This document shows, piece after piece, positions 1 through 64,000 of a stretch of DNA of 64,000 nt. Position numbers and translations under genes: made by a program. The notes beneath the pieces were generated by a model. That model saw only the letters and a program-made list of their open reading frames with translations. It ran no database searches and was not told the DNA's origin. How positions within the stretch are numbered: position 1 is the stretch's first letter; each line of letters starts with the position of its first letter. This DNA is from Alteromonadaceae bacterium BrNp21-10 (GTDB lineage Bacteria; Pseudomonadota; Gammaproteobacteria; Enterobacterales; Alteromonadaceae): assembly GCA_030418115.1 (NCBI GenBank), contig JAUHQD010000007.1, forward strand, positions 124,001 through 188,000, written 5' to 3'.

Positions 1-17
1 CTGCCACCCCACCTGCT

Positions 18-1103
18 TTAACTCAAACTAATCAGCAATCTATAGGGCAACGTTAAGCAATGGTCTACGGAGCTTTTTATGGTGCACATGCCAGTGGTGT
101 CGACTTCCATTTCGACTGTGGAAAGGCTGTTTCCGCAGTACATTGTGGCTTCACACAGGAAAGTGTTCTCAGCCGATTCAATCAGCCTTGGTGGTTTGTA
201 TAAGCCGGTGAGGTCGAGTGGTTTGTTATTGTGGATATAAGTCTCCTTCCACATAAAATCGGGCAGTGCTGGGTCCTTGCTGTGAGGGATAACGTAAAAA
301 GAACCGTCTTCCGATTGTATAAAAAAGCAAAAGAAACACAGGTAATCCAATACATTGTTTTCATTGATTTGCACCGGCAGGATTTTGTTGCAGTCGTGGA
401 TCGGGGCGCTTAAACCGTTCAGTGTATAGTACTGGGTATTGCCATTGACAGGCCTGGCTTCTAGAAAATACATCCATTTATGGGCGGGTTTAAAGTGCGT
501 TGAATGAACCGCAATCAGCCTGCTATTGGCATAAAAACTTAGCGGCGTGCTTAAAAAACGTATCTCACCTTGTGGTTCAACATCCCTTAAATAAAAACGG
601 AAGGCTTGTATAAGCCCGGCGGTTTCTGAAGTGGGGACGGGTTGCCAATCTAAACTGGGCAGTGAGAAAAATGGCACCGTGTTTTGCGAGTCTCTAAGTG
701 CCGGTTGATTCAGTTTGGTGATATTGGCGATTTCATAATTAACAAAGGCATCAATACTTTGTTGTTTATCAGGACGGAACGAAAAACATTGTTTGTAATG
801 CAGAAGCGGGATGTGAAATTCATACAAGCGCCAATCGGGTTGTAAAAACACATTGCCTTTATATACCTCTGCAGTGGTTTTACTGGTGTATTTGGCTACC
901 GCGGGGTGTTGCTCTATGGCGTGGGTGAATTGGGCATCAACGGCGGCATCGAAGATATCTAATATGTTTAGCTGACCATGCTTAATTTTGCACATCACTT
1001 GATGGCGAGCAAGGCAGGAATAGCAAAGGTCGCGACCACAAACGCACTTCGATAAATTATCTGTCGAATAACTTTCATGACAACTTTCGCAGTTATCTCT
1101 CAT
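18..1103 (-). CDS. Unrecognised Cys-rich protein, third gene of zinc-ribbon membrane operon
   Basis: Family not recognised; 361 residues with no signal peptide or membrane segment, so probably cytosolic. The first 40 residues hold a dense cysteine cluster (C5-X2-C8, then C20, C22, C27, C30 and C38, with nearby histidines) that resembles a treble-clef or B-box-like zinc-binding module. The rest, about residues 60-361, is a mixed alpha/beta-looking region with no motif I can name and scattered further cysteines. The ATG overlaps the stop codon of the upstream membrane-protein gene by four bases (ATGA), so the two are very likely translationally coupled. The two upstream genes also encode zinc-ribbon proteins, so all three products carry predicted metal-binding modules, which suggests they work together. 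Function is unknown. The gene is complete; the stop lies 18 bases from the window edge, so further operon members could follow outside. Confidence 0.75.
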   Translation of the reverse strand: MRDNCESCHESYSTDNLSKCVCGRDLCYSCLARHQVMCKIKHGQLNILDIFDAAVDAQFTHAIEQHPAVAKYTSKTTAEVYKGNVFLQPDWRLYEFHIPLLHYKQCFSFRPDKQQSIDAFVNYEIANITKLNQPALRDSQNTVPFFSLPSLDWQPVPTSETAGLIQAFRFYLRDVEPQGEIRFLSTPLSFYANSRLIAVHSTHFKPAHKWMYFLEARPVNGNTQYYTLNGLSAPIHDCNKILPVQINENNVLDYLCFFCFFIQSEDGSFYVIPHSKDPALPDFMWKETYIHNNKPLDLTGLYKPPRLIESAENTFLCEATMYCGNSLSTVEMEVDTTGMCTIKSSVDHCLTLPYRLLISLS

Positions 1104-2785
1104 GAGGTCGCTTTAGTTTGTGGTTGATTTTCATCAGCAAGTAACTCATGTAGCTTTGTCAAATAGTTGCTGTGTGCATTATCCAAATTGACGTCGTTCT
1201 TGGTAATTTTAAGGGTGTTGTGCATACCTTCAATTTTAACTTTTAGCAGTTCAGATGCTTGTTCTAGAGTGAATTTATTTTGTTGTATTTGCTTGCTTAG
1301 CTGTGTAACCAAGTCGCTCAATAAGTCGTTACAATCCTGACTGAGTTTTTGTTTTGCGCCAAATAAGCTGGCCCCGCAAAGCTGACAAAAATTATAAATA
1401 CTTTTATTCGATTGCTGACACTGCCCGCACTGAACCTGTTTGGCATTTATTTGCTGCATAGATTGGCAAAGCAAGTCTATCGCAATAGGGATGAGGGTCA
1501 GCATAATGATGGCGGGTGTTAGCAATGCGCCATCCCCAATATCAAAGTTTGATAAGGTGATTTTGTGGTTATAGTAGGCAATGGTAAAGAATGACCCTAG
1601 CGTAACAACTTGTAGAGTCGCTCGTTTAAATTTTTTGGTTGCACAGGCTGCGATAAAATAAACCACTTGGATCAGTAAAATAAACGAATACAGCGTCCCT
1701 TCTAGCTGGGCAAGTAAAACATCTTTACTCACCATATTATTATAAGCCAACAAAAAATTGGGTAGTAGACCATTGCTGGCTAGGGAAGAGTCCCAGTACC
1801 ACTGGGTGATGATGCAATAGAGGTAAAAAGACAGATGCAGGAACATTGACCAAGTGACTAAAGCCCAGAATAAATACTGGAACGTGACCTTGAGCATTAA
1901 GAAGTATTTTTCGCTGGCCAGTTTTGCTACGTAGCGGCTGTATTGTATACACACCGGTAAAAACGCCGCCGATAACCAAAGTATGCTCAGTAATCTAATA
2001 TCCACATGGGCGGACAGCGCAAAGAAAAGCGGCGCCACTAACATGGCAAAATAGATGCGTCGGTCAAGAATATGGCTAAGGTAAAGTTCTAAATCATCAA
2101 TTGCGATTTGTTCAATAGGGGCTCCGTGCTTCATTAATTTGTGCTCATAGGAAAAATACCTAAATAGCCGCCACAATTTTTTAAGAATGTAACTCGAAAA
2201 TGCAGCTAACAATACAATGAAAGATATTGAACAAAAACCAAGCAATATTTGCAGCATAAATTGCGTAAAATCTCTGGTCACGTGGCCCATCATCACGTCA
2301 ATATGATGTAAGACATACAAAACCAAAATTAAACTCACAATACCGATAATTAATGACATTAGGGTGCTTAATTTAGTGGCAATCCACTTGTTAAAAACTC
2401 TTATAAATAATAATGACAGTGTCATCCCAACTAACAAGTTAAGACCTTGTTGCCACTGGTCATTCTGGTTTAGGTACAGGAAGAAATAAAAGCTGCTGAT
2501 GACCAGCATTAAGTTAAAACTGGCGCCTCCAAATTTGTTGCCTTGTTTTATTATTTCGTGAGCAAATTTGCTCTCTGCTATGTCGTATTTTGCCATTAAC
2601 GTTTTTTCGGAAATCAGTAAATAGCTGAGATAGCCAACCCCACCTAAAATGGTCAGGGCTAACACTAGATTTTCAGTGGTGATATTGAAGTATTCCGCGA
2701 CGACAGAATGATAGTTAATACATAGTAATAAGTAGCCAACACTTAAAAGCGGCCAGCAAAAATAACTCATAATACGGCTATTCAT
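1100..2785 (-). CDS. Polytopic membrane protein with C-terminal zinc ribbon (paralogue of the next gene)
   Basis: Family not recognised; 561 residues. I count about 12 hydrophobic segments between residues 8 and 440, followed by a soluble tail. The tail opens with a zinc ribbon, CX2C-X10-CX2C (first half CGQC, second half CQLC), and then about 90 residues of charged helix. There is no transporter signature, ATPase or glycosyltransferase motif. The neighbouring 566-residue protein has the same architecture, the same cysteine spacing and a similar local sequence near the last membrane segments (DGVFPNFM there, NGLLPNFL here), so the two look like products of an old duplication. The start codon overlaps the upstream stop (ATGA at 2782-2785) and the stop overlaps the next start. 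Inference: the pair forms a hetero-oligomer in the inner membrane with ribbon and tail in the cytoplasm. Confidence 0.75.
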   Translation of the reverse strand: MNSRIMSYFCWPLLSVGYLLLCINYHSVVAEYFNITTENLVLALTILGGVGYLSYLLISEKTLMAKYDIAESKFAHEIIKQGNKFGGASFNLMLVISSFYFFLYLNQNDQWQQGLNLLVGMTLSLLFIRVFNKWIATKLSTLMSLIIGIVSLILVLYVLHHIDVMMGHVTRDFTQFMLQILLGFCSISFIVLLAAFSSYILKKLWRLFRYFSYEHKLMKHGAPIEQIAIDDLELYLSHILDRRIYFAMLVAPLFFALSAHVDIRLLSILWLSAAFLPVCIQYSRYVAKLASEKYFLMLKVTFQYLFWALVTWSMFLHLSFYLYCIITQWYWDSSLASNGLLPNFLLAYNNMVSKDVLLAQLEGTLYSFILLIQVVYFIAACATKKFKRATLQVVTLGSFFTIAYYNHKITLSNFDIGDGALLTPAIIMLTLIPIAIDLLCQSMQQINAKQVQCGQCQQSNKSIYNFCQLCGASLFGAKQKLSQDCNDLLSDLVTQLSKQIQQNKFTLEQASELLKVKIEGMHNTLKITKNDVNLDNAHSNYLTKLHELLADENQPQTKATS

Positions 2786-4482
2786 TTTTGTGCCCTCTTG
2801 GTTTTTAAATCATGTGCGAGGTCAAACTTTTGCACTTTCTTTAATAGGCCTAAACACTTAATAACTTGTGCAATACCTTGTTGTTTATAACTAATTTTAT
2901 TTTGTTGTTCTGGGTTGACCTCATCTTCCGTTGTGTTGAATTGCTGTTTTGGCTGATGAAACGCTTTTACCAATCCCAGCATCATGGGTTTAGATACATG
3001 TAAAAAACACCCGCAACTAGGGCAGTGTGTGGCGAGTTTTGGCGCTTTGAATCCGCAAGCATTACATTTGCAATTAATGCGGTATGGCCCAGCCACAACG
3101 TTGATAACGAAATGGACTAAAAATGGCAGGGCGGTGAAGATGAATATTTCTGGTGGCATCGTCCAAGGGACTAAAGCGGCGACGTCACTGGGGGTAATAT
3201 TGTTATCATAATATACAGTCGCGCCAAAAATGCCTGCCGTTATTATGAACCATAAAAAACGATACTGCTCTTTACGAATAAAAATGGCGTAAAGCCATAC
3301 AATTATTGTTGAGAAAAGTATGGCGTAAATGATGCCCTCGATGTAAGCCAGTAAGAAATTCAATTGAATTGGCTGGCTAACAAAGTAAAACATAAAGTTT
3401 GGAAATACACCGTCTTGCATGTTCCAGTTTAAAGCATTAAGTAATTCCCTAAATTCAAAAAAGGCCACATAGGCGATTAAATAAATCACATGGGACGCAA
3501 ATGTCACTACTACTAGCGTCGATATGACGCTTTTGAACATCACAAAGAAAAACTCCTTGGAAAGGGGGGCCAATAATCTTGCTGTTTTAATTAAAAACGG
3601 CAAGTTGATAGCAACGATGAGGATCACCAGTGTGGACTGGGTGTTAAAGGTCAGTAAAGAATAAAAATAAAGCGGTAATAGTAGAAGGTTAAGGGTAAAT
3701 GTGGAGTTACCAAAAAGCAGTAATAGATAGTGTTGCCCCTTGACGATTTTTAAGTTGCGTTGATTAGTGCGCATTATGTGCAACACGTCACTGTTACGGT
3801 TTAATAAACGGCCAACAAAATGCCATATACCTAACAAACCAAGGGCCAAGCCGGCCGCCATAATTAATAAACTTCCTATAATGGCTAACAGCCCAAGAAT
3901 GCTGTGTTGTGGATGGATCTGTGCTGAAATCCCCAATAAATATTCAAGTACATCAACTAGTGCAAAGTAAACTAACACCGCTGCGCTGACGATGGTGAAA
4001 ACAAGCCATTTATGCTTCGCACCAATGGATTTACTAAGTTTAATAGTAACGAGAGTAGCAGCACCAAGAAGAAGTATTGGTGCAATTAAAAAGAGCGTAC
4101 CTTGTAAAAACGAAAACTCAGTTTGAGTGACCATGAATAGCACGTAAGTCATGGTCACGGATAGCAACGCCATTGTACCTGCATTATGCCCAACAAGGCT
4201 GTACATAACTTTGTAGGCGTCTTGGCTCAACGCCGCCCCTTGATTAATCAGAGTGCTTATTGATGCGATGCTTTTTCGTGAGTCAATTAAATCCACAGTG
4301 ATATTGTATAAACACAGTAAAGAAGTACAAAAGGCAAAGTAAGTGCTGTGGGTTAGCGGATACACATATTCAAAAAATAGTGGGTAGCTATAAATACAAA
4401 TGAGGATATAGCTGAGTAGTAGGATTGCCTGAATCAGTGCCACTATATTTTTATTCATTGATGGCTCAATATTAGTCGTCAT
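2782..4482 (-). CDS. Polytopic membrane protein with C-terminal zinc ribbon, first gene of operon
   Basis: Family not recognised; 566 residues. About 12 hydrophobic segments occupy residues 12-465, then comes a zinc ribbon with CX2C-X10-CX2C spacing (CNAC and CPSC halves) and a basic, glutamine-rich tail of about 70 residues. It matches the following gene product in length, topology and cysteine spacing. It is the promoter-proximal gene of a three-gene minus-strand operon linked by two successive four-base overlaps. A GGAAG sequence lies about nine bases before the ATG; a second in-frame methionine at residue 9 is an alternative start. Membrane transport, lipid handling or sensing are all possible and nothing here decides between them. 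Confidence 0.75.
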   Translation of the reverse strand: MTTNIEPSMNKNIVALIQAILLLSYILICIYSYPLFFEYVYPLTHSTYFAFCTSLLCLYNITVDLIDSRKSIASISTLINQGAALSQDAYKVMYSLVGHNAGTMALLSVTMTYVLFMVTQTEFSFLQGTLFLIAPILLLGAATLVTIKLSKSIGAKHKWLVFTIVSAAVLVYFALVDVLEYLLGISAQIHPQHSILGLLAIIGSLLIMAAGLALGLLGIWHFVGRLLNRNSDVLHIMRTNQRNLKIVKGQHYLLLLFGNSTFTLNLLLLPLYFYSLLTFNTQSTLVILIVAINLPFLIKTARLLAPLSKEFFFVMFKSVISTLVVVTFASHVIYLIAYVAFFEFRELLNALNWNMQDGVFPNFMFYFVSQPIQLNFLLAYIEGIIYAILFSTIIVWLYAIFIRKEQYRFLWFIITAGIFGATVYYDNNITPSDVAALVPWTMPPEIFIFTALPFLVHFVINVVAGPYRINCKCNACGFKAPKLATHCPSCGCFLHVSKPMMLGLVKAFHQPKQQFNTTEDEVNPEQQNKISYKQQGIAQVIKCLGLLKKVQKFDLAHDLKTKRAQK

Positions 4483-4673
4483 TTAGCGCACTTCCGTTTA
4501 CGTGAAAACTCAATATGTTGTTGTTTAAAATGAAAAATAACATGCTTGTTAGCGTGCTTCAATCAATTGACCCCCCACCTATTTAGCCGCTCTCACATAT
4601 TTAGCTCTGGGCTTAAATTGCTAACCGCATTGGCTTTTGCCAGTTAGTAATACGCTATAAATTAGTTAGGCTG

Positions 4674-4703
4674 TTGTTTTCATTAAGTAATTTATTGTAT
4701 TAT
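4674..4703 (+). promoter_or_regulatory. Possible sigma70 promoter for the 4730 gene
   Basis: A TTGTTT (4674-4679) and a TATTAT (4698-4703) are separated by 18 bases, just upstream of a strong ribosome binding site. The 247-base region is AT-rich, so chance matches are likely. Confidence 0.35.
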
Positions 4704-4729
4704 TTTTAAACAAACAACGGAGGTGACAA

Positions 4730-5188
4730 ATGCATTGGATTTTAATCATTGTTGGAATTTTGGTAATCGTTGGATTGTTTTCGAATTCGAATCAAAAAGA
4801 ACAAGAATTGAATTTGGTAAGAGAAGCAGAACAAAAAGCCGAAACAAAAGAACGAACTCAAAAAAGAGTAGTAGCTTATGCAGACTTTTTACGTAGAACT
4901 GCTGTGGAGCAAGTCCAAGGGATGAGCAACAATGAGCTATATGACCTAATTGAAAGAGCCATTGAAAAGTTTGCTAAAGATATGGATGAATCGATGTTAG
5001 TACCTAGGATCATTTTTAGCCTGTGCTTAATTCTTGGTGTTTATACTATTTTTGATGGCGATGAGGCTGGTATTAAAATTTGTGCTGTAGGTATTGTCAT
5101 CTCAATTGGCTTGCTCTCTTATGCTAAAAAGAAGGTTGAGACGAAGTACATTAATAACGGTTGGGATCCTGCGCGTTTAAAAGTGTAG
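4730..5188 (+). CDS. Small membrane protein with coiled-coil segment, function unknown
   Basis: A 152-residue protein I do not recognise. One N-terminal membrane helix (residues 3-20) is followed by a highly charged helical stretch (about 22-90, rich in E, K, Q and R). Two further hydrophobic segments lie at about 92-108 and 115-130, ending in a basic tail. A near-perfect ribosome binding site (GGAGGTGA) lies just before the ATG. The gene is transcribed divergently from the zinc-ribbon operon. It uses AGA and AAT-type codons more than its neighbours and looks AT-richer, so it may be a recent arrival; this was judged by eye. Confidence 0.7.
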   Translation: MHWILIIVGILVIVGLFSNSNQKEQELNLVREAEQKAETKERTQKRVVAYADFLRRTAVEQVQGMSNNELYDLIERAIEKFAKDMDESMLVPRIIFSLCLILGVYTIFDGDEAGIKICAVGIVISIGLLSYAKKKVETKYINNGWDPARLKV

Positions 5189-5216
5189 CCGCTCGCTGTG
5201 TCAGTAACTTCACCCA

Positions 5217-5891
5217 TCAAAACGGACAAGGGCAATGTATTGTCATTCTCTTGTACGTATGTGGATGGTCAAATTCAAGTTCCACCGCATGCAGTAACAA
5301 TCTAGGGGCTAACGCTTGGGTTGCTTCAGTACCATAAAGGTCGCAACCAAGTATGGGGTGGTTAATGGCTTGACTATGAATGCGTAACTGATGGGTTCTG
5401 CCGGTGGCCGGTGTGAATAACACACGAGTTCTATTTGGCTGAGTTAATCGTTCTAACACGTTATAGTGACTTAGCGCTTGTTGGCCCGTTGCAAAACACA
5501 CCTTTAATCTTGGAAAGTTGCTTTTATCTTTGCTGATAGGGTGTTCAATACTGCCACTGTCTTCTGCTAAATGACCTGCCAGCATACTTTCGTAACGTTT
5601 AATAACAGTACGCCCTTGGAACTGTTTAGTTAAATTAGCATTAATAGTTTTATTCATTGCTAATAACATAATGCCCGATGTACCAAAGTCTAAACGGTGA
5701 GCAAGGGTGATATCAGGAAATTGCTGCGCTAAGCGATGGTGAACCGAGTCTTTATTTAGCGGATTTTTACCCGACAAACTCAATAATACACTGGGTTTGT
5801 TGATCAGTAGGATGTGTTCATCCTGATAAAGCACATCGATGCTTGCATGGCAAACCGGCGCTATAAAATTATCGATGACTGAAGTGTTCAA
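5217..5891 (-). CDS. rluA: RluA-type rRNA/tRNA pseudouridine synthase
   Basis: A 224-residue pseudouridine synthase of the RluA family. In E. coli, RluA converts U746 of 23S rRNA and U32 of some tRNAs to pseudouridine. The catalytic motif HRLDFGTSG (the Asp is the nucleophile) is present. Other family blocks are LYQDEHILLINKPS near the N-terminus, GRTHQLRIHS, and HPILGCDLYG, followed by APRLLLHA. The length and the absence of an S4 domain fit RluA itself (219 residues in E. coli) rather than RluB/C/D/E/F. It stands alone and ends 28 bases from the convergent small membrane protein gene. Assignment to RluA rather than another short family member rests on overall resemblance. Confidence 0.85.
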   Translation of the reverse strand: MNTSVIDNFIAPVCHASIDVLYQDEHILLINKPSVLLSLSGKNPLNKDSVHHRLAQQFPDITLAHRLDFGTSGIMLLAMNKTINANLTKQFQGRTVIKRYESMLAGHLAEDSGSIEHPISKDKSNFPRLKVCFATGQQALSHYNVLERLTQPNRTRVLFTPATGRTHQLRIHSQAINHPILGCDLYGTEATQALAPRLLLHAVELEFDHPHTYKRMTIHCPCPF

Positions 5892-6081
5892 TTTACGCCC
5901 TTGTGTTTAAACTTTTAGCGCAGAATGATATCACTAAAGTCTTAAGTGGTTGGCCAGAAACAGTTAACATTCCTCATAGATTGAAGTGTTTTTATGTAAA
6001 AACTATTTACAATTCAAAAATGTAAATATGGTCATATTCGATTATATTCAGTCATCCCTAATTGAAAGCAAAGGATTTTGC

Positions 6082-7590
6082 ATGAGCATTATTGCTGCTA
6101 CTCCCATTCGGTTTTTTTTAGTAATTATCCCCGTCATTTACGTGCTGACTATTAATTCTGTTAGTGCCAGTGATTTGTATCAAGCCGATCAGTATTTTCA
6201 GCAGGCCGAGTATGCGCAAGCAAAGGAACAATATTTATTGGCGGCGAATGTGGGCAGTGCTCATGCATTTTATCAGCTAGGAGTTATTCACTATAAAGGC
6301 TTGGGGGAGCCTGCTAACTCGGTTAAAGCATTGGTATGGTTTAGCTTGGCGGCTGAACAACAATTTAATGATGCTCAACAAATTGTGGATGATTTAATGG
6401 CATTGGCGACACCAGCACAGCAAACAGAACTACAGCAATTACAAAACCAATTTCGTCAGCAATATGGTTTTCAGTCAATTAACAATGCCCTTTTCCCTAT
6501 CATTAACACTAGTGCTTTGGGCAATAAAATCACCTTCGGTGAAGAAAATGCGCTAGCCAATCAGTTTAGTATGTCGGATATGGAGTTTAACGATTTATCC
6601 AATATAGATTTTGTAGAGGCGCCAGATATGGACGATGAGGCCTCTATTCAGTATTTGCTATTGGGTCGTCCCGATGCCGCGGATATCCGAAACCGTCCTT
6701 ATTCTGCTGTGGTTGATTACGAAGTAGGCGCCGATGGCTCAGTAAGGAACATGGAGACAATGCGGGTAATGGGGCGTATTCAACCGGCGTTAAATGAACT
6801 GGTCAGAAGTAATGTGCCATCGCCACAATTTGCTGCTGAGAAAGTATCTTTTGTTAACCGTGCCTATTTAGGCGTAGCTGGGTATAACCAAGTAAGGATC
6901 CGCAGAGACCAATATCAACGCTTTTATTATCGTTTAATGCGCAATGCATTGAAATTAAAAAAGAGCCAAATAAAAAATGAGCAGTTTCAATACGCGACAT
7001 TATTGATGACCTTCCAATGGCTGCCCCAAGAAGAAAATGAATTGGATGATTTACTAAAAACCTTGTCAGAAGCAGGGCACCCGTTAGCGCAATACGAATA
7101 TGGTTTAAAGCTTTATCGCGAACAAAAAGATATTCCGCAAGCCATTCGCTGGCTCAATGAAGCCAGTAAATTTGGTGTGGCCAAAGCCCAATATCGACTT
7201 GGACGTTTAATGCTAGATAGCCCGTGGGTGCTAAAAGATGAAACCAAAGCATTATTTTGGTTTGAGCGGGCAGCAGCAGAACAACATGACGTGGCGCAAT
7301 TAAAAGCTGCCGAGTTAAAATTAATGGCCGTCGAACCTGCTTTACATAACTTACAAGAAGCACAACAGTTATTGGCAACATTGCCCGAATCGCAACATCG
7401 CAATCCCGAGTATGAATACTTACAAGCGGCGGTGGACGTGCAAGTACAGCCTCGCAAATTAGCTGAAGCCGTTGAGCATTTACGTGACGCTATAGATTTG
7501 GCTGATAACCTAAACTGGGATGTCAGTGAATGGCAGAAATTGCTAGAGAAATGGACCTCAGGCGGTAAGGTCACGGTTTCCGATCTTTAA
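6082..7590 (+). CDS. Secreted Sel1-repeat protein with TonB-like middle domain
   Basis: The ATG at 6082 is chosen over an upstream in-frame start because it has an AAAGGA ribosome binding site and begins a clean signal peptide ending near SVSA-S; this gives 502 residues. After the signal come Sel1/TPR-like helical repeats (about residues 25-95, with HAFYQLGVIHYKGLG and AVWFSLAAEQ-type signatures). A middle region (about 205-270) contains DYEVGADGSVRNMETMRV and resembles a TonB C-terminal fold. A second Sel1 block lies at about 330-410 (AQYEYGLKLYREQ, AQYRLGRLML). Such proteins usually act as periplasmic scaffolds in envelope processes. No neighbour ties it to a pathway. Confidence 0.75.
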   Translation: MSIIAATPIRFFLVIIPVIYVLTINSVSASDLYQADQYFQQAEYAQAKEQYLLAANVGSAHAFYQLGVIHYKGLGEPANSVKALVWFSLAAEQQFNDAQQIVDDLMALATPAQQTELQQLQNQFRQQYGFQSINNALFPIINTSALGNKITFGEENALANQFSMSDMEFNDLSNIDFVEAPDMDDEASIQYLLLGRPDAADIRNRPYSAVVDYEVGADGSVRNMETMRVMGRIQPALNELVRSNVPSPQFAAEKVSFVNRAYLGVAGYNQVRIRRDQYQRFYYRLMRNALKLKKSQIKNEQFQYATLLMTFQWLPQEENELDDLLKTLSEAGHPLAQYEYGLKLYREQKDIPQAIRWLNEASKFGVAKAQYRLGRLMLDSPWVLKDETKALFWFERAAAEQHDVAQLKAAELKLMAVEPALHNLQEAQQLLATLPESQHRNPEYEYLQAAVDVQVQPRKLAEAVEHLRDAIDLADNLNWDVSEWQKLLEKWTSGGKVTVSDL

Positions 7591-7770
7591 ATTCTATTTT
7601 GGTTTAAATAAGTCGGTAAATTTGCCGGTTTTGTTATAAATGAAACCTGTTTATACCAATGCTTTTCGGTAATTTGCTGATAGACTCCTTATATGTAAAT
7701 TTTAATTTTAAATATAAAAGTGATCTATGTGTGAAATGTCACTTTGTTTAGAACTCATTAAGGAGTGACG

Positions 7771-10593
7771 GTGTTTTCACTTACATCAAATTTAAAGTCT
7801 ATTGCCATTTTCAGTGGTCGGTTATTGGCGCTTTGCCTGTTATTGGTAGGTGTTAATGCATTTGCTACAGAAACTACCGCGCAGCCTATTCGTGAAAAAA
7901 TACAGTTAGATTCTCCTTGGAAGTTTGCCTTAGGGCATGCCACCGATAGAGATAAAGACTTCAATCACGCTAAAGGTTATTTTTCTTATTTAGCTAAAAC
8001 CGGATTTGGTGATGGCGCAGCTAGCGCTACTTTTGATGACCGAGCATGGCGCACGGTGAATATTCCTCACGACTGGGCGGTGGAAATGCCGTTTAGCGGT
8101 AAGGCTAGCCATAGCCATGGTTATAAAGCCCTTGGGCCTGGTTTTCCGGAAACCAGCGTCGGTTGGTATCGTCATCACTTCAGCATTCCAGAAGCCGATT
8201 TAGGTAAAAAACTATTTTTGCAGTTTGACGGAATTCAGCGCGCTGCGCGGGTCTTTGTGAACGGTTTTTTACTGGGTGAAGAGAACCTTGGCAATATTGA
8301 ACAGTATTACGATATTACCGCTTATTTAAATTACGGCGCGGAAAATGTCATTGCGGTGCGCGCCGATGTATCCATCGAAGCAGGTTGGTATTACGAAGGT
8401 GCGGGCATTAATCGCCATGTTTATTTGCATAAAGTGCAGCCGGTGCATGTTGAGCATAATGGTACTTTTATCAAAACTGGCGTAGTTGGTGATACTGCGC
8501 ATATTCGTGTGGATACCGAGGTGGTTAACCAACTTGAAAATAGTGCTATTGAACAGCTGGCAGCGAAAAAAGTGATCAGCCAACAGACGATTTTTGATGC
8601 CCAAGGCAATCAGGTCAATACCGTCGTTAATGATGCCATTTTGCTGGCGACCGGTGACTCTGCCAAGGTGACCAGTGATTTAAAGGTGAACAATGCGCAT
8701 TTATGGTCACTGGAAGATCCTTACCTTTACACTTTGCATACCTCATTGCGTGATGAACAAGGCCAACTACTGGATAACTATGTTACCCGCTTTGGTATTC
8801 GTACCATCCGTTTTGATGCGGATAAAGGCTTTTTTCTAAACGGTAAATCCATCAAGCTCAAGGGCAGTAATAACCATGAAGATCATGCTGGCGTCGGCAC
8901 CGCCACACCGGATGAGTTGATCCGCTATCGTTTGCAGCGTTTACAATCAATGGGCATGAATGCTTATCGTGCTTCTCATGCCCCGGCATCACCGGCATTA
9001 CTAAATATCGCCGATGAAATGGGCATGCTGGTCATTGATGAAACTCGTATTTCTGGCATTAATGATTATCACCTGAATGCGGTTGAGCAAATGATCCTTC
9101 GTGGGCGTAATCACCCGAGTATCATTATGTGGTCATTAGGTAATGAAGAGTGGGCCATTGAAGGCAATATCAAAGGTGCACGGATTGCGCAAACCATGCA
9201 AAGCTTTGCTCGTAAATTGGATCCCACTCGTTTGAATACTATTGCCATTAGCGGCGGTTGGGGTGGGATATCCACCACCATTGGTGTGATGGGGGTTAAC
9301 TACATCAAACATGGTGATACCGATTGGCAGCATAAGCAGTTCCCATGGCAGGTGATTCTCGGCACCGAAGAAACTACCACGCAGCAAACCCGAGGCATTT
9401 ATTTTGAAGATAAAGCCTTAGGCCATTTACCTCCTCAAGAAAACGGCAGTTCTGGTGGTAATGCAGAATCCGGCTGGAAGCATTACGCCGAGCGTGATTA
9501 TCTAGCAGGTATTTTCTATTGGACAGGTTTTGACTATAAAGGGGAATCCACCCCCTATGGCTTCCCTGCAGTGAGTTCGCAGTTTGGCATTTTGGACTCT
9601 AGCGGTTTTGCCAAAGACGGTTATTACTATTTAAAAGCCAAATGGACAGATGAGCCAGTACTCCATGTTTTCCCCCATTGGAATTGGGCTGGAAAAGAAG
9701 GTGAAGTTTTCGAAGTGACTGCTCATTCCAATGCCGATGAAGTGGAATTATCACTGAATGGTGTGTCGCTGGGTAAACAAGCGGTACCTGAATATGGTCA
9801 TGTGAGTTGGCCGGTGAGTTATCAGCCAGGCGAGTTAAAAGCAGTGGCTTATCGCAATGGCGTAAAAGCCGAAGAAACGGTTGTTGCTACAACGGGCGAA
9901 CCCAGTGCCATTCAATTACAGGCTCATCAATCCGAACTGCAAGCGGACGGCCATGATGTGGTGGTTGTGAATGTGAGCGTAGTCGATTCACAAGGGCTAG
10001 TGGTACCTACAGCGGATAATCTACTGCAGTTTAGCCTGCAAGGGCCGGGTAAAATTATTGGTGTGGGTAATGGTAATCCCTCATCCCATGAAGATGACGT
10101 GATGGTAGAAAAGGTCAGTAGCCAGTTAATTGGTGATTGGCAGGCGCCTAACCCTGCGGATTCTACAACTGAGGTGGAGTTTTCCGCTAATTTTGATTTA
10201 CCTAAAGTGCCAGACAATACAACAATGAGTTTATTGCTCAATGCCTTGGGTGAAAGCCAAAGTGTTTGGCTTAATGGTAAAGCTATTTACGAGGATGCCC
10301 CAGCCAATGAGTCTAAAACTATAATTGATTTAGCTCAGTATAAGCTTAAAGAAACAGGTAATATGTTGCTGATAAAAGCTAAGCCTTTCCCTGTGTGGCA
10401 AGACCGTGAAGGATTATTTCAATTCCATCCTGCACGCTTTGCATTTACTACTGCGGCAGCGGAGTATCAACGCAAATTATTTAATGGTTGGGCGCAGGTG
10501 ATTGTACAAAGTACGGGGCAAACTGGTGATATCAACTTAAGCGTTACCAGTGCTGGAGTGCAACAAGCGAAGTTAGTGATAGCTGCTAAGTAA
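7771..10593 (+). CDS. Secreted glycoside hydrolase family 2 (beta-galactosidase-like)
   Basis: About 940 residues. A ribosome binding site AAGGAG (7760-7765) is five bases from the GTG at 7771; the earlier in-frame GTG at 7765 overlaps that site and is unlikely. A signal peptide ends near NAFA-TE. GH2 domains appear in order: jelly-roll sugar-binding (about 25-215, with WRTVNIPHDWAVE), immunoglobulin-like (about 215-320), and a TIM barrel (about 320-620) with SLGNEEW, where E459 is the likely acid/base, and LGTEET, where E533 or E534 is the likely nucleophile. A DUF4982-type module (HWNWAGKEG) and a GH2 C-terminal module (residues about 700-780) follow, then an extra beta-rich domain. It probably releases terminal beta-galactosides from algal or plant polysaccharide; GH2 also contains glucuronidases, so the substrate is uncertain. 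A strong terminator follows. Confidence 0.88.
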   Translation: MFSLTSNLKSIAIFSGRLLALCLLLVGVNAFATETTAQPIREKIQLDSPWKFALGHATDRDKDFNHAKGYFSYLAKTGFGDGAASATFDDRAWRTVNIPHDWAVEMPFSGKASHSHGYKALGPGFPETSVGWYRHHFSIPEADLGKKLFLQFDGIQRAARVFVNGFLLGEENLGNIEQYYDITAYLNYGAENVIAVRADVSIEAGWYYEGAGINRHVYLHKVQPVHVEHNGTFIKTGVVGDTAHIRVDTEVVNQLENSAIEQLAAKKVISQQTIFDAQGNQVNTVVNDAILLATGDSAKVTSDLKVNNAHLWSLEDPYLYTLHTSLRDEQGQLLDNYVTRFGIRTIRFDADKGFFLNGKSIKLKGSNNHEDHAGVGTATPDELIRYRLQRLQSMGMNAYRASHAPASPALLNIADEMGMLVIDETRISGINDYHLNAVEQMILRGRNHPSIIMWSLGNEEWAIEGNIKGARIAQTMQSFARKLDPTRLNTIAISGGWGGISTTIGVMGVNYIKHGDTDWQHKQFPWQVILGTEETTTQQTRGIYFEDKALGHLPPQENGSSGGNAESGWKHYAERDYLAGIFYWTGFDYKGESTPYGFPAVSSQFGILDSSGFAKDGYYYLKAKWTDEPVLHVFPHWNWAGKEGEVFEVTAHSNADEVELSLNGVSLGKQAVPEYGHVSWPVSYQPGELKAVAYRNGVKAEETVVATTGEPSAIQLQAHQSELQADGHDVVVVNVSVVDSQGLVVPTADNLLQFSLQGPGKIIGVGNGNPSSHEDDVMVEKVSSQLIGDWQAPNPADSTTEVEFSANFDLPKVPDNTTMSLLLNALGESQSVWLNGKAIYEDAPANESKTIIDLAQYKLKETGNMLLIKAKPFPVWQDREGLFQFHPARFAFTTAAAEYQRKLFNGWAQVIVQSTGQTGDINLSVTSAGVQQAKLVIAAK

Positions 10594-10632
10594 TACTCAC
10601 TAAGTCCAGCTTTGGATTAGAGACGTCAGTCA

Positions 10633-10673
10633 TAAACTCAAGGGTAAGTTATTTGCCCTTGAGTTTACTTTTT
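10633..10673 (+). terminator. Rho-independent terminator after GH2 gene
   Basis: A perfect 12-bp stem (10633-10644 with 10656-10667) with an 11-base loop is followed by CTTTTT. Confidence 0.85.
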
Positions 10674-10797
10674 CATCACCAGCCGATAGCGCAATACTTT
10701 GTTACCTTTATCCATGTGTGTATATTGGCCAATATTGTTGAATTTTCTATGGGTACCCCAACAACTATGGGTATTCGTAGCAATTAAGGAAAATATT

Positions 10798-11640
10798 GTG
10801 TCTGACCCAACTTATACACCGCCCAAAGTGTGGACATTCGATGCCGAAAACGGCGGTGAATTTGCCAGTATTAATCGACCAACTGCCGGGGCCCGTGTCG
10901 AAAAAGCCTTACCTCGGGGTAAGCATCCATTCCAATTACATTCATTGGCAACGCCCAATGGCGTTAAAGTCACCATCATGTTCGAAGAGCTTCTTGAAGC
11001 CGGTATTAGTGAGGCTGAATACGATGCCTATCAAATTAATATCGGTGACGGTGATCAATTTGGTAGTGGCTTTGTGGAGATTAATCCTAACTCCAAAATT
11101 CCCGCATTGATTGATACCACCACTAATCCAGAAACTCGCGTTTTTGAATCAGGCTCTATTTTATTGTATCTGGCTGAAAAGTTTAGTGCGTTTATCCCTA
11201 ATACTGCGGCGGGACGCACCGAATGTTTGAACTGGTTATTTTGGCAAATGGGCAGTGCGCCATTCTTAGGCGGTGGCTTTGGCCATTTTTATCAATACGC
11301 ACCAGCAAAGTATCAGTACCCTATTGATCGCTACGCCATGGAAGTTAAACGCCAACTCGATGTGTTAGACCAACAATTGGCTAAAAACCAGTATATTAGC
11401 GGTGATGAATATAGTATTGCCGATATTGCCATTTGGCCGTGGTATGGCGCATTAGTGTTGAATCGAGTGTATGAGGCGGCGGAATTTTTACAGGTACATG
11501 AATATAAAAATGTTTTACGTTGGGCCAATGAAATAGATAAAAGGCCAGCCGTTAAACGTGGGCGTATGGTAAATCGCAGTTGGGGCGAACCTCATGAGCA
11601 GTTACCTGAGCGCCATGCAGCGGCTGACTTTAAGAAATAA
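10798..11640 (+). CDS. yghU: Glutathione transferase / disulfide-bond reductase YghU family
   Basis: A 280-residue thioredoxin-fold glutathione transferase of the Nu class. E. coli YghU has disulfide reductase activity with two bound glutathiones. Characteristic blocks are TYTPPKVWTFDAENGG at the N-terminus, KHPFQLHSLATPNGVKVTI, IGDGDQFGSGFVEINPNSK, VFESGSILLYLAEKF, and NWLFWQMGSAPFLGGGFGHF; together these make the assignment strong. The start is GTG at 10798, preceded by AAGGA with a seven-base spacing; upstream in-frame starts lie outside the conserved protein. It is monocistronic, after the GH2 terminator. A copy of a dispersed palindromic repeat begins directly after the stop codon. Confidence 0.93.
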   Translation: MSDPTYTPPKVWTFDAENGGEFASINRPTAGARVEKALPRGKHPFQLHSLATPNGVKVTIMFEELLEAGISEAEYDAYQINIGDGDQFGSGFVEINPNSKIPALIDTTTNPETRVFESGSILLYLAEKFSAFIPNTAAGRTECLNWLFWQMGSAPFLGGGFGHFYQYAPAKYQYPIDRYAMEVKRQLDVLDQQLAKNQYISGDEYSIADIAIWPWYGALVLNRVYEAAEFLQVHEYKNVLRWANEIDKRPAVKRGRMVNRSWGEPHEQLPERHAAADFKK

Positions 11641-11733
11641 ATTTAGTCATTCTAAATCCATAGTGGACAACGTAGAGAGGGGCAAAAATAGCTGTGCTGT
11701 AGGCATTGCTTATCCCGAACTGAGGTTAGTTAG
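11641..11733 (+). repeat. Dispersed palindromic repeat, copy A
   Basis: About 90 bases immediately after the yghU stop match the minus strand of 34055-34147 at roughly 85 percent identity by eye. The copy starts with a small hairpin (TTTAG-TCATT-CTAAA) and ends with CTTATCCCGAACTGAGGTTA, a sequence found again at 34271-34290. It lies in the 3' region of yghU, inside a 339-base gap whose remainder (to 11935) shows no gene. The element is non-coding; it could be a half-copy of a MITE-like sequence. Confidence 0.8.
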
Positions 11734-11935
11734 TGCCAAGGGACGGTTAAAAATGCGCGTAATTCAGATTGATCGACTTATCTGAACAGCGGTAAGTAAC
11801 TCGTTAAAAAACGGTTAATCCAACAAATTTCATGGGGTGATAAATCATCGCCTAAGTCGCTATGGCAAAGCTGTACAACGAAATAGTCGTCAGTCCATCA
11901 CTGGCAATTGAGCGTTTATTGCCGGTGTACGAAAC

Positions 11936-11970
11936 AAAAACCTAACTCGCGCCATCCAACGCGAGTTAGG
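11936..11970 (-). terminator. Rho-independent terminator after GH62-like gene
   Basis: A perfect 11-bp stem (11941-11951 with 11960-11970) has an eight-base loop. Read on the minus strand it is followed by a run of T (11940-11936), ten bases beyond the gene's stop codon. Confidence 0.9.
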
Positions 11971-11979
11971 TTATGCAGT

Positions 11980-13068
11980 TTATTTTAGAGTGAGTAAACC
12001 CAATTTATAGGGCTCACCACCGTATTCTCCGTTAAGCGATGGGCCAGAATCGCCCTGAAAAACAAACTGTAAATCACAAGGATCAATAGTCAGATATTCA
12101 TCGTGACCGGAGCGGATCATTTCACCATGACTTATACCATCGGCCCATTTTCCTTGCGACCAGTCCACATTAGCGTTGCCTGCGAAGGGGTTTTCTTCAC
12201 TATCGGCTAGCGCTGTCCACGGGCCATCTAAATCAGTTGCGGTCCAAGAACGGAAGTAGCGCGGTCCATAAGCACCATCGACGCTGTTATAAGCTTCAAC
12301 CAATAGCAAATATTGGTCGGTACCATCGACTTTGTAGACGTTAGCCGCTTCAAATAGAAAGCTATTGCCGTTACCACGATGATCTTCCATCACCACTTCA
12401 TAGCCCACAAAATTTGGGAAATTTTCTCTTGAGGTTTTTGATTTATAAAGAACGCCGTCATCACGGGAGAAGAACAGGTGACAATTGACATCATCACAAA
12501 TAACCCAATAATCGAGTTCTGGTTTTCCTTGCTCAATCGGTGGGCCATCTTGTAAAAAGTCTTTACGCGGCGTCCAGCTGTTAATATCGGTCATATCCGT
12601 TGTTGTGGAGTAACCACGCCCCCATTGGGTAAAGTTGTACCACTTATTATGGGGGGTATAGAAAAACACCTGCGGTGCCACTGTATTACCAACTTTGGTG
12701 GTGTTCATGGGCTGCTGAGTGGCGCTGGATGCCTGTTCCCAATCGGTGAAGTTGAAGTAAACCGATTTCCAATTACCATCATTGATTGTTGCCCAAATAT
12801 GAAACTTATTGTCATATTCGACAATGGAAGGATCTTTCAGACCAAAAATTCCCTCATTAGGTGACACCAAAGCAGCACTCGCCTGCCACTCAAATGATGT
12901 TGGCAGAGCACAAGTTTTTGCCGATTCCGGGCTATTTGACTCATCAACTGGTGTAATCACGGCAGTCGTTTTATCGGTATTGTTAGTTGCGGCCGAGTTA
13001 TCTGGCTCTGAACAACCTGCCACTAACATCACTAAAGGTATTAGCAAAAAGAATTTATTTATCATCAT
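11980..13068 (-). CDS. GH62-like alpha-L-arabinofuranosidase lipoprotein
   Basis: About 362 residues. The start is placed at ATG 13068 (or 13065) after a GGAAAA site; the more upstream TTG lacks support. The N-terminus is a lipoprotein signal with lipobox LVAGC, so the enzyme is probably anchored to the outer membrane. The mature part resembles GH62 arabinofuranosidases along its length: CALPTSFEW at the start, LKDPSIVEYDNKFHIWAT (the Asp is the expected base), VAPQVFFY, LFFSRDDG, FEAANVYKV (the Glu is the expected acid), SHGEMIRSG, and a C-terminal TIDPCDLQFVFQG. GH62 enzymes remove arabinose side chains from arabinoxylan or arabinan. Five-bladed-propeller GH43 is the alternative. Together with the GH2 enzyme and the esterase nearby it suggests plant or algal polysaccharide use. 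Confidence 0.82.
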   Translation of the reverse strand: MMINKFFLLIPLVMLVAGCSEPDNSAATNNTDKTTAVITPVDESNSPESAKTCALPTSFEWQASAALVSPNEGIFGLKDPSIVEYDNKFHIWATINDGNWKSVYFNFTDWEQASSATQQPMNTTKVGNTVAPQVFFYTPHNKWYNFTQWGRGYSTTTDMTDINSWTPRKDFLQDGPPIEQGKPELDYWVICDDVNCHLFFSRDDGVLYKSKTSRENFPNFVGYEVVMEDHRGNGNSFLFEAANVYKVDGTDQYLLLVEAYNSVDGAYGPRYFRSWTATDLDGPWTALADSEENPFAGNANVDWSQGKWADGISHGEMIRSGHDEYLTIDPCDLQFVFQGDSGPSLNGEYGGEPYKLGLLTLK

Positions 13069-13320
13069 ATTTTCCAAAACAATCAAAGAGTAAGTCAGCG
13101 TGTACCACGGTCAACTTTGCTTAAACACGTCAAAATTTTAAACACTAGTAGCGTAGCCCGTTAGTAATTCAATATTTCCGTTTAACATAAAGGCAAAGTA
13201 AAATATGGTAAAACTGTTTAATTATTAATAACTTATATTATTTATAATACCATAAGATAAAAGTAATCAGAAAATCAATTAATACATATAATTGATTTAT
13301 AAACCAAGGTTGCCAATAAA

Positions 13321-14415
13321 ATGAAACAATTTAGAGTAGGAAAATCGAACAGACTGGTTGGCGTATTTATTACCTGTTTGCTGTTTGTTACCAGTGTTAG
13401 TGCGCAAGTTGAAACTATTGTGCCCGAAGTGGTTGAAAATGCACAACCGGTCACAGTACAACGCATAAAGGTATATAGCCCAGCGATAGCCGGCAATTTA
13501 GAAGGCGAGTCCGCCGAGCGCAATGCCATCGTTTTTTTACCACCAAGCTATAACAAATCAACAGGCAAGCGATACCCCGTGGTATACGCCTTACATGGTT
13601 ATTTTATTGATCCCGAGATTTGGTCAAAAGAAATTCATGTACCGCAAACCATAGAAGGCGCTTATGCCTTAGGTTCGCAAGAAATGATTGTTGTCCTACC
13701 GGATTCAAGAACCGTCTACAGCGGCTCCATGTATTCTAATTCCGTTACAACCGGTAACTTTGAAGACTTTATCGCACATGATGTAGTGTCCTATATCGAC
13801 AGTCATTATCGCAGCATTGCCAAACGCGAAAGTCGCGGCTTGGTTGGCCACTCAATGGGCGGCTATGGAGCATCTCGCATAGGCATGAAACACGCTGATG
13901 TCTTCGGTGGACTGTATATAATGAGCCCTTGTTGTTTATCCGCACGGGATCCCGGTCCGGTTAATTTAGACAACGAAAAGCTACTGGCTGCACTCAAATC
14001 TCCGCAAGATTCCGACAAGATGCATTTTATGCTTAAGGCGCAATTGGCAGTATCAGCTGCTTGGTCACCTAACCCAAAGAATCCGCCACTTTACTTAGAT
14101 TTACCCTATAAAGACGGCGAATTACAGAAAGAGGTTGTGGCTAAATGGGCAGCTAATGCCCCCTTGGCTTTTGTTGACCAATACATAAGTGAACTGAAAA
14201 AATATCGAGATATTAGTATCGATGTGGGCGATCAAGATGGATTGCGCGTTGATACCGAGAAACTACACAATATTCTAGATTCTTATGACGTTTCACACCA
14301 TTTTGAAATTTATAAAGGTAACCATACCAGTGCTGTAGCTGATCGTTTTCAAAACCATGTGATGCCATTTTTCTCAAGCGCTTTGTGTTTTAGCAATACC
14401 TGTAACAATGAATAA
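13321..14415 (+). CDS. Secreted esterase, alpha/beta hydrolase (esterase D / feruloyl esterase-like)
   Basis: A 364-residue protein with a signal peptide ending near SVSA-Q. The alpha/beta-hydrolase core has the nucleophile elbow GHSMGGYGAS, an oxyanion-region VVYALHGY, VVLPDSRTVYSGSMYSN, and a late KGNHTSAVADR supplying the likely catalytic His. The acidic partner is likely in the DVGDQDGLR segment. This layout fits the putative-esterase family (esterase D, antigen 85, feruloyl esterase type). It is divergent from the GH62-like gene across a 250-base AT-rich region, so both may share regulation. Deacylation of hemicellulose (acetyl or feruloyl groups) is an inference from context. Confidence 0.82.
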   Translation: MKQFRVGKSNRLVGVFITCLLFVTSVSAQVETIVPEVVENAQPVTVQRIKVYSPAIAGNLEGESAERNAIVFLPPSYNKSTGKRYPVVYALHGYFIDPEIWSKEIHVPQTIEGAYALGSQEMIVVLPDSRTVYSGSMYSNSVTTGNFEDFIAHDVVSYIDSHYRSIAKRESRGLVGHSMGGYGASRIGMKHADVFGGLYIMSPCCLSARDPGPVNLDNEKLLAALKSPQDSDKMHFMLKAQLAVSAAWSPNPKNPPLYLDLPYKDGELQKEVVAKWAANAPLAFVDQYISELKKYRDISIDVGDQDGLRVDTEKLHNILDSYDVSHHFEIYKGNHTSAVADRFQNHVMPFFSSALCFSNTCNNE

Positions 14416-14426
14416 TAGAATATGAA

Positions 14427-14452
14427 GCAATAACGGCACAATCCGTTATTGC
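14427..14452. repeat. Inverted repeat between convergent genes
   Basis: A perfect 10-bp stem (14427-14436 with 14443-14452) with a six-base loop lies 11 bases after the esterase stop. There is no T-run on either side, so it is at best a weak terminator or a transcript-end stabiliser. Confidence 0.6.
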
Positions 14453-14571
14453 TCAAACCCTAAAACTGTCACTTGAAAACCTAGCGTAAAATTACTGTTT
14501 AAATTCCGCAATGGGTTGAGACTTGAAGAACTATTATTCTGCTGTTATTAACTTTAATTAACATTTAGGTT

Positions 14572-17262
14572 TTAGCCTAAATAGGCCGCAATGACTTGAA
14601 TTAGCGCACTGCTTTCAATGGGTTTAGTAAGGTACTGGTTCATGCCTACTTCAATGCCTTTATTTTGATCATCTTCCATGGCATTGGCCGATAATCCGCA
14701 GATGGGAATGTCAGTATATCCACATTCGCGTATTTTCATGGTTGCGGTATAGCCATCCATTATCGGCATTTGAACATCCATAAAAATCAAATCGAAACTG
14801 CTCGCAGCTTGAGTTATTTTATCAAAGGCTTGTTGACCATTTTCGGCAATATCTACAGTCAGTCCTAACTCTTTTAGCATCTCTGCTGCCACAATTTGGT
14901 TAATAGCGTTATCTTCCACCAGTAGCACGTGGCCTTTGAATTGTTGTTTTTTGACAGTATCTTCAAGTATTTCGTGACGATCCTCTGTGTCAGAAGTGTT
15001 GAATGAATGGAGTTGTTGGTTAAATTGTCTGGAACTAAATGGATGTTCTAATATCGCCACATTTTTTACTGAGGATATGGTTTGTTTGATTTTACTATTA
15101 GTGGCATCAGGGATGAGCAACAAGTGTGATGTTCTGGTATCAAGCAGTTTTAGTACGTCATCCAATAGTTGTAAGTGGTGATCACTATTAATTGCCCCAA
15201 CAATCAGCGTGCGGTTATTAATACTATTTAGTGGAATGTCATTAGTATTGTCGACATGTTTAAACTCAATATGTAAATGTTGGCAGTATTGGCGGACAAA
15301 TTGTTGCCAATCATCACCGAAGAAATAGATCTCACGTATAGTTGATGGTGCTATAGACTTTGTGTGCGAAATATCCACATCGAGCGGTAGTTCAATGGAA
15401 AAACAGGCACCTTGCTCGGGTGATGAGTCAACACTGACTGCCCCCCGCATCATTGATGTCAGTTGTTTTACGATAGAGAGTCCTAATCCCGTTCCGCCAT
15501 ACTTACGGCTGGTACTACCGTCTGCCTGTGAAAAACTTTCAAAAATAGAACGTTGTTGCTCTTTGGTTAAACCTATTCCAGTGTCAATAACCTTAACTGT
15601 CAGTGTGATAGCTCCATTGTCTTGTTTTTTAAAGTTAGTGATAACATCGACACCCCCAGAGCTAGTAAATTTCATGGCGTTATTGCAAATGTTCAGTAGT
15701 ATTTGACTAATCCTAATGCTGTCGCCCATCAGTTTTTCAGGTAGCGCTGGATGGCAGTAGAGTCGTAGATACAACTGTTTTTTGTGTGCGGCAGTTTCGA
15801 TAGCGGGCATGATGTTTTCCAGTAACTTATTCAAATTGAAAGGGTGTATATCGATATCTAATTTACCCGCCTCAATCTTGGAAAAATCTAAAATGTCATT
15901 AATCACCGCCATCAATACTTGGCTGGAATAATCAATATTTTCTACATAGTCGAATTGCTTAGGATCCAACTTGGTGTTTTTAATAAGATTGACTAAGCCG
16001 ACAATGCCATTCAGTGGTGTACGAATTTCATGACTCATGTTAGCTAGAAACATACTTTTTGAAGCTGTTGCTTGTTCGGCTTTTTCCTTCTGTAATTCCA
16101 GTTCAACATTGAGCTCGTTCTGGTACTTCAACATTTTTTGTGAGTCAGCTAACAATTCATTGGTTTGTCGATTTTTCTGATGTAACACCGCCGCTGCACT
16201 AGCAAGCTGTCCAATTTCGTCTGTTTGTTGTTGATAAGGAATGTGCTTGATTTGAATACCCTTAACCAATTGTTTGAAAATATCGGTAAGAGCACGGATG
16301 GGAGTAATTACACGCCATGATAAGAACGTTGCAAAAGCGATAATCAGCGTAATGCTAATAAAAGCGAAAATATCACTACGTTGTTTAATTTTTAGAAATT
16401 GTGTGGTCGCTTCAGCATCAATATTATCAAGATTTTGTTGTTCATTAGCTTTGAGCTGGTTTGAAATATATAAAAATTCATTGGCTGAACCGGTCATGAC
16501 AACATTGGTTAAAAATACGTAACCTCTAATAATTTGTGAAAGTTGGGAAAAAAGTGTTTTTACTCGTTGTGTTGAATTAGATATCTCGCTTTCGCTCGGA
16601 AAACTTTTTTGTAATAACTGCTGAGCTAGGTGGATATTGGTGTTAAATATTTCTAGTTGTTGATAATCGAAATGTAGCAAATAGCTACTTGAAGATGCTT
16701 TGGCTTGTAACAGCAGCATTTTTAGTTCTTGCAGTTCTTGTGTTGAATCCGAGGTGGTAGAGGCTTTATCCAGTAGCGCAAGGGTGTGATTAGTCTCATT
16801 TAAAAACTGTTCATAAAGTTGCCGCCGCTTAAGTCTGCCGGAAACCACACTGGAAAGGTTGTCTTTGTAATCATTTAAATGCAAATGCATCTGCTCAAGC
16901 ATTTCACGGTTTAGGTCTTTAGTGTGATTGTTATTCGAGAGGTCGCCTTTGTTACTCTGAGATTGATCAAGCTTAATCATAGTCAGCTTGCCATCGATTA
17001 GTTCAATAATGCTATAAATCCGGTCTAATACGGTGTCACTAGCGGTTTCTTTAAAAATCAGCACATTGCGTTGCAGGTCAATGACACTTTGCTCCAATCC
17101 ATTAGCAGACAGCATAGATTCGGTTGCCGCTTGTAGTCGATGACGGGATTGAGAAAGTGTTTTTTGATTCGAATCCGACAGAAACAGTTGCGAAAGCACA
17201 AGTACAATCACGATGGCGATAACACATATCAATTGTGTTTTTAATGAAGAAAAAAGGCTCAC
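14572..17262 (-). CDS. Hybrid sensor histidine kinase / response regulator
   Basis: An 896-residue inner-membrane sensor. A first membrane helix (about residues 10-29) and a second (about 300-320) bracket a long helical periplasmic domain. A HAMP segment (about 320-375) leads to the HisKA domain with [10 protein letters not shown], phospho-acceptor H411. The HATPase domain (about 515-630) carries NNAMKFT, DTGIGL and [10 protein letters not shown] divergent region (about 640-750) looks like a degenerate receiver. A C-terminal receiver (about 770-895) has VLLVEDN and [11 protein letters not shown], acceptor D829. No HPt domain is seen, so phosphotransfer must go through a partner elsewhere. The start is GTG at 17262, 14 bases after the stop of the solute-binding protein gene, so they are co-transcribed and the binding protein may present the ligand (compare TorT-TorS). 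Confidence 0.9.
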
Positions 17263-17276
17263 GTCTCGGGCTATCC

Positions 17277-18584
17277 TTAACTGATGAATTCATACCATTT
17301 TTGGAGGCTATAGTCGTAAGTGGGCATAACGGTATTCCATACTGCGACGTTGCTAAATCGCGTTTCGTAGCTCCCGCCAGTACGCTTATCTCCTTGCAAT
17401 ACGGATACTTTACCATCAGAGCCTTTAAGGTCGCTGGCTGCAGTTTGCCCCTCGTACCAGTAATCCCACTCGTCTTGGGAAAGTAATGATTTCGAGCGTT
17501 GTGGATTGGAAATGTAATATCCCTGCCGCGCAATAAACGCACCTGGCCATCCCGATAACCACCAATTCATATATTCATAAGCGGCGTCTTTGACACTGCC
17601 TTGGGTATTGGCTGATAAACACATAACCCCATGCCAGCCGCGATACCCTTCTTTGGGGGCTGCATATACCACAGGAACCCCTTGACCATTGAGGGATGCC
17701 ACGGCAGGCGAAAACATACTCTCAATGTTCACTCGCTTACTCTGCATAAATTGCACTGATTCTGGGACCGATGTCCAAAAACCACTGAAGTGGTGATCAC
17801 GTTTAAATTGGGTAAGAATCCGGAATAAATTATCCAACTCTGCTGGGGACATATTGCCAATGTCAGCAAATTGCATAAGCCCTTTGGCTTGGACGGCTAA
17901 GGCTAAATCAAACAGGCCGATGGTGGGGGCGTTGACAATAGCGACTTTGCCCGCATGTTGGCTGTCTAGTAACCATCCCCAGCTTTCGGTTTCATAGGGT
18001 ATCCCTTTGGGGATATATTCAGTGTTATATCCAAATGAATCGACGTTATGAACATAGGGTAAAAAACTGACTTGATCGGTATGCTGTTTGCCTAAGGAAC
18101 CGTCTTTCTGGACATTAATGATTTTATAAGGTGCGTCACCAGCTCCTATTTTTGCATCGTCTTTAAGTTTTCCGGTTTGGGTTAATGAATTGATTTCATC
18201 CCAGTAGCGTATGCGTTTTTTTTCAATAGGTTGAATTGCACCAGATTGCCATAATACATTAATGCTGTTTGACCATTGCTCATACAGGTCGAAGGATGCT
18301 GGTGACATGGATGCTTTTTGTAGCACCGCCGCACTGCCTTTGGGCTCGAATTTAATATTGATCCCCAAATCTTTTTGCGCTTGTAATCGCAACTCTTCCT
18401 GAAGAGTGACATGGGTTCCTAATATTCTTAAGGTGAAGTCTTTTTTGGCATAAACGTAAGGTGCCTTACTCGCAATACCGGCACAAAGCCCTAATTTAGC
18501 TAAGTTTTTTAAGGTATGTCGTTTTTGCTGGTCAACACTGTTTGAGTGGAGAGGGGCGGGTTTTGCTGACTTTTCGGTTGTCAT
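17277..18584 (-). CDS. Extracellular solute-binding protein (spermidine/putrescine-binding-like), partner of sensor kinase
   Basis: About 435 residues from ATG 18584, with AGGAAA upstream at a rather long spacing; ATG 18611 is the alternative. The N-terminus has a [19 protein letters not shown] segment that looks like a Tat signal with Lys-Arg instead of Arg-Arg. The body resembles periplasmic binding proteins of the PotD/SBP_bac_8 type: [14 protein letters not shown] at the first strand, [18 protein letters not shown], and [16 protein letters not shown] near the C-terminus. No permease or ATPase gene is adjacent. The downstream gene is a hybrid histidine kinase, so the protein more likely serves sensing than transport. 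The ligand is unknown. Confidence 0.75.
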
Positions 18585-18782
18585 AAGTATTCGGTTTCCT
18601 GCATACATCATTGGCTGTCTTTAAGCGTAGCTAAAAAACTAAAAAAAGCTTGCCATCGAATGCCGTAATCCAAATAAGTGTGAGTAAACGAACAAACACC
18701 TATGATATTGAATACTTTATAGAATAAATTTTAGAAAAGTCAGTTAAGGCAATTTATTCAGTGATTAATGTGTACCTAGCGG

Positions 18783-21209
18783 CTATTGACAGTGTAACAA
18801 CAGTTTTTCCAATACTAGCGCACTACTGACGACTATTTCTTGCTGCAATTTTGCAGCTTGCCAAAGTCGCTGGCGATATTGCTGTTGTTGTTCGGTTGTT
18901 AAATGTTCTGCTGTTTTACAGGACTCAACTATTTTTAGGCCTAGATTGGTTACTGCCTCGACAGTTCTTACCACGTCCTCTAAGTTAGCTAAGGCGGAGT
19001 TAGCCTTAATCAAAGTATCTAGGCTAGGAATATTTTTCTGCCATCGTGTTAGGCGCTGTTCAATGTGCGGTAAGGCGGTGGCGTTGCCTTCGCTGAGTTC
19101 ATCAATGTCATTTATAAAGTTAACTAGCGCCAAGCTCTGCGCTGGCAAATAATCCACAAAGCGTTTGAGGTCGGCCAATTGATGGTATTCATCATTTTGG
19201 AATTTACTGTGATGGCGAGTGTAATATTGGGCTTGCTCGATGGCTTCAGCGAAGATTATTAATGGTTGAGTATCCGTACCGGTCGAGGTTAATTGCTGAA
19301 AGCCTGCTTGTTGTTGCTGTTTGTGCTTTAGTCCTACCACTTCATCAGCATAATCCTGCATATGTAATAAACGGCGGTACATGTCTTTTTTGTTGCTGAT
19401 TACTGCCGGTGACCACAAACGTTCGGCAATCGCGTAAAGGCGAGGCCAAATGCGTAAGTCGAGATTATCGGCAGTGACCATTTCACTCCAGATGGTCGCC
19501 TCACCACCAAGAATGTTTTTTTCAATAGCCATAAATTGCGCAGGGGTTAATTTGGGTGATAATTGTTGTTGGCTTAAAAATACCTCGAATTCTTTACTGG
19601 TCTTATCGTTACTAACGCGCTTCCCTGTAATGGGGTACGGGGTGTTGCCAACTGCAATACGCCCATGGATTTGCTGTGGATTTTGCAAATCTAGTTCAAA
19701 TGTTAATGGTCCCATCCAGCTATCTAGCCAAAATTTGGCGTGGTTGTCAGCAAAGGTTAAGTCTTTAAGCGCCCGAGGTTGTTGTTTATTAAGTTGAATG
19801 GAACCGTGGTTGGCATTGTCGTTAGTGGTGAATAAGGCCAGCTCTCCCTGCACCGCGCTGCCTTTTAGACGTGGCATGGTGAATTGCCATTGCTGCCAAC
19901 CTTTGATGTCCACGGCTTTAAAATCGTCAAGGTCGTTAATGGCCAATGGATCGTTGCGATAGTGATAATCAGCTTGCTGAGGTTGGTCGATATAGAATCC
20001 TGTTGATAACAGCCCCTGATAGCCGTGGTTAGCAATTTCGTGTAAAGAATCTAAACCACGCCATGACTGCACCAAAATATCCTTGGGTAAATCAGGGTGG
20101 AAAATTTCATCCCAACCCATCATGTGTTTGCCATATTGGTTTAATAACTTTTGCAGACGCTGATTAAAGTGGGTATGCAATTGATGTTCGTCGCCAAGCT
20201 GATTAGCCTGCATATAAGCTTGAACTTGCGTACTTTGTTGCCATTGTTTACTGTTAACTTCATCACCACCAATATGTAAATAAGGGTCAGGAAACAGCTC
20301 TGCTAACTCGGCAATAATGGTTTCAATAAATTGATAAACTTGCGGGTTAGAGGGATCTAGCAACGGCTCAAACACCCCCCAATGGCGTTGCATTTTGTAG
20401 TCACCGGGCTGAGTAATTAGTTCAGGATAGGCCACTGCAATCGCCGATGCATGCCCCGGTACATCAAACTCTGGCACTACTCGAATACCACGCACGGCGG
20501 CATAAGCCACCACATCCCGCATTTGCACGCGGGTGTAATACAGTCCATCGGATGCTAGTTGCTGTAATTGAGGGTAGGCGTTGGATTCGATGCGCCAACC
20601 TTGATCGTCGGTTAAATGCCAATGTAAGACGTTTAACTTAGCGGATGCCATACCGCGTATTTGCCGTTTAATTGTGTCGATAGGCATGAAGTGACGAACA
20701 CTGTCGATTAATAACCCACGCCACACAAAGCGCGGTTGGTCGGTGATTGCCACTAGGGGAATTCGCGCTTGTGGCCGCTCAACTAATTGCAATAAAGTTT
20801 GAATTGCATGTAGTGCGCCGCGTTCGCTATTGGCGTTAATTTGGATCTGCTCGGCTGTCACCCGTAAATCGTAACTTTCATCTTCATCCAAACTGGGTAA
20901 TGGATTGGTGGTCGGTTGGGTAACATCAATGCTGATATTGGCAGCGTGGTTATCGCTAGTGCGCTGAATACCATCTGCAGCAAGTGACGTCAGTTGTTGA
21001 GTAATGAGATCCATTCTGGCTTTATTGACATGGCTAAACGAGACGTTGAGTTTGGTCGGCAGTTGAAAATGGCCCTCATTCACCACAACCTTTGTCGGAT
21101 AGGGCATCAGGTTTAAAGACGTCGTTGGCAGGTTAGTATTAGCAGAAACCACGGCGCTAACTAACACTGTGCTGATAATCAAAAAGTAAGTGCGGAGAGA
21201 GCGTTTCAT
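18783..21209 (-). CDS. GH20 beta-N-acetylhexosaminidase with insertion in the barrel
   Basis: An 808-residue exported enzyme with a signal peptide ending near VVSA-N. A GH20 N-terminal alpha/beta domain (about 25-165) is followed by the catalytic barrel from about 170. HIGGDEVNSKQW gives the catalytic pair D316-E317; VPEFDVPGHA, MGWDEIF and GGEATIWSEMV are further GH20 blocks. Between the YIDQPQQADYHYRNDPL block (about 415) and GGEATIW (about 560) lies roughly 120 extra residues rich in beta-prone sequence, which ordinary chitobiase-type enzymes lack. The enzyme cleaves terminal GlcNAc or GalNAc from chitin or peptidoglycan fragments. It is the last gene of a six-gene operon; AGGAAC lies before the ATG and the symporter gene ends 21 bases upstream. 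Confidence 0.9.
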   Translation of the reverse strand: MKRSLRTYFLIISTVLVSAVVSANTNLPTTSLNLMPYPTKVVVNEGHFQLPTKLNVSFSHVNKARMDLITQQLTSLAADGIQRTSDNHAANISIDVTQPTTNPLPSLDEDESYDLRVTAEQIQINANSERGALHAIQTLLQLVERPQARIPLVAITDQPRFVWRGLLIDSVRHFMPIDTIKRQIRGMASAKLNVLHWHLTDDQGWRIESNAYPQLQQLASDGLYYTRVQMRDVVAYAAVRGIRVVPEFDVPGHASAIAVAYPELITQPGDYKMQRHWGVFEPLLDPSNPQVYQFIETIIAELAELFPDPYLHIGGDEVNSKQWQQSTQVQAYMQANQLGDEHQLHTHFNQRLQKLLNQYGKHMMGWDEIFHPDLPKDILVQSWRGLDSLHEIANHGYQGLLSTGFYIDQPQQADYHYRNDPLAINDLDDFKAVDIKGWQQWQFTMPRLKGSAVQGELALFTTNDNANHGSIQLNKQQPRALKDLTFADNHAKFWLDSWMGPLTFELDLQNPQQIHGRIAVGNTPYPITGKRVSNDKTSKEFEVFLSQQQLSPKLTPAQFMAIEKNILGGEATIWSEMVTADNLDLRIWPRLYAIAERLWSPAVISNKKDMYRRLLHMQDYADEVVGLKHKQQQQAGFQQLTSTGTDTQPLIIFAEAIEQAQYYTRHHSKFQNDEYHQLADLKRFVDYLPAQSLALVNFINDIDELSEGNATALPHIEQRLTRWQKNIPSLDTLIKANSALANLEDVVRTVEAVTNLGLKIVESCKTAEHLTTEQQQQYRQRLWQAAKLQQEIVVSSALVLEKLLLHCQ

Positions 21210-21230
21210 TAGTGTTCCTGTTTATTGTCT

Positions 21231-22706
21231 TTAAGCTACGGGCGTTGTTGGTGAGTTGTGGCCAGATTCCATCGCCGAGCGCTGTTCTTCAAGAATAGCC
21301 AAAGCTTGTTGCGGACTAACATTGGATTTTGGTGTTAGCAAACTCACTAAGGTGCCGCAGGCTAATGCCGCCGCCAGCGATGGAATAACCGGATTGCCAA
21401 ACAAGGCGTTCCAATCCCCATGGAAATTGATAATTAATGCAGTGCTACTACCTGCAATCAAGCTGGCTAGCGCACCTTGCCAGTTGTAACGTGACCAAAA
21501 GCGCCCGAGTAGGGCACAGGCGCACATCCCTGACATGAGAATGGCAATCATTTTGGTGATATAGCCAATGATGTCGTTGGAGATCATGGCAAATGCCAGC
21601 GCCATGGAAATGGTCACTACCAAACTGATCCGCGACCAAAGCACTGCTTTGTTTGCTAAGGGCATGCGCCCAGTTACCAGTTGAAAAAGATCGCGCATCA
21701 CCACGCTTACGCCTGCAATGGCATCGGAACTGGCGCTGGACATAGTTGCTGAAATACCGGCGATAATAATTAGCACCCCAAGGCCTAGGGGCAATACATT
21801 CAGTGCCATATGGGGAAAGGCAAAGGAAGGATTATCTAAACCGGCTTGGTTGGCATAAGCACTCATACCGATAATGGCAGGAATAATGGAAAAGCCTAAA
21901 TACAACAATCCTGAATACACGAAAGAACGCCGAATGGAACGCACATCGTTACCGGAATAAATCCGTTGGCGAAAAGACGGTGTGGCTAGTATGCCTACAA
22001 GAATAGCTGCGGCTAAGGATATGGCCGGTAATAGGCCGATTTTGTTTATCGCAAACCAACCGCCATTGGCCAGCGGTTGTGCTTGTAACATGGCATCCCA
22101 ACCACCCACTGCATGCACAGAAAAAATCGCCATAAGAAGAAACCCACAGAACAGAATAATGGCCTGAATAGAGTCGGTCCACACAACCGCGGTATAACCA
22201 CCTTTGACCACGTACACAGCAAAACTAAAGGCGATAATGGCTTTAGCCAGTTGCACATCCATACCGGTGAGCCAAGCCAAATACAGGCCACCGCCAATAA
22301 TATGCGCCCCCAACCAACCGATGCTGGCAATAAAGATGATCACCGCAATCAGGTTTTTAATCAGCGTGTTTGCACCAACGTAATAGCTTAACTCTTCACT
22401 CATGGTCATAAAACGCAATTGGCGCATGGGCGCGAACCACCACGCCAATAATAAAATACCAATCGCACCGCCGATGCCATACAGGGTGCCAGCCCAACCA
22501 TTTTGATAGGCAAAACCGACAGCGCCCATGGATGAACCTGTACCGACCATAGTCGCGACTGTGGTACCCAAGGTAAGCAGTAACGGTAGCTTGCGGCCAC
22601 CCAACAAAAATTGCTCGGCGTTATTATTGCGCTTGGACACCGCCCAACCAATAGCAATCATGGCGGCAATGTAGAGTAAAAAAGCAATGACAAAGGTGCT
22701 ATTCAT
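21231..22706 (-). CDS. Sodium:solute symporter (SSS family)
   Basis: A 491-residue polytopic inner-membrane transporter with about 13 hydrophobic segments. Family-typical blocks are the GGRKLPLLLTLGTTVATMVGTGSSMG region after the first helix, GGYTAVVWTDSIQA, SATMSSASSDAIAG (the sodium-site helix), and a C-terminal hydrophilic tail. SSS members carry sugars, amino acids, carboxylates or N-acetylated compounds with sodium. The next gene upstream ends 30 bases away and the GH20 gene starts 21 bases downstream. Inference: it imports the product of the hexosaminidase or the N-acyl-D-amino acid substrate used by the cytosolic enzymes of the operon. Confidence 0.88.
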   Translation of the reverse strand: MNSTFVIAFLLYIAAMIAIGWAVSKRNNNAEQFLLGGRKLPLLLTLGTTVATMVGTGSSMGAVGFAYQNGWAGTLYGIGGAIGILLLAWWFAPMRQLRFMTMSEELSYYVGANTLIKNLIAVIIFIASIGWLGAHIIGGGLYLAWLTGMDVQLAKAIIAFSFAVYVVKGGYTAVVWTDSIQAIILFCGFLLMAIFSVHAVGGWDAMLQAQPLANGGWFAINKIGLLPAISLAAAILVGILATPSFRQRIYSGNDVRSIRRSFVYSGLLYLGFSIIPAIIGMSAYANQAGLDNPSFAFPHMALNVLPLGLGVLIIIAGISATMSSASSDAIAGVSVVMRDLFQLVTGRMPLANKAVLWSRISLVVTISMALAFAMISNDIIGYITKMIAILMSGMCACALLGRFWSRYNWQGALASLIAGSSTALIINFHGDWNALFGNPVIPSLAAALACGTLVSLLTPKSNVSPQQALAILEEQRSAMESGHNSPTTPVA

Positions 22707-22736
22707 AGTGAACTCTAACTCGGTAATAAATTGGCT

Positions 22737-23123
22737 TTAAGGCGCTTTGTAACAGGTGATATCCACTTCTACTTTACAATCCACTACTAGGTCGGCGACG
22801 GCGCAAATACGTGCTGGTGGATGCTCACCAAAAAACTCTTTAAAGACTTTATTAAAGGATTGGAAATAACGAGCATCGGTGAGGATCACCTTGACGTGCG
22901 CCACATCTTCAAAGCCGTAACCGGCTTGTTGCATGATGTCCACACAGTTTTGAATGGCTAAACGAGATTGTTCGATAATGCCACCTTCTACTACTTCGCC
23001 GTCTTTCATCGGCGTTTGCCCAGAGATTAATAGCCAGCCACCGGCTTCTACCGCACTGGAGAAGGGTAAATGTTGGCCGCCAGTGCCGACGCCGCCGTTA
23101 CTGCCATATCGTTTAATTGTCAT
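22737..23123 (-). CDS. RidA family enamine/imine deaminase
   Basis: A 128-residue RidA/YER057c/UK114 family protein. Blocks include GQTPMKDGEVVEGGIIEQS, NCVDIMQQAGYGFEDV, VKVILTDARYFQSFN and HPPARICAVADL, where the Arg is the conserved active-site residue of the archetypal RidA group. The family hydrolyses reactive 2-aminoacrylate and related imines made by PLP-dependent dehydratases. It shares a four-base overlap with the deacylase gene and lies in the same operon as a predicted D-amino-acid PLP enzyme, which would make the enamine this protein clears. AGGTGA serves as ribosome binding site. Confidence 0.88.
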   Translation of the reverse strand: MTIKRYGSNGGVGTGGQHLPFSSAVEAGGWLLISGQTPMKDGEVVEGGIIEQSRLAIQNCVDIMQQAGYGFEDVAHVKVILTDARYFQSFNKVFKEFFGEHPPARICAVADLVVDCKVEVDITCYKAP

Positions 23124-24679
23124 AATTCACCTGTTTTGTTTAATAGATTGTTTAATTGAGTCGTTGATTGATTTGGTAGAAAGCGTCCAGCGCGCGCTAT
23201 GGCTTGGCCTTGGCGAACACCAGAACTAACATTGAGAGCGCTATATTCTGTCGTCTGACTATGTTGATAACTAAGTTGGCCGTTAACCCACACCAACAAC
23301 ACACCATCAGCAAGTTGCTGTGGTTGGCTGAAGGTGGCGGTGTCTTTAATGGTGGCAGGATCAAACAGCACTAGGTCAGCAAAGTAACCGACTTGGATCA
23401 ATCCCCGTTTGGGGATGCTAAATTCCTGTGAAGACAACGCTGTCATTTTATGGATCGCTTTAGCCAGCGGCAGTAGCTTTTTATCACGTGCGTAATGGCC
23501 TAACACTCGAGGAAAACTACCCCACAAGCGCGGGTGCGGATTAGGATCACAAGGCAAGCCATCGGAACCGAACATGGTAAAGGGCGATTGAATAATGCGC
23601 TGCACATCAGCCTCATCCATACCGTGATATACCGCGCCAGCGGGCTGTAACTTTGCTGCCGCAGCTTGCAGGCTCATAGCCCATTGCTGAGCAATACTTT
23701 GTAGTGTGTTGCCTGCCATTTTAGGATGGCTAGTAGACCAAGTAATGAAAATCTCAAAATCATCGGTAACCTGTTTGAGGTCAAGGGTGCTAGAACTGGC
23801 ATTGTAAGGGTAACAATCGCAGCCAATATGCTGATGTTGTTGTGCGTGCTGAATATGCTGGAGCACCTGTTGCGATCGCCCCCAATTGGCTTTTCCGGCG
23901 CATTTTAAATGAGATATCACCACATCCACTTGCGCTTCACGGCCGACTGCAAAGGCTTCATCTAATGCGGCAAGTATGTCGTCAAATTCGCTGCGTAAAT
24001 GGGTGGTATATTTCCCCTGATATTTGGTTAACACCGATGCTAACTGGGTGATTTCATCGAGGCTGGAAGCATTGGCATTATGATAAGCCAATCCAGTACT
24101 TAAGCCTTTAGCACCTTGTTGCATGGCACTGTGCAGCAATTGCTGCATGGCGGTAATTTGCCCTTGATTGGCCGGTTGATGTAAATCGTCCATTACTTGC
24201 GCTCGCAGCGCGGTATGGCCGACTAACGCTAGCACATTGGTGGCCGGTTGAGCCTGGGTAATGGCCTTGACATAATCAGCAAAGTGGCCGTAACGGAATT
24301 CTTGTGGTGCGCCTAATAAGTTAATGGGGTCGGCAAGGGCGCTAGATGAATCAATCGTTTTAAAGGGGCTAGCACTGATACCGCAGTTGCCGACGATAAC
24401 GGTAGTGACGCCCTGGCTGATCTTCGCAAGCATTGATGGATTGCGGATCACTTCTAAATCATCATGGGTGTGCACATCAATAAAACCCGGGGCTAAGGCC
24501 AAGCCTTGTGCATCAATTGTCATCGCCGCACTGAGGTGGGCAAGGTCTCCCACTGCACTAATTTTATCGCCTATGATAGCAATATCCTGAATCTTACTAG
24601 CGGCGCCACTACCATCAAATATCATGGCATTACGAATGAGCAAGTCGGCAGTTTTAATGTGAGTTGTTGGTTGATTCAT
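23120..24679 (-). CDS. N-acyl-D-amino-acid deacylase (amidohydrolase)
   Basis: About 519 residues from ATG 24679; longer versions run into the upstream regulator gene and precede the first conserved block TADLLIRNAMIFDGSG. It is an amidohydrolase-superfamily D-aminoacylase: FIDVHTHDD (metal-binding His pair), VIVGNCGISASPF (metal Cys), STGLAYHNA, VVISHLKCAGKANWGRS, and MFGSDGLPCDPNPHPRLWGSFPRVL (SDG metal Asp). These enzymes release D-amino acids from N-acyl-D-amino acids such as N-acetyl-D-glutamate. The stop overlaps the ridA start by four bases and the start lies four bases after the rpiR-type regulator's stop, so coupling is tight. Confidence 0.9.
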   Translation of the reverse strand: MNQPTTHIKTADLLIRNAMIFDGSGAASKIQDIAIIGDKISAVGDLAHLSAAMTIDAQGLALAPGFIDVHTHDDLEVIRNPSMLAKISQGVTTVIVGNCGISASPFKTIDSSSALADPINLLGAPQEFRYGHFADYVKAITQAQPATNVLALVGHTALRAQVMDDLHQPANQGQITAMQQLLHSAMQQGAKGLSTGLAYHNANASSLDEITQLASVLTKYQGKYTTHLRSEFDDILAALDEAFAVGREAQVDVVISHLKCAGKANWGRSQQVLQHIQHAQQHQHIGCDCYPYNASSSTLDLKQVTDDFEIFITWSTSHPKMAGNTLQSIAQQWAMSLQAAAAKLQPAGAVYHGMDEADVQRIIQSPFTMFGSDGLPCDPNPHPRLWGSFPRVLGHYARDKKLLPLAKAIHKMTALSSQEFSIPKRGLIQVGYFADLVLFDPATIKDTATFSQPQQLADGVLLVWVNGQLSYQHSQTTEYSALNVSSGVRQGQAIARAGRFLPNQSTTQLNNLLNKTGEL

Positions 24680-24683
24680 GCTG

Positions 24684-25535
24684 TTAGTCGCCCAAAGGTA
24701 GACGCTCTGGTCCATGGCGATGTTCATCGAGATGCAGTTTTAAACGACGCAACTTTTCGCGAGATTTACGTTGATTTCGCACAGCTACTTCACTAGCAAT
24801 AATATCGATGGCAGCGAGCATGGCGTAGCGCGAGGCACTGGGCTGAAAAATATAGTCGGCTTCTTGGGTCATGATGGGTAGGTGCACATCGGTAATGGTT
24901 GCCAATGTGCCTTTTGCACAAATGGCAATAATCTGTGCGCCATATTCTTTGGCGATATTCGCTGCTGCGAACACATCTGGGCTTTCGCCACTTAATGATA
25001 AACAGATAACCACATCGCCCTTATTTACCGTGGCCGCGCTCATACGCATTAACATCGGGTCTGAATAGGCGTTACTTTTGACCTCTAATCGAAATAAGCG
25101 GTGGTGGCATTCTTGCGCCATTACCGTACTGCCGCCGCCGACACCGAATATCAGTACATGCTGGGTTTGGCAAATAAGGTCGCAGGCTCGAGTTATCAGC
25201 TCGTCGGTAATTAAACCGGCATTGAGATCGAGAATATCGTGAATAGCCTGATACACCGCAGGTCGAGTTCGACTTTTTACGTCGCTATTGGCATTAAAGC
25301 GTTCACCTACCGCCGCAGACTGTGCGATTTTCATTTTTAAGTCGCGCACATTTTTACAATCTAGCGCGCGGGCTAAGCGGGTAATACTGGCTTGACTGAC
25401 TTTAACCTTGTCTGCCAGTTCACTAATCGACGCACTGGCAGCAAAGCGCAGATCATCCAAAATACACTGGGCCACTTTTTGCTCTGCGGGGCGCAGTGTG
25501 GTTAGCTGATTCTGCATGCGAGATACGATATCCAT
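24684..25535 (-). CDS. RpiR-family transcriptional regulator (HTH-SIS)
   Basis: A 283-residue cytosolic regulator. The N-terminal RpiR helix-turn-helix (about 1-77) contains LRPAEQKVAQCILDDL and VSQASITRLARALDC. The SIS sugar-phosphate-binding domain (about 125-260) contains VLIFGVGGGSTVMAQECHHRL and VVICLSLSGESPDV. RpiR proteins sense phosphosugars; related MurR responds to MurNAc-6-phosphate. It is the second gene of the operon, after the PLP enzyme, and has a good AGGAA site seven bases before the ATG. It probably controls this operon; the long upstream region (26813-27468) is the likely operator location. Confidence 0.9.
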   Translation of the reverse strand: MDIVSRMQNQLTTLRPAEQKVAQCILDDLRFAASASISELADKVKVSQASITRLARALDCKNVRDLKMKIAQSAAVGERFNANSDVKSRTRPAVYQAIHDILDLNAGLITDELITRACDLICQTQHVLIFGVGGGSTVMAQECHHRLFRLEVKSNAYSDPMLMRMSAATVNKGDVVICLSLSGESPDVFAAANIAKEYGAQIIAICAKGTLATITDVHLPIMTQEADYIFQPSASRYAMLAAIDIIASEVAVRNQRKSREKLRRLKLHLDEHRHGPERLPLGD

Positions 25536-25564
25536 TATAATTCCTAGCTGCTAATCACAGTGTG

Positions 25565-26812
25565 TTAAAATTGAGTATCGATTAATTGAGTGATACGCCA
25601 CTGCTCATCGGCAATGGCCAAGGTTCGCCATTTATCTAAAGTAAGGCAGGGATGAGAGGTGGAAAAGCTCAGCATATCCCCTGGCTGAATATCACTATCT
25701 GCGGGTAGTGATAACATGGCGTGTTGATCCATTATCTTGGTTAACTGCCATTGTTTATCTACCGCTACTGGTTGCGGGTTACCGGGGCGAAAAAATAACT
25801 CTGGAGTGGGTAGTCCTGCATCAAAGGCGGCATCCCGTTTACCCATGCCAATAATGGCCATCCCCAGCTCTGGCACTGATTGCACATAAGCCCATAGGGT
25901 TAAGCTACTAATTAGGTCGCCCTGAATATCACAAGCTAATGTACTGCGTTGACGCAATTGTTGTTGGGCGTGCTGATAAATGCCGGTGTCATGGATCAGG
26001 TAACAACCGGGACGCAGCACAATTTGAAAGCGTTCCGATAGCGCCGGTGCATCAAGGGTTTCTGCAACAATGTCATACCAAGCAGAACCTGCGCCACTAA
26101 TGATGATCTTTCCCTCAGCAAATAACTGCTGCTGCTCCATGCAAAGTGCTAGTTGTTTGATGGACTCAACAAACTCGGTAATGGCCAGTGCTGTATTTTC
26201 ACTCTTAATAACGCCTTCGTAGAAGGCAATGCCAGATAAATTAATAGCAGCTAATTGTTGAATGTGTTCGGCCAGTTGCATGGCTTGCTGCGGATTACGT
26301 ACACCGCAACGACCGCCGCTAACGCCAACTTCAATCAGTACATTCAGCGTTAACTGCTGCGGTTGAAAAAAATCATTAAGGGCGTTGGCATTGTCGATGG
26401 AATCAACAAAGCAATAAAACTCTAACTGATATTGGCGAATTAACGCTGCGATGATTTCAAGGTTGCGCTTGCCAACTAATTGGTTGGCCATGACCACGCG
26501 CTGGATACCATTCTCACAAGCGGCTGCTACTTGCGGGGCAGTGGCTAAACTCATGGCCCAAGCGCCCGATGCAATTTGCGCCTTAAACAATGATGGTGCC
26601 ATACTGGTTTTGCCATGAGGTGCGAGCTTAACCCCCATTTTATCGGCGTAATCCGCCATCCACTGCAGGTTATTGTCTAGCGCAGATTGTTGTAAAACCG
26701 CAATTGGCAAGCTGACATCTTCCGCCAGAATATGCCAATTTTCGTTAGCGAGATCGCCGATGCCTTTGCTGGCTAGCGATAAATTAACTGCGGGTGTATG
26801 GGTGCTATGCAT
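25565..26812 (-). CDS. D-threonine aldolase / D-serine dehydratase-like PLP enzyme (amino acid deaminase)
   Basis: A 415-residue fold-type III PLP enzyme: an alanine-racemase-like barrel (about 30-265) followed by a D-serine dehydratase-like C-terminal domain (about 280-400). The segment LAPHGKTSMAPSLFK contains the presumed PLP lysine. IEVGVSGGRCGVRNPQQA and SGAGSAWYDIV match phosphate-binding regions, and the late HAMLSLP plus SFSTSHPCLTLDKW match the metal-binding His-X-Cys part of the dehydratase-like domain. The reaction is probably dehydration or deamination of a D-amino acid. It is the first gene of the operon and pairs logically with the D-aminoacylase and RidA. The exact substrate (D-serine, D-threonine or other) cannot be read from the sequence. 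Confidence 0.83.
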   Translation of the reverse strand: MHSTHTPAVNLSLASKGIGDLANENWHILAEDVSLPIAVLQQSALDNNLQWMADYADKMGVKLAPHGKTSMAPSLFKAQIASGAWAMSLATAPQVAAACENGIQRVVMANQLVGKRNLEIIAALIRQYQLEFYCFVDSIDNANALNDFFQPQQLTLNVLIEVGVSGGRCGVRNPQQAMQLAEHIQQLAAINLSGIAFYEGVIKSENTALAITEFVESIKQLALCMEQQQLFAEGKIIISGAGSAWYDIVAETLDAPALSERFQIVLRPGCYLIHDTGIYQHAQQQLRQRSTLACDIQGDLISSLTLWAYVQSVPELGMAIIGMGKRDAAFDAGLPTPELFFRPGNPQPVAVDKQWQLTKIMDQHAMLSLPADSDIQPGDMLSFSTSHPCLTLDKWRTLAIADEQWRITQLIDTQF

Positions 26813-27468
26813 AGAGGGAATACTTAAAGTAACATAAATTTACGTATTATTTTGTTAATTTATAACATTTCGTTAGGTGAGTGCAATCGCTTTTAGTGAT
26901 TTGACGTTAAATAGTGGTTATTTAGAGGGGATAAAATTGCGTTGAGTTACAGAGGTATTAAAAAGCGGAATGATTAATAGTTGGTTTTACTGGCCTACTA
27001 TAATTGCCGGTGGCGCATTTTGAGGGCGAGTATGTTGGCAGGCACTGAGAAGCAGAGTTGAAGTAAAAAGGAGTACTAGAAAAAGGAGTACTAGAAAAAA
27101 GTCAGACAAATGATACAACCTTTGGCTATGACTATACGTGTTATTGTGGTCGTCAAAATAGTGGTTGAGGTAGTTTAGATCAACCTTTGCTATCTCCTTT
27201 TAAGCTCTATGCCTATTGAATCGCCCATTGCTGCTGGATTTATTCGGAATACCATTATTGATTGTACACATTGACTTACTTTTCAAATCACGGCTATTTC
27301 ACTGCTCCCCTGACATTGTGTGGAGATTAATGAAAAAATCCGCCCTTTCCACCATCACTAGTGTTTATAAGTTATGCACTGCAATGGTAGTGTGGTGCTG
27401 CAAAAAGGGTTAACTAGCCACTACACTTTGTTTTTTATAATTGACAGTTTTCTGTATTGAGGTTTTGC
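26813..27468. promoter_or_regulatory. 656-base divergent intergenic region
   Basis: This region separates the D-amino-acid operon (minus) from putA (plus) and should hold both promoters. It is AT-rich near the operon start. I see a tandem 15-base repeat at 27065-27094 and no convincing gene; a 65-codon open frame at 27216-27413 has no ribosome binding site or family resemblance. The PutA encoded here lacks its own DNA-binding domain, so a separate regulator would be expected to act here. Confidence 0.6.
27065..27094. repeat. Perfect tandem repeat, 15 bases x 2
   Basis: AAAAAGGAGTACTAG occurs twice head to tail, followed by another A-run. Each unit contains the palindrome AGTACT. Confidence 0.9.
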
Positions 27469-30400
27469 ATGTTGTTTAACGGTAATTTACTGACCGATTG
27501 TCCTATTCGCCAAAAGATCCGTGATTTTTACCGGATTGAAGAAAATCTTGCGGTCGACCATATTCTGCCAGAAGCAGAAGTCAATATGCGTGCCCGTAGC
27601 CGTGCGTGGGAGCGTGCGCGTACCATGGTGCTGCGCATTCGCAAAGAGCAAGAAGGCCATGGCGGTATAGATGCGTTGTTAAACGAATATTCGCTTTCAA
27701 CAGCCGAAGGCGTGGTGTTGATGTGTTTAGCCGAAGCATTATTGCGGGTGCCTGATAGTAAAACCCAAGATGATTTGATCCGCGACAAATTGTCTAAAGG
27801 CAACTGGACTCCCCATTTGGGTAACAGTGATTCAATGTTCGTCAATGCCTCCTCTTGGGGCTTATTGATGACCGGTAGCATGGTTAACTATGCGGATACA
27901 CGTCAAAAAGAAAACTTTGGCTTATTGAAAAAATTAGTAGGGCGTTTAGGTGAGCCGGTTATTCGTAAAGCAATGAATATTGCCATGCGGATTATGGGCA
28001 AGCAGTTTGTGATGGGCGAGACCATTGAAGATGCTGTAGAGCGTGCCCAAGATAAAGAACGCACTGGCTATGTATATTCTTACGATATGTTAGGCGAAGG
28101 AGCGCGTACAGCAGCTGATGCTGACGGTTATTTTGATGCTTATGCCAAGGCTATTGAAGTCATTGGCAAGGCTGCACAAGGTAAAGGTCCACGCAGAAGT
28201 CCCGGGATCTCGGTGAAGTTATCTGCCATCCATTCACGTTATGAATTTACTCATCGCGATCGGGTGATGGCTGAGATCCCACCTAAATTAAAACAGCTGT
28301 GTATGATGGCCAAGCAATACGATATTGGTCTGACCGTGGATGCTGAAGAATCAGAACGTTTAGATATTTCATTGGATATTATTGAAGCGGTATTTAGTGA
28401 TCCTGATTTAGCCGACTGGAGTGGGTTTGGTTTAGCAGTACAAGCCTATCAAAAGCGTGCGTTATATGTGATTGACTGGCTGCGAGCCTTAACTCAGCGT
28501 GTTGGTCGTAAAATGATGGTGCGTTTGGTGAAAGGTGCCTACTGGGATACCGAGATCAAAAATGCCCAGAAAGATGGCTTGGAACACTTCCCGGTGTTTA
28601 CCCGTAAATCTTCTACCGATGTGTCTTATCACGCTTGTGCTAACCGCTTGTTAGATTATCGCGATAGCATTTATCCGCAATTTGCTACCCATAATGCCTA
28701 CACCGCATCGGTGATTATTGAACTGGCCGGTGATGATAAAGAGGGTTTTGAATTCCAGTGTCTGCATGGCATGGGCGATACCTTGTATGATCAAATCGTG
28801 ACCGTAGATAACATTCAATGTCGTGTTTATGCACCCGTGGGTGACCATGAAGATTTATTGGCTTATTTAGTGCGCCGCTTACTCGAAAATGGTGCTAATT
28901 CTTCTTTTGTTAATGCCATTGTTGATGTGAGTCGCCCGGTAGAATCGCTGCTTGAAGATCCGGTAGAGAAAACCCAGCGCCTTAAACGTAAATATAATGA
29001 GCAGATCACCATGCCTTGTGATTTGTACGGCAGTGAACGCCAAAACTCTAAAGGCTTAGATTTAACCGATATTAATGCCATTTCTCCTTTAAAAGTAGCG
29101 CTGGATCGTTGGTTTAGAGATCATCAAATTAATGAGGAAAGTGTTCCCGAAGGAGCGCATGTGGTGCGTAACCCGGCTGATCATCAGCAGGTTATTGGTT
29201 ATCACCTTTTGGATGACGCTTCGCAGATGTTGGGAAAATTAGCTCAAGCGCAAGCGGCATTTGAAAGTTGGTCGCAAACCAATGTTAGTGAGCGTTCGAA
29301 TTTATTGCGTAGGACTGCGGATATTATAGAACGCCATATGGATGAGCTGATTGCTCTGTGTATTAAAGAGGCGGGCAAGATTACCCAAGATGGCATTGAT
29401 GAAGTCCGTGAAGCGGTGGATTTTTGTCGCTATTACGCCGCCAGAGCAGAAGAGCTAGCTGAAGATGATCGTCTGTTGCCGCGGGGCGTGGTGTTATGTA
29501 TTAGCCCGTGGAATTTCCCCTTAGCCATCTTTTTAGGCCAAGTTGCAGCTGCCTTAGTTACCGGTAATACGGTCATGGCGAAACCAGCGGAACAAACCTC
29601 ACTGATTGCATTGCGTGCCATTGAACTAATGGAATCGGTAGGCATGCCGGCCGGAATTGTGCAGGTTATTATCAGCCCAGGTGCCTTAGTTGGTGAAACC
29701 TTATTAGTTGATGATCGTATTAAAGCGGTGATGTTTACCGGCTCGACACAAACAGGCAGTTTAATTTCGAAAACTCTCGCTAGTCGTGGTGGTGAGCAAG
29801 TGCCATTAATTGGTGAAACCGGCGGCCAAAATTGCATGATTGTTGATTCAACGGCGCTGCCAGAGCAGGTGGTGGATGATGTCATTTCTTCCGGATTCCA
29901 AAGTGCGGGGCAGCGTTGCTCAGCATTGCGGGTGTTATTTTTGCAAGAAGACATTGCCGATGATGTAACGACCATGCTGATTGGCGCGTTGAAAGAATTA
30001 CATATTGGCGATCCGGCGCGTTTGACCACTGATGTTGGTCCTGTCATTGATAAAAAAGCTTTAGATGCACTCAACCTCCATGTGGAAGAGATGCAAGATA
30101 AAGCCACTTTATTGTACGAGTGCAAGATGGATAATGTACCTGAGAATTCAACATTTTTTGCGCCACGTTTGTATCAAATAAAGGATATTAACCTATTGCA
30201 ACGTGAAGTATTTGGCCCATGTGTGCATATTGTACGATTTAAAGCTGCAGATTTGCACAATGTGATTCACGCCATTAATTCGACGGGTTTTGGTTTGACT
30301 ATGGGCATTCATTCGCGGATTGAAGAACGTGCGGTGGAGCTGGCGAAATTATCCCGTGCCGGTAATGTGTATATTAACCGCAATATGATTGGTGCCATTG

Positions 30401-31269
30401 TTGGAGTGCAACCTTTTGGTGGTCGTGGTTTATCAGGTACCGGACCAAAAGCCGGTGGACCGAACTACTTGCCGCGATTAATGATTGAAAAAGCGACACC
30501 TAAAGTGGCAGAAGATGATTATGAGCCGGATCAAGATACGGCCTTACATAGTGATAAAACTGCGGAGCAAGAAGCCAAAATGTATATGCAGCAAGCGCAG
30601 AAAGCTGAATCAGATTGGCGTTTAAGCTCGCTGAATACGCGCATTTCAGCGGTGCGTCAATTGTTAGCTAAAATTGCCAATGTGGATATTGTTGATGAGC
30701 TTGCAGAGGATTTGAACCTAACCCTATCGACCGCTCGTAATCAGTTAACCAGCATTGAAAAGTATCTTAAAAAACCGCAACAACTGCCAGGGCCGACTGG
30801 TGAGTCCAATGTGTTATACATGGAGCCGCGGGGTATTTTGGTGTGTTTTGCCGATAAGAATGTGACCTTTGAATATTGGGCACTGTCAATTGTGACGGCA
30901 TTGGCGACCGGTAATGTGGTGATCTCTGTGGTCTCTGATTTATTCTATGAAGAGGCCATTGAGTTTAGGAATAAATTCATGGATACCGGCTCTGCAGCAG
31001 GGGTTTTTCAAGTTGCTAAATTGGCTCATTTAGAAGCCCTACTGCAAGAGTCTAATTTGGCTGGGGTGGTTATCGATAGTCGCAGTAAACGAAGTTCCTA
31101 CATTTCTCACAAATTAGCTCAACGTGAGGGGGCCCTTTTACCGGTGATTACTGCTGAGTATAACGATAACTTAATTCAGAGATTGCTAACCGAAAAAACC
31201 ATTAGTATTGATACCACTGCCTCTGGCGGTAATACCTCGTTAATGACCTTGGTTGAGGATGATGAATAG
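27469..31269 (+). CDS. putA: Bifunctional proline dehydrogenase / P5C dehydrogenase
   Basis: A 1266-residue PutA that oxidises proline to glutamate in two linked steps (FAD-dependent PRODH, NAD-dependent P5CDH with substrate channelling). The ATG at 27469 follows GAGG with six-base spacing; an upstream in-frame codon is not needed. PRODH domain, about residues 180-480: SPGISVKLSAIHSRYE and MVRLVKGAYWDTEIK. P5CDH domain, about 520-1015: ISPWNFPLAIFLGQV, MFTGSTQTG, IGETGGQN and SAGQRCSALR with nucleophile C817. The N-terminal ribbon-helix-helix of trifunctional E. coli PutA (1320 residues) is absent. A C-terminal extension from about 1030 has the aldehyde-dehydrogenase-like fold of long PutAs. 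The gene is monocistronic with its own terminator. Confidence 0.96.
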   Translation: MLFNGNLLTDCPIRQKIRDFYRIEENLAVDHILPEAEVNMRARSRAWERARTMVLRIRKEQEGHGGIDALLNEYSLSTAEGVVLMCLAEALLRVPDSKTQDDLIRDKLSKGNWTPHLGNSDSMFVNASSWGLLMTGSMVNYADTRQKENFGLLKKLVGRLGEPVIRKAMNIAMRIMGKQFVMGETIEDAVERAQDKERTGYVYSYDMLGEGARTAADADGYFDAYAKAIEVIGKAAQGKGPRRSPGISVKLSAIHSRYEFTHRDRVMAEIPPKLKQLCMMAKQYDIGLTVDAEESERLDISLDIIEAVFSDPDLADWSGFGLAVQAYQKRALYVIDWLRALTQRVGRKMMVRLVKGAYWDTEIKNAQKDGLEHFPVFTRKSSTDVSYHACANRLLDYRDSIYPQFATHNAYTASVIIELAGDDKEGFEFQCLHGMGDTLYDQIVTVDNIQCRVYAPVGDHEDLLAYLVRRLLENGANSSFVNAIVDVSRPVESLLEDPVEKTQRLKRKYNEQITMPCDLYGSERQNSKGLDLTDINAISPLKVALDRWFRDHQINEESVPEGAHVVRNPADHQQVIGYHLLDDASQMLGKLAQAQAAFESWSQTNVSERSNLLRRTADIIERHMDELIALCIKEAGKITQDGIDEVREAVDFCRYYAARAEELAEDDRLLPRGVVLCISPWNFPLAIFLGQVAAALVTGNTVMAKPAEQTSLIALRAIELMESVGMPAGIVQVIISPGALVGETLLVDDRIKAVMFTGSTQTGSLISKTLASRGGEQVPLIGETGGQNCMIVDSTALPEQVVDDVISSGFQSAGQRCSALRVLFLQEDIADDVTTMLIGALKELHIGDPARLTTDVGPVIDKKALDALNLHVEEMQDKATLLYECKMDNVPENSTFFAPRLYQIKDINLLQREVFGPCVHIVRFKAADLHNVIHAINSTGFGLTMGIHSRIEERAVELAKLSRAGNVYINRNMIGAIVGVQPFGGRGLSGTGPKAGGPNYLPRLMIEKATPKVAEDDYEPDQDTALHSDKTAEQEAKMYMQQAQKAESDWRLSSLNTRISAVRQLLAKIANVDIVDELAEDLNLTLSTARNQLTSIEKYLKKPQQLPGPTGESNVLYMEPRGILVCFADKNVTFEYWALSIVTALATGNVVISVVSDLFYEEAIEFRNKFMDTGSAAGVFQVAKLAHLEALLQESNLAGVVIDSRSKRSSYISHKLAQREGALLPVITAEYNDNLIQRLLTEKTISIDTTASGGNTSLMTLVEDDE

Positions 31270-31295
31270 CTCATTCATTAAGTGAATTTTACCAT

Positions 31296-31322
31296 AAAAG
31301 CCAGTCAGTTGACTGGCTTTTT
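31296..31322 (+). terminator. Rho-independent terminator after putA
   Basis: A perfect 12-bp stem (31296-31307 with 31310-31321) has a two-base loop; the T-run forms the end of the 3' arm. Confidence 0.85.
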
Positions 31323-31431
31323 ACTTTATTCAAAGCACCATTTATCAAAGGCTGTTTTTTCTGCAATTAATAGATGTACAATGAGAATAGATGCCGGAAA
31401 TTTTAGATCAATTTTATTCAAGGAAATATAA

Positions 31432-33420
31432 ATGAATTTATTACGGACAATCCCCGCTTTAGCCTTTTTAATACTAGGAACTGCATGCGGTGGCGGCGGT
31501 AGTGATGGTGGCGTTACAAATCCACCAGCAAGTAATATTAAACCGGCCGCTAATGCTGGTGCGGATAAAGTGGTAGATGAATTATCTTCCGTGGCGTTAG
31601 CTGGTAGTGGCGTTGATCCAGATGGCAGTATTAGTAGTTTTGCTTGGAGTCAAACAGCGGGCACTAGTGTCACAATCGAAAATGCATCTGCCAGTTCCGC
31701 AAGTTTTGTGGCGCCGGAAATAGAAGACGTTGAAGTTTTAGTATTCCAACTGCTGGTTACTGATAATAAAGGCGCTACAGCAAAGGATATCGTCGAAATT
31801 ACAGTAAATAATGTTAATAAGACACCCAATGCTATTGCAGGTACAGACCAATCTGCTGATGAAAATACTGGGGTTACTTTAATTGGTAGTGGTAGTAACG
31901 ATTCAGATGGGACTATCGTTAGTTATCAGTGGACACAAGTAAGCGGTATTCCGGTTATTTTAAATAGTGCCGATAGCGTAAATAGCCAGTTCGTAGCGCC
32001 ACCAGTAGACGCTGCCACTACACTTGAATTTAGTTTGACCGTTACTGACAATAAAGGAGCTACCGCTATTGACACGGTCTCTGTAACTGTTAACAACGTT
32101 GTCGTGCCAAATGTATCACCAATAGCTAATGCCGGTGATGATCAAACTGTTGATGAAAAAAGTGCGGTAATGCTAGACGGTGGTGGTAGTGATGCTGATG
32201 GTACTGTTGAATCTTATTCTTGGGTGCAAATGTCAGGAGTGGATGTTGAGTTAACTGATGCGGATACCCAAACCCTTTCTTTTGTTGCACCTAATATTGA
32301 GGAAGGTGGTGCAGACGTTACCTTAGTCTTTACATTGACGGTCACTGATAATGAAGGGGCAACCCATACTGATAATGTAACCGTATTTGTCACCGCATTA
32401 GATAATGTGGTGCCGTTAGTAGTGGCTGGCGAAGATCAAGCCGTGGAAGAACAAAGTAAAATTATATTGGTTGGCACTGCAGAAGATGCTGATGGTGAAA
32501 TTGTCGGTTATAGCTGGACTCAGACGGCGGGGCCAATGGCAGTATTGCGCAATCCTAAGTCCGATACCTTGACGATATTCGCACCCCATATCGACGCAAC
32601 AGAAGTGTTAACATTTGAGTTGACGGTAGAAGATAATGAAGGCGGCTTGGGCACCGATACCTTGGACATTACGTTGTCGCCATTAATTGCTGATTTTACT
32701 TTGGCAGGCGACGAGAAATTGGCCCGCTTTGCTATTGGTGATATCAGCGAATTTGATATTAATATCTACATTGAAGGAGATGAAAATATCGACGCTATTA
32801 GTGATGATGGTGTTTTCACGCGCAGTTACATTGAATCAACCAATCCACAAGAGCTACCGGATGGTAGTGATACCATTACAAAGCGTCTTTCATATGTAAT
32901 GAACACATTATCGGTGTCAACTACTCGCTATGAGGCTTATCAAATACCCGACGACAAAGCTAATCCGCGGGATGAGATTGGTATTTTTGAATATAATGCA
33001 GGTAAGGTTTATGCGTTAGGTTATTCCGATACCGGAGTCGATGGAGTCTCTGGAATGCTAGTACCGGGAGAGCCAGCTATTGGTTACGACCGTACAATAA
33101 CTTATATCAAGCATCGTTATGATTCAGATAGTACGGATGGAATCGACGATGCCAAAGATGTTGATGTGGTTCAAACTTTTAAAATTAACGAAACAGAAGT
33201 GGTAAAAACCGCGTTAGGTAACTTTGAAGCCTATAAATTACAGGTGAATTATACCGAAACGGATGATGACGAAACCGTAGACAGTCAGGTCGGTACTTAT
33301 TGGTTATATCCTGCACTAGGGATCATCAAAGCTGAGTTTACCCAAACTCTAGGTTCGTCCACACCAGTCTCAGAAACGGAATTACGCTATACGTTGAAAA
33401 CAACGACTTTAGCGCATTAG
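31432..33420 (+). CDS. Lipoprotein with four PKD-type repeats
   Basis: A 662-residue lipoprotein with lipobox LGTACGGGG and a glycine-rich linker. Four PKD/REJ-like immunoglobulin repeats of 92-98 residues follow (about 38-130, 133-225, 229-326, 330-415). Each opens with an ANAG-D-x-VDE type block (ANAGADKVVDE, AIAGTDQSADE, ANAGDDQTVDE, VVAGEDQAVEE), has a DADG or DPDG turn, and closes with LTVTDNKGAT or a variant. A C-terminal domain (about 420-662) is unrecognised. PKD arrays act as spacers or binding modules in surface proteins. It is very acidic, typical of calcium-binding surface proteins of marine bacteria. It stands alone between two terminators, so its partner is unknown. Confidence 0.82.
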   Translation: MNLLRTIPALAFLILGTACGGGGSDGGVTNPPASNIKPAANAGADKVVDELSSVALAGSGVDPDGSISSFAWSQTAGTSVTIENASASSASFVAPEIEDVEVLVFQLLVTDNKGATAKDIVEITVNNVNKTPNAIAGTDQSADENTGVTLIGSGSNDSDGTIVSYQWTQVSGIPVILNSADSVNSQFVAPPVDAATTLEFSLTVTDNKGATAIDTVSVTVNNVVVPNVSPIANAGDDQTVDEKSAVMLDGGGSDADGTVESYSWVQMSGVDVELTDADTQTLSFVAPNIEEGGADVTLVFTLTVTDNEGATHTDNVTVFVTALDNVVPLVVAGEDQAVEEQSKIILVGTAEDADGEIVGYSWTQTAGPMAVLRNPKSDTLTIFAPHIDATEVLTFELTVEDNEGGLGTDTLDITLSPLIADFTLAGDEKLARFAIGDISEFDINIYIEGDENIDAISDDGVFTRSYIESTNPQELPDGSDTITKRLSYVMNTLSVSTTRYEAYQIPDDKANPRDEIGIFEYNAGKVYALGYSDTGVDGVSGMLVPGEPAIGYDRTITYIKHRYDSDSTDGIDDAKDVDVVQTFKINETEVVKTALGNFEAYKLQVNYTETDDDETVDSQVGTYWLYPALGIIKAEFTQTLGSSTPVSETELRYTLKTTTLAH

Positions 33421-33450
33421 TTAGTTTAAAGGATAACTTAAGGTTATAAG

Positions 33451-33484
33451 AAAGGACTACGTTAGATTAAAGTAGTCCTTTCTT
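33451..33484 (+). terminator. Rho-independent terminator after PKD lipoprotein gene
   Basis: A perfect 10-bp stem (33451-33460 with 33472-33481) has an 11-base loop and ends in TTTCTT. Confidence 0.75.
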
Positions 33485-33558
33485 CGCTTAATTGAGGTTG
33501 CTATTTAGCTTCTGAATGGCGCTATGTACATGAATAACACCGAATATTTATAATTTAT

Positions 33559-33586
33559 TTGACTCCACCTATCAGCTGTATATAAT
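33559..33586 (+). promoter_or_regulatory. Sigma70 promoter of the cold-shock gene
   Basis: TTGACT (33559-33564) and a perfect TATAAT (33581-33586) are 16 bases apart. Transcription from here would give a 5' leader of about 145 bases, as long as the thermosensing leaders of cspA-type mRNAs. Confidence 0.75.
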
Positions 33587-33737
33587 TCCTTCAGCTTGAA
33601 AGTACGTTTTATATTTATGCAACACCATTTCGATGTCCTGTAGTTAGTGCTCGTCCTGTATTCATAAGTAATAGTAACACTTCTAGCAACACGCCCTAAA
33701 AAGGCACCAATTACTCTGAAATAAATAGGATATTATT

Positions 33738-33944
33738 ATGTCTACAACTACTGGTACTGTTAAATGGTTCAACGAATCTAAAGGTTTTGGTTTCATCGAG
33801 CAAGAGTCTGGTCCTGATGTATTCGCTCACTTCAGCGCTATCTCTGGTTCTGGTTTCAAAACTTTGACTGAAGGCCAAAAAGTACAGTTTACTGTTACTC
33901 AAGGTCAAAAAGGTCCTCAAGCAGAAAACATCGAAGCACTTTAA
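33738..33944 (+). CDS. Cold-shock protein (CspA family)
   Basis: A 68-residue single cold-shock domain that binds single-stranded RNA and acts as an RNA chaperone. The two nucleic-acid-binding motifs are present as [13 protein letters not shown] (RNP1) and VFAHFSAI (RNP2), with the C-terminal PQAENIEAL typical of CspA-like proteins. AGGA lies seven bases before the ATG. The gene has a long leader from a strong promoter and a strong terminator, so it is monocistronic and probably regulated by mRNA structure. Which csp paralogue it is cannot be told. Confidence 0.95.
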
Positions 33945-34009
33945 TGTTGCTACAGATTGTTGGCTCCAAGGGCCTAATAATCTGATGTTTGTCTGAATAA
34001 AGAATTTTG

Positions 34010-34039
34010 AAGGGTAAGACCTAGGTCTTACCCTTTTTT
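34010..34039 (+). terminator. Rho-independent terminator after the cold-shock gene
   Basis: A perfect 12-bp stem (34010-34021 with 34024-34035) has a two-base loop followed by T6. Confidence 0.92.
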
Positions 34040-34054
34040 ATTGGTGTTGAAATA

Positions 34055-34293
34055 GATAACCTTAGTTCTGGATAAGTAACGCCTTACAGCACAGTTATTT
34101 TTGCCCCCCTCTCTGTGTTGCTCACTATGGGTTTAGAATGACTAAACAACATAGTGAGCACCTTGATATGAACATAAATACCAGCACTGTACCGAATAAA
34201 AACAGTATTAGTATTATTGAAAATAAGTAACCTATTGAAATATAAAATTATATTTACATTCTCGACAATTCTTATCCCGAACTGAGGTTAGTT
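34055..34293 (-). repeat. Dispersed palindromic repeat, copy B with terminal inverted repeats (MITE-like)
   Basis: Bases 34055-34147 match, on the minus strand, the repeat at 11641-11733. The other end (34271-34290) carries CTTATCCCGAACTGAGGTTA in plus orientation, so the 239-base interval is bounded by imperfect inverted copies of a roughly 20-base terminus. Near the centre is a stable hairpin (CTCACTATG at about 34121-34129 pairing with CATAGTGAG at about 34150-34158, plus GTTTAG/CTAAAC inside). The right terminus abuts the yaiI start codon and contains its ribosome binding site. No coding capacity is visible, and this accounts for most of the 349-base gap. Confidence 0.75.
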
Positions 34294-34752
34294 ATGAAAA
34301 TATGGGTTGATGCGGATGCATGTCCAACAATTATTAAAGATATTTTATACCGGGCTGCAGAGCGTACTGAAATTCTACTGACGTTGGTTGCCAATCAACC
34401 ATTGCGATACCCGCCATCGCGTTGGATTAAAAGTATTCAAGTTCCATCTGGCTTTGATGTCGCAGACGATGAAATTGTAAAACGGGTGGAAGTTGGTGAT
34501 TTAGTTATCACCAGTGATATTCCTTTAGCTGCCGAAGTGGTGGAAAAGCAGGGATTGGCACTTAATCCTCGGGGGGAGCTTTATACCCTTAGTAATATTC
34601 GTGCTCGTCTCAATATTCGTGACTTTATGGACACCATGCGCGCTAGTGGCATTAATACCGGTGGCCCTCCTCCCATCAGCCAAAGTGAACGTAAAAGCTT
34701 TGCTGACGAGCTAGATAAAGTATTAACTCAATATAAAAATAGCTTGAAATAG
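34294..34752 (+). CDS. yaiI: YaiI/YqxD family protein (UPF0178)
   Basis: A 152-residue protein of the YaiI/YqxD family, a NYN/PIN-like fold often suspected of nuclease activity but not characterised. It starts with the signature [18 protein letters not shown]. Further blocks are [28 protein letters not shown] and [23 protein letters not shown], with a C-terminal [19 protein letters not shown]. The invariant aspartates (VDADACP, DLVITSD) are present. Its ribosome binding site GAGG (34284-34287) lies inside the terminus of the repeat element, six bases before the ATG. The yebC-like gene follows after 83 bases. Confidence 0.92.
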
Positions 34753-34835
34753 AGCTGTGCACTTCAAAGATTGGGGTTAAATCGGTAGAATCAGCCGGTT
34801 ATTATTAACCCGCAATTGGATAAGAGAATAAAACC

Positions 34836-35558
34836 ATGGGTAGAAAGTTTGAAGTTCGTAAAAACGCAATGGCAAAAACCGCCGGTGCTAAGACAAAAGT
34901 ATATTCAAAATACGGCAAAGAAATTTATGTTGTTGCTAAAAGCGGCGGCACCGATCCTGTGGCCAATTTGTCATTACGTCGACTGATTGAAAAGGCTAAG
35001 AAAGATCAAGTACCTAGTCATGTTATTGATAGAGCAATCGAGAAAGTCCTAGGTGGTGGTGGCGAAGATTACTCACCAGCGCGGTATGAAGGTTTTGGTC
35101 CAGGAAATTGTATGGTAATTGTTGATTGTTTAACCGACAACAATAACCGCACCATTACCGATGTACGCAATTGTTTTACTAAAAATGGTTGTAAAGTGGG
35201 AGCTCAGGGCTCGGTTGCGCATATGTTTGATCATCAAGCAATATTCGTTTTTAAAGGTGATGATGAAGATGCCATGCTAGAGATCCTTATGGAAGCTGAT
35301 GTGGATGTCACTGATATTGAATGCGAAGAGGGTCGCATTTCTGTTGTTGCGCCCCATACTGAGTTTTACAAAGTAAAAACCGCACTGACTGATGCCATTG
35401 ATGGTCTTGAGTTTGATGTTGAAGAAATTACCTTTGAACCGCAAACCATGGCCAATATTGAAGGCGACGATATTGCCGTGTTCGAAAATTTCTTAGCTAT
35501 GCTCAATGATTGTGATGACGTGCAAGATGTGTATCACAATGCGGAAATTGCTGAGTAG
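34836..35558 (+). CDS. yeeN: YebC/PmpR family protein, YeeN type
   Basis: A 240-residue member of the YebC/PmpR/TACO1 family. These proteins bind DNA as regulators or help ribosomes through proline stretches. [15 protein letters not shown] at the N-terminus, [54 protein letters not shown] and a C-terminal [12 protein letters not shown] match E. coli YeeN closely, rather than the YebC subgroup that begins AGHSKW. It lies between yaiI and hemH; hemH starts 21 bases after its stop, so they are probably co-transcribed. Confidence 0.88.
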
Positions 35559-35579
35559 CAGCAACATTAAGGGCTAAAT

Positions 35580-36590
35580 GTGAAGTACATTGGTAATAAA
35601 ATTGACCATAAGCAGCAAAATAAAATAGGTGTTCTATTAGTTAATCTGGGAACGCCAGATGCCCCCACTAAGCCCGCGTTAAAACGTTATTTAAAAGAGT
35701 TTTTATCGGACCCGCGAATTGTTGAGCTGCCGCGTTGGTTGTGGTGGTGCATTCTCAATCTGGTTATTCTGAATTTCCGTCCCGCACTGTCTGCTAAAAC
35801 CTATCAGGAAGTGTGGACGGAAAAGGGCTCACCATTATTATTCCATCTTAATGAACAGCGCGATAAATTACGTGAGGCTTTTGCTGATAACAGTAATGTG
35901 GTGGTGGAATGCGCTATGCGTTATGGCTCGCCAAGCATTGCTGATGTGTTACTGACAATGCAACAACAAGGCGTCGGTAAACTACTCGTATTACCTATGT
36001 ATCCGCAATATTGTGCCGCAACTACTGGGTCGACTTTTGATGCCATCGCCAGTCAGTTTTGCCAGCAACGTTGGTTTCCAGAGCTACGCTTTATTAATCA
36101 ATATTTTGATGATGCGGGTTATATCGATGCCATGTGTCAGCAAATCGAAGACCACTGGCAAGAGCATGGTCGTTCACAAAAATTGCTGTTTTCCTACCAT
36201 GGCATTCCGCAAGCATTTGTCGATAAAGGTGACCCCTATCAATTGCAGTGTCTGCAAACATCCAAGCGTATCGCCTTACAGCTAGGTATTGCTGAGTCGC
36301 AATATATCACCACATTTCAATCGCGGTTTGGCAAAGAGCAGTGGCTAACGCCCTATACGGATATGACCTTAAAGCAACTGGCCCAAGAGCAAATAAAATC
36401 GGTACAAGTGGTGTGTCCTGGATTTTCTGCGGACTGTATTGAGACCATTGAAGAGATTGGTATTGAGAACCGTGATTATTTTTTACAAGGTGGTGGCGAG
36501 AGTTTTCAGTATATCCCAGCACTTAATGGCACTCCCACCCACATTTCAGCACTTAAAACGCTAGTTGCAAAACATATTTCACATTGGTGA
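35580..36590 (+). CDS. hemH: Ferrochelatase
   Basis: A 336-residue ferrochelatase that inserts Fe(II) into protoporphyrin IX, the last step of haem synthesis. The start is GTG at 35580, with AAGGG six bases upstream. Family blocks: GVLLVNLGTPDAPT, YLKEFLSDPRIVELPR, EVWTEKGSPLL, AMRYGSPSI, LPMYPQYCAATTGS, LLFSYHGIPQ with the metal-binding H207, TFQSRFGKEQWLTPYTD, and VVCPGFSADCIETIEEI with the conserved Glu. Several C-terminal cysteines typical of [2Fe-2S] ferrochelatases are not evident. The following GGDEF gene begins near its stop codon. Confidence 0.96.
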   Translation: MKYIGNKIDHKQQNKIGVLLVNLGTPDAPTKPALKRYLKEFLSDPRIVELPRWLWWCILNLVILNFRPALSAKTYQEVWTEKGSPLLFHLNEQRDKLREAFADNSNVVVECAMRYGSPSIADVLLTMQQQGVGKLLVLPMYPQYCAATTGSTFDAIASQFCQQRWFPELRFINQYFDDAGYIDAMCQQIEDHWQEHGRSQKLLFSYHGIPQAFVDKGDPYQLQCLQTSKRIALQLGIAESQYITTFQSRFGKEQWLTPYTDMTLKQLAQEQIKSVQVVCPGFSADCIETIEEIGIENRDYFLQGGGESFQYIPALNGTPTHISALKTLVAKHISHW

Positions 36591-36628
36591 AAATAGATTC
36601 TCATTATTTAGGATGGAAGACGCAAGTC

Positions 36629-37597
36629 ATGGAAGAACATAAACGCACGGCAGAAGAATATATTATTCTGTCACTCACTGGAGCCAGTACTTTACTGATC
36701 GCACCATTTTTTATTATTCGCTTTCTCGAACAACATTGGTCTTTAGCGACATTAGATTTAGTCGCAGTATTGACCATGGCTGCTATATTCGTCCGTGTAT
36801 GGGTAAGTCATGAAACCTATCGAGCTGGGCAATTACTGGCTTTTTTGTGCGGTAGTTTATTGTTTGTCACCGTTTATCTCGGTGGAATCGCTCAGTTGTT
36901 CTGGAGCTACCCTGCTCTAGCGGCGATGTTCTTCCTGTTAACACCACGTCTAGCGGCTTTGTTATCCATACTCATATTATTGTCATTGTTACCTATCGTC
37001 ACCGCTGAGCCGGATGTGAAGTTTGCGGCGACTTATTACGTATCTATTATTGGTGTGTTGTCGTTCAACTATGTTTTTGCCTATCGTACTCGTGAGCATA
37101 GTCAGCAACTTCAATTATTGACCACTAGTGACTCGCTAACCGGCGCCAAGAATCGTCGAGCATTCGAAGAAAAATTATTGGATATTGTGACATTGCAACA
37201 ACGACATCCTAGTCCAGTGGCCATGATCCTTTTTGATGTAGACAATTTTAAATTATTGAATGATAAACATGGCCATCAACTTGGCGATCATATACTAAAA
37301 CAAATTGCTGATGTGATTAGACAACGGATCCGTACCACCGATAACCTTTATCGATATGGCGGTGAAGAGTTTGTGGTGATTACCGAAAATGCCACCAGCG
37401 ATGCCGCTGCAAAATTGGCTGAAGAATTGCGCAATGCTATCCAATCCAGCATTGAATTAGCCAAATATTCGTCGACTATCTCTTTAGGCGTGGCTCAATA
37501 CCACATTAATGAAAGTGGTTTTGATTGGTTAGCTAGAGCCGATAGAGCAATGTATCAAGCCAAAGCCGCAGGTCGGAATCTCAGCAGAGTGGCATAG
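36629..37597 (+). CDS. Membrane-anchored diguanylate cyclase
   Basis: About 322 residues from ATG 36629; TTG 36584 or GTG 36587, overlapping the hemH stop, are alternatives without a clear ribosome binding site. Five or six hydrophobic segments (about residues 12-170) form an integral membrane sensor domain. A GGDEF domain (about 180-320) follows, with DSLTGAKNRRAFEEKL, DVDNFKLLNDKHGHQLGD, and the active-site RYGGEEFVV. It therefore probably makes cyclic di-GMP. No RXXD inhibitory site is obvious just before the GGEEF. It is downstream of hemH, possibly in the same transcript. Confidence 0.9.
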   Translation: MEEHKRTAEEYIILSLTGASTLLIAPFFIIRFLEQHWSLATLDLVAVLTMAAIFVRVWVSHETYRAGQLLAFLCGSLLFVTVYLGGIAQLFWSYPALAAMFFLLTPRLAALLSILILLSLLPIVTAEPDVKFAATYYVSIIGVLSFNYVFAYRTREHSQQLQLLTTSDSLTGAKNRRAFEEKLLDIVTLQQRHPSPVAMILFDVDNFKLLNDKHGHQLGDHILKQIADVIRQRIRTTDNLYRYGGEEFVVITENATSDAAAKLAEELRNAIQSSIELAKYSSTISLGVAQYHINESGFDWLARADRAMYQAKAAGRNLSRVA

Positions 37598-38019
37598 TTT
37601 AGCTGCAGCATTTGGCATTCTTGATGAATATTGTTGAGGTAAGGTGCCGTCATAAAACTGTCAATATCTTTTACAATGCTATTTTAAACCTAGCCTTAAT
37701 TTTTATAAGTTATTGTTATTAAAGTACAAAATAAACTGGCCTAATAATTGCTTTGTATGAAATGTGAAATGATATCAAGTTTTATAGACGAATTGGCAAC
37801 AAGGTCAGTTTAGTCGAACAGTTTATTTAGCATTGGGTTATTACGCCAACGGACTTGCGCTTAGGCCCAGCCTCCAGTTACCTCACCTATTTGGGTGAGG
37901 TGATTTTTTTCCTTCTACCATCACTATGCGTATACCTATGTATAGTCCTGCTTATTGTTAACTTATCCGCATAACTTTATGATCGCCTTTTAAAATACTA
38001 CCGATGTGGATGTTTAGAA
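37598..38019. other. 422-base gap with an orphan terminator, possible sRNA or long 3' UTR
   Basis: No open frame with a ribosome binding site is seen. The only strong element is the rho-independent terminator at 37880-37910, about 280 bases beyond the GGDEF stop. Either the cyclase transcript has a long 3' UTR or a small RNA ends here. No known sRNA family is recognised. Confidence 0.4.
37880..37910 (+). terminator. Rho-independent terminator without an adjacent gene
   Basis: An 8-bp stem ACCTCACC (37880-37887) with GGTGAGGT (37894-37901) has a six-base loop and is followed by GA and T7. Confidence 0.85.
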
Positions 38020-38025
38020 GTGGTG

Positions 38026-38802
38026 GTGATACGCGTTGTATTATTATTAATATTTTTTGCTAGTTGTTTATTGCCGTCTCATGCCGGCGAAAATGTAAAA
38101 CTATCGCGGACGGGTATTTGCCATGATAACGGTAGTCGTTATTTCCCGCAGATTAAACACTTTCAAGGTTTTGACTCTCTTGAGGCTTGCCAAGCAGCCG
38201 GTGGTCAAATTGTTAATCGCAACAGCCGAGCTCCTTCGGTAACAGCATCTATCATTAGTGATTCAATTTCAGTCAAAACTAGCGATTATAATCGTAAACA
38301 GTGGCGGCATTGGATTGATGAAGACAATGACTGTCAGAATACCCGTGCAGAAGTATTGATCCGAGATGCGCAACAAATTGATGCTTATAAAACCATTCGT
38401 CAATGCCAAGTTACTGCTGGGCGTTGGTACGATGTATATTCTGGCACTTGGTTTAATCAAGCCTCCACACTGGATATCGACCATGTTATTCCGTTGTCCT
38501 ATGCCCATCAAATAACGACAGGACAATGGTCAGCAGATAAAAAACGCGAGTTTGCCAATGATCCAGATAACTTGTTGGCAGTGAGTGCTGCCCAGAACCG
38601 TCAGAAAGGTGCTAAAGGGCCGACGCAGTGGATGCCTGCTTCAGCAGAATACCAATGTGAATATCTAAAAAAATGGCAGTATATTAGCCAAAAATATCAA
38701 CTAGCCCTTTTACCACAAGACGTGGCACTGATTCAGTCACAACTGGCAACCTCTCAATGCCAATTCGTGGCTACAGGAAATGTGTTACGTGCCGCAAACT
38801 AA
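38026..38802 (+). CDS. Secreted HNH endonuclease-like protein
   Basis: About 258 residues. Three successive in-frame GTG codons (38020, 38023, 38026) are possible starts; the last fits the AGAAG site best. A signal peptide ends near SHAG-E. A Cys-containing N-terminal module (RTGICHDNGSRYFPQ ... FDSLEACQAAGG) precedes the nuclease domain. DIDHVIPLSYAHQ is a DxDHxxPL HNH/DUF1524-type motif, and DPDNLLAVSAAQNRQKGAKGP supplies the N and second H-equivalent region. Paired cysteines fit a periplasmic or extracellular protein. It probably degrades extracellular DNA for nutrient use. It stands alone. Confidence 0.8.
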   Translation: MIRVVLLLIFFASCLLPSHAGENVKLSRTGICHDNGSRYFPQIKHFQGFDSLEACQAAGGQIVNRNSRAPSVTASIISDSISVKTSDYNRKQWRHWIDEDNDCQNTRAEVLIRDAQQIDAYKTIRQCQVTAGRWYDVYSGTWFNQASTLDIDHVIPLSYAHQITTGQWSADKKREFANDPDNLLAVSAAQNRQKGAKGPTQWMPASAEYQCEYLKKWQYISQKYQLALLPQDVALIQSQLATSQCQFVATGNVLRAAN

Positions 38803-38938
38803 GATTATCGAGGAGCTGTATTCATCTAGAGTTTGGGTTATTTAATTAACCTCGGCATTAACTAAAACACGTAGCTGATATTTTCTGTACAATGCGCCTT
38901 TGAAAATCCCCTAATTGTTAACCTAGAGCACACCTGTC

Positions 38939-40315
38939 ATGTCCAATGCCTTTTCATCGCTGAATCTCATTCCTGCCCTTGAGCAAAATCTTGAGTCCTT
39001 GGGTTTCACGCAAATGACCGAAATTCAAGCCCAAAGCCTACCGGTGATATTGCAGGGGCAAGATGTTATTGCCCAAGCAAAAACCGGCAGTGGTAAAACC
39101 GTTGCCTTTGGTATTGGTTTGTTGGCACGGTTACAGGTGAATAAGTTCAGAATTCAAACTTTGGTTATGTGTCCAACCCGTGAATTAGCCGAACAGGTTG
39201 CTGAAGAAATTCGTCGTATCGCGCGTCTGATTCATAATATTAAAGTGCTTACCCTTTGTGGGGGCACTCCCATGGGACCACAAATCCAATCGTTGGAACA
39301 TGGTGCACACATTATTGTAGGTACACCTGGACGGATAATGGATCATCTTCAACGTCGTCGTCTTAATTTAAAACACGTAAATACCTTAGTGTTAGATGAA
39401 GCGGATCGCATGCTAGATATGGGTTTTGAAGATGAAATAGATGCGGTAATAGCCAATGTGCCGAATAATCGTCAAACCCTATTATTTTCTGCTACCTATC
39501 CTGAGGCCATTGATAAAATGAGTCACAGTATTCAGCGTAATCCCCAGCGGATCAATGTGGAATCGACTCATACGTCGGCGAAAATTGAACAAATTTTTTA
39601 TGAAGTAGAAGACAGCAAGCGCGACAATGGTGTTTGCCGATTACTCAGTCATTATCAACCGAATTCAGCGATTATTTTCTGTAACACCAAAAAAGAAACT
39701 CAAGAGCTTGCAGATTATTTAGCTACTGAACAGTTTTCGGTTTTAGCTTTGCATGGTGATATGGAACAGCGCGAGCGCAATCAAGTGCTGTATCGATTTT
39801 CTAATCAGAGCGTATGTATTCTAGTGGCAACCGATGTCGCTGCCCGAGGATTAGATATCAAAGATGTAGAGGTGGTCATTAGTTATAATATAACCCCTGA
39901 TCCAGAAGTGCATGTGCATCGTATTGGCCGAACTGGACGTGCAGGCGCCACAGGCTTCGCGTTAACCTTGTGTAGTCCTAAAGAAGTTGCTAGGGCTAAT
40001 GCCATCGAAGATTATTTGGGGCAGAAAATAAGCTGGAAAAATGTCATAGGCCATATTTTTCATCGTAATCGTATTTTAGGGCCACAATACACCACCTTAT
40101 GTATTGATGGCGGTAAAAAACATAAATTACGCCCTGGTGATATTTTAGGGGCGTTAACTAAAGATGCCGGTATCGTCGGCGATGACATCGGTAAGATTAA
40201 TATCACCAGCTTTCATGCTTATGTGGCCATTAAAGCTCGCAGCGTTAAAGCGGTAATGAATCATTTACGCACAGGTAAAATTAAAGGTAAGACGTTTAAA
40301 GTTCGAAAATTTTAA
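38939..40315 (+). CDS. dbpA: DEAD-box RNA helicase DbpA
   Basis: A 458-residue ATP-dependent RNA helicase (457 in E. coli) that helps 50S ribosome assembly by binding hairpin 92 of 23S rRNA. Motifs in order: Q motif TEIQAQSLP, motif I AKTGSGKT, Ia PTRELAEQ, Ib TPGRI, II DEAD in LDEADRMLDMGF, III SAT, IV AIIFCNTK, V ATDVAARGLD, VI HRIGRTGRAG. The C-terminal RNA-recognition domain (about 385-458, TTLCIDGGKKHKLRPGDILGAL) is the DbpA-specific one. No convincing operon partner. Confidence 0.96.
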   Translation: MSNAFSSLNLIPALEQNLESLGFTQMTEIQAQSLPVILQGQDVIAQAKTGSGKTVAFGIGLLARLQVNKFRIQTLVMCPTRELAEQVAEEIRRIARLIHNIKVLTLCGGTPMGPQIQSLEHGAHIIVGTPGRIMDHLQRRRLNLKHVNTLVLDEADRMLDMGFEDEIDAVIANVPNNRQTLLFSATYPEAIDKMSHSIQRNPQRINVESTHTSAKIEQIFYEVEDSKRDNGVCRLLSHYQPNSAIIFCNTKKETQELADYLATEQFSVLALHGDMEQRERNQVLYRFSNQSVCILVATDVAARGLDIKDVEVVISYNITPDPEVHVHRIGRTGRAGATGFALTLCSPKEVARANAIEDYLGQKISWKNVIGHIFHRNRILGPQYTTLCIDGGKKHKLRPGDILGALTKDAGIVGDDIGKINITSFHAYVAIKARSVKAVMNHLRTGKIKGKTFKVRKF

Positions 40316-40328
40316 GCGTAAGACGCAT

Positions 40329-40370
40329 AAAATGTGCTAAATGACTGATTTTTGGCGCATTTGTCTTTTT
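40329..40370 (+). terminator. Possible terminator after dbpA
   Basis: An 8-bp stem with one G-T pair (AAATGTGC ending at 40337 with GCGCATTT at 40355-40362) and a 17-base loop is followed by GTC and T8. Weak but well placed. Confidence 0.4.
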
Positions 40371-40399
40371 TTTCTCCAGCATTGCGTTATATTATATTC

Positions 40400-40413
40400 T
40401 GATAACGTTTTCA
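40400..40413. promoter_or_regulatory. LacI-family operator in front of the regulator gene
   Basis: TGATAACGTTTTCA is a near-palindrome centred on AACGTT, as bound by CytR/PurR/GalR-type repressors. It sits 14 bases before the probable TTG start and just downstream of TATATT sequences (40388-40398), so it is well placed for autoregulation. Confidence 0.6.
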
Positions 40414-40427
40414 TAGAGCATTTTAAT

Positions 40428-41444
40428 TTGTCAAAATCAGGTATTAAACAAGTCGCCGCATTGTGTGGTGTATCACCCGCCACGGTCTCGCGGACCTTAA
40501 GTAATCCTGATATCGTATCCGAAAAGACCCGCGATAAAGTACTTAAAGCTGTTGAATTATGTGGGTACACACCTAATCGTTTTGGTGCTAGTTTACGCAC
40601 ACAAAAAAGTGGCAATATCGTGGTGATTATTCCTGATATTACCAATTCGGTGAATGCTGGCATTATTCGTTCCATCGAAAATGCAGCTGCCAAGGTCGGT
40701 TATTCAGTACTACTTGGCGATACTCAGCGTGACCCTGAAAAAGTAAAACACTATGCTGCCATGGTACGTTCTGGGCAAGTGGATGGCATCTTATTGTTCT
40801 CCCATCAATTTCCATTTGATTTAAAAGAAGATTCGAGTTTGCTCCATCATCTCCCGCCGATGGTGAACTCTTGCGAGCCATTAGCTCTCGACAATATTTG
40901 TAAGGTAATGATTAATAATACCGCGGCCGCCAAAATGGCGGTAAATCATTTGCTTGATTTGGGGCATCGACGAATTGGTGCCATCACTGGTAATATGGAT
41001 GCACCTAGCTCGCAAGAGCGATTAGCGGGTTATACTCAGGCTCTACAAGAAGCGGGTATTGAATTTTCAGTAGAGCTTGTGGTTGATGGCAATTATCAAA
41101 TTGAATCAGGAAAGCTGGGTGCGACAAAGTTGTTAGCATTGCATAATAGGCCAACGGCAATATTCTGTTTTAGCGATAACATTGCCGTGGGTGCCTATAG
41201 TGCGTTGTATGAAGCTAAAATTGAAGTGCCGCAGCAAATGTCGATTGTGGGCTTTGATGATACGGAATTTTCTGGTTACCTCAACCCGCCATTAACTACT
41301 GTCCATCAGCCTCTTATAGAGATTGGCCAACAATGTATGCGTTTATTGTTGGCGCAATTAAACGCTAAGCCGATCAGCAATAAATATGTGGAATTACCGG
41401 TACAACTTATAATCAGAAATAGTACCGCCAAAATTAGTCATTAA
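40428..41444 (+). CDS. LacI-family regulator, CytR-like
   Basis: About 338 residues. The helix-turn-helix IKQVAALCGVSPATVSRTLS starts four residues after the TTG at 40428. The ATG at 40341 would add 29 unconserved residues and would place the operator and the dbpA terminator inside the coding region, so I prefer the TTG. The hinge and periplasmic-binding-like effector domain (about 60-335) resemble E. coli CytR: IVVIIPDITNSVNAGIIRSIE, GQVDGILLFSHQFPF, LPPMVNSCEP, LGHRRIGAITGN, AIFCFSDNIAVGAY, MSIVGFDDTEFSGYLNPPLTTVHQP. It may control nucleoside or other catabolic genes; none is adjacent. Confidence 0.85.
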   Translation: MSKSGIKQVAALCGVSPATVSRTLSNPDIVSEKTRDKVLKAVELCGYTPNRFGASLRTQKSGNIVVIIPDITNSVNAGIIRSIENAAAKVGYSVLLGDTQRDPEKVKHYAAMVRSGQVDGILLFSHQFPFDLKEDSSLLHHLPPMVNSCEPLALDNICKVMINNTAAAKMAVNHLLDLGHRRIGAITGNMDAPSSQERLAGYTQALQEAGIEFSVELVVDGNYQIESGKLGATKLLALHNRPTAIFCFSDNIAVGAYSALYEAKIEVPQQMSIVGFDDTEFSGYLNPPLTTVHQPLIEIGQQCMRLLLAQLNAKPISNKYVELPVQLIIRNSTAKISH

Positions 41445-41476
41445 GAATTTCTTAAGAGCGCCCGAATAACCCAAGC

Positions 41477-42364
41477 TTATCCCGTTAAATACTGTTTAAA
41501 GAAATCCACGGTTCGTTGCCAGGCCAATTCGGCATGAGGTTTGTCGTAGCGGGACGTTGAATCGTTGTGGAATCCATGGTGAGCACCGGCATAGGTAAAG
41601 GCTTGATAATTGGCATTATGAGCTTTGAGGGCTTTTTCGTAATCTGGCCATTGGCCATTCACTCGTTCATCCCGTTCACCCATTTGCACCATTAATGGCG
41701 CCTTAATATTTTTAACAAGGGCTAAATCCGGCGCCGAACCATAAAACGGTACCCCCGCATTAATCACCTCTGCGTGCTCCGTGATCAGTTTATTTACCAT
41801 ACCACCACCAAAACAAAAGCCAACCGCACCGACTTTGCCGTTACCCTGTGGGAATGTTTTTAAAAAGTCTGCTGCGGCAAAAAAGTCTTGGGCAAGTTTG
41901 TCTCTGTCCATACTGCGTTGCATGGCTTTACCTTCTTCATCATTACCGGGATAGCCACCGAGTGGAAATAATCCGTCCGGTGCGAAGGCGATAAACCCTT
42001 GTTTAGCCAAGCGCCGTGCGACATCTTTGACATAGGGATTTAATCCACGATTTTCATGGATCACTAATACACAGGGAAGCTTGCTTTCTGTTTTTGTAGG
42101 GGTGACTAAATATCCACGGCCCTGACCATGGCCATTAGGTGAGTCAAAAAGGCTGAAGCTGGCTTTGATATCAGGATCATTAAATGACACCTGTTCTGCC
42201 AATGCATAATTTGGCATTAGGCCTTCTAGCAAAAATGAGGTCGTAACGGCGCCGATTGCCAGCTTACTGATACCTCGCATAAAGTCACGGCGTTCAATTA
42301 AACCGTGGGCAAATTGATCATAAAGGGTATAGGCTTGCTCGGGGATAATGGGCTTATTAGTCAT
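41477..42364 (-). CDS. Tat-exported dienelactone hydrolase family protein
   Basis: A 295-residue alpha/beta hydrolase. The N-terminus has a twin-arginine signal, ERRDFMRGISKLAIGAV, with cleavage near ALAEQ, so it is exported folded. The dienelactone-hydrolase elbow is GFCFGGGM, with Cys as nucleophile. ALVKNIKAPLMVQMGERDERV contributes the acidic residue and YAGAHHGFHND the His. It resembles carboxymethylenebutenolidase-like proteins; the natural substrate is unknown. It is convergent with the LacI gene (32 bases between stops) and divergent from msrP. Confidence 0.87.
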   Translation of the reverse strand: MTNKPIIPEQAYTLYDQFAHGLIERRDFMRGISKLAIGAVTTSFLLEGLMPNYALAEQVSFNDPDIKASFSLFDSPNGHGQGRGYLVTPTKTESKLPCVLVIHENRGLNPYVKDVARRLAKQGFIAFAPDGLFPLGGYPGNDEEGKAMQRSMDRDKLAQDFFAAADFLKTFPQGNGKVGAVGFCFGGGMVNKLITEHAEVINAGVPFYGSAPDLALVKNIKAPLMVQMGERDERVNGQWPDYEKALKAHNANYQAFTYAGAHHGFHNDSTSRYDKPHAELAWQRTVDFFKQYLTG

Positions 42365-42528
42365 TGGGTTTCATCCTGTTTGAACGTTGCACTGCCAGTA
42401 GTGTAGTCTACAAAGGTAACTACAAGGGCTATCATCAATTATCACATTTGTATCACAAGTGAAATATCTGTGAACGTCATGCTGTCTATCAATATAGGTT
42501 TATTCAACAATACTGTGGGTTGTACAAA

Positions 42529-43533
42529 ATGTTAATCAAAATAGCAGCAAAAAATGCGTTATCGGAGAATGATGTTACTGATGAGTCGGTGTACATGGAT
42601 CGTCGCTCGCTATTAACTCGCATGGGTTTTTTAGGGGCAGGGGCCCTGCTTAGCACACCATCCCAAGCAGGTATTTTTGATTTATTTGGCGGTGAAGAGC
42701 CAGAAGAAGTGGCGTTAGCCAAATTACAATATCAAGCCGCCGCTGCTGACCCACAAACATTGACCCCAGAAAACAAAGTCATCAGCCACAATAACTTTTA
42801 TGAATTTGGCACTAAGAAAACTCAACCTCAGCAAATGGCCCGTGGTTTTGTTACCGACCCCTGGCAGCTTACTGTCAACGGTATGGTCAATAAACCACTG
42901 ACATTAGATTATCAACAGCTGCATAAGCGTTTACCGTTGCAAGAACGTATTTATCGCCTGCGTTGTGTAGAAGCATGGTCGATGGTTATTCCTTGGGTGG
43001 GCTTTCCGTTAGCGGATTTAATTAGACAAGCTGACCCCACCTCAAAAGCCAAATATGTAGCGTTTAAAACCTTATATGATCCTGAACAAATGCCGGGGCA
43101 AAGTAGCCGCTTTATGGGGGGGGGAATTGATTATCCTTATGTTGAAGGTTTGCGTATCGACGAAGCCATGAATCCCTTAGCGTTTCTAGCTGTGGGTTTG
43201 TATGGCAAAGCGTTACCAGGGCAAAATGGCGCACCTATTCGTTTAATAGTGCCATGGAAGTACGGTTTCAAAAGTATTAAGTCTATTGTTGCTATTGAGT
43301 TAACGGATAAACAACCACCTACCACCTGGAATATTCTGGCGCCCGATGAATATGGTTTTTATGCTAACGTTAATCCGGCGGTGGATCATCCGCGTTGGAG
43401 TCAGGCTAGCGAACGGCGTATTACCACCGGTGGTTTACTCGCCGATAATCGCATCGCGACGCTACCCTTTAATGGTTACGCTGATGAAGTCGCGCATCTA
43501 TATAAAAATATGGATCTAAGAAAGCATTTTTAG
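42529..43533 (+). CDS. msrP: Protein-methionine-sulfoxide reductase catalytic subunit MsrP
   Basis: A 334-residue periplasmic molybdenum enzyme (formerly YedY) that repairs oxidised methionine in envelope proteins. The ATG at 42529 is preferred to an upstream TTG. A Tat signal [17 protein letters not shown] is followed by the sulfite-oxidase fold. [20 protein letters not shown] carries C146, the molybdenum ligand. Other blocks are [57 protein letters not shown], and [16 protein letters not shown]. The membrane haem subunit gene msrQ follows directly. Confidence 0.96.
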
Positions 43534-43585
43534 ATCCCATTACTGTTGTTAGGGAATAGTTATCAAGCCAGCACTTCGCGTAACC

Positions 43586-44209
43586 TTGCTGAAAGTCATT
43601 ATTCATTTGTGTGCCTTATGGCCACTGGTTTGGCTTTACACACAAGCCTTTAATGACGGTTTAGGTGCCGACCCAGTAAAGTATGTGATCCACTTTACCG
43701 GTATTGGTGCGTTGAATATTTTATTGATTACATTGTGCATCTCGCCGATTGCCAAATATTTTCGCCAAGGTTATTTGCTTAATGTAAGGCGCTTACTGGG
43801 GCTGTATGTGTTTTTCTATGCCTGCCTGCATCTAACTAATTTTATTGTTTTTGACCTACAGTTCGATTGGCCGTTGTTATGGGGCGAAATCATCGAAAGA
43901 CCCTATATCACCGTGGGTATGGCGGCATTATTACTGTTATTGGCGTTATCCGTGACTTCACCGATGGCGATAAGAAAGCGCATGGGGGCAAACTGGCAAA
44001 AGCTACATAATTGGATTTACCTTGTGGTGTTACTGGTTTGCACGCATTTTATCTGGTCAGTAAAATCCGATATCACCGAGCCGTTAATCTACTTTGCCAT
44101 GGCCTTTGTGTTGTTGTGGTTTAGAAAAGATAAAGCATGGCGTTTTATAAAATTCTTTGGTAAGCATCGTAAGCCCCAAAACGGTATCAAAACCACTCCA
44201 AAAAGCTAA
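43586..44209 (+). CDS. msrQ: Haem-binding membrane subunit MsrQ
   Basis: At least 207 residues, with six membrane helices. MsrQ (formerly YedZ) passes electrons from the quinone pool to MsrP. Blocks match E. coli: GLGADPVKYVIHFTG, RRLLGLYVFFYACLHLTNF, ERPYITVGM, and NWQKLHNWIYLVVLLVCTHFIWSVKSD, with the conserved haem histidines. The first standard start is TTG 43586, but it has no ribosome binding site. Similarity to E. coli extends eight residues further upstream (RVTLLKV against QVTWLKV), back to an ATC codon at 43562 with AGGGA six bases before it. The true start may therefore be that non-canonical codon. Confidence 0.93.
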   Translation: MLKVIIHLCALWPLVWLYTQAFNDGLGADPVKYVIHFTGIGALNILLITLCISPIAKYFRQGYLLNVRRLLGLYVFFYACLHLTNFIVFDLQFDWPLLWGEIIERPYITVGMAALLLLLALSVTSPMAIRKRMGANWQKLHNWIYLVVLLVCTHFIWSVKSDITEPLIYFAMAFVLLWFRKDKAWRFIKFFGKHRKPQNGIKTTPKS

Positions 44210-44235
44210 TTACTGACCTTTCTCACCAGATTATT

Positions 44236-44249
44236 GTGACATTTGTCAC
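44236..44249. promoter_or_regulatory. Perfect palindrome upstream of hydrolase gene, possible operator
   Basis: GTGACA-TT-TGTCAC is a perfect inverted repeat 61 bases before the hydrolase start. It could be a dimeric repressor site; no regulator is identified. Confidence 0.35.
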
Positions 44250-44277
44250 TAGTGCCCTATTGCCCCTGTGGGTAGGC

Positions 44278-44307
44278 TATTCCTAACGAATAAATACATT
44301 AGGAATA
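44278..44307 (+). promoter_or_regulatory. Hairpin sequestering the ribosome binding site
   Basis: TATTCCTAA (44278-44286) and TTAGGAATA (44299-44307) form a perfect 9-bp, mostly A-U stem with a 12-base loop. The 3' arm contains AGGA (44301-44304), the ribosome binding site of the gene starting at 44311. Confidence 0.6.
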
Positions 44308-44310
44308 CCG

Positions 44311-45351
44311 ATGAAAACACCAATCAAAAAATTATCACTGCTAGTATTTGTTTTAGGCTGGGTGTTAGTTGGTCAAGTTGCCAAAGCCACCGAAACCAAT
44401 ACGCCAGCCTCTAACAATGTAAAAGTCGCGGTTATCGATTTGTTTGATGATTCCCGCCAACGACCGGTTAAAATATTGCTGTGGTACCCCGCAAACGCGC
44501 AATGCGAAAAAGCCGCAATCTGCTTAGCTAAAAACACCAATCCACAACAAACCGCGGTTATTTCTCATGGTGCTATGGGCTCTGCTAAGGAATATAACTG
44601 GCTTGGCTACGCGCTGGCCTCTCAAGGCATTGTTACTGTCGGGGTAAATCACTTTGGCGAGTCTTGGATCTACGGCCCAGATAAGGTTGACCCCAGCGCG
44701 GCACTGCGCTTTAACTTACGCCCACAGGATATTAGCTTTGTGCTCAATCAGCTGAGCGAGAATAAAATCGATGCTAACAGCCAAGGGCGTATTTTTGACA
44801 AGCCCCTCAATTGGCAAAATGTGACGGCCATTGGCCATTCATCTGGTGGTGCTAGCGTGCTGAGCTTAGCCGGTGCTGAATTTGATTTTGCACAAGCACA
44901 ACCTTATTGCGCCACTGATGCCGCCAAAGCAGATAAAAGTTGTGCTTATTTGGCTTTTTTAAAACCGTCTAGCCAATTACCTGCGCCAACCGCGCCTTTT
45001 ACCGATAAGCGGATTAAACGGGTTATCACCATGGATCCAGCGTTGGGGCATGTCGTTACCCAAAAGAGTTTAAATAACATCAAGGTGCCAGTGTTGGTAA
45101 TTGGTTCAAAGCGCAACGATTTTTTGCCTTTTGCTACCCACGCTGGTTTTTATGCTGATCATATCCGCACTGCTAAACGCCAAGTGCTAGACAATGGCGA
45201 AGGGCATTTTGTTTATCTGGATAAATGTGTTCATGCCTATGATGCCTTGGGTGTTCCCTTATGCAAGGACGCCGAAGGGGTGGATAGGGACGGTGTGCAC
45301 AAAGGTCTTTATCCAGTCATATTTGGTTTTATTTATAGCACTGCTAATTAA
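44311..45351 (+). CDS. Secreted alpha/beta hydrolase (dienelactone hydrolase/PAF-acetylhydrolase-like)
   Basis: A 346-residue exported protein with a signal peptide ending near AKAT-E. RPVKILLWYPAN, AVISHGAMGSAKEYNWLGYALASQGI and the nucleophile elbow GHSSGGASV place it in the group of predicted dienelactone hydrolases related to bacterial PAF acetylhydrolases. ITMDPALGHV and VPVLVIGSKRNDFLPF supply the strand before the acid, and NGEGHFVYLDKC the His. Several cysteines suggest disulfides. The substrate is unknown. Translation may be controlled by the hairpin that pairs with its ribosome binding site. Confidence 0.82.
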   Translation: MKTPIKKLSLLVFVLGWVLVGQVAKATETNTPASNNVKVAVIDLFDDSRQRPVKILLWYPANAQCEKAAICLAKNTNPQQTAVISHGAMGSAKEYNWLGYALASQGIVTVGVNHFGESWIYGPDKVDPSAALRFNLRPQDISFVLNQLSENKIDANSQGRIFDKPLNWQNVTAIGHSSGGASVLSLAGAEFDFAQAQPYCATDAAKADKSCAYLAFLKPSSQLPAPTAPFTDKRIKRVITMDPALGHVVTQKSLNNIKVPVLVIGSKRNDFLPFATHAGFYADHIRTAKRQVLDNGEGHFVYLDKCVHAYDALGVPLCKDAEGVDRDGVHKGLYPVIFGFIYSTAN

Positions 45352-45423
45352 ACTGCTCCAAGAACTTCGAATATTTTGGGGATTAATTCCCTGCTAATAA
45401 TTAGAAATGCAATACCCAGTAAA

Positions 45424-45455
45424 AAACGTTTAGACGTCTAGACGTAAAGATGTTG
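45424..45455. promoter_or_regulatory. Tandem MetJ operator (four met boxes)
   Basis: Four contiguous eight-base boxes, AAACGTTT, AGACGTCT, AGACGTAA and AGATGTTG, match the MetJ consensus AGACGTCT; the second is perfect. They lie 68 bases before metA, so metA is expected to be repressed by MetJ with S-adenosylmethionine. Confidence 0.88.
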
Positions 45456-45522
45456 ATTTTCTACTAAGTGATTGGCAAGATAGCCTCCTGTATTATTCAT
45501 TACCTATTTCGTAGGAGTCACT

Positions 45523-46440
45523 ATGCCCATTCGCATTCCCGGTGAGTTGCCAGCCTTAGGCGTATTAAGCGAAGAAAATATCTTTGTGATGGATACCGAT
45601 CGCGCGATTAATCAGGATATTCGCCCCATGGAAGTGGGGATCCTGAATTTAATGCCGAACAAAATTGAGACTGAAGTGCAGATCCTGCGCTTGTTATCCA
45701 ATACCCCATTACAAATTAATATTGATTTGATCCGCATTGGTGAACAGTCCCATCGTAATACTCCAGAGTCGCATATGAATAACTTCTATCGCCACTTTGA
45801 TGACATTGTCGATAAAAAATACGATGGCCTTATTGTTACCGGTGCTCCTTTGGCATTGCTTGCCTATGAAGATGTGAAGTACTGGGACAAAATGCAGGAA
45901 GTCATGACCTGGGCCAAGCGCAATGTGCAATCCACTATGTTCCTATGTTGGGCCGCTCATGCAGCGATTTATCATTTCTATGGTATTAATCGCAAGCTAC
46001 GCGACAGCAAGTTGTGTGGTGTTTTTCCCCATGATGTAAATTTTCAGCATGATGAATTGATGCGTGGATTTGATCCGGTGTTTTATGCACCGCAATCCCG
46101 TTATGGTGAGATTGGTTTAGATGATTATCGCTCCATTGCTGGGCTCAATGTGTTGGCCAGTTCGGAAACCACCGGTGCACATATCGTCGCTTCGGAAGAT
46201 AAACGCTTAGTGTTTATTACCGGCCATCCTGAATACGATGCAGATACCTTAGATCAAGAATATCAACGCGATGTGAAGGCGGGGTTGAATCCAAGTTTAC
46301 CGGAAAATTACTATCCGAATAACGACCCAAGCCAGCCGCCTGTGGTAAACTGGCGCTCACATGGCACCTTGCTATATACCAATTGGTTGAATTATTACGT
46401 GTATCAGACCACCCCATACGATTTGTCTGAACTCAGTTAG
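45523..46440 (+). CDS. metA: Homoserine O-succinyltransferase
   Basis: A 305-residue enzyme that activates homoserine with an acyl-CoA, the first committed step of methionine synthesis. The start MPIRIPGELPA and the blocks IMPNKIETEVQ-like LNLMPNKIETEVQILRLL, GLIVTGAPLALL, FLCWAAHAAIYHFYGI (nucleophile C142, same position as in E. coli), SRYGEIGLDDY, FITGHPEYDADTL and WLNYYVYQTTPYDL are diagnostic. At the acyl-CoA specificity position after TGAPL, E. coli has Gly and acetyl-CoA-specific enzymes have Glu; here it is Ala, small like the succinyl type. Strong MetJ boxes lie upstream. metH follows after a small repeat element. Confidence 0.95.
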   Translation: MPIRIPGELPALGVLSEENIFVMDTDRAINQDIRPMEVGILNLMPNKIETEVQILRLLSNTPLQINIDLIRIGEQSHRNTPESHMNNFYRHFDDIVDKKYDGLIVTGAPLALLAYEDVKYWDKMQEVMTWAKRNVQSTMFLCWAAHAAIYHFYGINRKLRDSKLCGVFPHDVNFQHDELMRGFDPVFYAPQSRYGEIGLDDYRSIAGLNVLASSETTGAHIVASEDKRLVFITGHPEYDADTLDQEYQRDVKAGLNPSLPENYYPNNDPSQPPVVNWRSHGTLLYTNWLNYYVYQTTPYDLSELS

Positions 46441-46451
46441 GTTTACGTTTA

Positions 46452-46570
46452 AATGGGGTCAGCGTAAAAATAACGTTAGTAAATTAAATCATAGATAGCA
46501 GAACAGTATTTGGAAGTGCGCGGTAGCGGTTCAATTAGAAAGCGGAGTTAATTTTACTCTGACCCCAATT
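46452..46570. mobile_element. MITE-like element between metA and metH
   Basis: A 119-base non-coding segment is bounded by inverted repeats of about 23 bases: AATGGGGTCAGCGTAAAAAT at the left (46452-46471) and its near reverse complement at the right (46547-46570, TTTTACTCTGACCCC core). Such GGGGTCAGAGTAAAA ends are recalled from small repeats in many gammaproteobacteria and may be moved by transposases supplied in trans. A short direct repeat CCAATTAAGCAA follows at about 46565 and 46580. Confidence 0.65.
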
Positions 46571-46612
46571 AAGCAACTCCAATTAAGCAAAATAAGTTAA
46601 CGAGGTTTTCTT

Positions 46613-47656
46613 TTGCAACACTTAACAACATTAGAACAGGCCTTGCGGGATCGGATCCTTATCCTTGATGGCGCCATGGGCACCATGATCCAGCGGCATA
46701 AATTTGAAGAGCAAGATTATCGCGGTGAACGCTTTGCCGATTGGCACACCGATATTAAAGGTAATAATGACTTATTGGTGTTGAGTCAACCTGATGTGAT
46801 CTTCGATATTCACAGCCAATATTTGGAAGCCGGTGCCGACATTATTGAAACCAACACCTTTAATGCTACGACTATCTCCATGGCCGATTACGAAATGCAA
46901 TCGCTGGCCAAAGAGATCAATATCGAGGCAGCTAAACTGGCTAAAAAAGCTTGTGAAAAATACAGCACGCCAGACAAACCGCGTTTTGTTGCCGGTGTCT
47001 TGGGGCCAACCAGTCGTACTGCATCGATTTCACCAGACGTAAATGACCCGGGTTATCGTAATGTGCACTTTGATGAATTGGTCGAAGCTTACGTTGAAGC
47101 GACTCATGGTTTAATGGATGGTGGCGCTGATATTATTTTGATTGAAACCATTTTCGATACCCTTAATGCTAAAGCCGCCGCTTTTGCCGTTGAACAGGTT
47201 TTTGATGAACGTCAGCAGCGTTTGCCGGTGATGATCTCCGGTACTATTACCGATGCCTCTGGCCGTACGTTGTCGGGGCAAACCACCGAAGCGTTTTATT
47301 ATTCCATGCGCCACATTCAGCCCATTTCATTTGGTTTAAACTGTGCACTAGGGCCTGATTTATTACGCCAATATGTCAAAGAGTTATCCGACGCTGCCGA
47401 ATGTGCAGTCTCGGCTCACCCCAATGCCGGTTTGCCTAATGAGTTTGGTGAATACGATATGGAAGGTGAAGAAATGGCCGAGCATATTCAGGAATGGGCA
47501 AAGTCCGGTTTACTGAATATTGTCGGCGGTTGTTGTGGTACTACGCCAGAGCATATCAAAGCCATTGCTGATGCAGTCGCTAATGTGGCACCTCGGGTGC
47601 CTGCGAAGCAAGACGTTAAAATGCGTTTATCTGGCCTTGAGCCTTTTGTACATTAA
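46613..47656 (+). CDS. metH: Methionine synthase, homocysteine-binding subunit (split MetH, N-terminal part)
   Basis: A 347-residue homocysteine S-methyltransferase module, equivalent to the first 350 residues of E. coli MetH. The start is TTG at 46613 with GAGG upstream; MetH similarity begins right there ([16 protein letters not shown]). Zinc ligands are C244 (FGLNCALG) and C307-C308 (GGCCGTT). It ends [10 protein letters not shown], exactly where full-length MetH continues into the pterin-binding domain. Twelve bases after the stop, and in the same frame, a separate gene encodes the remaining three domains. The two products must associate to transfer the methyl group from methylcobalamin to homocysteine. 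Confidence 0.93.
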
Positions 47657-47668
47657 GGCGGGATTATT

Positions 47669-50290
47669 ATGACTCAGCAAACAGCCAGTTTTATTAATGT
47701 CGGTGAGCGTACTAACGTTACCGGTTCTGCCATGTTCAAACGCCTGATCTTAGAAGGCGATTTTGATACCGCTTTAGATGTCGCCCGTCAGCAAGTTGAA
47801 AACGGCGCACAGATTATTGATATCAACATGGATGAAGCCATGTTGGACTCTGAAGCTGCCATGGTGCGTTTCTTAAATCTGATTGCTTCGGAACCGGATA
47901 TTTCGCGGGTGCCGATTATGATCGATTCCTCTAAATGGTCGATTATCGAAGCCGGATTAAAATGTGTACAAGGTAAGGCTATTGTTAATTCTATTAGCCT
48001 CAAAGAAGGTGAAGAAGCCTTTTTACATCAAGCTAAATTAGTTAAACGCTACGGTGCCGCGACGGTGGTGATGGCTTTTGATGAAAAAGGCCAAGCGGAT
48101 ACCGAAGACAGAAAATTCGAAATCTGTGAGCGCAGCTATAAAGTCCTTACTGAGAAGCTTAATTTTCCACCAGAAGATATTATTTTCGACCCAAATATTT
48201 TCGCCGTTGCTACCGGCATTGAAGAGCACAATAACTACGCAGTGGATTTTATTAACGCTACACGTCGTATTAAAAAGCACTTACCCCATGCGCATATTTC
48301 CGGTGGTTTATCCAATGTGTCGTTCTCGTTCCGTGGTAATAATCCGGTACGTGAAGCCATGCACTCGGTATTTTTGTACCACGCCATTAAAGCCGGTATG
48401 GATATGGGTATTGTTAACGCTGGCCAATTGGCGGTGTATGACGATATCCCAGCAGAATTAAAAGAAGCGGTTGAAGATGTCATTCTTAACCGTCGTGACG
48501 ATGGCACCGATCGCTTATTGGAAATGGCGCCTAAATATTTAGGTGATGGTAAAGAAGTTGTTAAGGCCACATTGGAATGGCGCGAATGGCCGGTGAATAA
48601 ACGCTTAGAGCATGCGCTGGTAAAAGGTATTACCGACTTTATTGAAGAAGACACTGAAGAAGCACGTTTACAAGCCGAGAAACCCCTACACGTCATTGAA
48701 GGGCCATTAATGGATGGCATGAATGTAGTCGGGGATTTATTCGGTGAAGGTAAAATGTTTTTACCACAGGTGGTTAAATCCGCACGAGTAATGAAACGCG
48801 CCGTCGCTTATCTAGAACCTTATATTGAGTTGGAAAAAGATCAAAGCAGCAGCAATGGTAAAATTTTGCTGGCTACGGTAAAAGGTGATGTCCACGATAT
48901 CGGCAAAAATATCGTTGGTGTGGTACTGCAATGTAATAACTTTGAGATTATTGACCTAGGGGTGATGGTCTCAAGTGAGAAAATCCTCAGAACCGCCCGT
49001 GAAGAAAACGTCGATATGATTGGCCTTTCAGGCCTGATCACGCCGTCTTTGGATGAAATGGTGAATGTCGCCAAAGAAATGCAGCGTCAAGGTTTTGATT
49101 TACCTTTATTGATTGGTGGTGCCACCACATCCAAAGCCCATACTGCGGTAAAAATTGAGCAAAACTATCAGCACCCAGTGGTGTATGTGCCCAATGCGTC
49201 ACGTGCCGTGGGCGTATGTCAGCGCTTAATTACCAAAGAAAATCGTGCGATTTATGCTGCCGAACTGGCCAAAGAATACGATGTAGTACGCGAGCAGCAT
49301 GCCCGTAAACAACCGCGCTCTAAACCGGTAAGTTTAGAAAGAGCTCGCGACAACAAATTTGTGCCCGATTTTAGTCAGTATCAACCCTCCACCCCTAATC
49401 AACTTGGTGTGCAAACCATTGAAGCCGATATTGCTACCTTGCGTGAGTATATCGACTGGACGCCATTCTTCCTTACTTGGTCATTAGCGGGTAAATATCC
49501 GCGTATTTTGGATGATGAAGTCGTAGGTGAAGAAGCCAAAAAACTGTTTGTTGATGCTAATGCGCTACTCGATAGAGTCATCGCCAGTGGCGAGTTGAAA
49601 GCCAAAGGTGTATTTGGTTTATTCCCCGCTAATAGCCAAGGCGAAGACGTTTTGATTTATACCGATGAATCTCGTCAGCATGTATTGAAAACTGCGCATC
49701 ATTTACGTCAGCAAACTTTGAAGCCCAAGGGTGCTAATTACTGTTTAAGCGACTTTGTGGCGAGTGTGGATTCTGGCGTTAAAGATTATATGGGCGCTTT
49801 TGCGGTAACCGCTGGTATTGGTGAAGATGAATTAGCTCAAGTGTTTTTAGACGAGCTTGATGATTACAACAGCATTATGTCCAAGGCCATAGCCGATCGT
49901 TTAGCCGAGGCGTTTGCGGAATACATGCACCAGCTAGTACGCAAACAGCATTGGGGTTTTGCTGCCGATGAACAACTGGATAATAACGAACTGATCCGTG
50001 AAAAATATCAGGGTATTCGACCTGCACCGGGTTACGCTGCTTGTCCAGAGCATACTGAAAAGCAAACCATATGGGAGTTACTGGATGCTGAAAAGCATAC
50101 CGGTATGCAGCTAACCGAAAGCTTTGCCATGTGGCCCGGGGCATCGGTATCCGGTTGGTACTTCGCCCATCCAGATTGTCGTTATTTTGCAGTGGCGCAA
50201 ATTCAACAAGATCAACTAGAAGATTATGCCGAGCGTAAAAATTGGTCATTGGAAACCGCCGAAAAATGGCTTGGCCCTAATTTGAGTTAG
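47669..50290 (+). CDS. metH: Methionine synthase, folate/cobalamin/reactivation subunit (split MetH, C-terminal part)
   Basis: An 873-residue protein with the pterin-binding domain (about 5-290: [44 protein letters not shown]), the cobalamin module (about 305-550: [11 protein letters not shown] with H409 as lower axial ligand, [24 protein letters not shown]), and the AdoMet-binding reactivation domain (about 560-873: [51 protein letters not shown]). It corresponds to E. coli MetH from about residue 354 onward. It has its own ATG preceded by AAGGCGGGA, so the break looks established, not a decayed gene. DUF938 methyltransferase gene follows after 13 bases. Confidence 0.95.
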
Positions 50291-50303
50291 TGAGTATTAA
50301 TTA

Positions 50304-50900
50304 ATGAGTAAACCCTTTAGTCAGGCCTGTGAAAATAACAAGCAACCTATTTTAGATAAGTTGTTAGTACATTTTCGTCAGGCCTCTAGGGTGCTAGAAA
50401 TAGGCTCTGGTACCGGCCAACATGCAGTGTTTTTTGCGAAAAATCTGCCTCATCTGCAATGGCATTGTAGTGATATGCCAGCCAACCATGCCGGTATCAA
50501 TCAATGGTTGGCTGATTATCCTTCGGCTAATTTGCATGCTCCTGTGCCTTTTACTATCGGTCAAGACAGTTGGCCATTAGAGTTAGTTGTAGATAAAGTG
50601 GATGCGGTATTTAGCGCCAATACCACGCATATTATGCAACGTAGTGAAGTGCCGATAATGTTTGATTTAATTCAAAAAAATTTACCTGAAGGCGGGATAT
50701 TTTGTCAGTACGGTCCTTTTAATGTGAATGGGGATTATACCAGTGACAGTAATCGCGATTTTAACCAGTATTTAATATCACAAGGTTGTGGTGGGCTCTG
50801 GGATATTGCAGATTTGCAGGTGTTAGTATCTGGATTGGATTTATTGCATCAATACGCACTACCAGCCAATAATAAATTACTCATCTGGCAAAAATGTTAA
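50304..50900 (+). CDS. DUF938 SAM-dependent methyltransferase-like protein
   Basis: A 198-residue DUF938 family protein. The glycine-rich SAM motif is RVLEIGSGTGQHAVFFA, followed by WHCSDMPANHAGINQWL. VDAVFSANTTHIMQ and GGIFCQYGPFNVNGDYTSDSN are typical of the family. The biochemical role is unknown; it is presumed to be a methyltransferase. It starts 13 bases after metH, so it may be co-transcribed and draw on the SAM that methionine synthesis supplies. It converges on the gcdH gene with ten bases between stops and no obvious terminator. Confidence 0.9.
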   Translation: MSKPFSQACENNKQPILDKLLVHFRQASRVLEIGSGTGQHAVFFAKNLPHLQWHCSDMPANHAGINQWLADYPSANLHAPVPFTIGQDSWPLELVVDKVDAVFSANTTHIMQRSEVPIMFDLIQKNLPEGGIFCQYGPFNVNGDYTSDSNRDFNQYLISQGCGGLWDIADLQVLVSGLDLLHQYALPANNKLLIWQKC

Positions 50901-50910
50901 TTTATCATTG

Positions 50911-52080
50911 TTAAAACGCACTAATACCGGTTATGGCACGGCCTAAAATTAAGCCATGAATATCATAAGTCCCTTCATAAGTATTTACCGCTTCTAAGTT
51001 CAGCATATGTCGAATGACATGAAACTCGTCGGCAATGCCATTACCGCCGTGCATATCGCGAGCTGTGCGAGCAATATCTAACGCCTTACCGCAGTTGTTG
51101 CGTTTTAGCATGGAGATTAATTCTGGTGGGCAGGCATCTTGGTCCATTAAGCGGCCCATTTGTAAGGTCGCTTGTAAGCCAAGGTTAATATCCGTTTGCA
51201 TATCGGCGAGCTTTTTCTGCACTAATTGATTAGCGGCTAATGGACGGCCGAATTGTTTTCTGTCGAGAGTATATTGGCGTGCTTGTTCAAAGCAAAAACT
51301 GGCTGCGCCTAAAGCGCCCCAAGCTATACCATAGCGGGCTTTGTTTAGGCAACTAAAAGGCCCTTTCAAACCTTTAACATCCCCTAGTAGTTGTTCATCA
51401 GGTACAAATACATCCTGCATCACAATCTCGCCAGTTATTGATGCTCTTAACGAAAATTTACCCTCGATTTTGGGCGCACTTAAACCGGCAAAATTCTTTT
51501 CTAAAATAAAACCGCGAATATGGCCATCAAGTTTGGCCCACACTACAAACACATCGGCAATTGGCGAATTGGTGATCCACATTTTGCTGCCGTTAAGCAG
51601 GTAACCGCCATCAACGGCTTTCGCATGGGTTTTCATGGAGGCGGGGTCGGAACCTGAATCCGGTTCGGTTAAACCAAAACAACCTACCCATTCACCGCTG
51701 GCGAGTTTGGGTAAGTATTTTTGTTTTTGTTGTTCAGAGCCAAACGCATAAATGGGGTACATCACCAGAGATGACTGCACGCTCAGTGCGCTACGATAGC
51801 CGCTGTCGATACGTTCCACTTCGTGGGTGATCAAGCCATAACTAACATGGTTGAGGCCAGCACCGCCATATTCTTCCGGTAGGGTACAGCCTAAAAAGCC
51901 CATTTCACCAAAGGCATTAAAAATATCTCGATCAAAATGTTCGTGACGATTAGCTTCAACAATGCCCGGCAACAAACGCTGCTGGCAAAACTTGCGCGCC
52001 GTATCTTGTACAAGGCGTTCGCTGTCGTCCAATTGTGCCTGCAGTTGTAGTGGATCTTGCCAGTTAAAGATATTGCTCAT
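50911..52080 (-). CDS. gcdH: Glutaryl-CoA dehydrogenase
   Basis: A 389-residue FAD-dependent acyl-CoA dehydrogenase that oxidises and decarboxylates glutaryl-CoA to crotonyl-CoA in lysine and tryptophan breakdown. The ATG at 52080 begins the conserved protein; longer open frame upstream overlaps the GNAT gene. Very close to [92 protein letters not shown] and [20 protein letters not shown], where the Glu of YEGTYD is the catalytic base. It is downstream of a GNAT protein gene, 34 bases apart. Confidence 0.94.
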
Positions 52081-52114
52081 GATGGTCTCGGTGTTATAGG
52101 CTTTTAATATAGCT

Positions 52115-53248
52115 CTATGACTTAAAGGGTAATAGTTCCTGTGCCCGTAGTTTATATTGTTCCAGTTGCTGAGTTTCTTCAACAACAAAACGCTGCACTG
52201 CTTGGTGAAAAATATCGTCTCGTAATTGATGGCTGGAATAACACCAAACCGGCTCAAATCCTCGCGAGATCTTATGTTCGCCTTGGGTTCCTGGATTGAA
52301 TGTGGTGAGTTTGTTGCGAATACAGAAATCAATGCCTTGATACAGACAGCATTCAAAATGCAGTCCATCGACCTCGGTTAACGCGCCCCAATAACGGCCA
52401 TATAACGAATTCTCATCATGTAAAAACAACGCCGCCGCAATGGCAGTATCTTGTTGGTAGGCCAACACTAGCAATAGATTTTCTGGCATATCTGCCAGTA
52501 GTTGCTGAAAGAATTCAAAGGTTAAATAACCGCCGTGACCACTGCGTTTTAAGTAGGTTTGTTGATAGCACTGATAAAAAACCAGCAGGTCCTGCGGGTT
52601 AATTTGCTTAGCCACTAATGATTTTACTTCGACGCCCGCATCGGCGACTTTTTGCCGTTCACGCTTAATATTTTTACGTTTGCGCGAAGTGCAGTGCTCA
52701 AGGAAATGCTCAAAGCTTTGGTAGTCGCGATTAAACCAATGAAATTGTACCGAACGTCGTTTGCAGTAGCCGAAATCAACGAGCTCGTTATTAAAGTCCT
52801 CGGCGGTATACAACCAATGCACCGATGGATAACGTTGCTCATTGATAAAAGTAATGATCGCTTCTATCAATTCTCGTTGAAGTGAGGGGGATAACGCTTT
52901 GGTCGTTAGCAATTTATTGCTGGGGACAGGCGTAAAAGGTATGGCGGCAATCCATTTGGGGTAATAGTCCAAACCGTGGCGTTGATAGGCTTCGGCCCAA
53001 GCCCAATCGAAAATATATTCGCCATAACTATGACTTTTTTGATAACCGGGAATAAAGCCAATAAGCTGGTCTTGGTCGCGGATCACAATGTGCTTTGGCG
53101 TCCAGCCGCTGTCACCGCCAACACATCCTTGCTGTTCCAAAGCTTGTAAAAATTCTAAACGGGTAAAAGGTGAAGTATGGCCGACTAATGTTGGCCATTG
53201 GGCGGCAATATCACTGATATTGTTGATGAAACTAATCTGTAATGGCAT
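52115..53248 (-). CDS. GNAT/FemAB-like N-acyltransferase (DUF482 family)
   Basis: A 377-residue protein of the DUF482/COG3146 type, annotated elsewhere as a peptidoglycan-biosynthesis-like acyltransferase with a double GNAT fold. Recognisable parts: [107 protein letters not shown] and a C-terminal YSSHQLRD. The function is not established; it is conserved near fatty-acid or lysine-degradation genes in some genomes. It precedes gcdH and starts divergently from recX. Confidence 0.82.
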
Positions 53249-53303
53249 AAAGCGCTAAAATCTTTAGACTGATATTCACAATAAGATGGACTGATAGTAA
53301 CAA

Positions 53304-53762
53304 ATGAACGATGAAACTCGTCAGAAAATTCGGGATACCTTAGTGCGATTATTGTCGCGCAGAGAACACAGTGTCTCTGAGCTGCAGTTTAAATTGCAGG
53401 GCAGGGGCTATGAGCAACAAGATATTGCCCCAGAAATTCAACGTTTAACCGACCTTAAATTACAAAGCGATCAACGCTTTGCCGAAGTTTTTGTGCGCAA
53501 TGCCATCAGCAAAGGCCAAGGAAAAATGCGTATTCAACAAGAATTAAAAGCCCATAACCTTCTTCCCCAGTGGGTGACTGCCGCTTTTGCAGAGCAAGAG
53601 ACCGACTGGTTCGAATTGGCCAAGCAAGTACACGATAAAAAATTTACTAGCGACAAAATGTTAAAAGCCAAGGAAAAGCACAAACATATACGCTATTTAC
53701 AGTACCGAGGTTTTGATACTGAACAAATTAAATATGCCTGCCGTTGCCGATATCAAGGTTAG
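53304..53762 (+). CDS. recX: RecA regulatory protein RecX
   Basis: A 152-residue RecX that binds the RecA filament and modulates strand exchange and SOS. Three-helix repeats are visible: ALVRLLSRREHSVSELQFKLQGRGY-type start (RREHS is diagnostic), DLKLQSDQRFAEVFVRNAISKGQGKMRIQQELKAH, and a C-terminal RYLQYRGFDTEQIKYA. recX usually sits just after recA; here the upstream gene is an unrelated GNAT gene in the opposite direction and no recA is present in the window. A weak ribosome binding site precedes the ATG. Confidence 0.93.
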   Translation: MNDETRQKIRDTLVRLLSRREHSVSELQFKLQGRGYEQQDIAPEIQRLTDLKLQSDQRFAEVFVRNAISKGQGKMRIQQELKAHNLLPQWVTAAFAEQETDWFELAKQVHDKKFTSDKMLKAKEKHKHIRYLQYRGFDTEQIKYACRCRYQG

Positions 53763-53935
53763 GCTAGTCGACATCGACTATGATCTTATACAGCCGTCAT
53801 TCAATGGTGAAACGGAATGTTTTACTAGGAGTGTATTAAGTATAGATATCAACACTCAAGTAAGTTTCTGATCATCTTAATAAAAGTGGATCCGCGTTAT
53901 TCTACGAAGGTTCCGGAAATAGCTAAGGTTTATGC

Positions 53936-56900
53936 ATGAAATTTGTCCAAGGGTTTGGTCAACATATTAAGACATTGATGAGTCTGCTAACGCTAAGTTT
54001 ATTTAGTAGCCGTTGTTTTGCGGTTGGCGATATATTGGCTGAGCAAAGTGCAGAAACCCTGTCGATAGTTGCTATTGCTGTAGTCAGTATCATTCTGGTA
54101 TTTATCATTGTCATGTTAGTCATGCGTGCTTCGGTTAAAAAGCATCGCAATCTTTATCAGCAGCGTTCACAACAGCTGACAGAAACCCAATCCCTTATTG
54201 ATACCGCCAATTACGGCATCATTCATTTAGATAAAAATGGCCAAATTCTTTATACCAACCGCGCCGCGGGATTGATGCTAGGTAAAAAGCCGCAGCAACT
54301 ACAGCAACAGGCTTTTAGTGAAGTTGTCGATTTACAGCCCTTAGAGAAATTAACTCACGCTATTAATACCTTTGGTCACGGCATTCAGCAAAGTTATGTC
54401 GAAGCCGGTAAGCGCCATGTGCTGTTTAATGTTAATCCAGATAAAAATGACAATACCGACACCGCGATGATCATCACCTTAATGGATGTGTCCGATTTCC
54501 AACGTCGCAGCGACGAGCAACAAGCCAAAATAAGTTTGCAACAACAGTTGTTGGAGCAGAATAAATTGGGGCAAGTCTTCATTAATATTGCGGATAAACA
54601 GGTTGAGGTGAACTCGGTGTTTGCGCAAATGTTGCAGCAGTCGGTTGACGAAACCAATGGCCCGTTAGAGCAATTGCATAAATCAGTATGCAGTGAAGAT
54701 TGGCAAATTTGGCAAAATGCGTTGGAGCAAGGCAAGCAAGGTCAACCCTTTGAGTTGCGTTGCCGCTTTGCTACCCAAGCAGGGGATGTGCTAACCCAAA
54801 TTTATGGTTTTGTCAGTCAACAGGACGAAGATGGTAAGGCGCAGGCGTTACATCTTACCGTGCAGCCCTGCCAAGAAATCCACAGCCTGCAGCAACAAAA
54901 TGGTGCGCAACAACACATTATGCGTGGCCTATTAAGTGCTAATCCCAATGCGATGTACTATCTCGATCAACAAGGTAACTTGGCGGATTGTAATGGCTCC
55001 TTTGAAATGCTTTTTGGTACTAATTTGTTGTCGATTCAAGGACAGAACATTAACCAATTAGATTTTATTCCCGATGCCATTCGCCAAATGCATACCGTCG
55101 ATGAACTGATGCTCGCTAGCATGGGCGGCGGTATGTATAAGGAAATTGAACTTAAGGTTAATGATAGTGAGACTAAGTTATTGCGAGTGCGTTTGCAGTC
55201 TTATAAAAATGCCGAGGGTAAAAGCGCCGGTCTGATTGGCATTTTCGAAGATGTCACCGTGCAAAAACACATTGAACAACAGCTACAACAAACCGAACAA
55301 CGCTTTACCGATATGCTGGATCTAGCGCCGATGGCAGTGGCGGTTATCGATAAAGATGATCATATTATTCAGGCCAATCATGCGTTAACCGATCGTCTTG
55401 GTTTAACCGCTAAAGAAATGAAAAAAGGCTCATTTTATGAGTTGTTCACCGACCCTAAACAATCTGGTAAAGCGGCCAAATTACTCCATCAAACCGGTCG
55501 TGTGCGTGAGTTTGCAGCCATATTGCAAGGCAATAGCAAAGACCTTTGCCCTAGTGAACTGCATATTGATGTCTTTGATAAAGAGCAGCAAACCTACCTT
55601 TGTTGGATAGCCGATATCAGTAATCAACAATTCCATCAGGATAAATTTGAAAGCTTGTTACAACACAGCAGTATGCCAATGGCAGTATTTACCGATGAAG
55701 GCTTTAATCAGCTTAATCCCGCTGCTTGTGAGTTCTTTGATATTGAAGACGAAGATGATTTGTTTGGCTTGTTCCCTTATTCCGAACAACTGAATGGTAA
55801 CGCCGACGCTCAGGAAACCCTGCAGCAGAAAATCAAACAAGTTAAACGAGACGGCAAGGCACTGAGCTTAGTGTGGCAACATAAGCACAAAGAACAGTTT
55901 TTACCTTGTCAGGCGACTTATGTGCCGATGTACAAAGGTAAAGAACTGGATTCTATTTTGTGTGTGTGGATGGATATGCGCGCCATTAATCAGGCCGCTG
56001 AAGAGCGTATGCAAGCGGTTAACTTGCAACAAGCCGCTGAACGTACCGCCGCTGAAAAACAACAGTTGCTGGAAAGTAGCCAAGACCAACTCGCCAATAA
56101 GGTGAAAAGTCTCAGTGAAACCGAAAATCGATTGCAAGAGGCACAACAAGATCTCAGTCAAAAACAAAGCAAGATTAGCGACTTGCAACAAGCGCATCAA
56201 AATGTCACCGACAACCTGCAACAACTACAACAGGACTATGCGAAAAGCCGTTCCTTGTTAGAAGACAGTCAGCAAAGTAATGCTGAACTGGAAGAGCAAT
56301 TACAACAGTCCAGTGTCAAGGTCGGTGCGCTAGAGAAACAACGCTCGCAAATTGCCGATGCCCTGCAAAATAGTGAGCAGCAGTATCAACGTTCTCAAGA
56401 ACAGCTGGCCGAAAGTGAAGAAACCAGCGAACGATTACAGCAAGAGCAGTTACAGCAGCAACAAGAACTATCAGAGTTCGTGGCGCAGATTGATTCCTTA
56501 AAACAATCCATTCAGCAAAAAGATCAACAGATATTGCAAGTTAGCGATCATATCGAAGGCTTACAAGCGCAGTTGTTGAGTTCGGGCCAAGCTGGCGAAA
56601 AACTCCGTGAGCAATTAGTTAATCAACGCAAAGCCAGTGAAAAAGCGGAATTACAGCGTCGTGAATTAGAACTGGCTTGTAACAAGGCGCAGTCGGAATT
56701 GTCGGGTAAAGCCCAGCATATTGAACATCTGCAATTGGAAATGGACAAGTTTGAGCAAATGTCCAATCAGCAAAAAGGCGATATGGAGCAGCAGCAAAAG
56801 TTATTGCAACAAGAGCTAGAAGCTAAGCAACAGCAATTGCAGGAAACCACCAAAACATTGGATGAAACCAAGCGTCAGGCAGAGGCCGATAAACAAGTTA

Positions 56901-58459
56901 AATTTGAACAACAACAACGTTTGCAGCAGTTGAAAGACGAACTACAAGACGTTGAAAAGCGTACCAATGAAGAACAACAGCGTATTGCCCAAAGTAGTCA
57001 GCAATGGCAAGAACAGCAGCAGGCCTTGCAACAGGAGTTAGAAGCGAAGCAGCAACAATTGCAGGAAACCCAGCAAATTCTCAACGAATCTAAGCAGCAG
57101 ACGGAAGAAGAAAAAGCCGAGAAGGCCAGACAAACAGAAAAATTTGAGCAACTTAAAAATGAATTGGCAGAAGTGGAGCGTCGTACTGCACAGAAACAAC
57201 AAGAGATGTCTCAGTCTGATCAGCAACGTCAACAGCAACAACAGGCTTTACAACAAGAGTTAGAAGCCAAGCAGCAACAATTGTTACAAACCCAGCAAAA
57301 ACTGGATGAAACCCAACGCCAGTCAGACGCTGATAGAGCAGAACGTGAACAACAGCAGCAAAAACTGGAACTACTCAAAGTAGAATTGTCTGGAGTTGAA
57401 CAACGTTCGCAAATTCAGCAAGAAATGATGCAAGGTAGTGACGAGCAGTGGCGTCAGAATCATGAAGAAATTGAGGCGCAGAAGAAACAATTGCAACAGG
57501 CATTAATTGAAGCCGAAAATCAAAATGCTGCAATGCAACAACAATTGCAGGGTAGCTTAGTGGAACTACAAAAAGCCGAGAATCAGGTATCCGAAACCCA
57601 AACCGGTGAGCAAAAGCTACAACAAGAACTGGAATTGGCACGTAAGCAAGCTGAAGAATTACAGGAGTTATTGTTGCAGCGTGAGCAGCAAGAATCGAAA
57701 TTACAGAACCAGTTGAATGAGCAACAAAAAACATTATTGGAAAGTGAGAGCAATATATCCGCTCTCGAAGGTCAGCAAAAACAACTCACTGAACAATTAC
57801 ATGCGGTGCAACAAGAGTATTCCCATACCAAGCAAGACTTAAGTACTCAGGACAGTAATCAATCCGAATTAGCCGAACAGCTAAAACGTCTTGAGTCGGA
57901 ATTAAAAGACAACCAGCAACAACTCGATAGTAAAGAACAAGCCTTACAGGACGCACAAAAACAATTACAAACCAGTCAGCAGCAAATAGAGCAGCAAGAA
58001 AAAGCCCTTGTAGATGCCCACAAGGAAGAGTTACAACAAGCTAAAATCGCCGCTGAAAAGGCACCGCCAGCGGAGAAAAAACCAATACCAGATTTTGCCA
58101 CATTAGACATGCCACAAGATCCAGAAGTGTGGTTTGCGTTGTTACCTTATCTGCAAAACAATCCCAGCTCAGCCCCCTTGCCGGTGGAATTAAACGCCTT
58201 AATGGATGAATTAGAGCAAGCGACGCAAATTACCGATGAAGCGGTGCAAGCGGAAGACGCGGGTAAAATATTGGTTAACTCAAGAAAACTGGTCAAAATC
58301 GCCACCAAAATCGCCTCTGAACCCTTGACTGACTTAAGCACTCAGCTAGAAGCGGCGGTTAAGCAAGGGCAGGTGGACAGCATCTCCATCTTCTGGCCAA
58401 ACATGAAAAAATCTCTACTTATCACATTGCGGGTAATTTATTCCCATTTGCAGGGCTAA
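53936..58459 (+). CDS. Giant membrane protein with PAS domains, long coiled coil and HPt-like tail
   Basis: A 1507-residue protein. A signal-like first segment (about 10-30) and a membrane helix (about 43-65) lead to PAS-like domains at about 82-185, 325-440, 455-560 and 570-685 (NYGIIHLDKNGQILYTN, NAMYYLDQQGNLADCN, MAVAVIDKDDHIIQAN, MPMAVFTDEGFNQLNP), with a weaker one around 200-320. Residues about 690-1370 are a Gln/Glu-rich coiled coil with three tandem 74-residue repeats. The last 130 residues look like an HPt four-helix domain (PQDPEVWFALLPYLQNN ... LVKIATKIASEPLTDLSTQLEAAV), but the phospho-His position of HxxKG is not apparent. No kinase or cyclase domain is present. Possibly a sensor-scaffold; function unknown. 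Confidence 0.85.
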   Translation: MKFVQGFGQHIKTLMSLLTLSLFSSRCFAVGDILAEQSAETLSIVAIAVVSIILVFIIVMLVMRASVKKHRNLYQQRSQQLTETQSLIDTANYGIIHLDKNGQILYTNRAAGLMLGKKPQQLQQQAFSEVVDLQPLEKLTHAINTFGHGIQQSYVEAGKRHVLFNVNPDKNDNTDTAMIITLMDVSDFQRRSDEQQAKISLQQQLLEQNKLGQVFINIADKQVEVNSVFAQMLQQSVDETNGPLEQLHKSVCSEDWQIWQNALEQGKQGQPFELRCRFATQAGDVLTQIYGFVSQQDEDGKAQALHLTVQPCQEIHSLQQQNGAQQHIMRGLLSANPNAMYYLDQQGNLADCNGSFEMLFGTNLLSIQGQNINQLDFIPDAIRQMHTVDELMLASMGGGMYKEIELKVNDSETKLLRVRLQSYKNAEGKSAGLIGIFEDVTVQKHIEQQLQQTEQRFTDMLDLAPMAVAVIDKDDHIIQANHALTDRLGLTAKEMKKGSFYELFTDPKQSGKAAKLLHQTGRVREFAAILQGNSKDLCPSELHIDVFDKEQQTYLCWIADISNQQFHQDKFESLLQHSSMPMAVFTDEGFNQLNPAACEFFDIEDEDDLFGLFPYSEQLNGNADAQETLQQKIKQVKRDGKALSLVWQHKHKEQFLPCQATYVPMYKGKELDSILCVWMDMRAINQAAEERMQAVNLQQAAERTAAEKQQLLESSQDQLANKVKSLSETENRLQEAQQDLSQKQSKISDLQQAHQNVTDNLQQLQQDYAKSRSLLEDSQQSNAELEEQLQQSSVKVGALEKQRSQIADALQNSEQQYQRSQEQLAESEETSERLQQEQLQQQQELSEFVAQIDSLKQSIQQKDQQILQVSDHIEGLQAQLLSSGQAGEKLREQLVNQRKASEKAELQRRELELACNKAQSELSGKAQHIEHLQLEMDKFEQMSNQQKGDMEQQQKLLQQELEAKQQQLQETTKTLDETKRQAEADKQVKFEQQQRLQQLKDELQDVEKRTNEEQQRIAQSSQQWQEQQQALQQELEAKQQQLQETQQILNESKQQTEEEKAEKARQTEKFEQLKNELAEVERRTAQKQQEMSQSDQQRQQQQQALQQELEAKQQQLLQTQQKLDETQRQSDADRAEREQQQQKLELLKVELSGVEQRSQIQQEMMQGSDEQWRQNHEEIEAQKKQLQQALIEAENQNAAMQQQLQGSLVELQKAENQVSETQTGEQKLQQELELARKQAEELQELLLQREQQESKLQNQLNEQQKTLLESESNISALEGQQKQLTEQLHAVQQEYSHTKQDLSTQDSNQSELAEQLKRLESELKDNQQQLDSKEQALQDAQKQLQTSQQQIEQQEKALVDAHKEELQQAKIAAEKAPPAEKKPIPDFATLDMPQDPEVWFALLPYLQNNPSSAPLPVELNALMDELEQATQITDEAVQAEDAGKILVNSRKLVKIATKIASEPLTDLSTQLEAAVKQGQVDSISIFWPNMKKSLLITLRVIYSHLQG
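56807..57472 (+). repeat. Three tandem 222-base coding repeats
   Basis: Units start at 56807, 57029 and 57251, exactly 222 bases (74 codons) apart, each beginning with codons for QQELEAKQQQL. A diverged fourth unit starts near 57461. The repeats lie in the coiled-coil part of the 1507-residue protein. Confidence 0.85.
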
Positions 58460-58570
58460 ATGGCCCTTTAGCCGCTGTAAACCGGCGTTTTTTCATGATA
58501 TCTTGCGCAGCTGTTTGTAATTTGACACTTTAGGTCAACACGCCTTCGCTGAATAGAGTCAGGATAATCG

Positions 58571-61168
58571 ATGATCAACACCACCGCTAAACTCAGAGCC
58601 GCCTTCTTAGACTTTTTTGCCGAGCGAGGTCACCAAAAAGTGTCCAGTAGTTCACTTGTGCCTACCGATGATCCCACATTGCTATTCACCAATGCCGGTA
58701 TGAATCAGTTTAAAGATGTGTTTCTTGGTGCTGAAAAGCGAGCTTATACCAAAGCGACCTCGTCGCAGCGTTGTGTGCGTGCCGGTGGTAAGCATAATGA
58801 TTTAGAGAATGTCGGTTATACCGCACGTCATCATACGTTTTTTGAAATGCTGGGTAATTTCAGCTTTGGTGACTATTTCAAAACCGAAGCCATTAAATAT
58901 GCGTGGGAATTTCTGACGGTTAACCTCGGCTTACCTGCCGAAAAATTATTGGTCACTGTATATTCCGAAGATGATGAAGCTTTTGATATCTGGGCCAAAG
59001 AAATTGGTGTACCTGAAGATAAAATTATTCGTATCAGCACTTCTGATAACTTCTGGTCAATGGGCGACACCGGACCTTGTGGACCTTGTTCAGAAATTTT
59101 TTATGATCACGGTGAACATATTTGGGGTGGGCCTCCTGGCTCGCCAGAAGAAGACGGTGACCGTTTCATCGAAATCTGGAATCTGGTATTCATGCAGTTC
59201 AATCGGCAAGCAGATGGCACCATGGAGCCTTTGCCTAAGCCTTCAATAGATACCGGTATGGGCTTAGAGCGTATTGCCGCCATTTTGCAAAATGTGCACA
59301 GCAATTATGAAATAGATTTGTTCCAACAATTAATTAAAGATGCCGCCACTATTGTGGGGACGGATGACTTACAAAACAAATCCCTGCGAGTGATTGCCGA
59401 CCATATCCGTTCTTGTGGCTTTTTGATTTGTGATGGTGTGATGCCGTCTAATGAAGGCCGCGGTTATGTGCTACGTCGTATTATTCGCCGCGCGGTGCGT
59501 CACGGTTACCAATTGGGTGCCGATGATATTTTCTTCTACAAATTATTTTCCTCCTTGGTGACGCAAATGGGTGAGGCTTATCCAGAATTAGCCGAGCATC
59601 AAGCAACGGTTGAAAAAGTCTTAAGGGTTGAGGAAGAGCAATTTTCACGCACGCTAGAGCGCGGTATGGCGTTATTGAATGAAGCCATCGAAGCTTTGGA
59701 AGGTGATACCTTACCTGGTGAAACTGTATTTAAACTTTATGATACATACGGTTTCCCTGCTGATCTGACCAACGATGTTGCTCGTGAGAAAAATATTAAA
59801 ATTGATGAAGCCGGTTTTGAAGCGGCAATGCAACAGCAGCGCAAACGCGCCCAGCAAGCCAGTAGTTTTGGTGCCGAATATAATGCCAGTATCAAATCTG
59901 AACAGGTGTCTACTTTTAGCGGCTATGATCGCGAACAAGATAATGCACGCATTGTTGAATTATTCCTTGAAGGTCAGTCGGTTCAATCAGTGCCTGCCGG
60001 TAGTGATGCGATTGTAGTACTCGACAACACCCCATTCTATGCCGAATCCGGTGGTCAAGTTGGTGACAGCGGACGATTAGTGGTTGCTGATGGTGAGTTT
60101 GTTGTGGCCGATACCTTAAAGCTCGGTAATGCCATTGCTCATCACGGTAACGCACAGGTGGCGATTAATGTTGGTGATACGGTGGATGCCCAAGTGGATC
60201 ACGCTCGTCGTCAGTCCATACGTTTAAATCATACGGCTACCCACTTATTACATGCTGCGTTGAAGCTGATTTTAGGTGACCACGTGAATCAGAAAGGTTC
60301 ATTGGTGGACGCAGAGCGTTTACGTTTTGACTTCTCGCATTTTGAAGCCATCAGCAAAGAGCAACTTGCGAGTATTGAACAACGGGTGAATGATGAAATC
60401 CGTCTTAACCATGTGTTAAATACACAGCTGATGGAATTAGAAGCCGCCAAAGAATCCGGTGCCCAAGCGTTATTTGGTGAAAAATACGATAGCGAAGTAC
60501 GGGTAATTTCTATGGGCGATTTCTCTGTAGAACTTTGTGGTGGTACCCATGTTAAACAAACTGGTGATATTGGTTTGCTGCGCATTATTACAGAAAGCGG
60601 TATCGCTTCTGGGGTAAGACGTATTGAAGCAGTTAGCGGCCAAGCTGCGTTGGCTTATAGCCAACAGCAAAGTGCTCAATTGAGCTCAGTGGCGGGTATG
60701 CTTAAATCCGATCACAGCCATTTGCAAGAACGGGTTGTACAAGTAATCGAGCAAACTAAATCTCTTGAAAAAGAAATTGAGCAATTAAAGCAAAAAATGG
60801 CTCAGCAAGCCGGATCTGACATCGTTAAGCAGGCCATTGAAATAAATGGTGTTAAAGTCCTGTCTGCTAATTTAGAGGGGGTTGAAGCTAAATCCTTGCG
60901 TGATATGGTGGACGACCTGAAGAATAAATTAGGCAGCGGCATTGTTGTATTAGGTGTTGCCGATGGCGATAAAGTCAGTTTGATCGCCGGAGTGACCAAA
61001 GATTTAATCGGCAAAGTAAAAGCCGGTGAATTGGTTAATTTTGTTGCCCAACAGGTGGGCGGTAAAGGCGGTGGACGACCTGATATGGCTCAAGCCGGTG
61101 GTACACAGCCTCAAAATTTGGAAACCGCAATTACCTCTGTGTCGACATGGTTGCAAGATAAGCTATAA
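58571..61168 (+). CDS. alaS: Alanyl-tRNA synthetase
   Basis: An 865-residue synthetase that charges tRNA-Ala and edits mischarged Ser and Gly. Catalytic domain: [58 protein letters not shown] and [12 protein letters not shown]. The editing domain has H554-X3-H558 ([11 protein letters not shown]) and C656 in CGGTH as zinc ligands. The C-terminal oligomerisation part ends [14 protein letters not shown]. Length is close to E. coli's (876). The order alaS, csrA, tRNA-Ser, tRNA-Arg is the usual gammaproteobacterial arrangement. Confidence 0.97.
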
Positions 61169-61346
61169 TTAAAGAATTGGGAGCAAGCTCCTGAAAGTCG
61201 GCCTGTTTTTGCAGTGACATCAAAATCTTGGAAGCGCCGATAGCAATATTTTGGTTAAAGCTAAAATATAAGCTAAGTTTAAAGGGATTAACGCAAAATT
61301 GATTAATAAGCATTAATTTTGGAATTAATGAAACAGGAGTTTTTAA

Positions 61347-61568
61347 ATGCTAATTTTGACCCGTCGTGTTGGTGAAACTTTAATGGTTGGTGATGATGTA
61401 ACTGTCACTGTATTGGGCGTTAAAGGTAATCAGGTGCGTATTGGTGTGAATGCACCCAAAGAAGTATCGGTACATCGAGAAGAGATTTACATGCGGATCC
61501 AAGCTGAGAAAAACACTAAGCTTGCTGAGCATGAACAAGGGAATTATTCACCCGATGGTGACGAATAA
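61347..61568 (+). CDS. csrA: Carbon storage regulator CsrA
   Basis: A 73-residue RNA-binding dimer that binds GGA motifs in mRNA leaders and controls carbon flux, motility and biofilm. [24 protein letters not shown] at the start carries the RNA-contacting basic residues (split here only for reading: LTRRVGE), and [16 protein letters not shown] is the second conserved part. The acidic C-terminal tail is about 12 residues longer than in E. coli (61 residues). AGGAG precedes the ATG; its GGA could allow autoregulation. A terminator follows immediately. Confidence 0.97.
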
Positions 61569-61570
61569 AT

Positions 61571-61598
61571 AAAAAGGCTGGTTTTCCAGCCTTTTTTT
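61571..61598 (+). terminator. Rho-independent terminator after csrA
   Basis: An 11-bp perfect stem (61571-61581 with 61586-61596) has a TTTT loop and a seven-base T-run. Confidence 0.92.
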
Positions 61599-61781
61599 GT
61601 GCCTATTGGCTTGTTGGATTTATCATTATTGATTATGCTGCCAAGGTCGGTGGGTAATTGAAATTTATCATATTTTAATCATCTATCTCGTCGATTGTTT
61701 AAATACCCAGCACCTAAGTGCTTGGCGTCAAAAAACGTTTGACTTCCGCACCTGAATCATTAAACTGCGGCTCCTCGAAAT

Positions 61782-61874
61782 GGAGAGATGGCCGAGCGGC
61801 TGAAGGCGCTCCCCTGCTAAGGGAGTATAGGGTTTATAGCCCTATCGAGGGTTCGAATCCCTCTCTCTCCGCCA
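61782..61874 (+). tRNA. tRNA-Ser (GCU)
   Basis: A 93-base class II tRNA with a paired acceptor stem (GGAGAGA with TCTCTCC), a long variable arm, T-loop GGTTCGAATCC and encoded CCA. The anticodon GCT is at 61816-61818 within CTGCTAA. Located after csrA as in many gammaproteobacteria. Confidence 0.96.
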
Positions 61875-61902
61875 TTCGATTGTTAGATTTTGAAAGTATT
61901 AT

Positions 61903-61979
61903 GCGCGTGTAGCTCAGCTGGATAGAGTACCTGGCTACGAACCAGGTGGTCGGAGGTTCGAATCCTTCCACGCGCACCA
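61903..61979 (+). tRNA. tRNA-Arg (ACG), copy 1
   Basis: A 77-base tRNA with acceptor GCGCGTG paired to CACGCGC, discriminator A and encoded CCA. The anticodon ACG (61937-61939) sits in CTACGAA; the first A is normally deaminated to inosine. Confidence 0.97.
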
Positions 61980-62151
61980 TTTCTAACACACATTGATTAC
62001 TATAATGATCAGTGTGTGAGGTGAGAACCTTTAAGGTTCAAAACGTTGAAAATTTTATTTTCAGCGGACAAAGTGAAAGTATTATTTCTATTCGCTTAAA
62101 ATGTATCAGTGATATAAAGTTAAGTTGATTCGGAAATAGTGACAAGATTGA

Positions 62152-62228
62152 GCGCGTGTAGCTCAGCTGGATAGAGTACCTGGCTACGAACCAGGTGGTC
62201 GGAGGTTCGAATCCTTCCACGCGCACCA
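62152..62228 (+). tRNA. tRNA-Arg (ACG), copy 2
   Basis: A 77-base sequence identical to copy 1, 249 bases downstream. Anticodon ACG at 62186-62188, encoded CCA. A terminator follows three bases later, closing the tRNA operon. Confidence 0.97.
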
Positions 62229-62230
62229 CA

Positions 62231-62268
62231 TACAAAAAAGCCTCGTCATAAATGACGGGGCTTTTTTG
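62231..62268 (+). terminator. Rho-independent terminator of the tRNA operon
   Basis: A long stem (about 62232-62249 with 62252-62269) contains one G-T pair, has a two-base loop, and is flanked by A6 and T6, so it can act in both directions. Confidence 0.9.
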
Positions 62269-62371
62269 TATGTGTGTGTTTGTATAAGTGGGTAGGGCTC
62301 AGAACGGTGAGCGTAGCGAGCGAGGGGTGACTATCATCATGGATGTGCGTGACTAATTTAAAGCACGAAGT

Positions 62372-62384
62372 AATCCTTCCACGC
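62372..62384 (+). repeat. tRNA-Arg 3'-end fragment
   Basis: AATCCTTCCACGC repeats 13 bases of the T-arm/acceptor region of the two tRNA-Arg genes, about 155 bases after copy 2. It may be a relic of a third tRNA copy or of an integration event. Confidence 0.5.
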
Positions 62385-62416
62385 AGTTTAGGTTAGTGTC
62401 TAGCTACCTAAACTGC
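62383..62416 (-). terminator. Hairpin after fumC, weak terminator candidate
   Basis: A perfect 11-bp inverted repeat (62383-62393 with 62406-62416) with a 12-base loop lies just past the fumC stop. It lacks a T-run on the minus strand. Confidence 0.4.
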
Positions 62417-62418
62417 AG

Positions 62419-63762
62419 TTAACGATGTCCAATTAGCGATTTTGGGTCTAGTGCTGCAATAAGTTCCGTTTCGTCAATATCGGTCATCTCTTTGGCAACA
62501 TCTAATACCGTTCTATTTTCTAAATAAGCTTTTTTCGCTATTTCTGCACTTTTGTCGTAACCAATCAGGTTATTTAATGCGGTCGCTAGCATTGGATTAC
62601 GTTCAACATTTTGCTGAATTCGCTCTTGGTTTATTTGCATATCAGCAATTATGTTGTCGGCCAGCGCTTTGCTGCAAGACGTCAGTAGTTGAATATTTTG
62701 CAGCAGATTATGAGCCACTAAGGGCAGCATTGTATTCAGTTGAAAGTTACCTGATTGCGCCGCGAGGGCGATAGTAGTGTCATTACCTATTACTTGAGTA
62801 CAAGCCATCAGCACTGCTTCGGGTATCACCGGGTTTACTTTGCCGGGCATAATGCTGCTGCCCTTTTGCCGTTCCGGAAGAGTGACTTCATTGAGGCCAT
62901 TTAAAGGGCCGCTACTCATCCAGCGTATGTCGTTGGTTATTTTACTGAGGCTAACAGCGTATGTTTTTAAAATGCCACTGACATGGGCTGCGGTATCTTG
63001 AGCGCTGATAGCTCGAAAATAGTTTTCTGCTGGTATAAACGTCAAAGCTGTTTGTTGGCTAAGTACTTTACATACAATGTTGGCAAATTGAGGTGGGCAG
63101 TTGATTCCGGTACCGACAGCTGTGCCGCCAATAGCTAGTTGTAGCAGACTGTCTAAGCTGTGTTGAAGTTGTACTTTCACAAAATCCACTTGTGCCCGCC
63201 AACCGCTAATCTCTTGAGCAAAGCTGATTGGCATGGCATCCATAAGGTGAGTTCTGCCGGTTTTGATGGAGTGATGATGCTTCGCGGCTTTTTCATCTAA
63301 AATAGTGATCAAATGGGATAATGCGGGTAATAGCTCTTCGGTAATCAATTTAGCCGCACTAACATGGATGCATGAAGGAATGATGTCGTTTGAACTCTGA
63401 CTTTTGTTAACATCGTCATTTGGGTGAACCGAAATATTGCCCAAACTTTTGAGGTTAACTAGAGCACTGATGACTTCGTTAGCATTCATATTAGTGCTGG
63501 TACCAGAGCCTGTTTGATAAATATCTATTGGAAATTGCTGATCATGCAGACCTTGTGCTACTTCCTCTGCTGCTTGTTGAATAGCGCCTGCTTTGTCGTC
63601 ATCCAATAATCCTAATTCGGCGTTAGCTGCTGCACAGGCACTTTTTAATAGTCCTAAGGCGGATAAAAAAGGGCGAGGCATTTTTATGTCGCTAATATTG
63701 AAGTTTGTTAATGCCTTTTGGGTTTCGCTACCGTATAGCACATCCGTTGTTTGCTTTTGCAT
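62419..63762 (-). CDS. fumC: Class II fumarate hydratase
   Basis: A 447-residue iron-independent fumarase (fumarate to malate in the TCA cycle). The ATG at 63762 follows AAGG by eight bases and lies four bases after the stop of the upstream aconitase-family gene; a longer version overlaps that gene. Family blocks: YQTGSGTSTNMNANEV, HPNDDVNKSQSSND, KTGRTHLMDAMP (catalytic His), GGTAVGTGIN and the signature GSSIMPGKVNP with the mobile catalytic Ser. Aspartase and class II fumarase share the fold; the sequence reads as fumarase but an aspartate ammonia-lyase-like role is not fully excluded. Pairing with an aconitase gene fits the TCA cycle. Confidence 0.88.
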   Translation of the reverse strand: MQKQTTDVLYGSETQKALTNFNISDIKMPRPFLSALGLLKSACAAANAELGLLDDDKAGAIQQAAEEVAQGLHDQQFPIDIYQTGSGTSTNMNANEVISALVNLKSLGNISVHPNDDVNKSQSSNDIIPSCIHVSAAKLITEELLPALSHLITILDEKAAKHHHSIKTGRTHLMDAMPISFAQEISGWRAQVDFVKVQLQHSLDSLLQLAIGGTAVGTGINCPPQFANIVCKVLSQQTALTFIPAENYFRAISAQDTAAHVSGILKTYAVSLSKITNDIRWMSSGPLNGLNEVTLPERQKGSSIMPGKVNPVIPEAVLMACTQVIGNDTTIALAAQSGNFQLNTMLPLVAHNLLQNIQLLTSCSKALADNIIADMQINQERIQQNVERNPMLATALNNLIGYDKSAEIAKKAYLENRTVLDVAKEMTDIDETELIAALDPKSLIGHR

Positions 63763-63766
63763 ATCG

Positions 63767-64000
63767 TTAGCCTTGTTTTTTCGCCCATGGGATGATGCCA
63801 CCGGCGAGCAGAATCTCTCTTTGTCGTGCCGACAAACGGAGTTCTAGTGGGATAGTTTCTTCAGAGTCGAATATGGAAAGCGCTATCTCATCAGAATTGG
63901 CTATTGCGTTATGAATATTGTCTAAACCAATTTTAGTGTTGGTGCCGAGCTTTGTCTTGTCAGTTTTGCGCTTAAAAACCAAGGGTAATACACCAAAATT
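63767..64000 (-). CDS. Aconitase-family protein, 3' end only
   Basis: The open frame runs off the right edge; 77 C-terminal residues are visible. NFGVLPLVF at the edge and LSARQREILLAGGIIPWAKK near the end match the C-terminal swivel domain of monomeric bacterial aconitases (the roughly 650-residue type) rather than AcnB. Aconitase interconverts citrate and isocitrate. The stop codon lies four bases before the fumC start, so the two are an operon with coupled translation. Homoaconitase or isopropylmalate dehydratase are less likely alternatives. Confidence 0.8.
   Translation of the reverse strand, partial: NFGVLPLVFKRKTDKTKLGTNTKIGLDNIHNAIANSDEIALSIFDSEETIPLELRLSARQREILLAGGIIPWAKKQG

Follow-up and report, generated by a model that had tools for sequence, protein, structure and literature searches.

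A membrane-anchored PAS and coiled-coil protein from an Alteromonadaceae bacterium, with no detected kinase and an HPt-like tail without the phosphorylatable histidine

Within the window, by which is meant the whole stretch of 64,000 nucleotides analysed here, one gene encodes a protein of 1507 residues in which five PAS domains, set behind a predicted membrane anchor, lead into a long glutamine-rich coiled coil and then into an HPt-like four-helix bundle that has lost its phospho-histidine (Table 1). Neither a kinase nor a receiver domain is detected in it, all of its parts are under constraint, and the coil, itself conserved, varies in length among relatives by whole repeat units. The existence of a PAS/coiled-coil/HPt-like protein of this size without a kinase, first noticed in a sequence-only reading, is confirmed, and the case is strengthened by relatives, the dead HPt-like tail and the coil being conserved across the family. 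Its architecture is well supported, and from that architecture we infer the output. The leading reading, held tentatively, is a membrane-anchored, probably homodimeric PAS sensor whose output is non-catalytic, so that the protein would act as a tethered adaptor or scaffold and not as a kinase. The "sensor scaffold" proposed earlier thus survives as the best guess, with a mechanism that has to be reasoned from the parts described below.

Table 1. Features of the gene and its product, with positions in the window
Feature	Residues	Position	Strand	Evidence
Whole gene: signal/TM anchor, five PAS, long coiled coil, pseudo-HPt	1507 aa	53936..58459	+	ORF list
Signal-like helix (1-29) and transmembrane helix (~41-66)	1-70	53936..54145	+	Hydropathy, AF2
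PAS1	94-184	54215..54487	+	AF2 model; Pfam PAS
PAS2	212-311	54569..54868	+	AF2 model; Pfam PAS_3 at 24.7 bits, just below cut-off 25.6
PAS3	339-439	54950..55252	+	AF2 model; Pfam PAS_4
PAS4	467-560	55334..55615	+	AF2 model, Pfam, conservation
PAS5	582-680	55679..55975	+	AF2 model, conservation
Gln-rich coiled coil	686-1376	55991..58063	+	Heptad-like period, conservation, lengths; AF2 model stops at residue 723
Three tandem 74-residue units	951-1172	56786..57451	+	Self-comparison
Pseudo-HPt four-helix bundle	1396-1507	58121..58456	+	AF2, Foldseek/VIA, hhalign
Arg1450 codon, column of the HPt phospho-His	1450	58283..58285	+	hhalign alignment, column counts

At the N terminus, hydropathy peaks at residues 44-62, and an AF2 model of residues 1-723 (39 aligned rows; pLDDT 85.7, pTM 0.48) contains helices at 2-22, 25-36 and 39-90, the last a long helix that includes the transmembrane segment. 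By eye, a cleavage-like FA precedes VGD and a K/R-rich flank follows the transmembrane helix; the predicted topology would place the PAS side of the membrane in the cytoplasm. The same model contains five PAS-type folds, in agreement with the four or more PAS domains first proposed. At a pTM of 0.48 the single domains are reliable and their mutual placement is not, and the domain boundaries in Table 1 were drawn by the analyst from the secondary structure of this model. In a Pfam scan of the window protein, four PAS models exceed their cut-offs, in three to four stretches, and PAS is the only domain type found. Among NCBIfam models, one PAS "sensory box" model is over its cut-off, with kinase, SMC-like and other matches all below theirs. 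The top Foldseek matches of the N-terminal model are PpsR (4hh2), DosP and FixL, in which tandem PAS domains are likewise linked by helices; a DNA-binding, EAL or kinase output, such as these proteins have, is not recognised by Pfam in the window protein. The earlier view that no kinase is present stands, in that HisKA, HATPase_c and Response_reg are all absent from a Pfam scan of the protein at E 1 and the NCBIfam kinase models match PAS stretches only, far below cut-off.

Conservation is not evenly distributed along the protein. Across 45 full-length proteins, the window protein being one of them, mean identity to the window protein is 22-29% in PAS1-3, 46-52% in PAS4-5 (46% over residues 455-565 for PAS4 and 52% over 571-685 for PAS5), 50-56% in the coil and 50% in the tail, as compared with composition-shuffled expectations of 6.4%, 6%, 11.7% and 7%, respectively. 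Within the two better conserved PAS domains, Cys676 is invariant (45/45) and Cys658 (42/45) and Cys556 (41/45) nearly so, which offers only a hint of redox sensing.

The family to which these comparisons refer was assembled in more than one way. An N-terminal query matched 16 of 59 relatives at E 1e-10, eleven of them full-length (the window protein included) and five over 140-349 PAS residues. An N-terminus search of genome contigs confirmed no close relative, and the tail profile then gave 45 loci, named from Alteromonas, Glaciecola, Paraglaciecola, Aliiglaciecola, Bowmanella, Aestuariibacter, Salinimonas, Agaribacter, Lacimicrobium, Neptunicella and unclassified Alteromonadaceae. These loci were recruited through two tail motifs, so that a homologue without both would be missed, and part of the conservation seen in the motifs and the tail follows from the recruitment itself; the same invariant motif residues are present in the 11 rows recruited by the N terminus alone. 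The open frame measures 1496-1801 aa at 44 of the 45 loci and ends with its contig at the remaining one (L082), which enters the 46-row counts given below and not the 45-row counts; the 39-row alignments comprise the window protein and 38 of the 45. In some genomes a second, shorter member accompanies the first (1549 and 1062 aa in G388, 1644 and 902 aa in G669).

Of 395 genomes sampled from the family to which the window belongs, at least 62, representing 13 of 52 genera, have tail-profile matches. A class-level search (369 genomes, E 1e-5) matched two genomes, both within the family, and none outside it. An order-level search (E 0.001) matched 21 of 394 genomes, twelve in the family and nine outside, the nine being all weak (E 1.8e-6 to 8.3e-4); the two of these that were inspected (L054 and L055) appear to be genuine HPts of hybrid kinases. 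Two of the twelve in-family matches (G176 and G251) are also weak and by length and score are not members of the protein family, the G176 locus (L049) showing no PAS-coil layout by eye. The number of candidates scored per genome was capped at ten in the order-, family- and class-level searches, and at 28 in the profile search of 40 genomes considered below.

In the pair with the least saturation of the six compared (L092/L093), dN/dS runs from 0.029 to 0.086 across six regions; three other pairs give 0.012-0.094. Two pairs, and a third in one region, were saturated, and the remaining values are rough because synonymous distances approach or exceed 1. On these ratios, all modules look to be under purifying selection. 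A literature search that covered few subscription journals found no paper on this protein family.

The resemblance of the tail to an HPt domain, first proposed from the sequence, is borne out by profile comparison and by structural modeling. The AF2 model of residues 1364-1507 (39 rows) has a mean pLDDT of 89.6, with values of 90-98 over residues 1384-1503, and its helices span positions 52-75, 79-96, 99-113 and 117-143 in model numbering, preceded by short helices. Foldseek ranks 1-9 are all HPt domains (probability 0.99-1.00), with a best E of 6.8e-3 and none at E 0.001. On VIA realignment, the HPt of a Shewanella hybrid kinase (3myf) and HptB of P. aeruginosa (7c1i) give Z scores of 15.3 and 14.8 and rmsd values of 2.1-2.5 A over 112 aligned residues, scores to be read with the caution that helical bundles can attain Z 13-14 from common arrangement alone; unrelated bundles in this realignment reach Z 11.4 (a receptor-fusion bundle). 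In hhalign, the tail profile aligns with the 11 HPt domains of its own genome at E 1.4e-6, with R1450 opposite the phospho-His. The score is 39.1, whereas none of 60 column-shuffled HPt profiles exceeds 12.7 and the reversed profile scores 19.2; one further decoy, the coil from residue 1290 (probability 82.6), is void because it overlaps the tail profile. With an E limit of 1, Pfam Hpt (PF01627) is found in 9 of the 39 tails, the best value being 7.9e-7. The window's own tail has no Pfam Hpt match even at E 1, and the window gene is not one of the 11 matches in a whole-genome Hpt search. A search of the PDB with the tail sequence profile gave nothing significant, a designed protein ranking first (E 0.066) and 3myf fourth (E 0.22). 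The window tail is HPt-like as judged from profiles and the AF2 model, with no single-sequence Pfam match. Although it shares the four-helix bundle and profile similarity of known HPt domains (PF01627; 7c1i, 3myf), it differs from them in having neither the phospho-His nor HxxKG, in carrying its conserved residues elsewhere, and in being preceded by a long coil instead of a receiver.

The absence of a phosphorylatable histidine, suspected from the start, is plain in the alignment. No intact histidine of the window protein aligns with HxxKG, the consensus of the 11 own-genome HPts; the column holds arginine in the window and, over the window and the 45 named loci, R in 39 rows, K in 3, A in 2, Q in 1 and H in 1. 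The Lys at +3 of this motif occurs in 0 of the 46 rows and the Gly at +4 in 1, the +4 position being otherwise K, Q, A, H, S or another residue. Nine extra proteins (L047, L048, L142-L148), chosen as second copies or for an odd length or low score, are kept outside the 46-row count; with them the column reads R 43, K 5, A 2, Q 2, H 2 and E 1 in 55 rows. It has undergone at least seven changes on a quick tree of 45 proteins, so that the site is not frozen, though a basic residue dominates. HPt domains of this kind are rare: in a published survey, 0.9% (90 of 10,312) have no histidine, and its authors hold that the histidine cannot be bypassed for phosphotransfer (PMC12632262).

Conservation within the tail is strongest in the first helix (W1399, F1400, L1402, L1403, P1404, L1406 and Q1407) and around the last (D1481, I1485, W1487, P1488, R1499, V1500 and Y1502), and residues 1447, 1448, 1454 and 1457, near R1450, are variable. 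This placement of conservation away from R1450 tilts the balance away from canonical receiver docking and in favour of a different partner; the variable +4 position, which is Gly in the HPt motif, also argues against such docking. As a counterweight, the R1450 column keeps a basic residue, R or K, in 42 of the 46 rows.

The same observations weigh on a rival reading that we consider doubtful, in which the tail docks a receiver, inserts the Arg or Lys into its acidic pocket, and thereby sequesters a regulator or the receiver of a hybrid kinase in a phosphorylation-dependent manner. Its appeal lies in the HPt-like fold with R1450 in mid-helix, in the predominantly basic column, and in the 11 other HPt matches of the genome, which mean that phosphorelays are present. 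A kinase module acting as a reader also has a precedent, the protein concerned reportedly being DivL. In that case, a kinase module has been reused to read the phosphorylation of a regulator (PMC4211667). The near-complete loss of the +4 Gly, the variability around R1450, and the concentration of the strongest conservation in and around the first and last helices all count against a trap of this kind.

Between the PAS array and this tail lies the coil, for which about 680 residues had been estimated and which comes to about 690 (~686-1376), with 25.9% Gln over the 657 residues measured and a hydrophobic period of 3.51. It is joined to the four-helix bundle by a Pro-containing linker. By sequence comparison the coil is not filler, being conserved above PAS1-3. 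Self-comparison scores 221 at a lag of 74 residues and 109 at a lag of 148, and the length of the repeat region is 3, 4, 5, 6 or 7 times 74 within 5 aa in 44 of 45 proteins: 222 aa in 22 of them, 219 in five, 226 in one, 296 in one, 367-371 in twelve, 444 in two and 513 in one. The exception, L085, has a region of 276 aa with a repeat lag of its own, 92, and falls in class 4 because unit class is defined as repeat length divided by 74 and rounded. On the quick tree of 45 proteins this class changed at least eight times. Before the repeats, the coil measures 265 aa in 35 proteins, 272 in 8, 279 in 1 and 264 in 1; after them, coil and linker together take 208-216 aa, in neither heptad steps nor strictly quantised lengths; and at the C terminus every one of the 45 has exactly 122 aa aligned to the last 122 residues.

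Conservation by heptad position is 0.81 at a, 0.83 at d, 0.69 at e and 0.67 at g, as against 0.48-0.52 at b, c and f; the heptad phase was fitted to the hydrophobic residues of the window protein, so that the a/d figure is partly built in, and the contrast of e/g with b/c/f is unaffected. The pairing face of the coil therefore appears constrained and its outer face less so, as would be expected of a rod. The rise of a coiled coil is 0.1485 nm per residue, a textbook value, and residues 686-1385 would span about 104 nm in the window protein and 103-147 nm across the 45 if they form one continuous helix.

Taken together, a constrained pairing face with a freer outer face, an anchor and sensors at one terminus, and a conserved globular domain at the opposite one are most simply explained as a tether that presents a binding domain, and with no catalytic domain detected and no phospho-His a phosphorelay output is unlikely. 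In such a tethered scaffold, the five cytoplasmic PAS domains would sense an intracellular cue, either a ligand or redox state, and dimerise; the coil, as a parallel dimer, would make a rod roughly 104 nm long (reaching about 147 nm in relatives) and keep the tail well away from the membrane; and the tail would serve as a pseudo-HPt, binding a receiver domain or some other protein without phosphotransfer. The state of the PAS domains might then be expressed as a change in clustering, localisation or partner occupancy. A bolder version, which we regard as unlikely to be right in full, is a lineage-specific long-reach tether: an inner-membrane PAS sensor would extend the dead HPt, its His having given way to Arg, about 100-150 nm into the cell on a rod whose length is tuned by gain or loss of 74-residue units, and the HPt would there capture receivers or another partner at a set distance.

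The nearest described logic, by analogy, may be that of FrzS and AglZ of Myxococcus xanthus, in which a two-component domain without its phosphorylation site is joined to a coil (PMC1974792). FrzS is made up of a receiver without the phosphorylation Asp, a coil of 258 residues and a tail, and each of the three is needed for its dynamic localisation (PMC1974792). The likeness drawn here is one of organisation, with differences: the FrzS/AglZ domain is a pseudo-receiver at the N terminus, whereas that of the window protein is a pseudo-HPt at the C terminus, and the window protein adds a transmembrane anchor and five PAS domains. A pseudo-receiver was sought in the window protein by Pfam with no Response_reg match, and its N-terminal folds are PAS. 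An orthologous family that keeps a pseudo-HPt under purifying selection at the end of a coil varying by units makes the role of a dead HPt directly testable in marine bacteria, and the coil provides a natural length series of three to seven units with which to ask if rod length matters.

The coil has also been read as the body of a filament or cytoskeletal element, which would polymerise while the PAS and tail domains regulate assembly. This is distinctly unlikely and is disfavoured here, and the "cytoskeleton-like" character suggested earlier is not supported. Stutter-like phase shifts in a long, conserved coil do recall the crescentin cytoskeleton, whose coil itself has a stutter, and 4 of 6 odd-length relatives give weak crescentin-rod matches, at 19-38 bits against a cut-off of 100, together with one sub-cutoff match to intermediate filaments. 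Pfam finds neither crescentin (Rod_CreS) nor a filament domain in the window protein, its charge shows no periodicity between 8 and 120 residues, such as staggered filaments would be expected to have, above that of shuffles in a simple and indirect test, and positions b, c and f are the least conserved of the heptad. It differs from crescentin, moreover, in being membrane-anchored and in carrying globular domains at both ends.

An origin from a hybrid kinase whose catalytic core was replaced by a coil was the evolutionary account first offered; it is unsupported, and as a statement about the present protein, a decayed kinase with PAS and HPt relics and a coil grown in place of the core, we judge it improbable and disfavour it. 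PAS and HPt domains together are typical of hybrid kinases. The tail model has the hybrid-kinase HPt 3myf among its best matches, and the tail profile weakly matches the apparent hybrid-kinase HPts of L054 and L055. Compared with hybrid sensor histidine kinases (PAS-HisKA-HATPase-REC-HPt), the window protein thus shares a PAS array and an HPt-like end, but the kinase core and receiver are not found in it. Strong constraint on all modules, as measured by dN/dS, is at odds with a relic. No homologue with a kinase core came from a single-sequence search of 59 genomes or a profile search of 40, and the non-family matches of both are confined to the PAS region. Seven such PAS-region matches came from the 40-genome profile search, six with HisKA/HATPase and one with GGDEF/EAL, some of the frames being incomplete at the locus end; matches in G019 and G049 from the 59-genome search were left out of the domain scan. 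The best kinase-bearing matches are partial, covering at most columns 72-500 of a 721-column profile. In six odd-length relatives, PAS domains are present and no kinase, ATPase or receiver domain is found at E 0.01.

Active phosphotransfer, by way of another residue such as His1504 or in the few members that carry a histidine, is highly improbable: His1504, although present in 37 of 45 proteins, is Asn in 6 and Gln in 2 and sits at the end of the last helix, outside the HPt site, and the two proteins with His in the HPt column (L079, from Aestuariibacter halophilus, and the divergent L048) have neither the +3 Lys nor the +4 Gly. Replacement of the FimV/HubP landmark can be set aside as disfavoured, with separate FimV_core matches in 35 of 35 f1 genomes with or without this gene and no FimV core domain in the window protein in an NCBIfam scan.

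The setting of the gene is not constant. By Pfam, it lies between recX (53304-53762) and alaS (58571-61168) in the window, as had been noted, with csrA and a tRNA-Ser/Arg/Arg cluster downstream, but this order does not extend to the family, being found at 2 of 46 loci, those of the window and L085. At L056 (Neptunicella marina) recX adjoins the gene but alaS is absent within the 10 kb examined, and at L067, L081 and L082 the flanks are short, so that absence of alaS carries little weight there. Adjoining gene clusters are common only to close relatives, with neighbours varying between relative groups, and from so unconserved a neighbourhood no partner can be read. Among the immediate neighbours at 11 loci (10 scanned of 22), one was without a match, and the others include a histidine kinase, a carboxypeptidase-like protein, GNAT, MMPL, AcrB-type, MarR and FlhB-like proteins, a LuxR-type regulator and a hydrolase.

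Conserved cysteines mark the two PAS domains closest to the coiled coil. Across the 45 proteins compared (the window protein and its full-length homologues), Cys676 of PAS5 is invariant, Cys658 of the same domain is retained in 42, and Cys556 of PAS4 is found in 41. In a predicted structure model, Cys658 and Cys676 lie on adjacent strands of PAS5, and this pair could possibly act as a redox switch immediately N-terminal to the coil.

The coil itself varies among homologues in its repeat units. Self-comparison of the coil in L091, a Glaciecola homologue whose source is a MAG, gave a very strong match at a lag of 222 residues (3 × 74; score 708), apparently the sequence trace of a recent tandem duplication, while an assembly error may instead account for it. 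In the homologue from Bowmanella sp. JS7-9, the repeat lag is 92 residues rather than 74, so that its repeat region of 276 residues holds three copies. Judged by eye, the greater part of the region of 74-residue repeats appears to have been lost from a 1292-residue member (L144, genome G725), with the PAS array and tail retained.

Positions of the cysteine-bearing domain and the self-matching stretch
Feature	Position	Strand	Basis
PAS5 with Cys658 and Cys676	55679-55975	+	structure model (domain); column counts in 45 proteins (cysteines)
L091 self-matching stretch	coil residues ~985-1430 of L091 open frame		self-comparison

Four divergent members (L142, L048, L047 and L143; 902-1232 residues) have fewer detected PAS domains and a shorter coil than the long form but the same tail; L142 and L048 each occur alongside a long form in their own genome. 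In L146 (G642, a single-contig genome), the gene shows up as two overlapping open frames, because the gene is disrupted or because the sequence contains an error. At five Glaciecola-labelled loci (L089 and L091-L094), the gene is preceded by a neighbor from one common cluster, whose sole scanned representative, from L089, is a histidine kinase; three others so labelled (L096, L098 and L099) have different neighbors.
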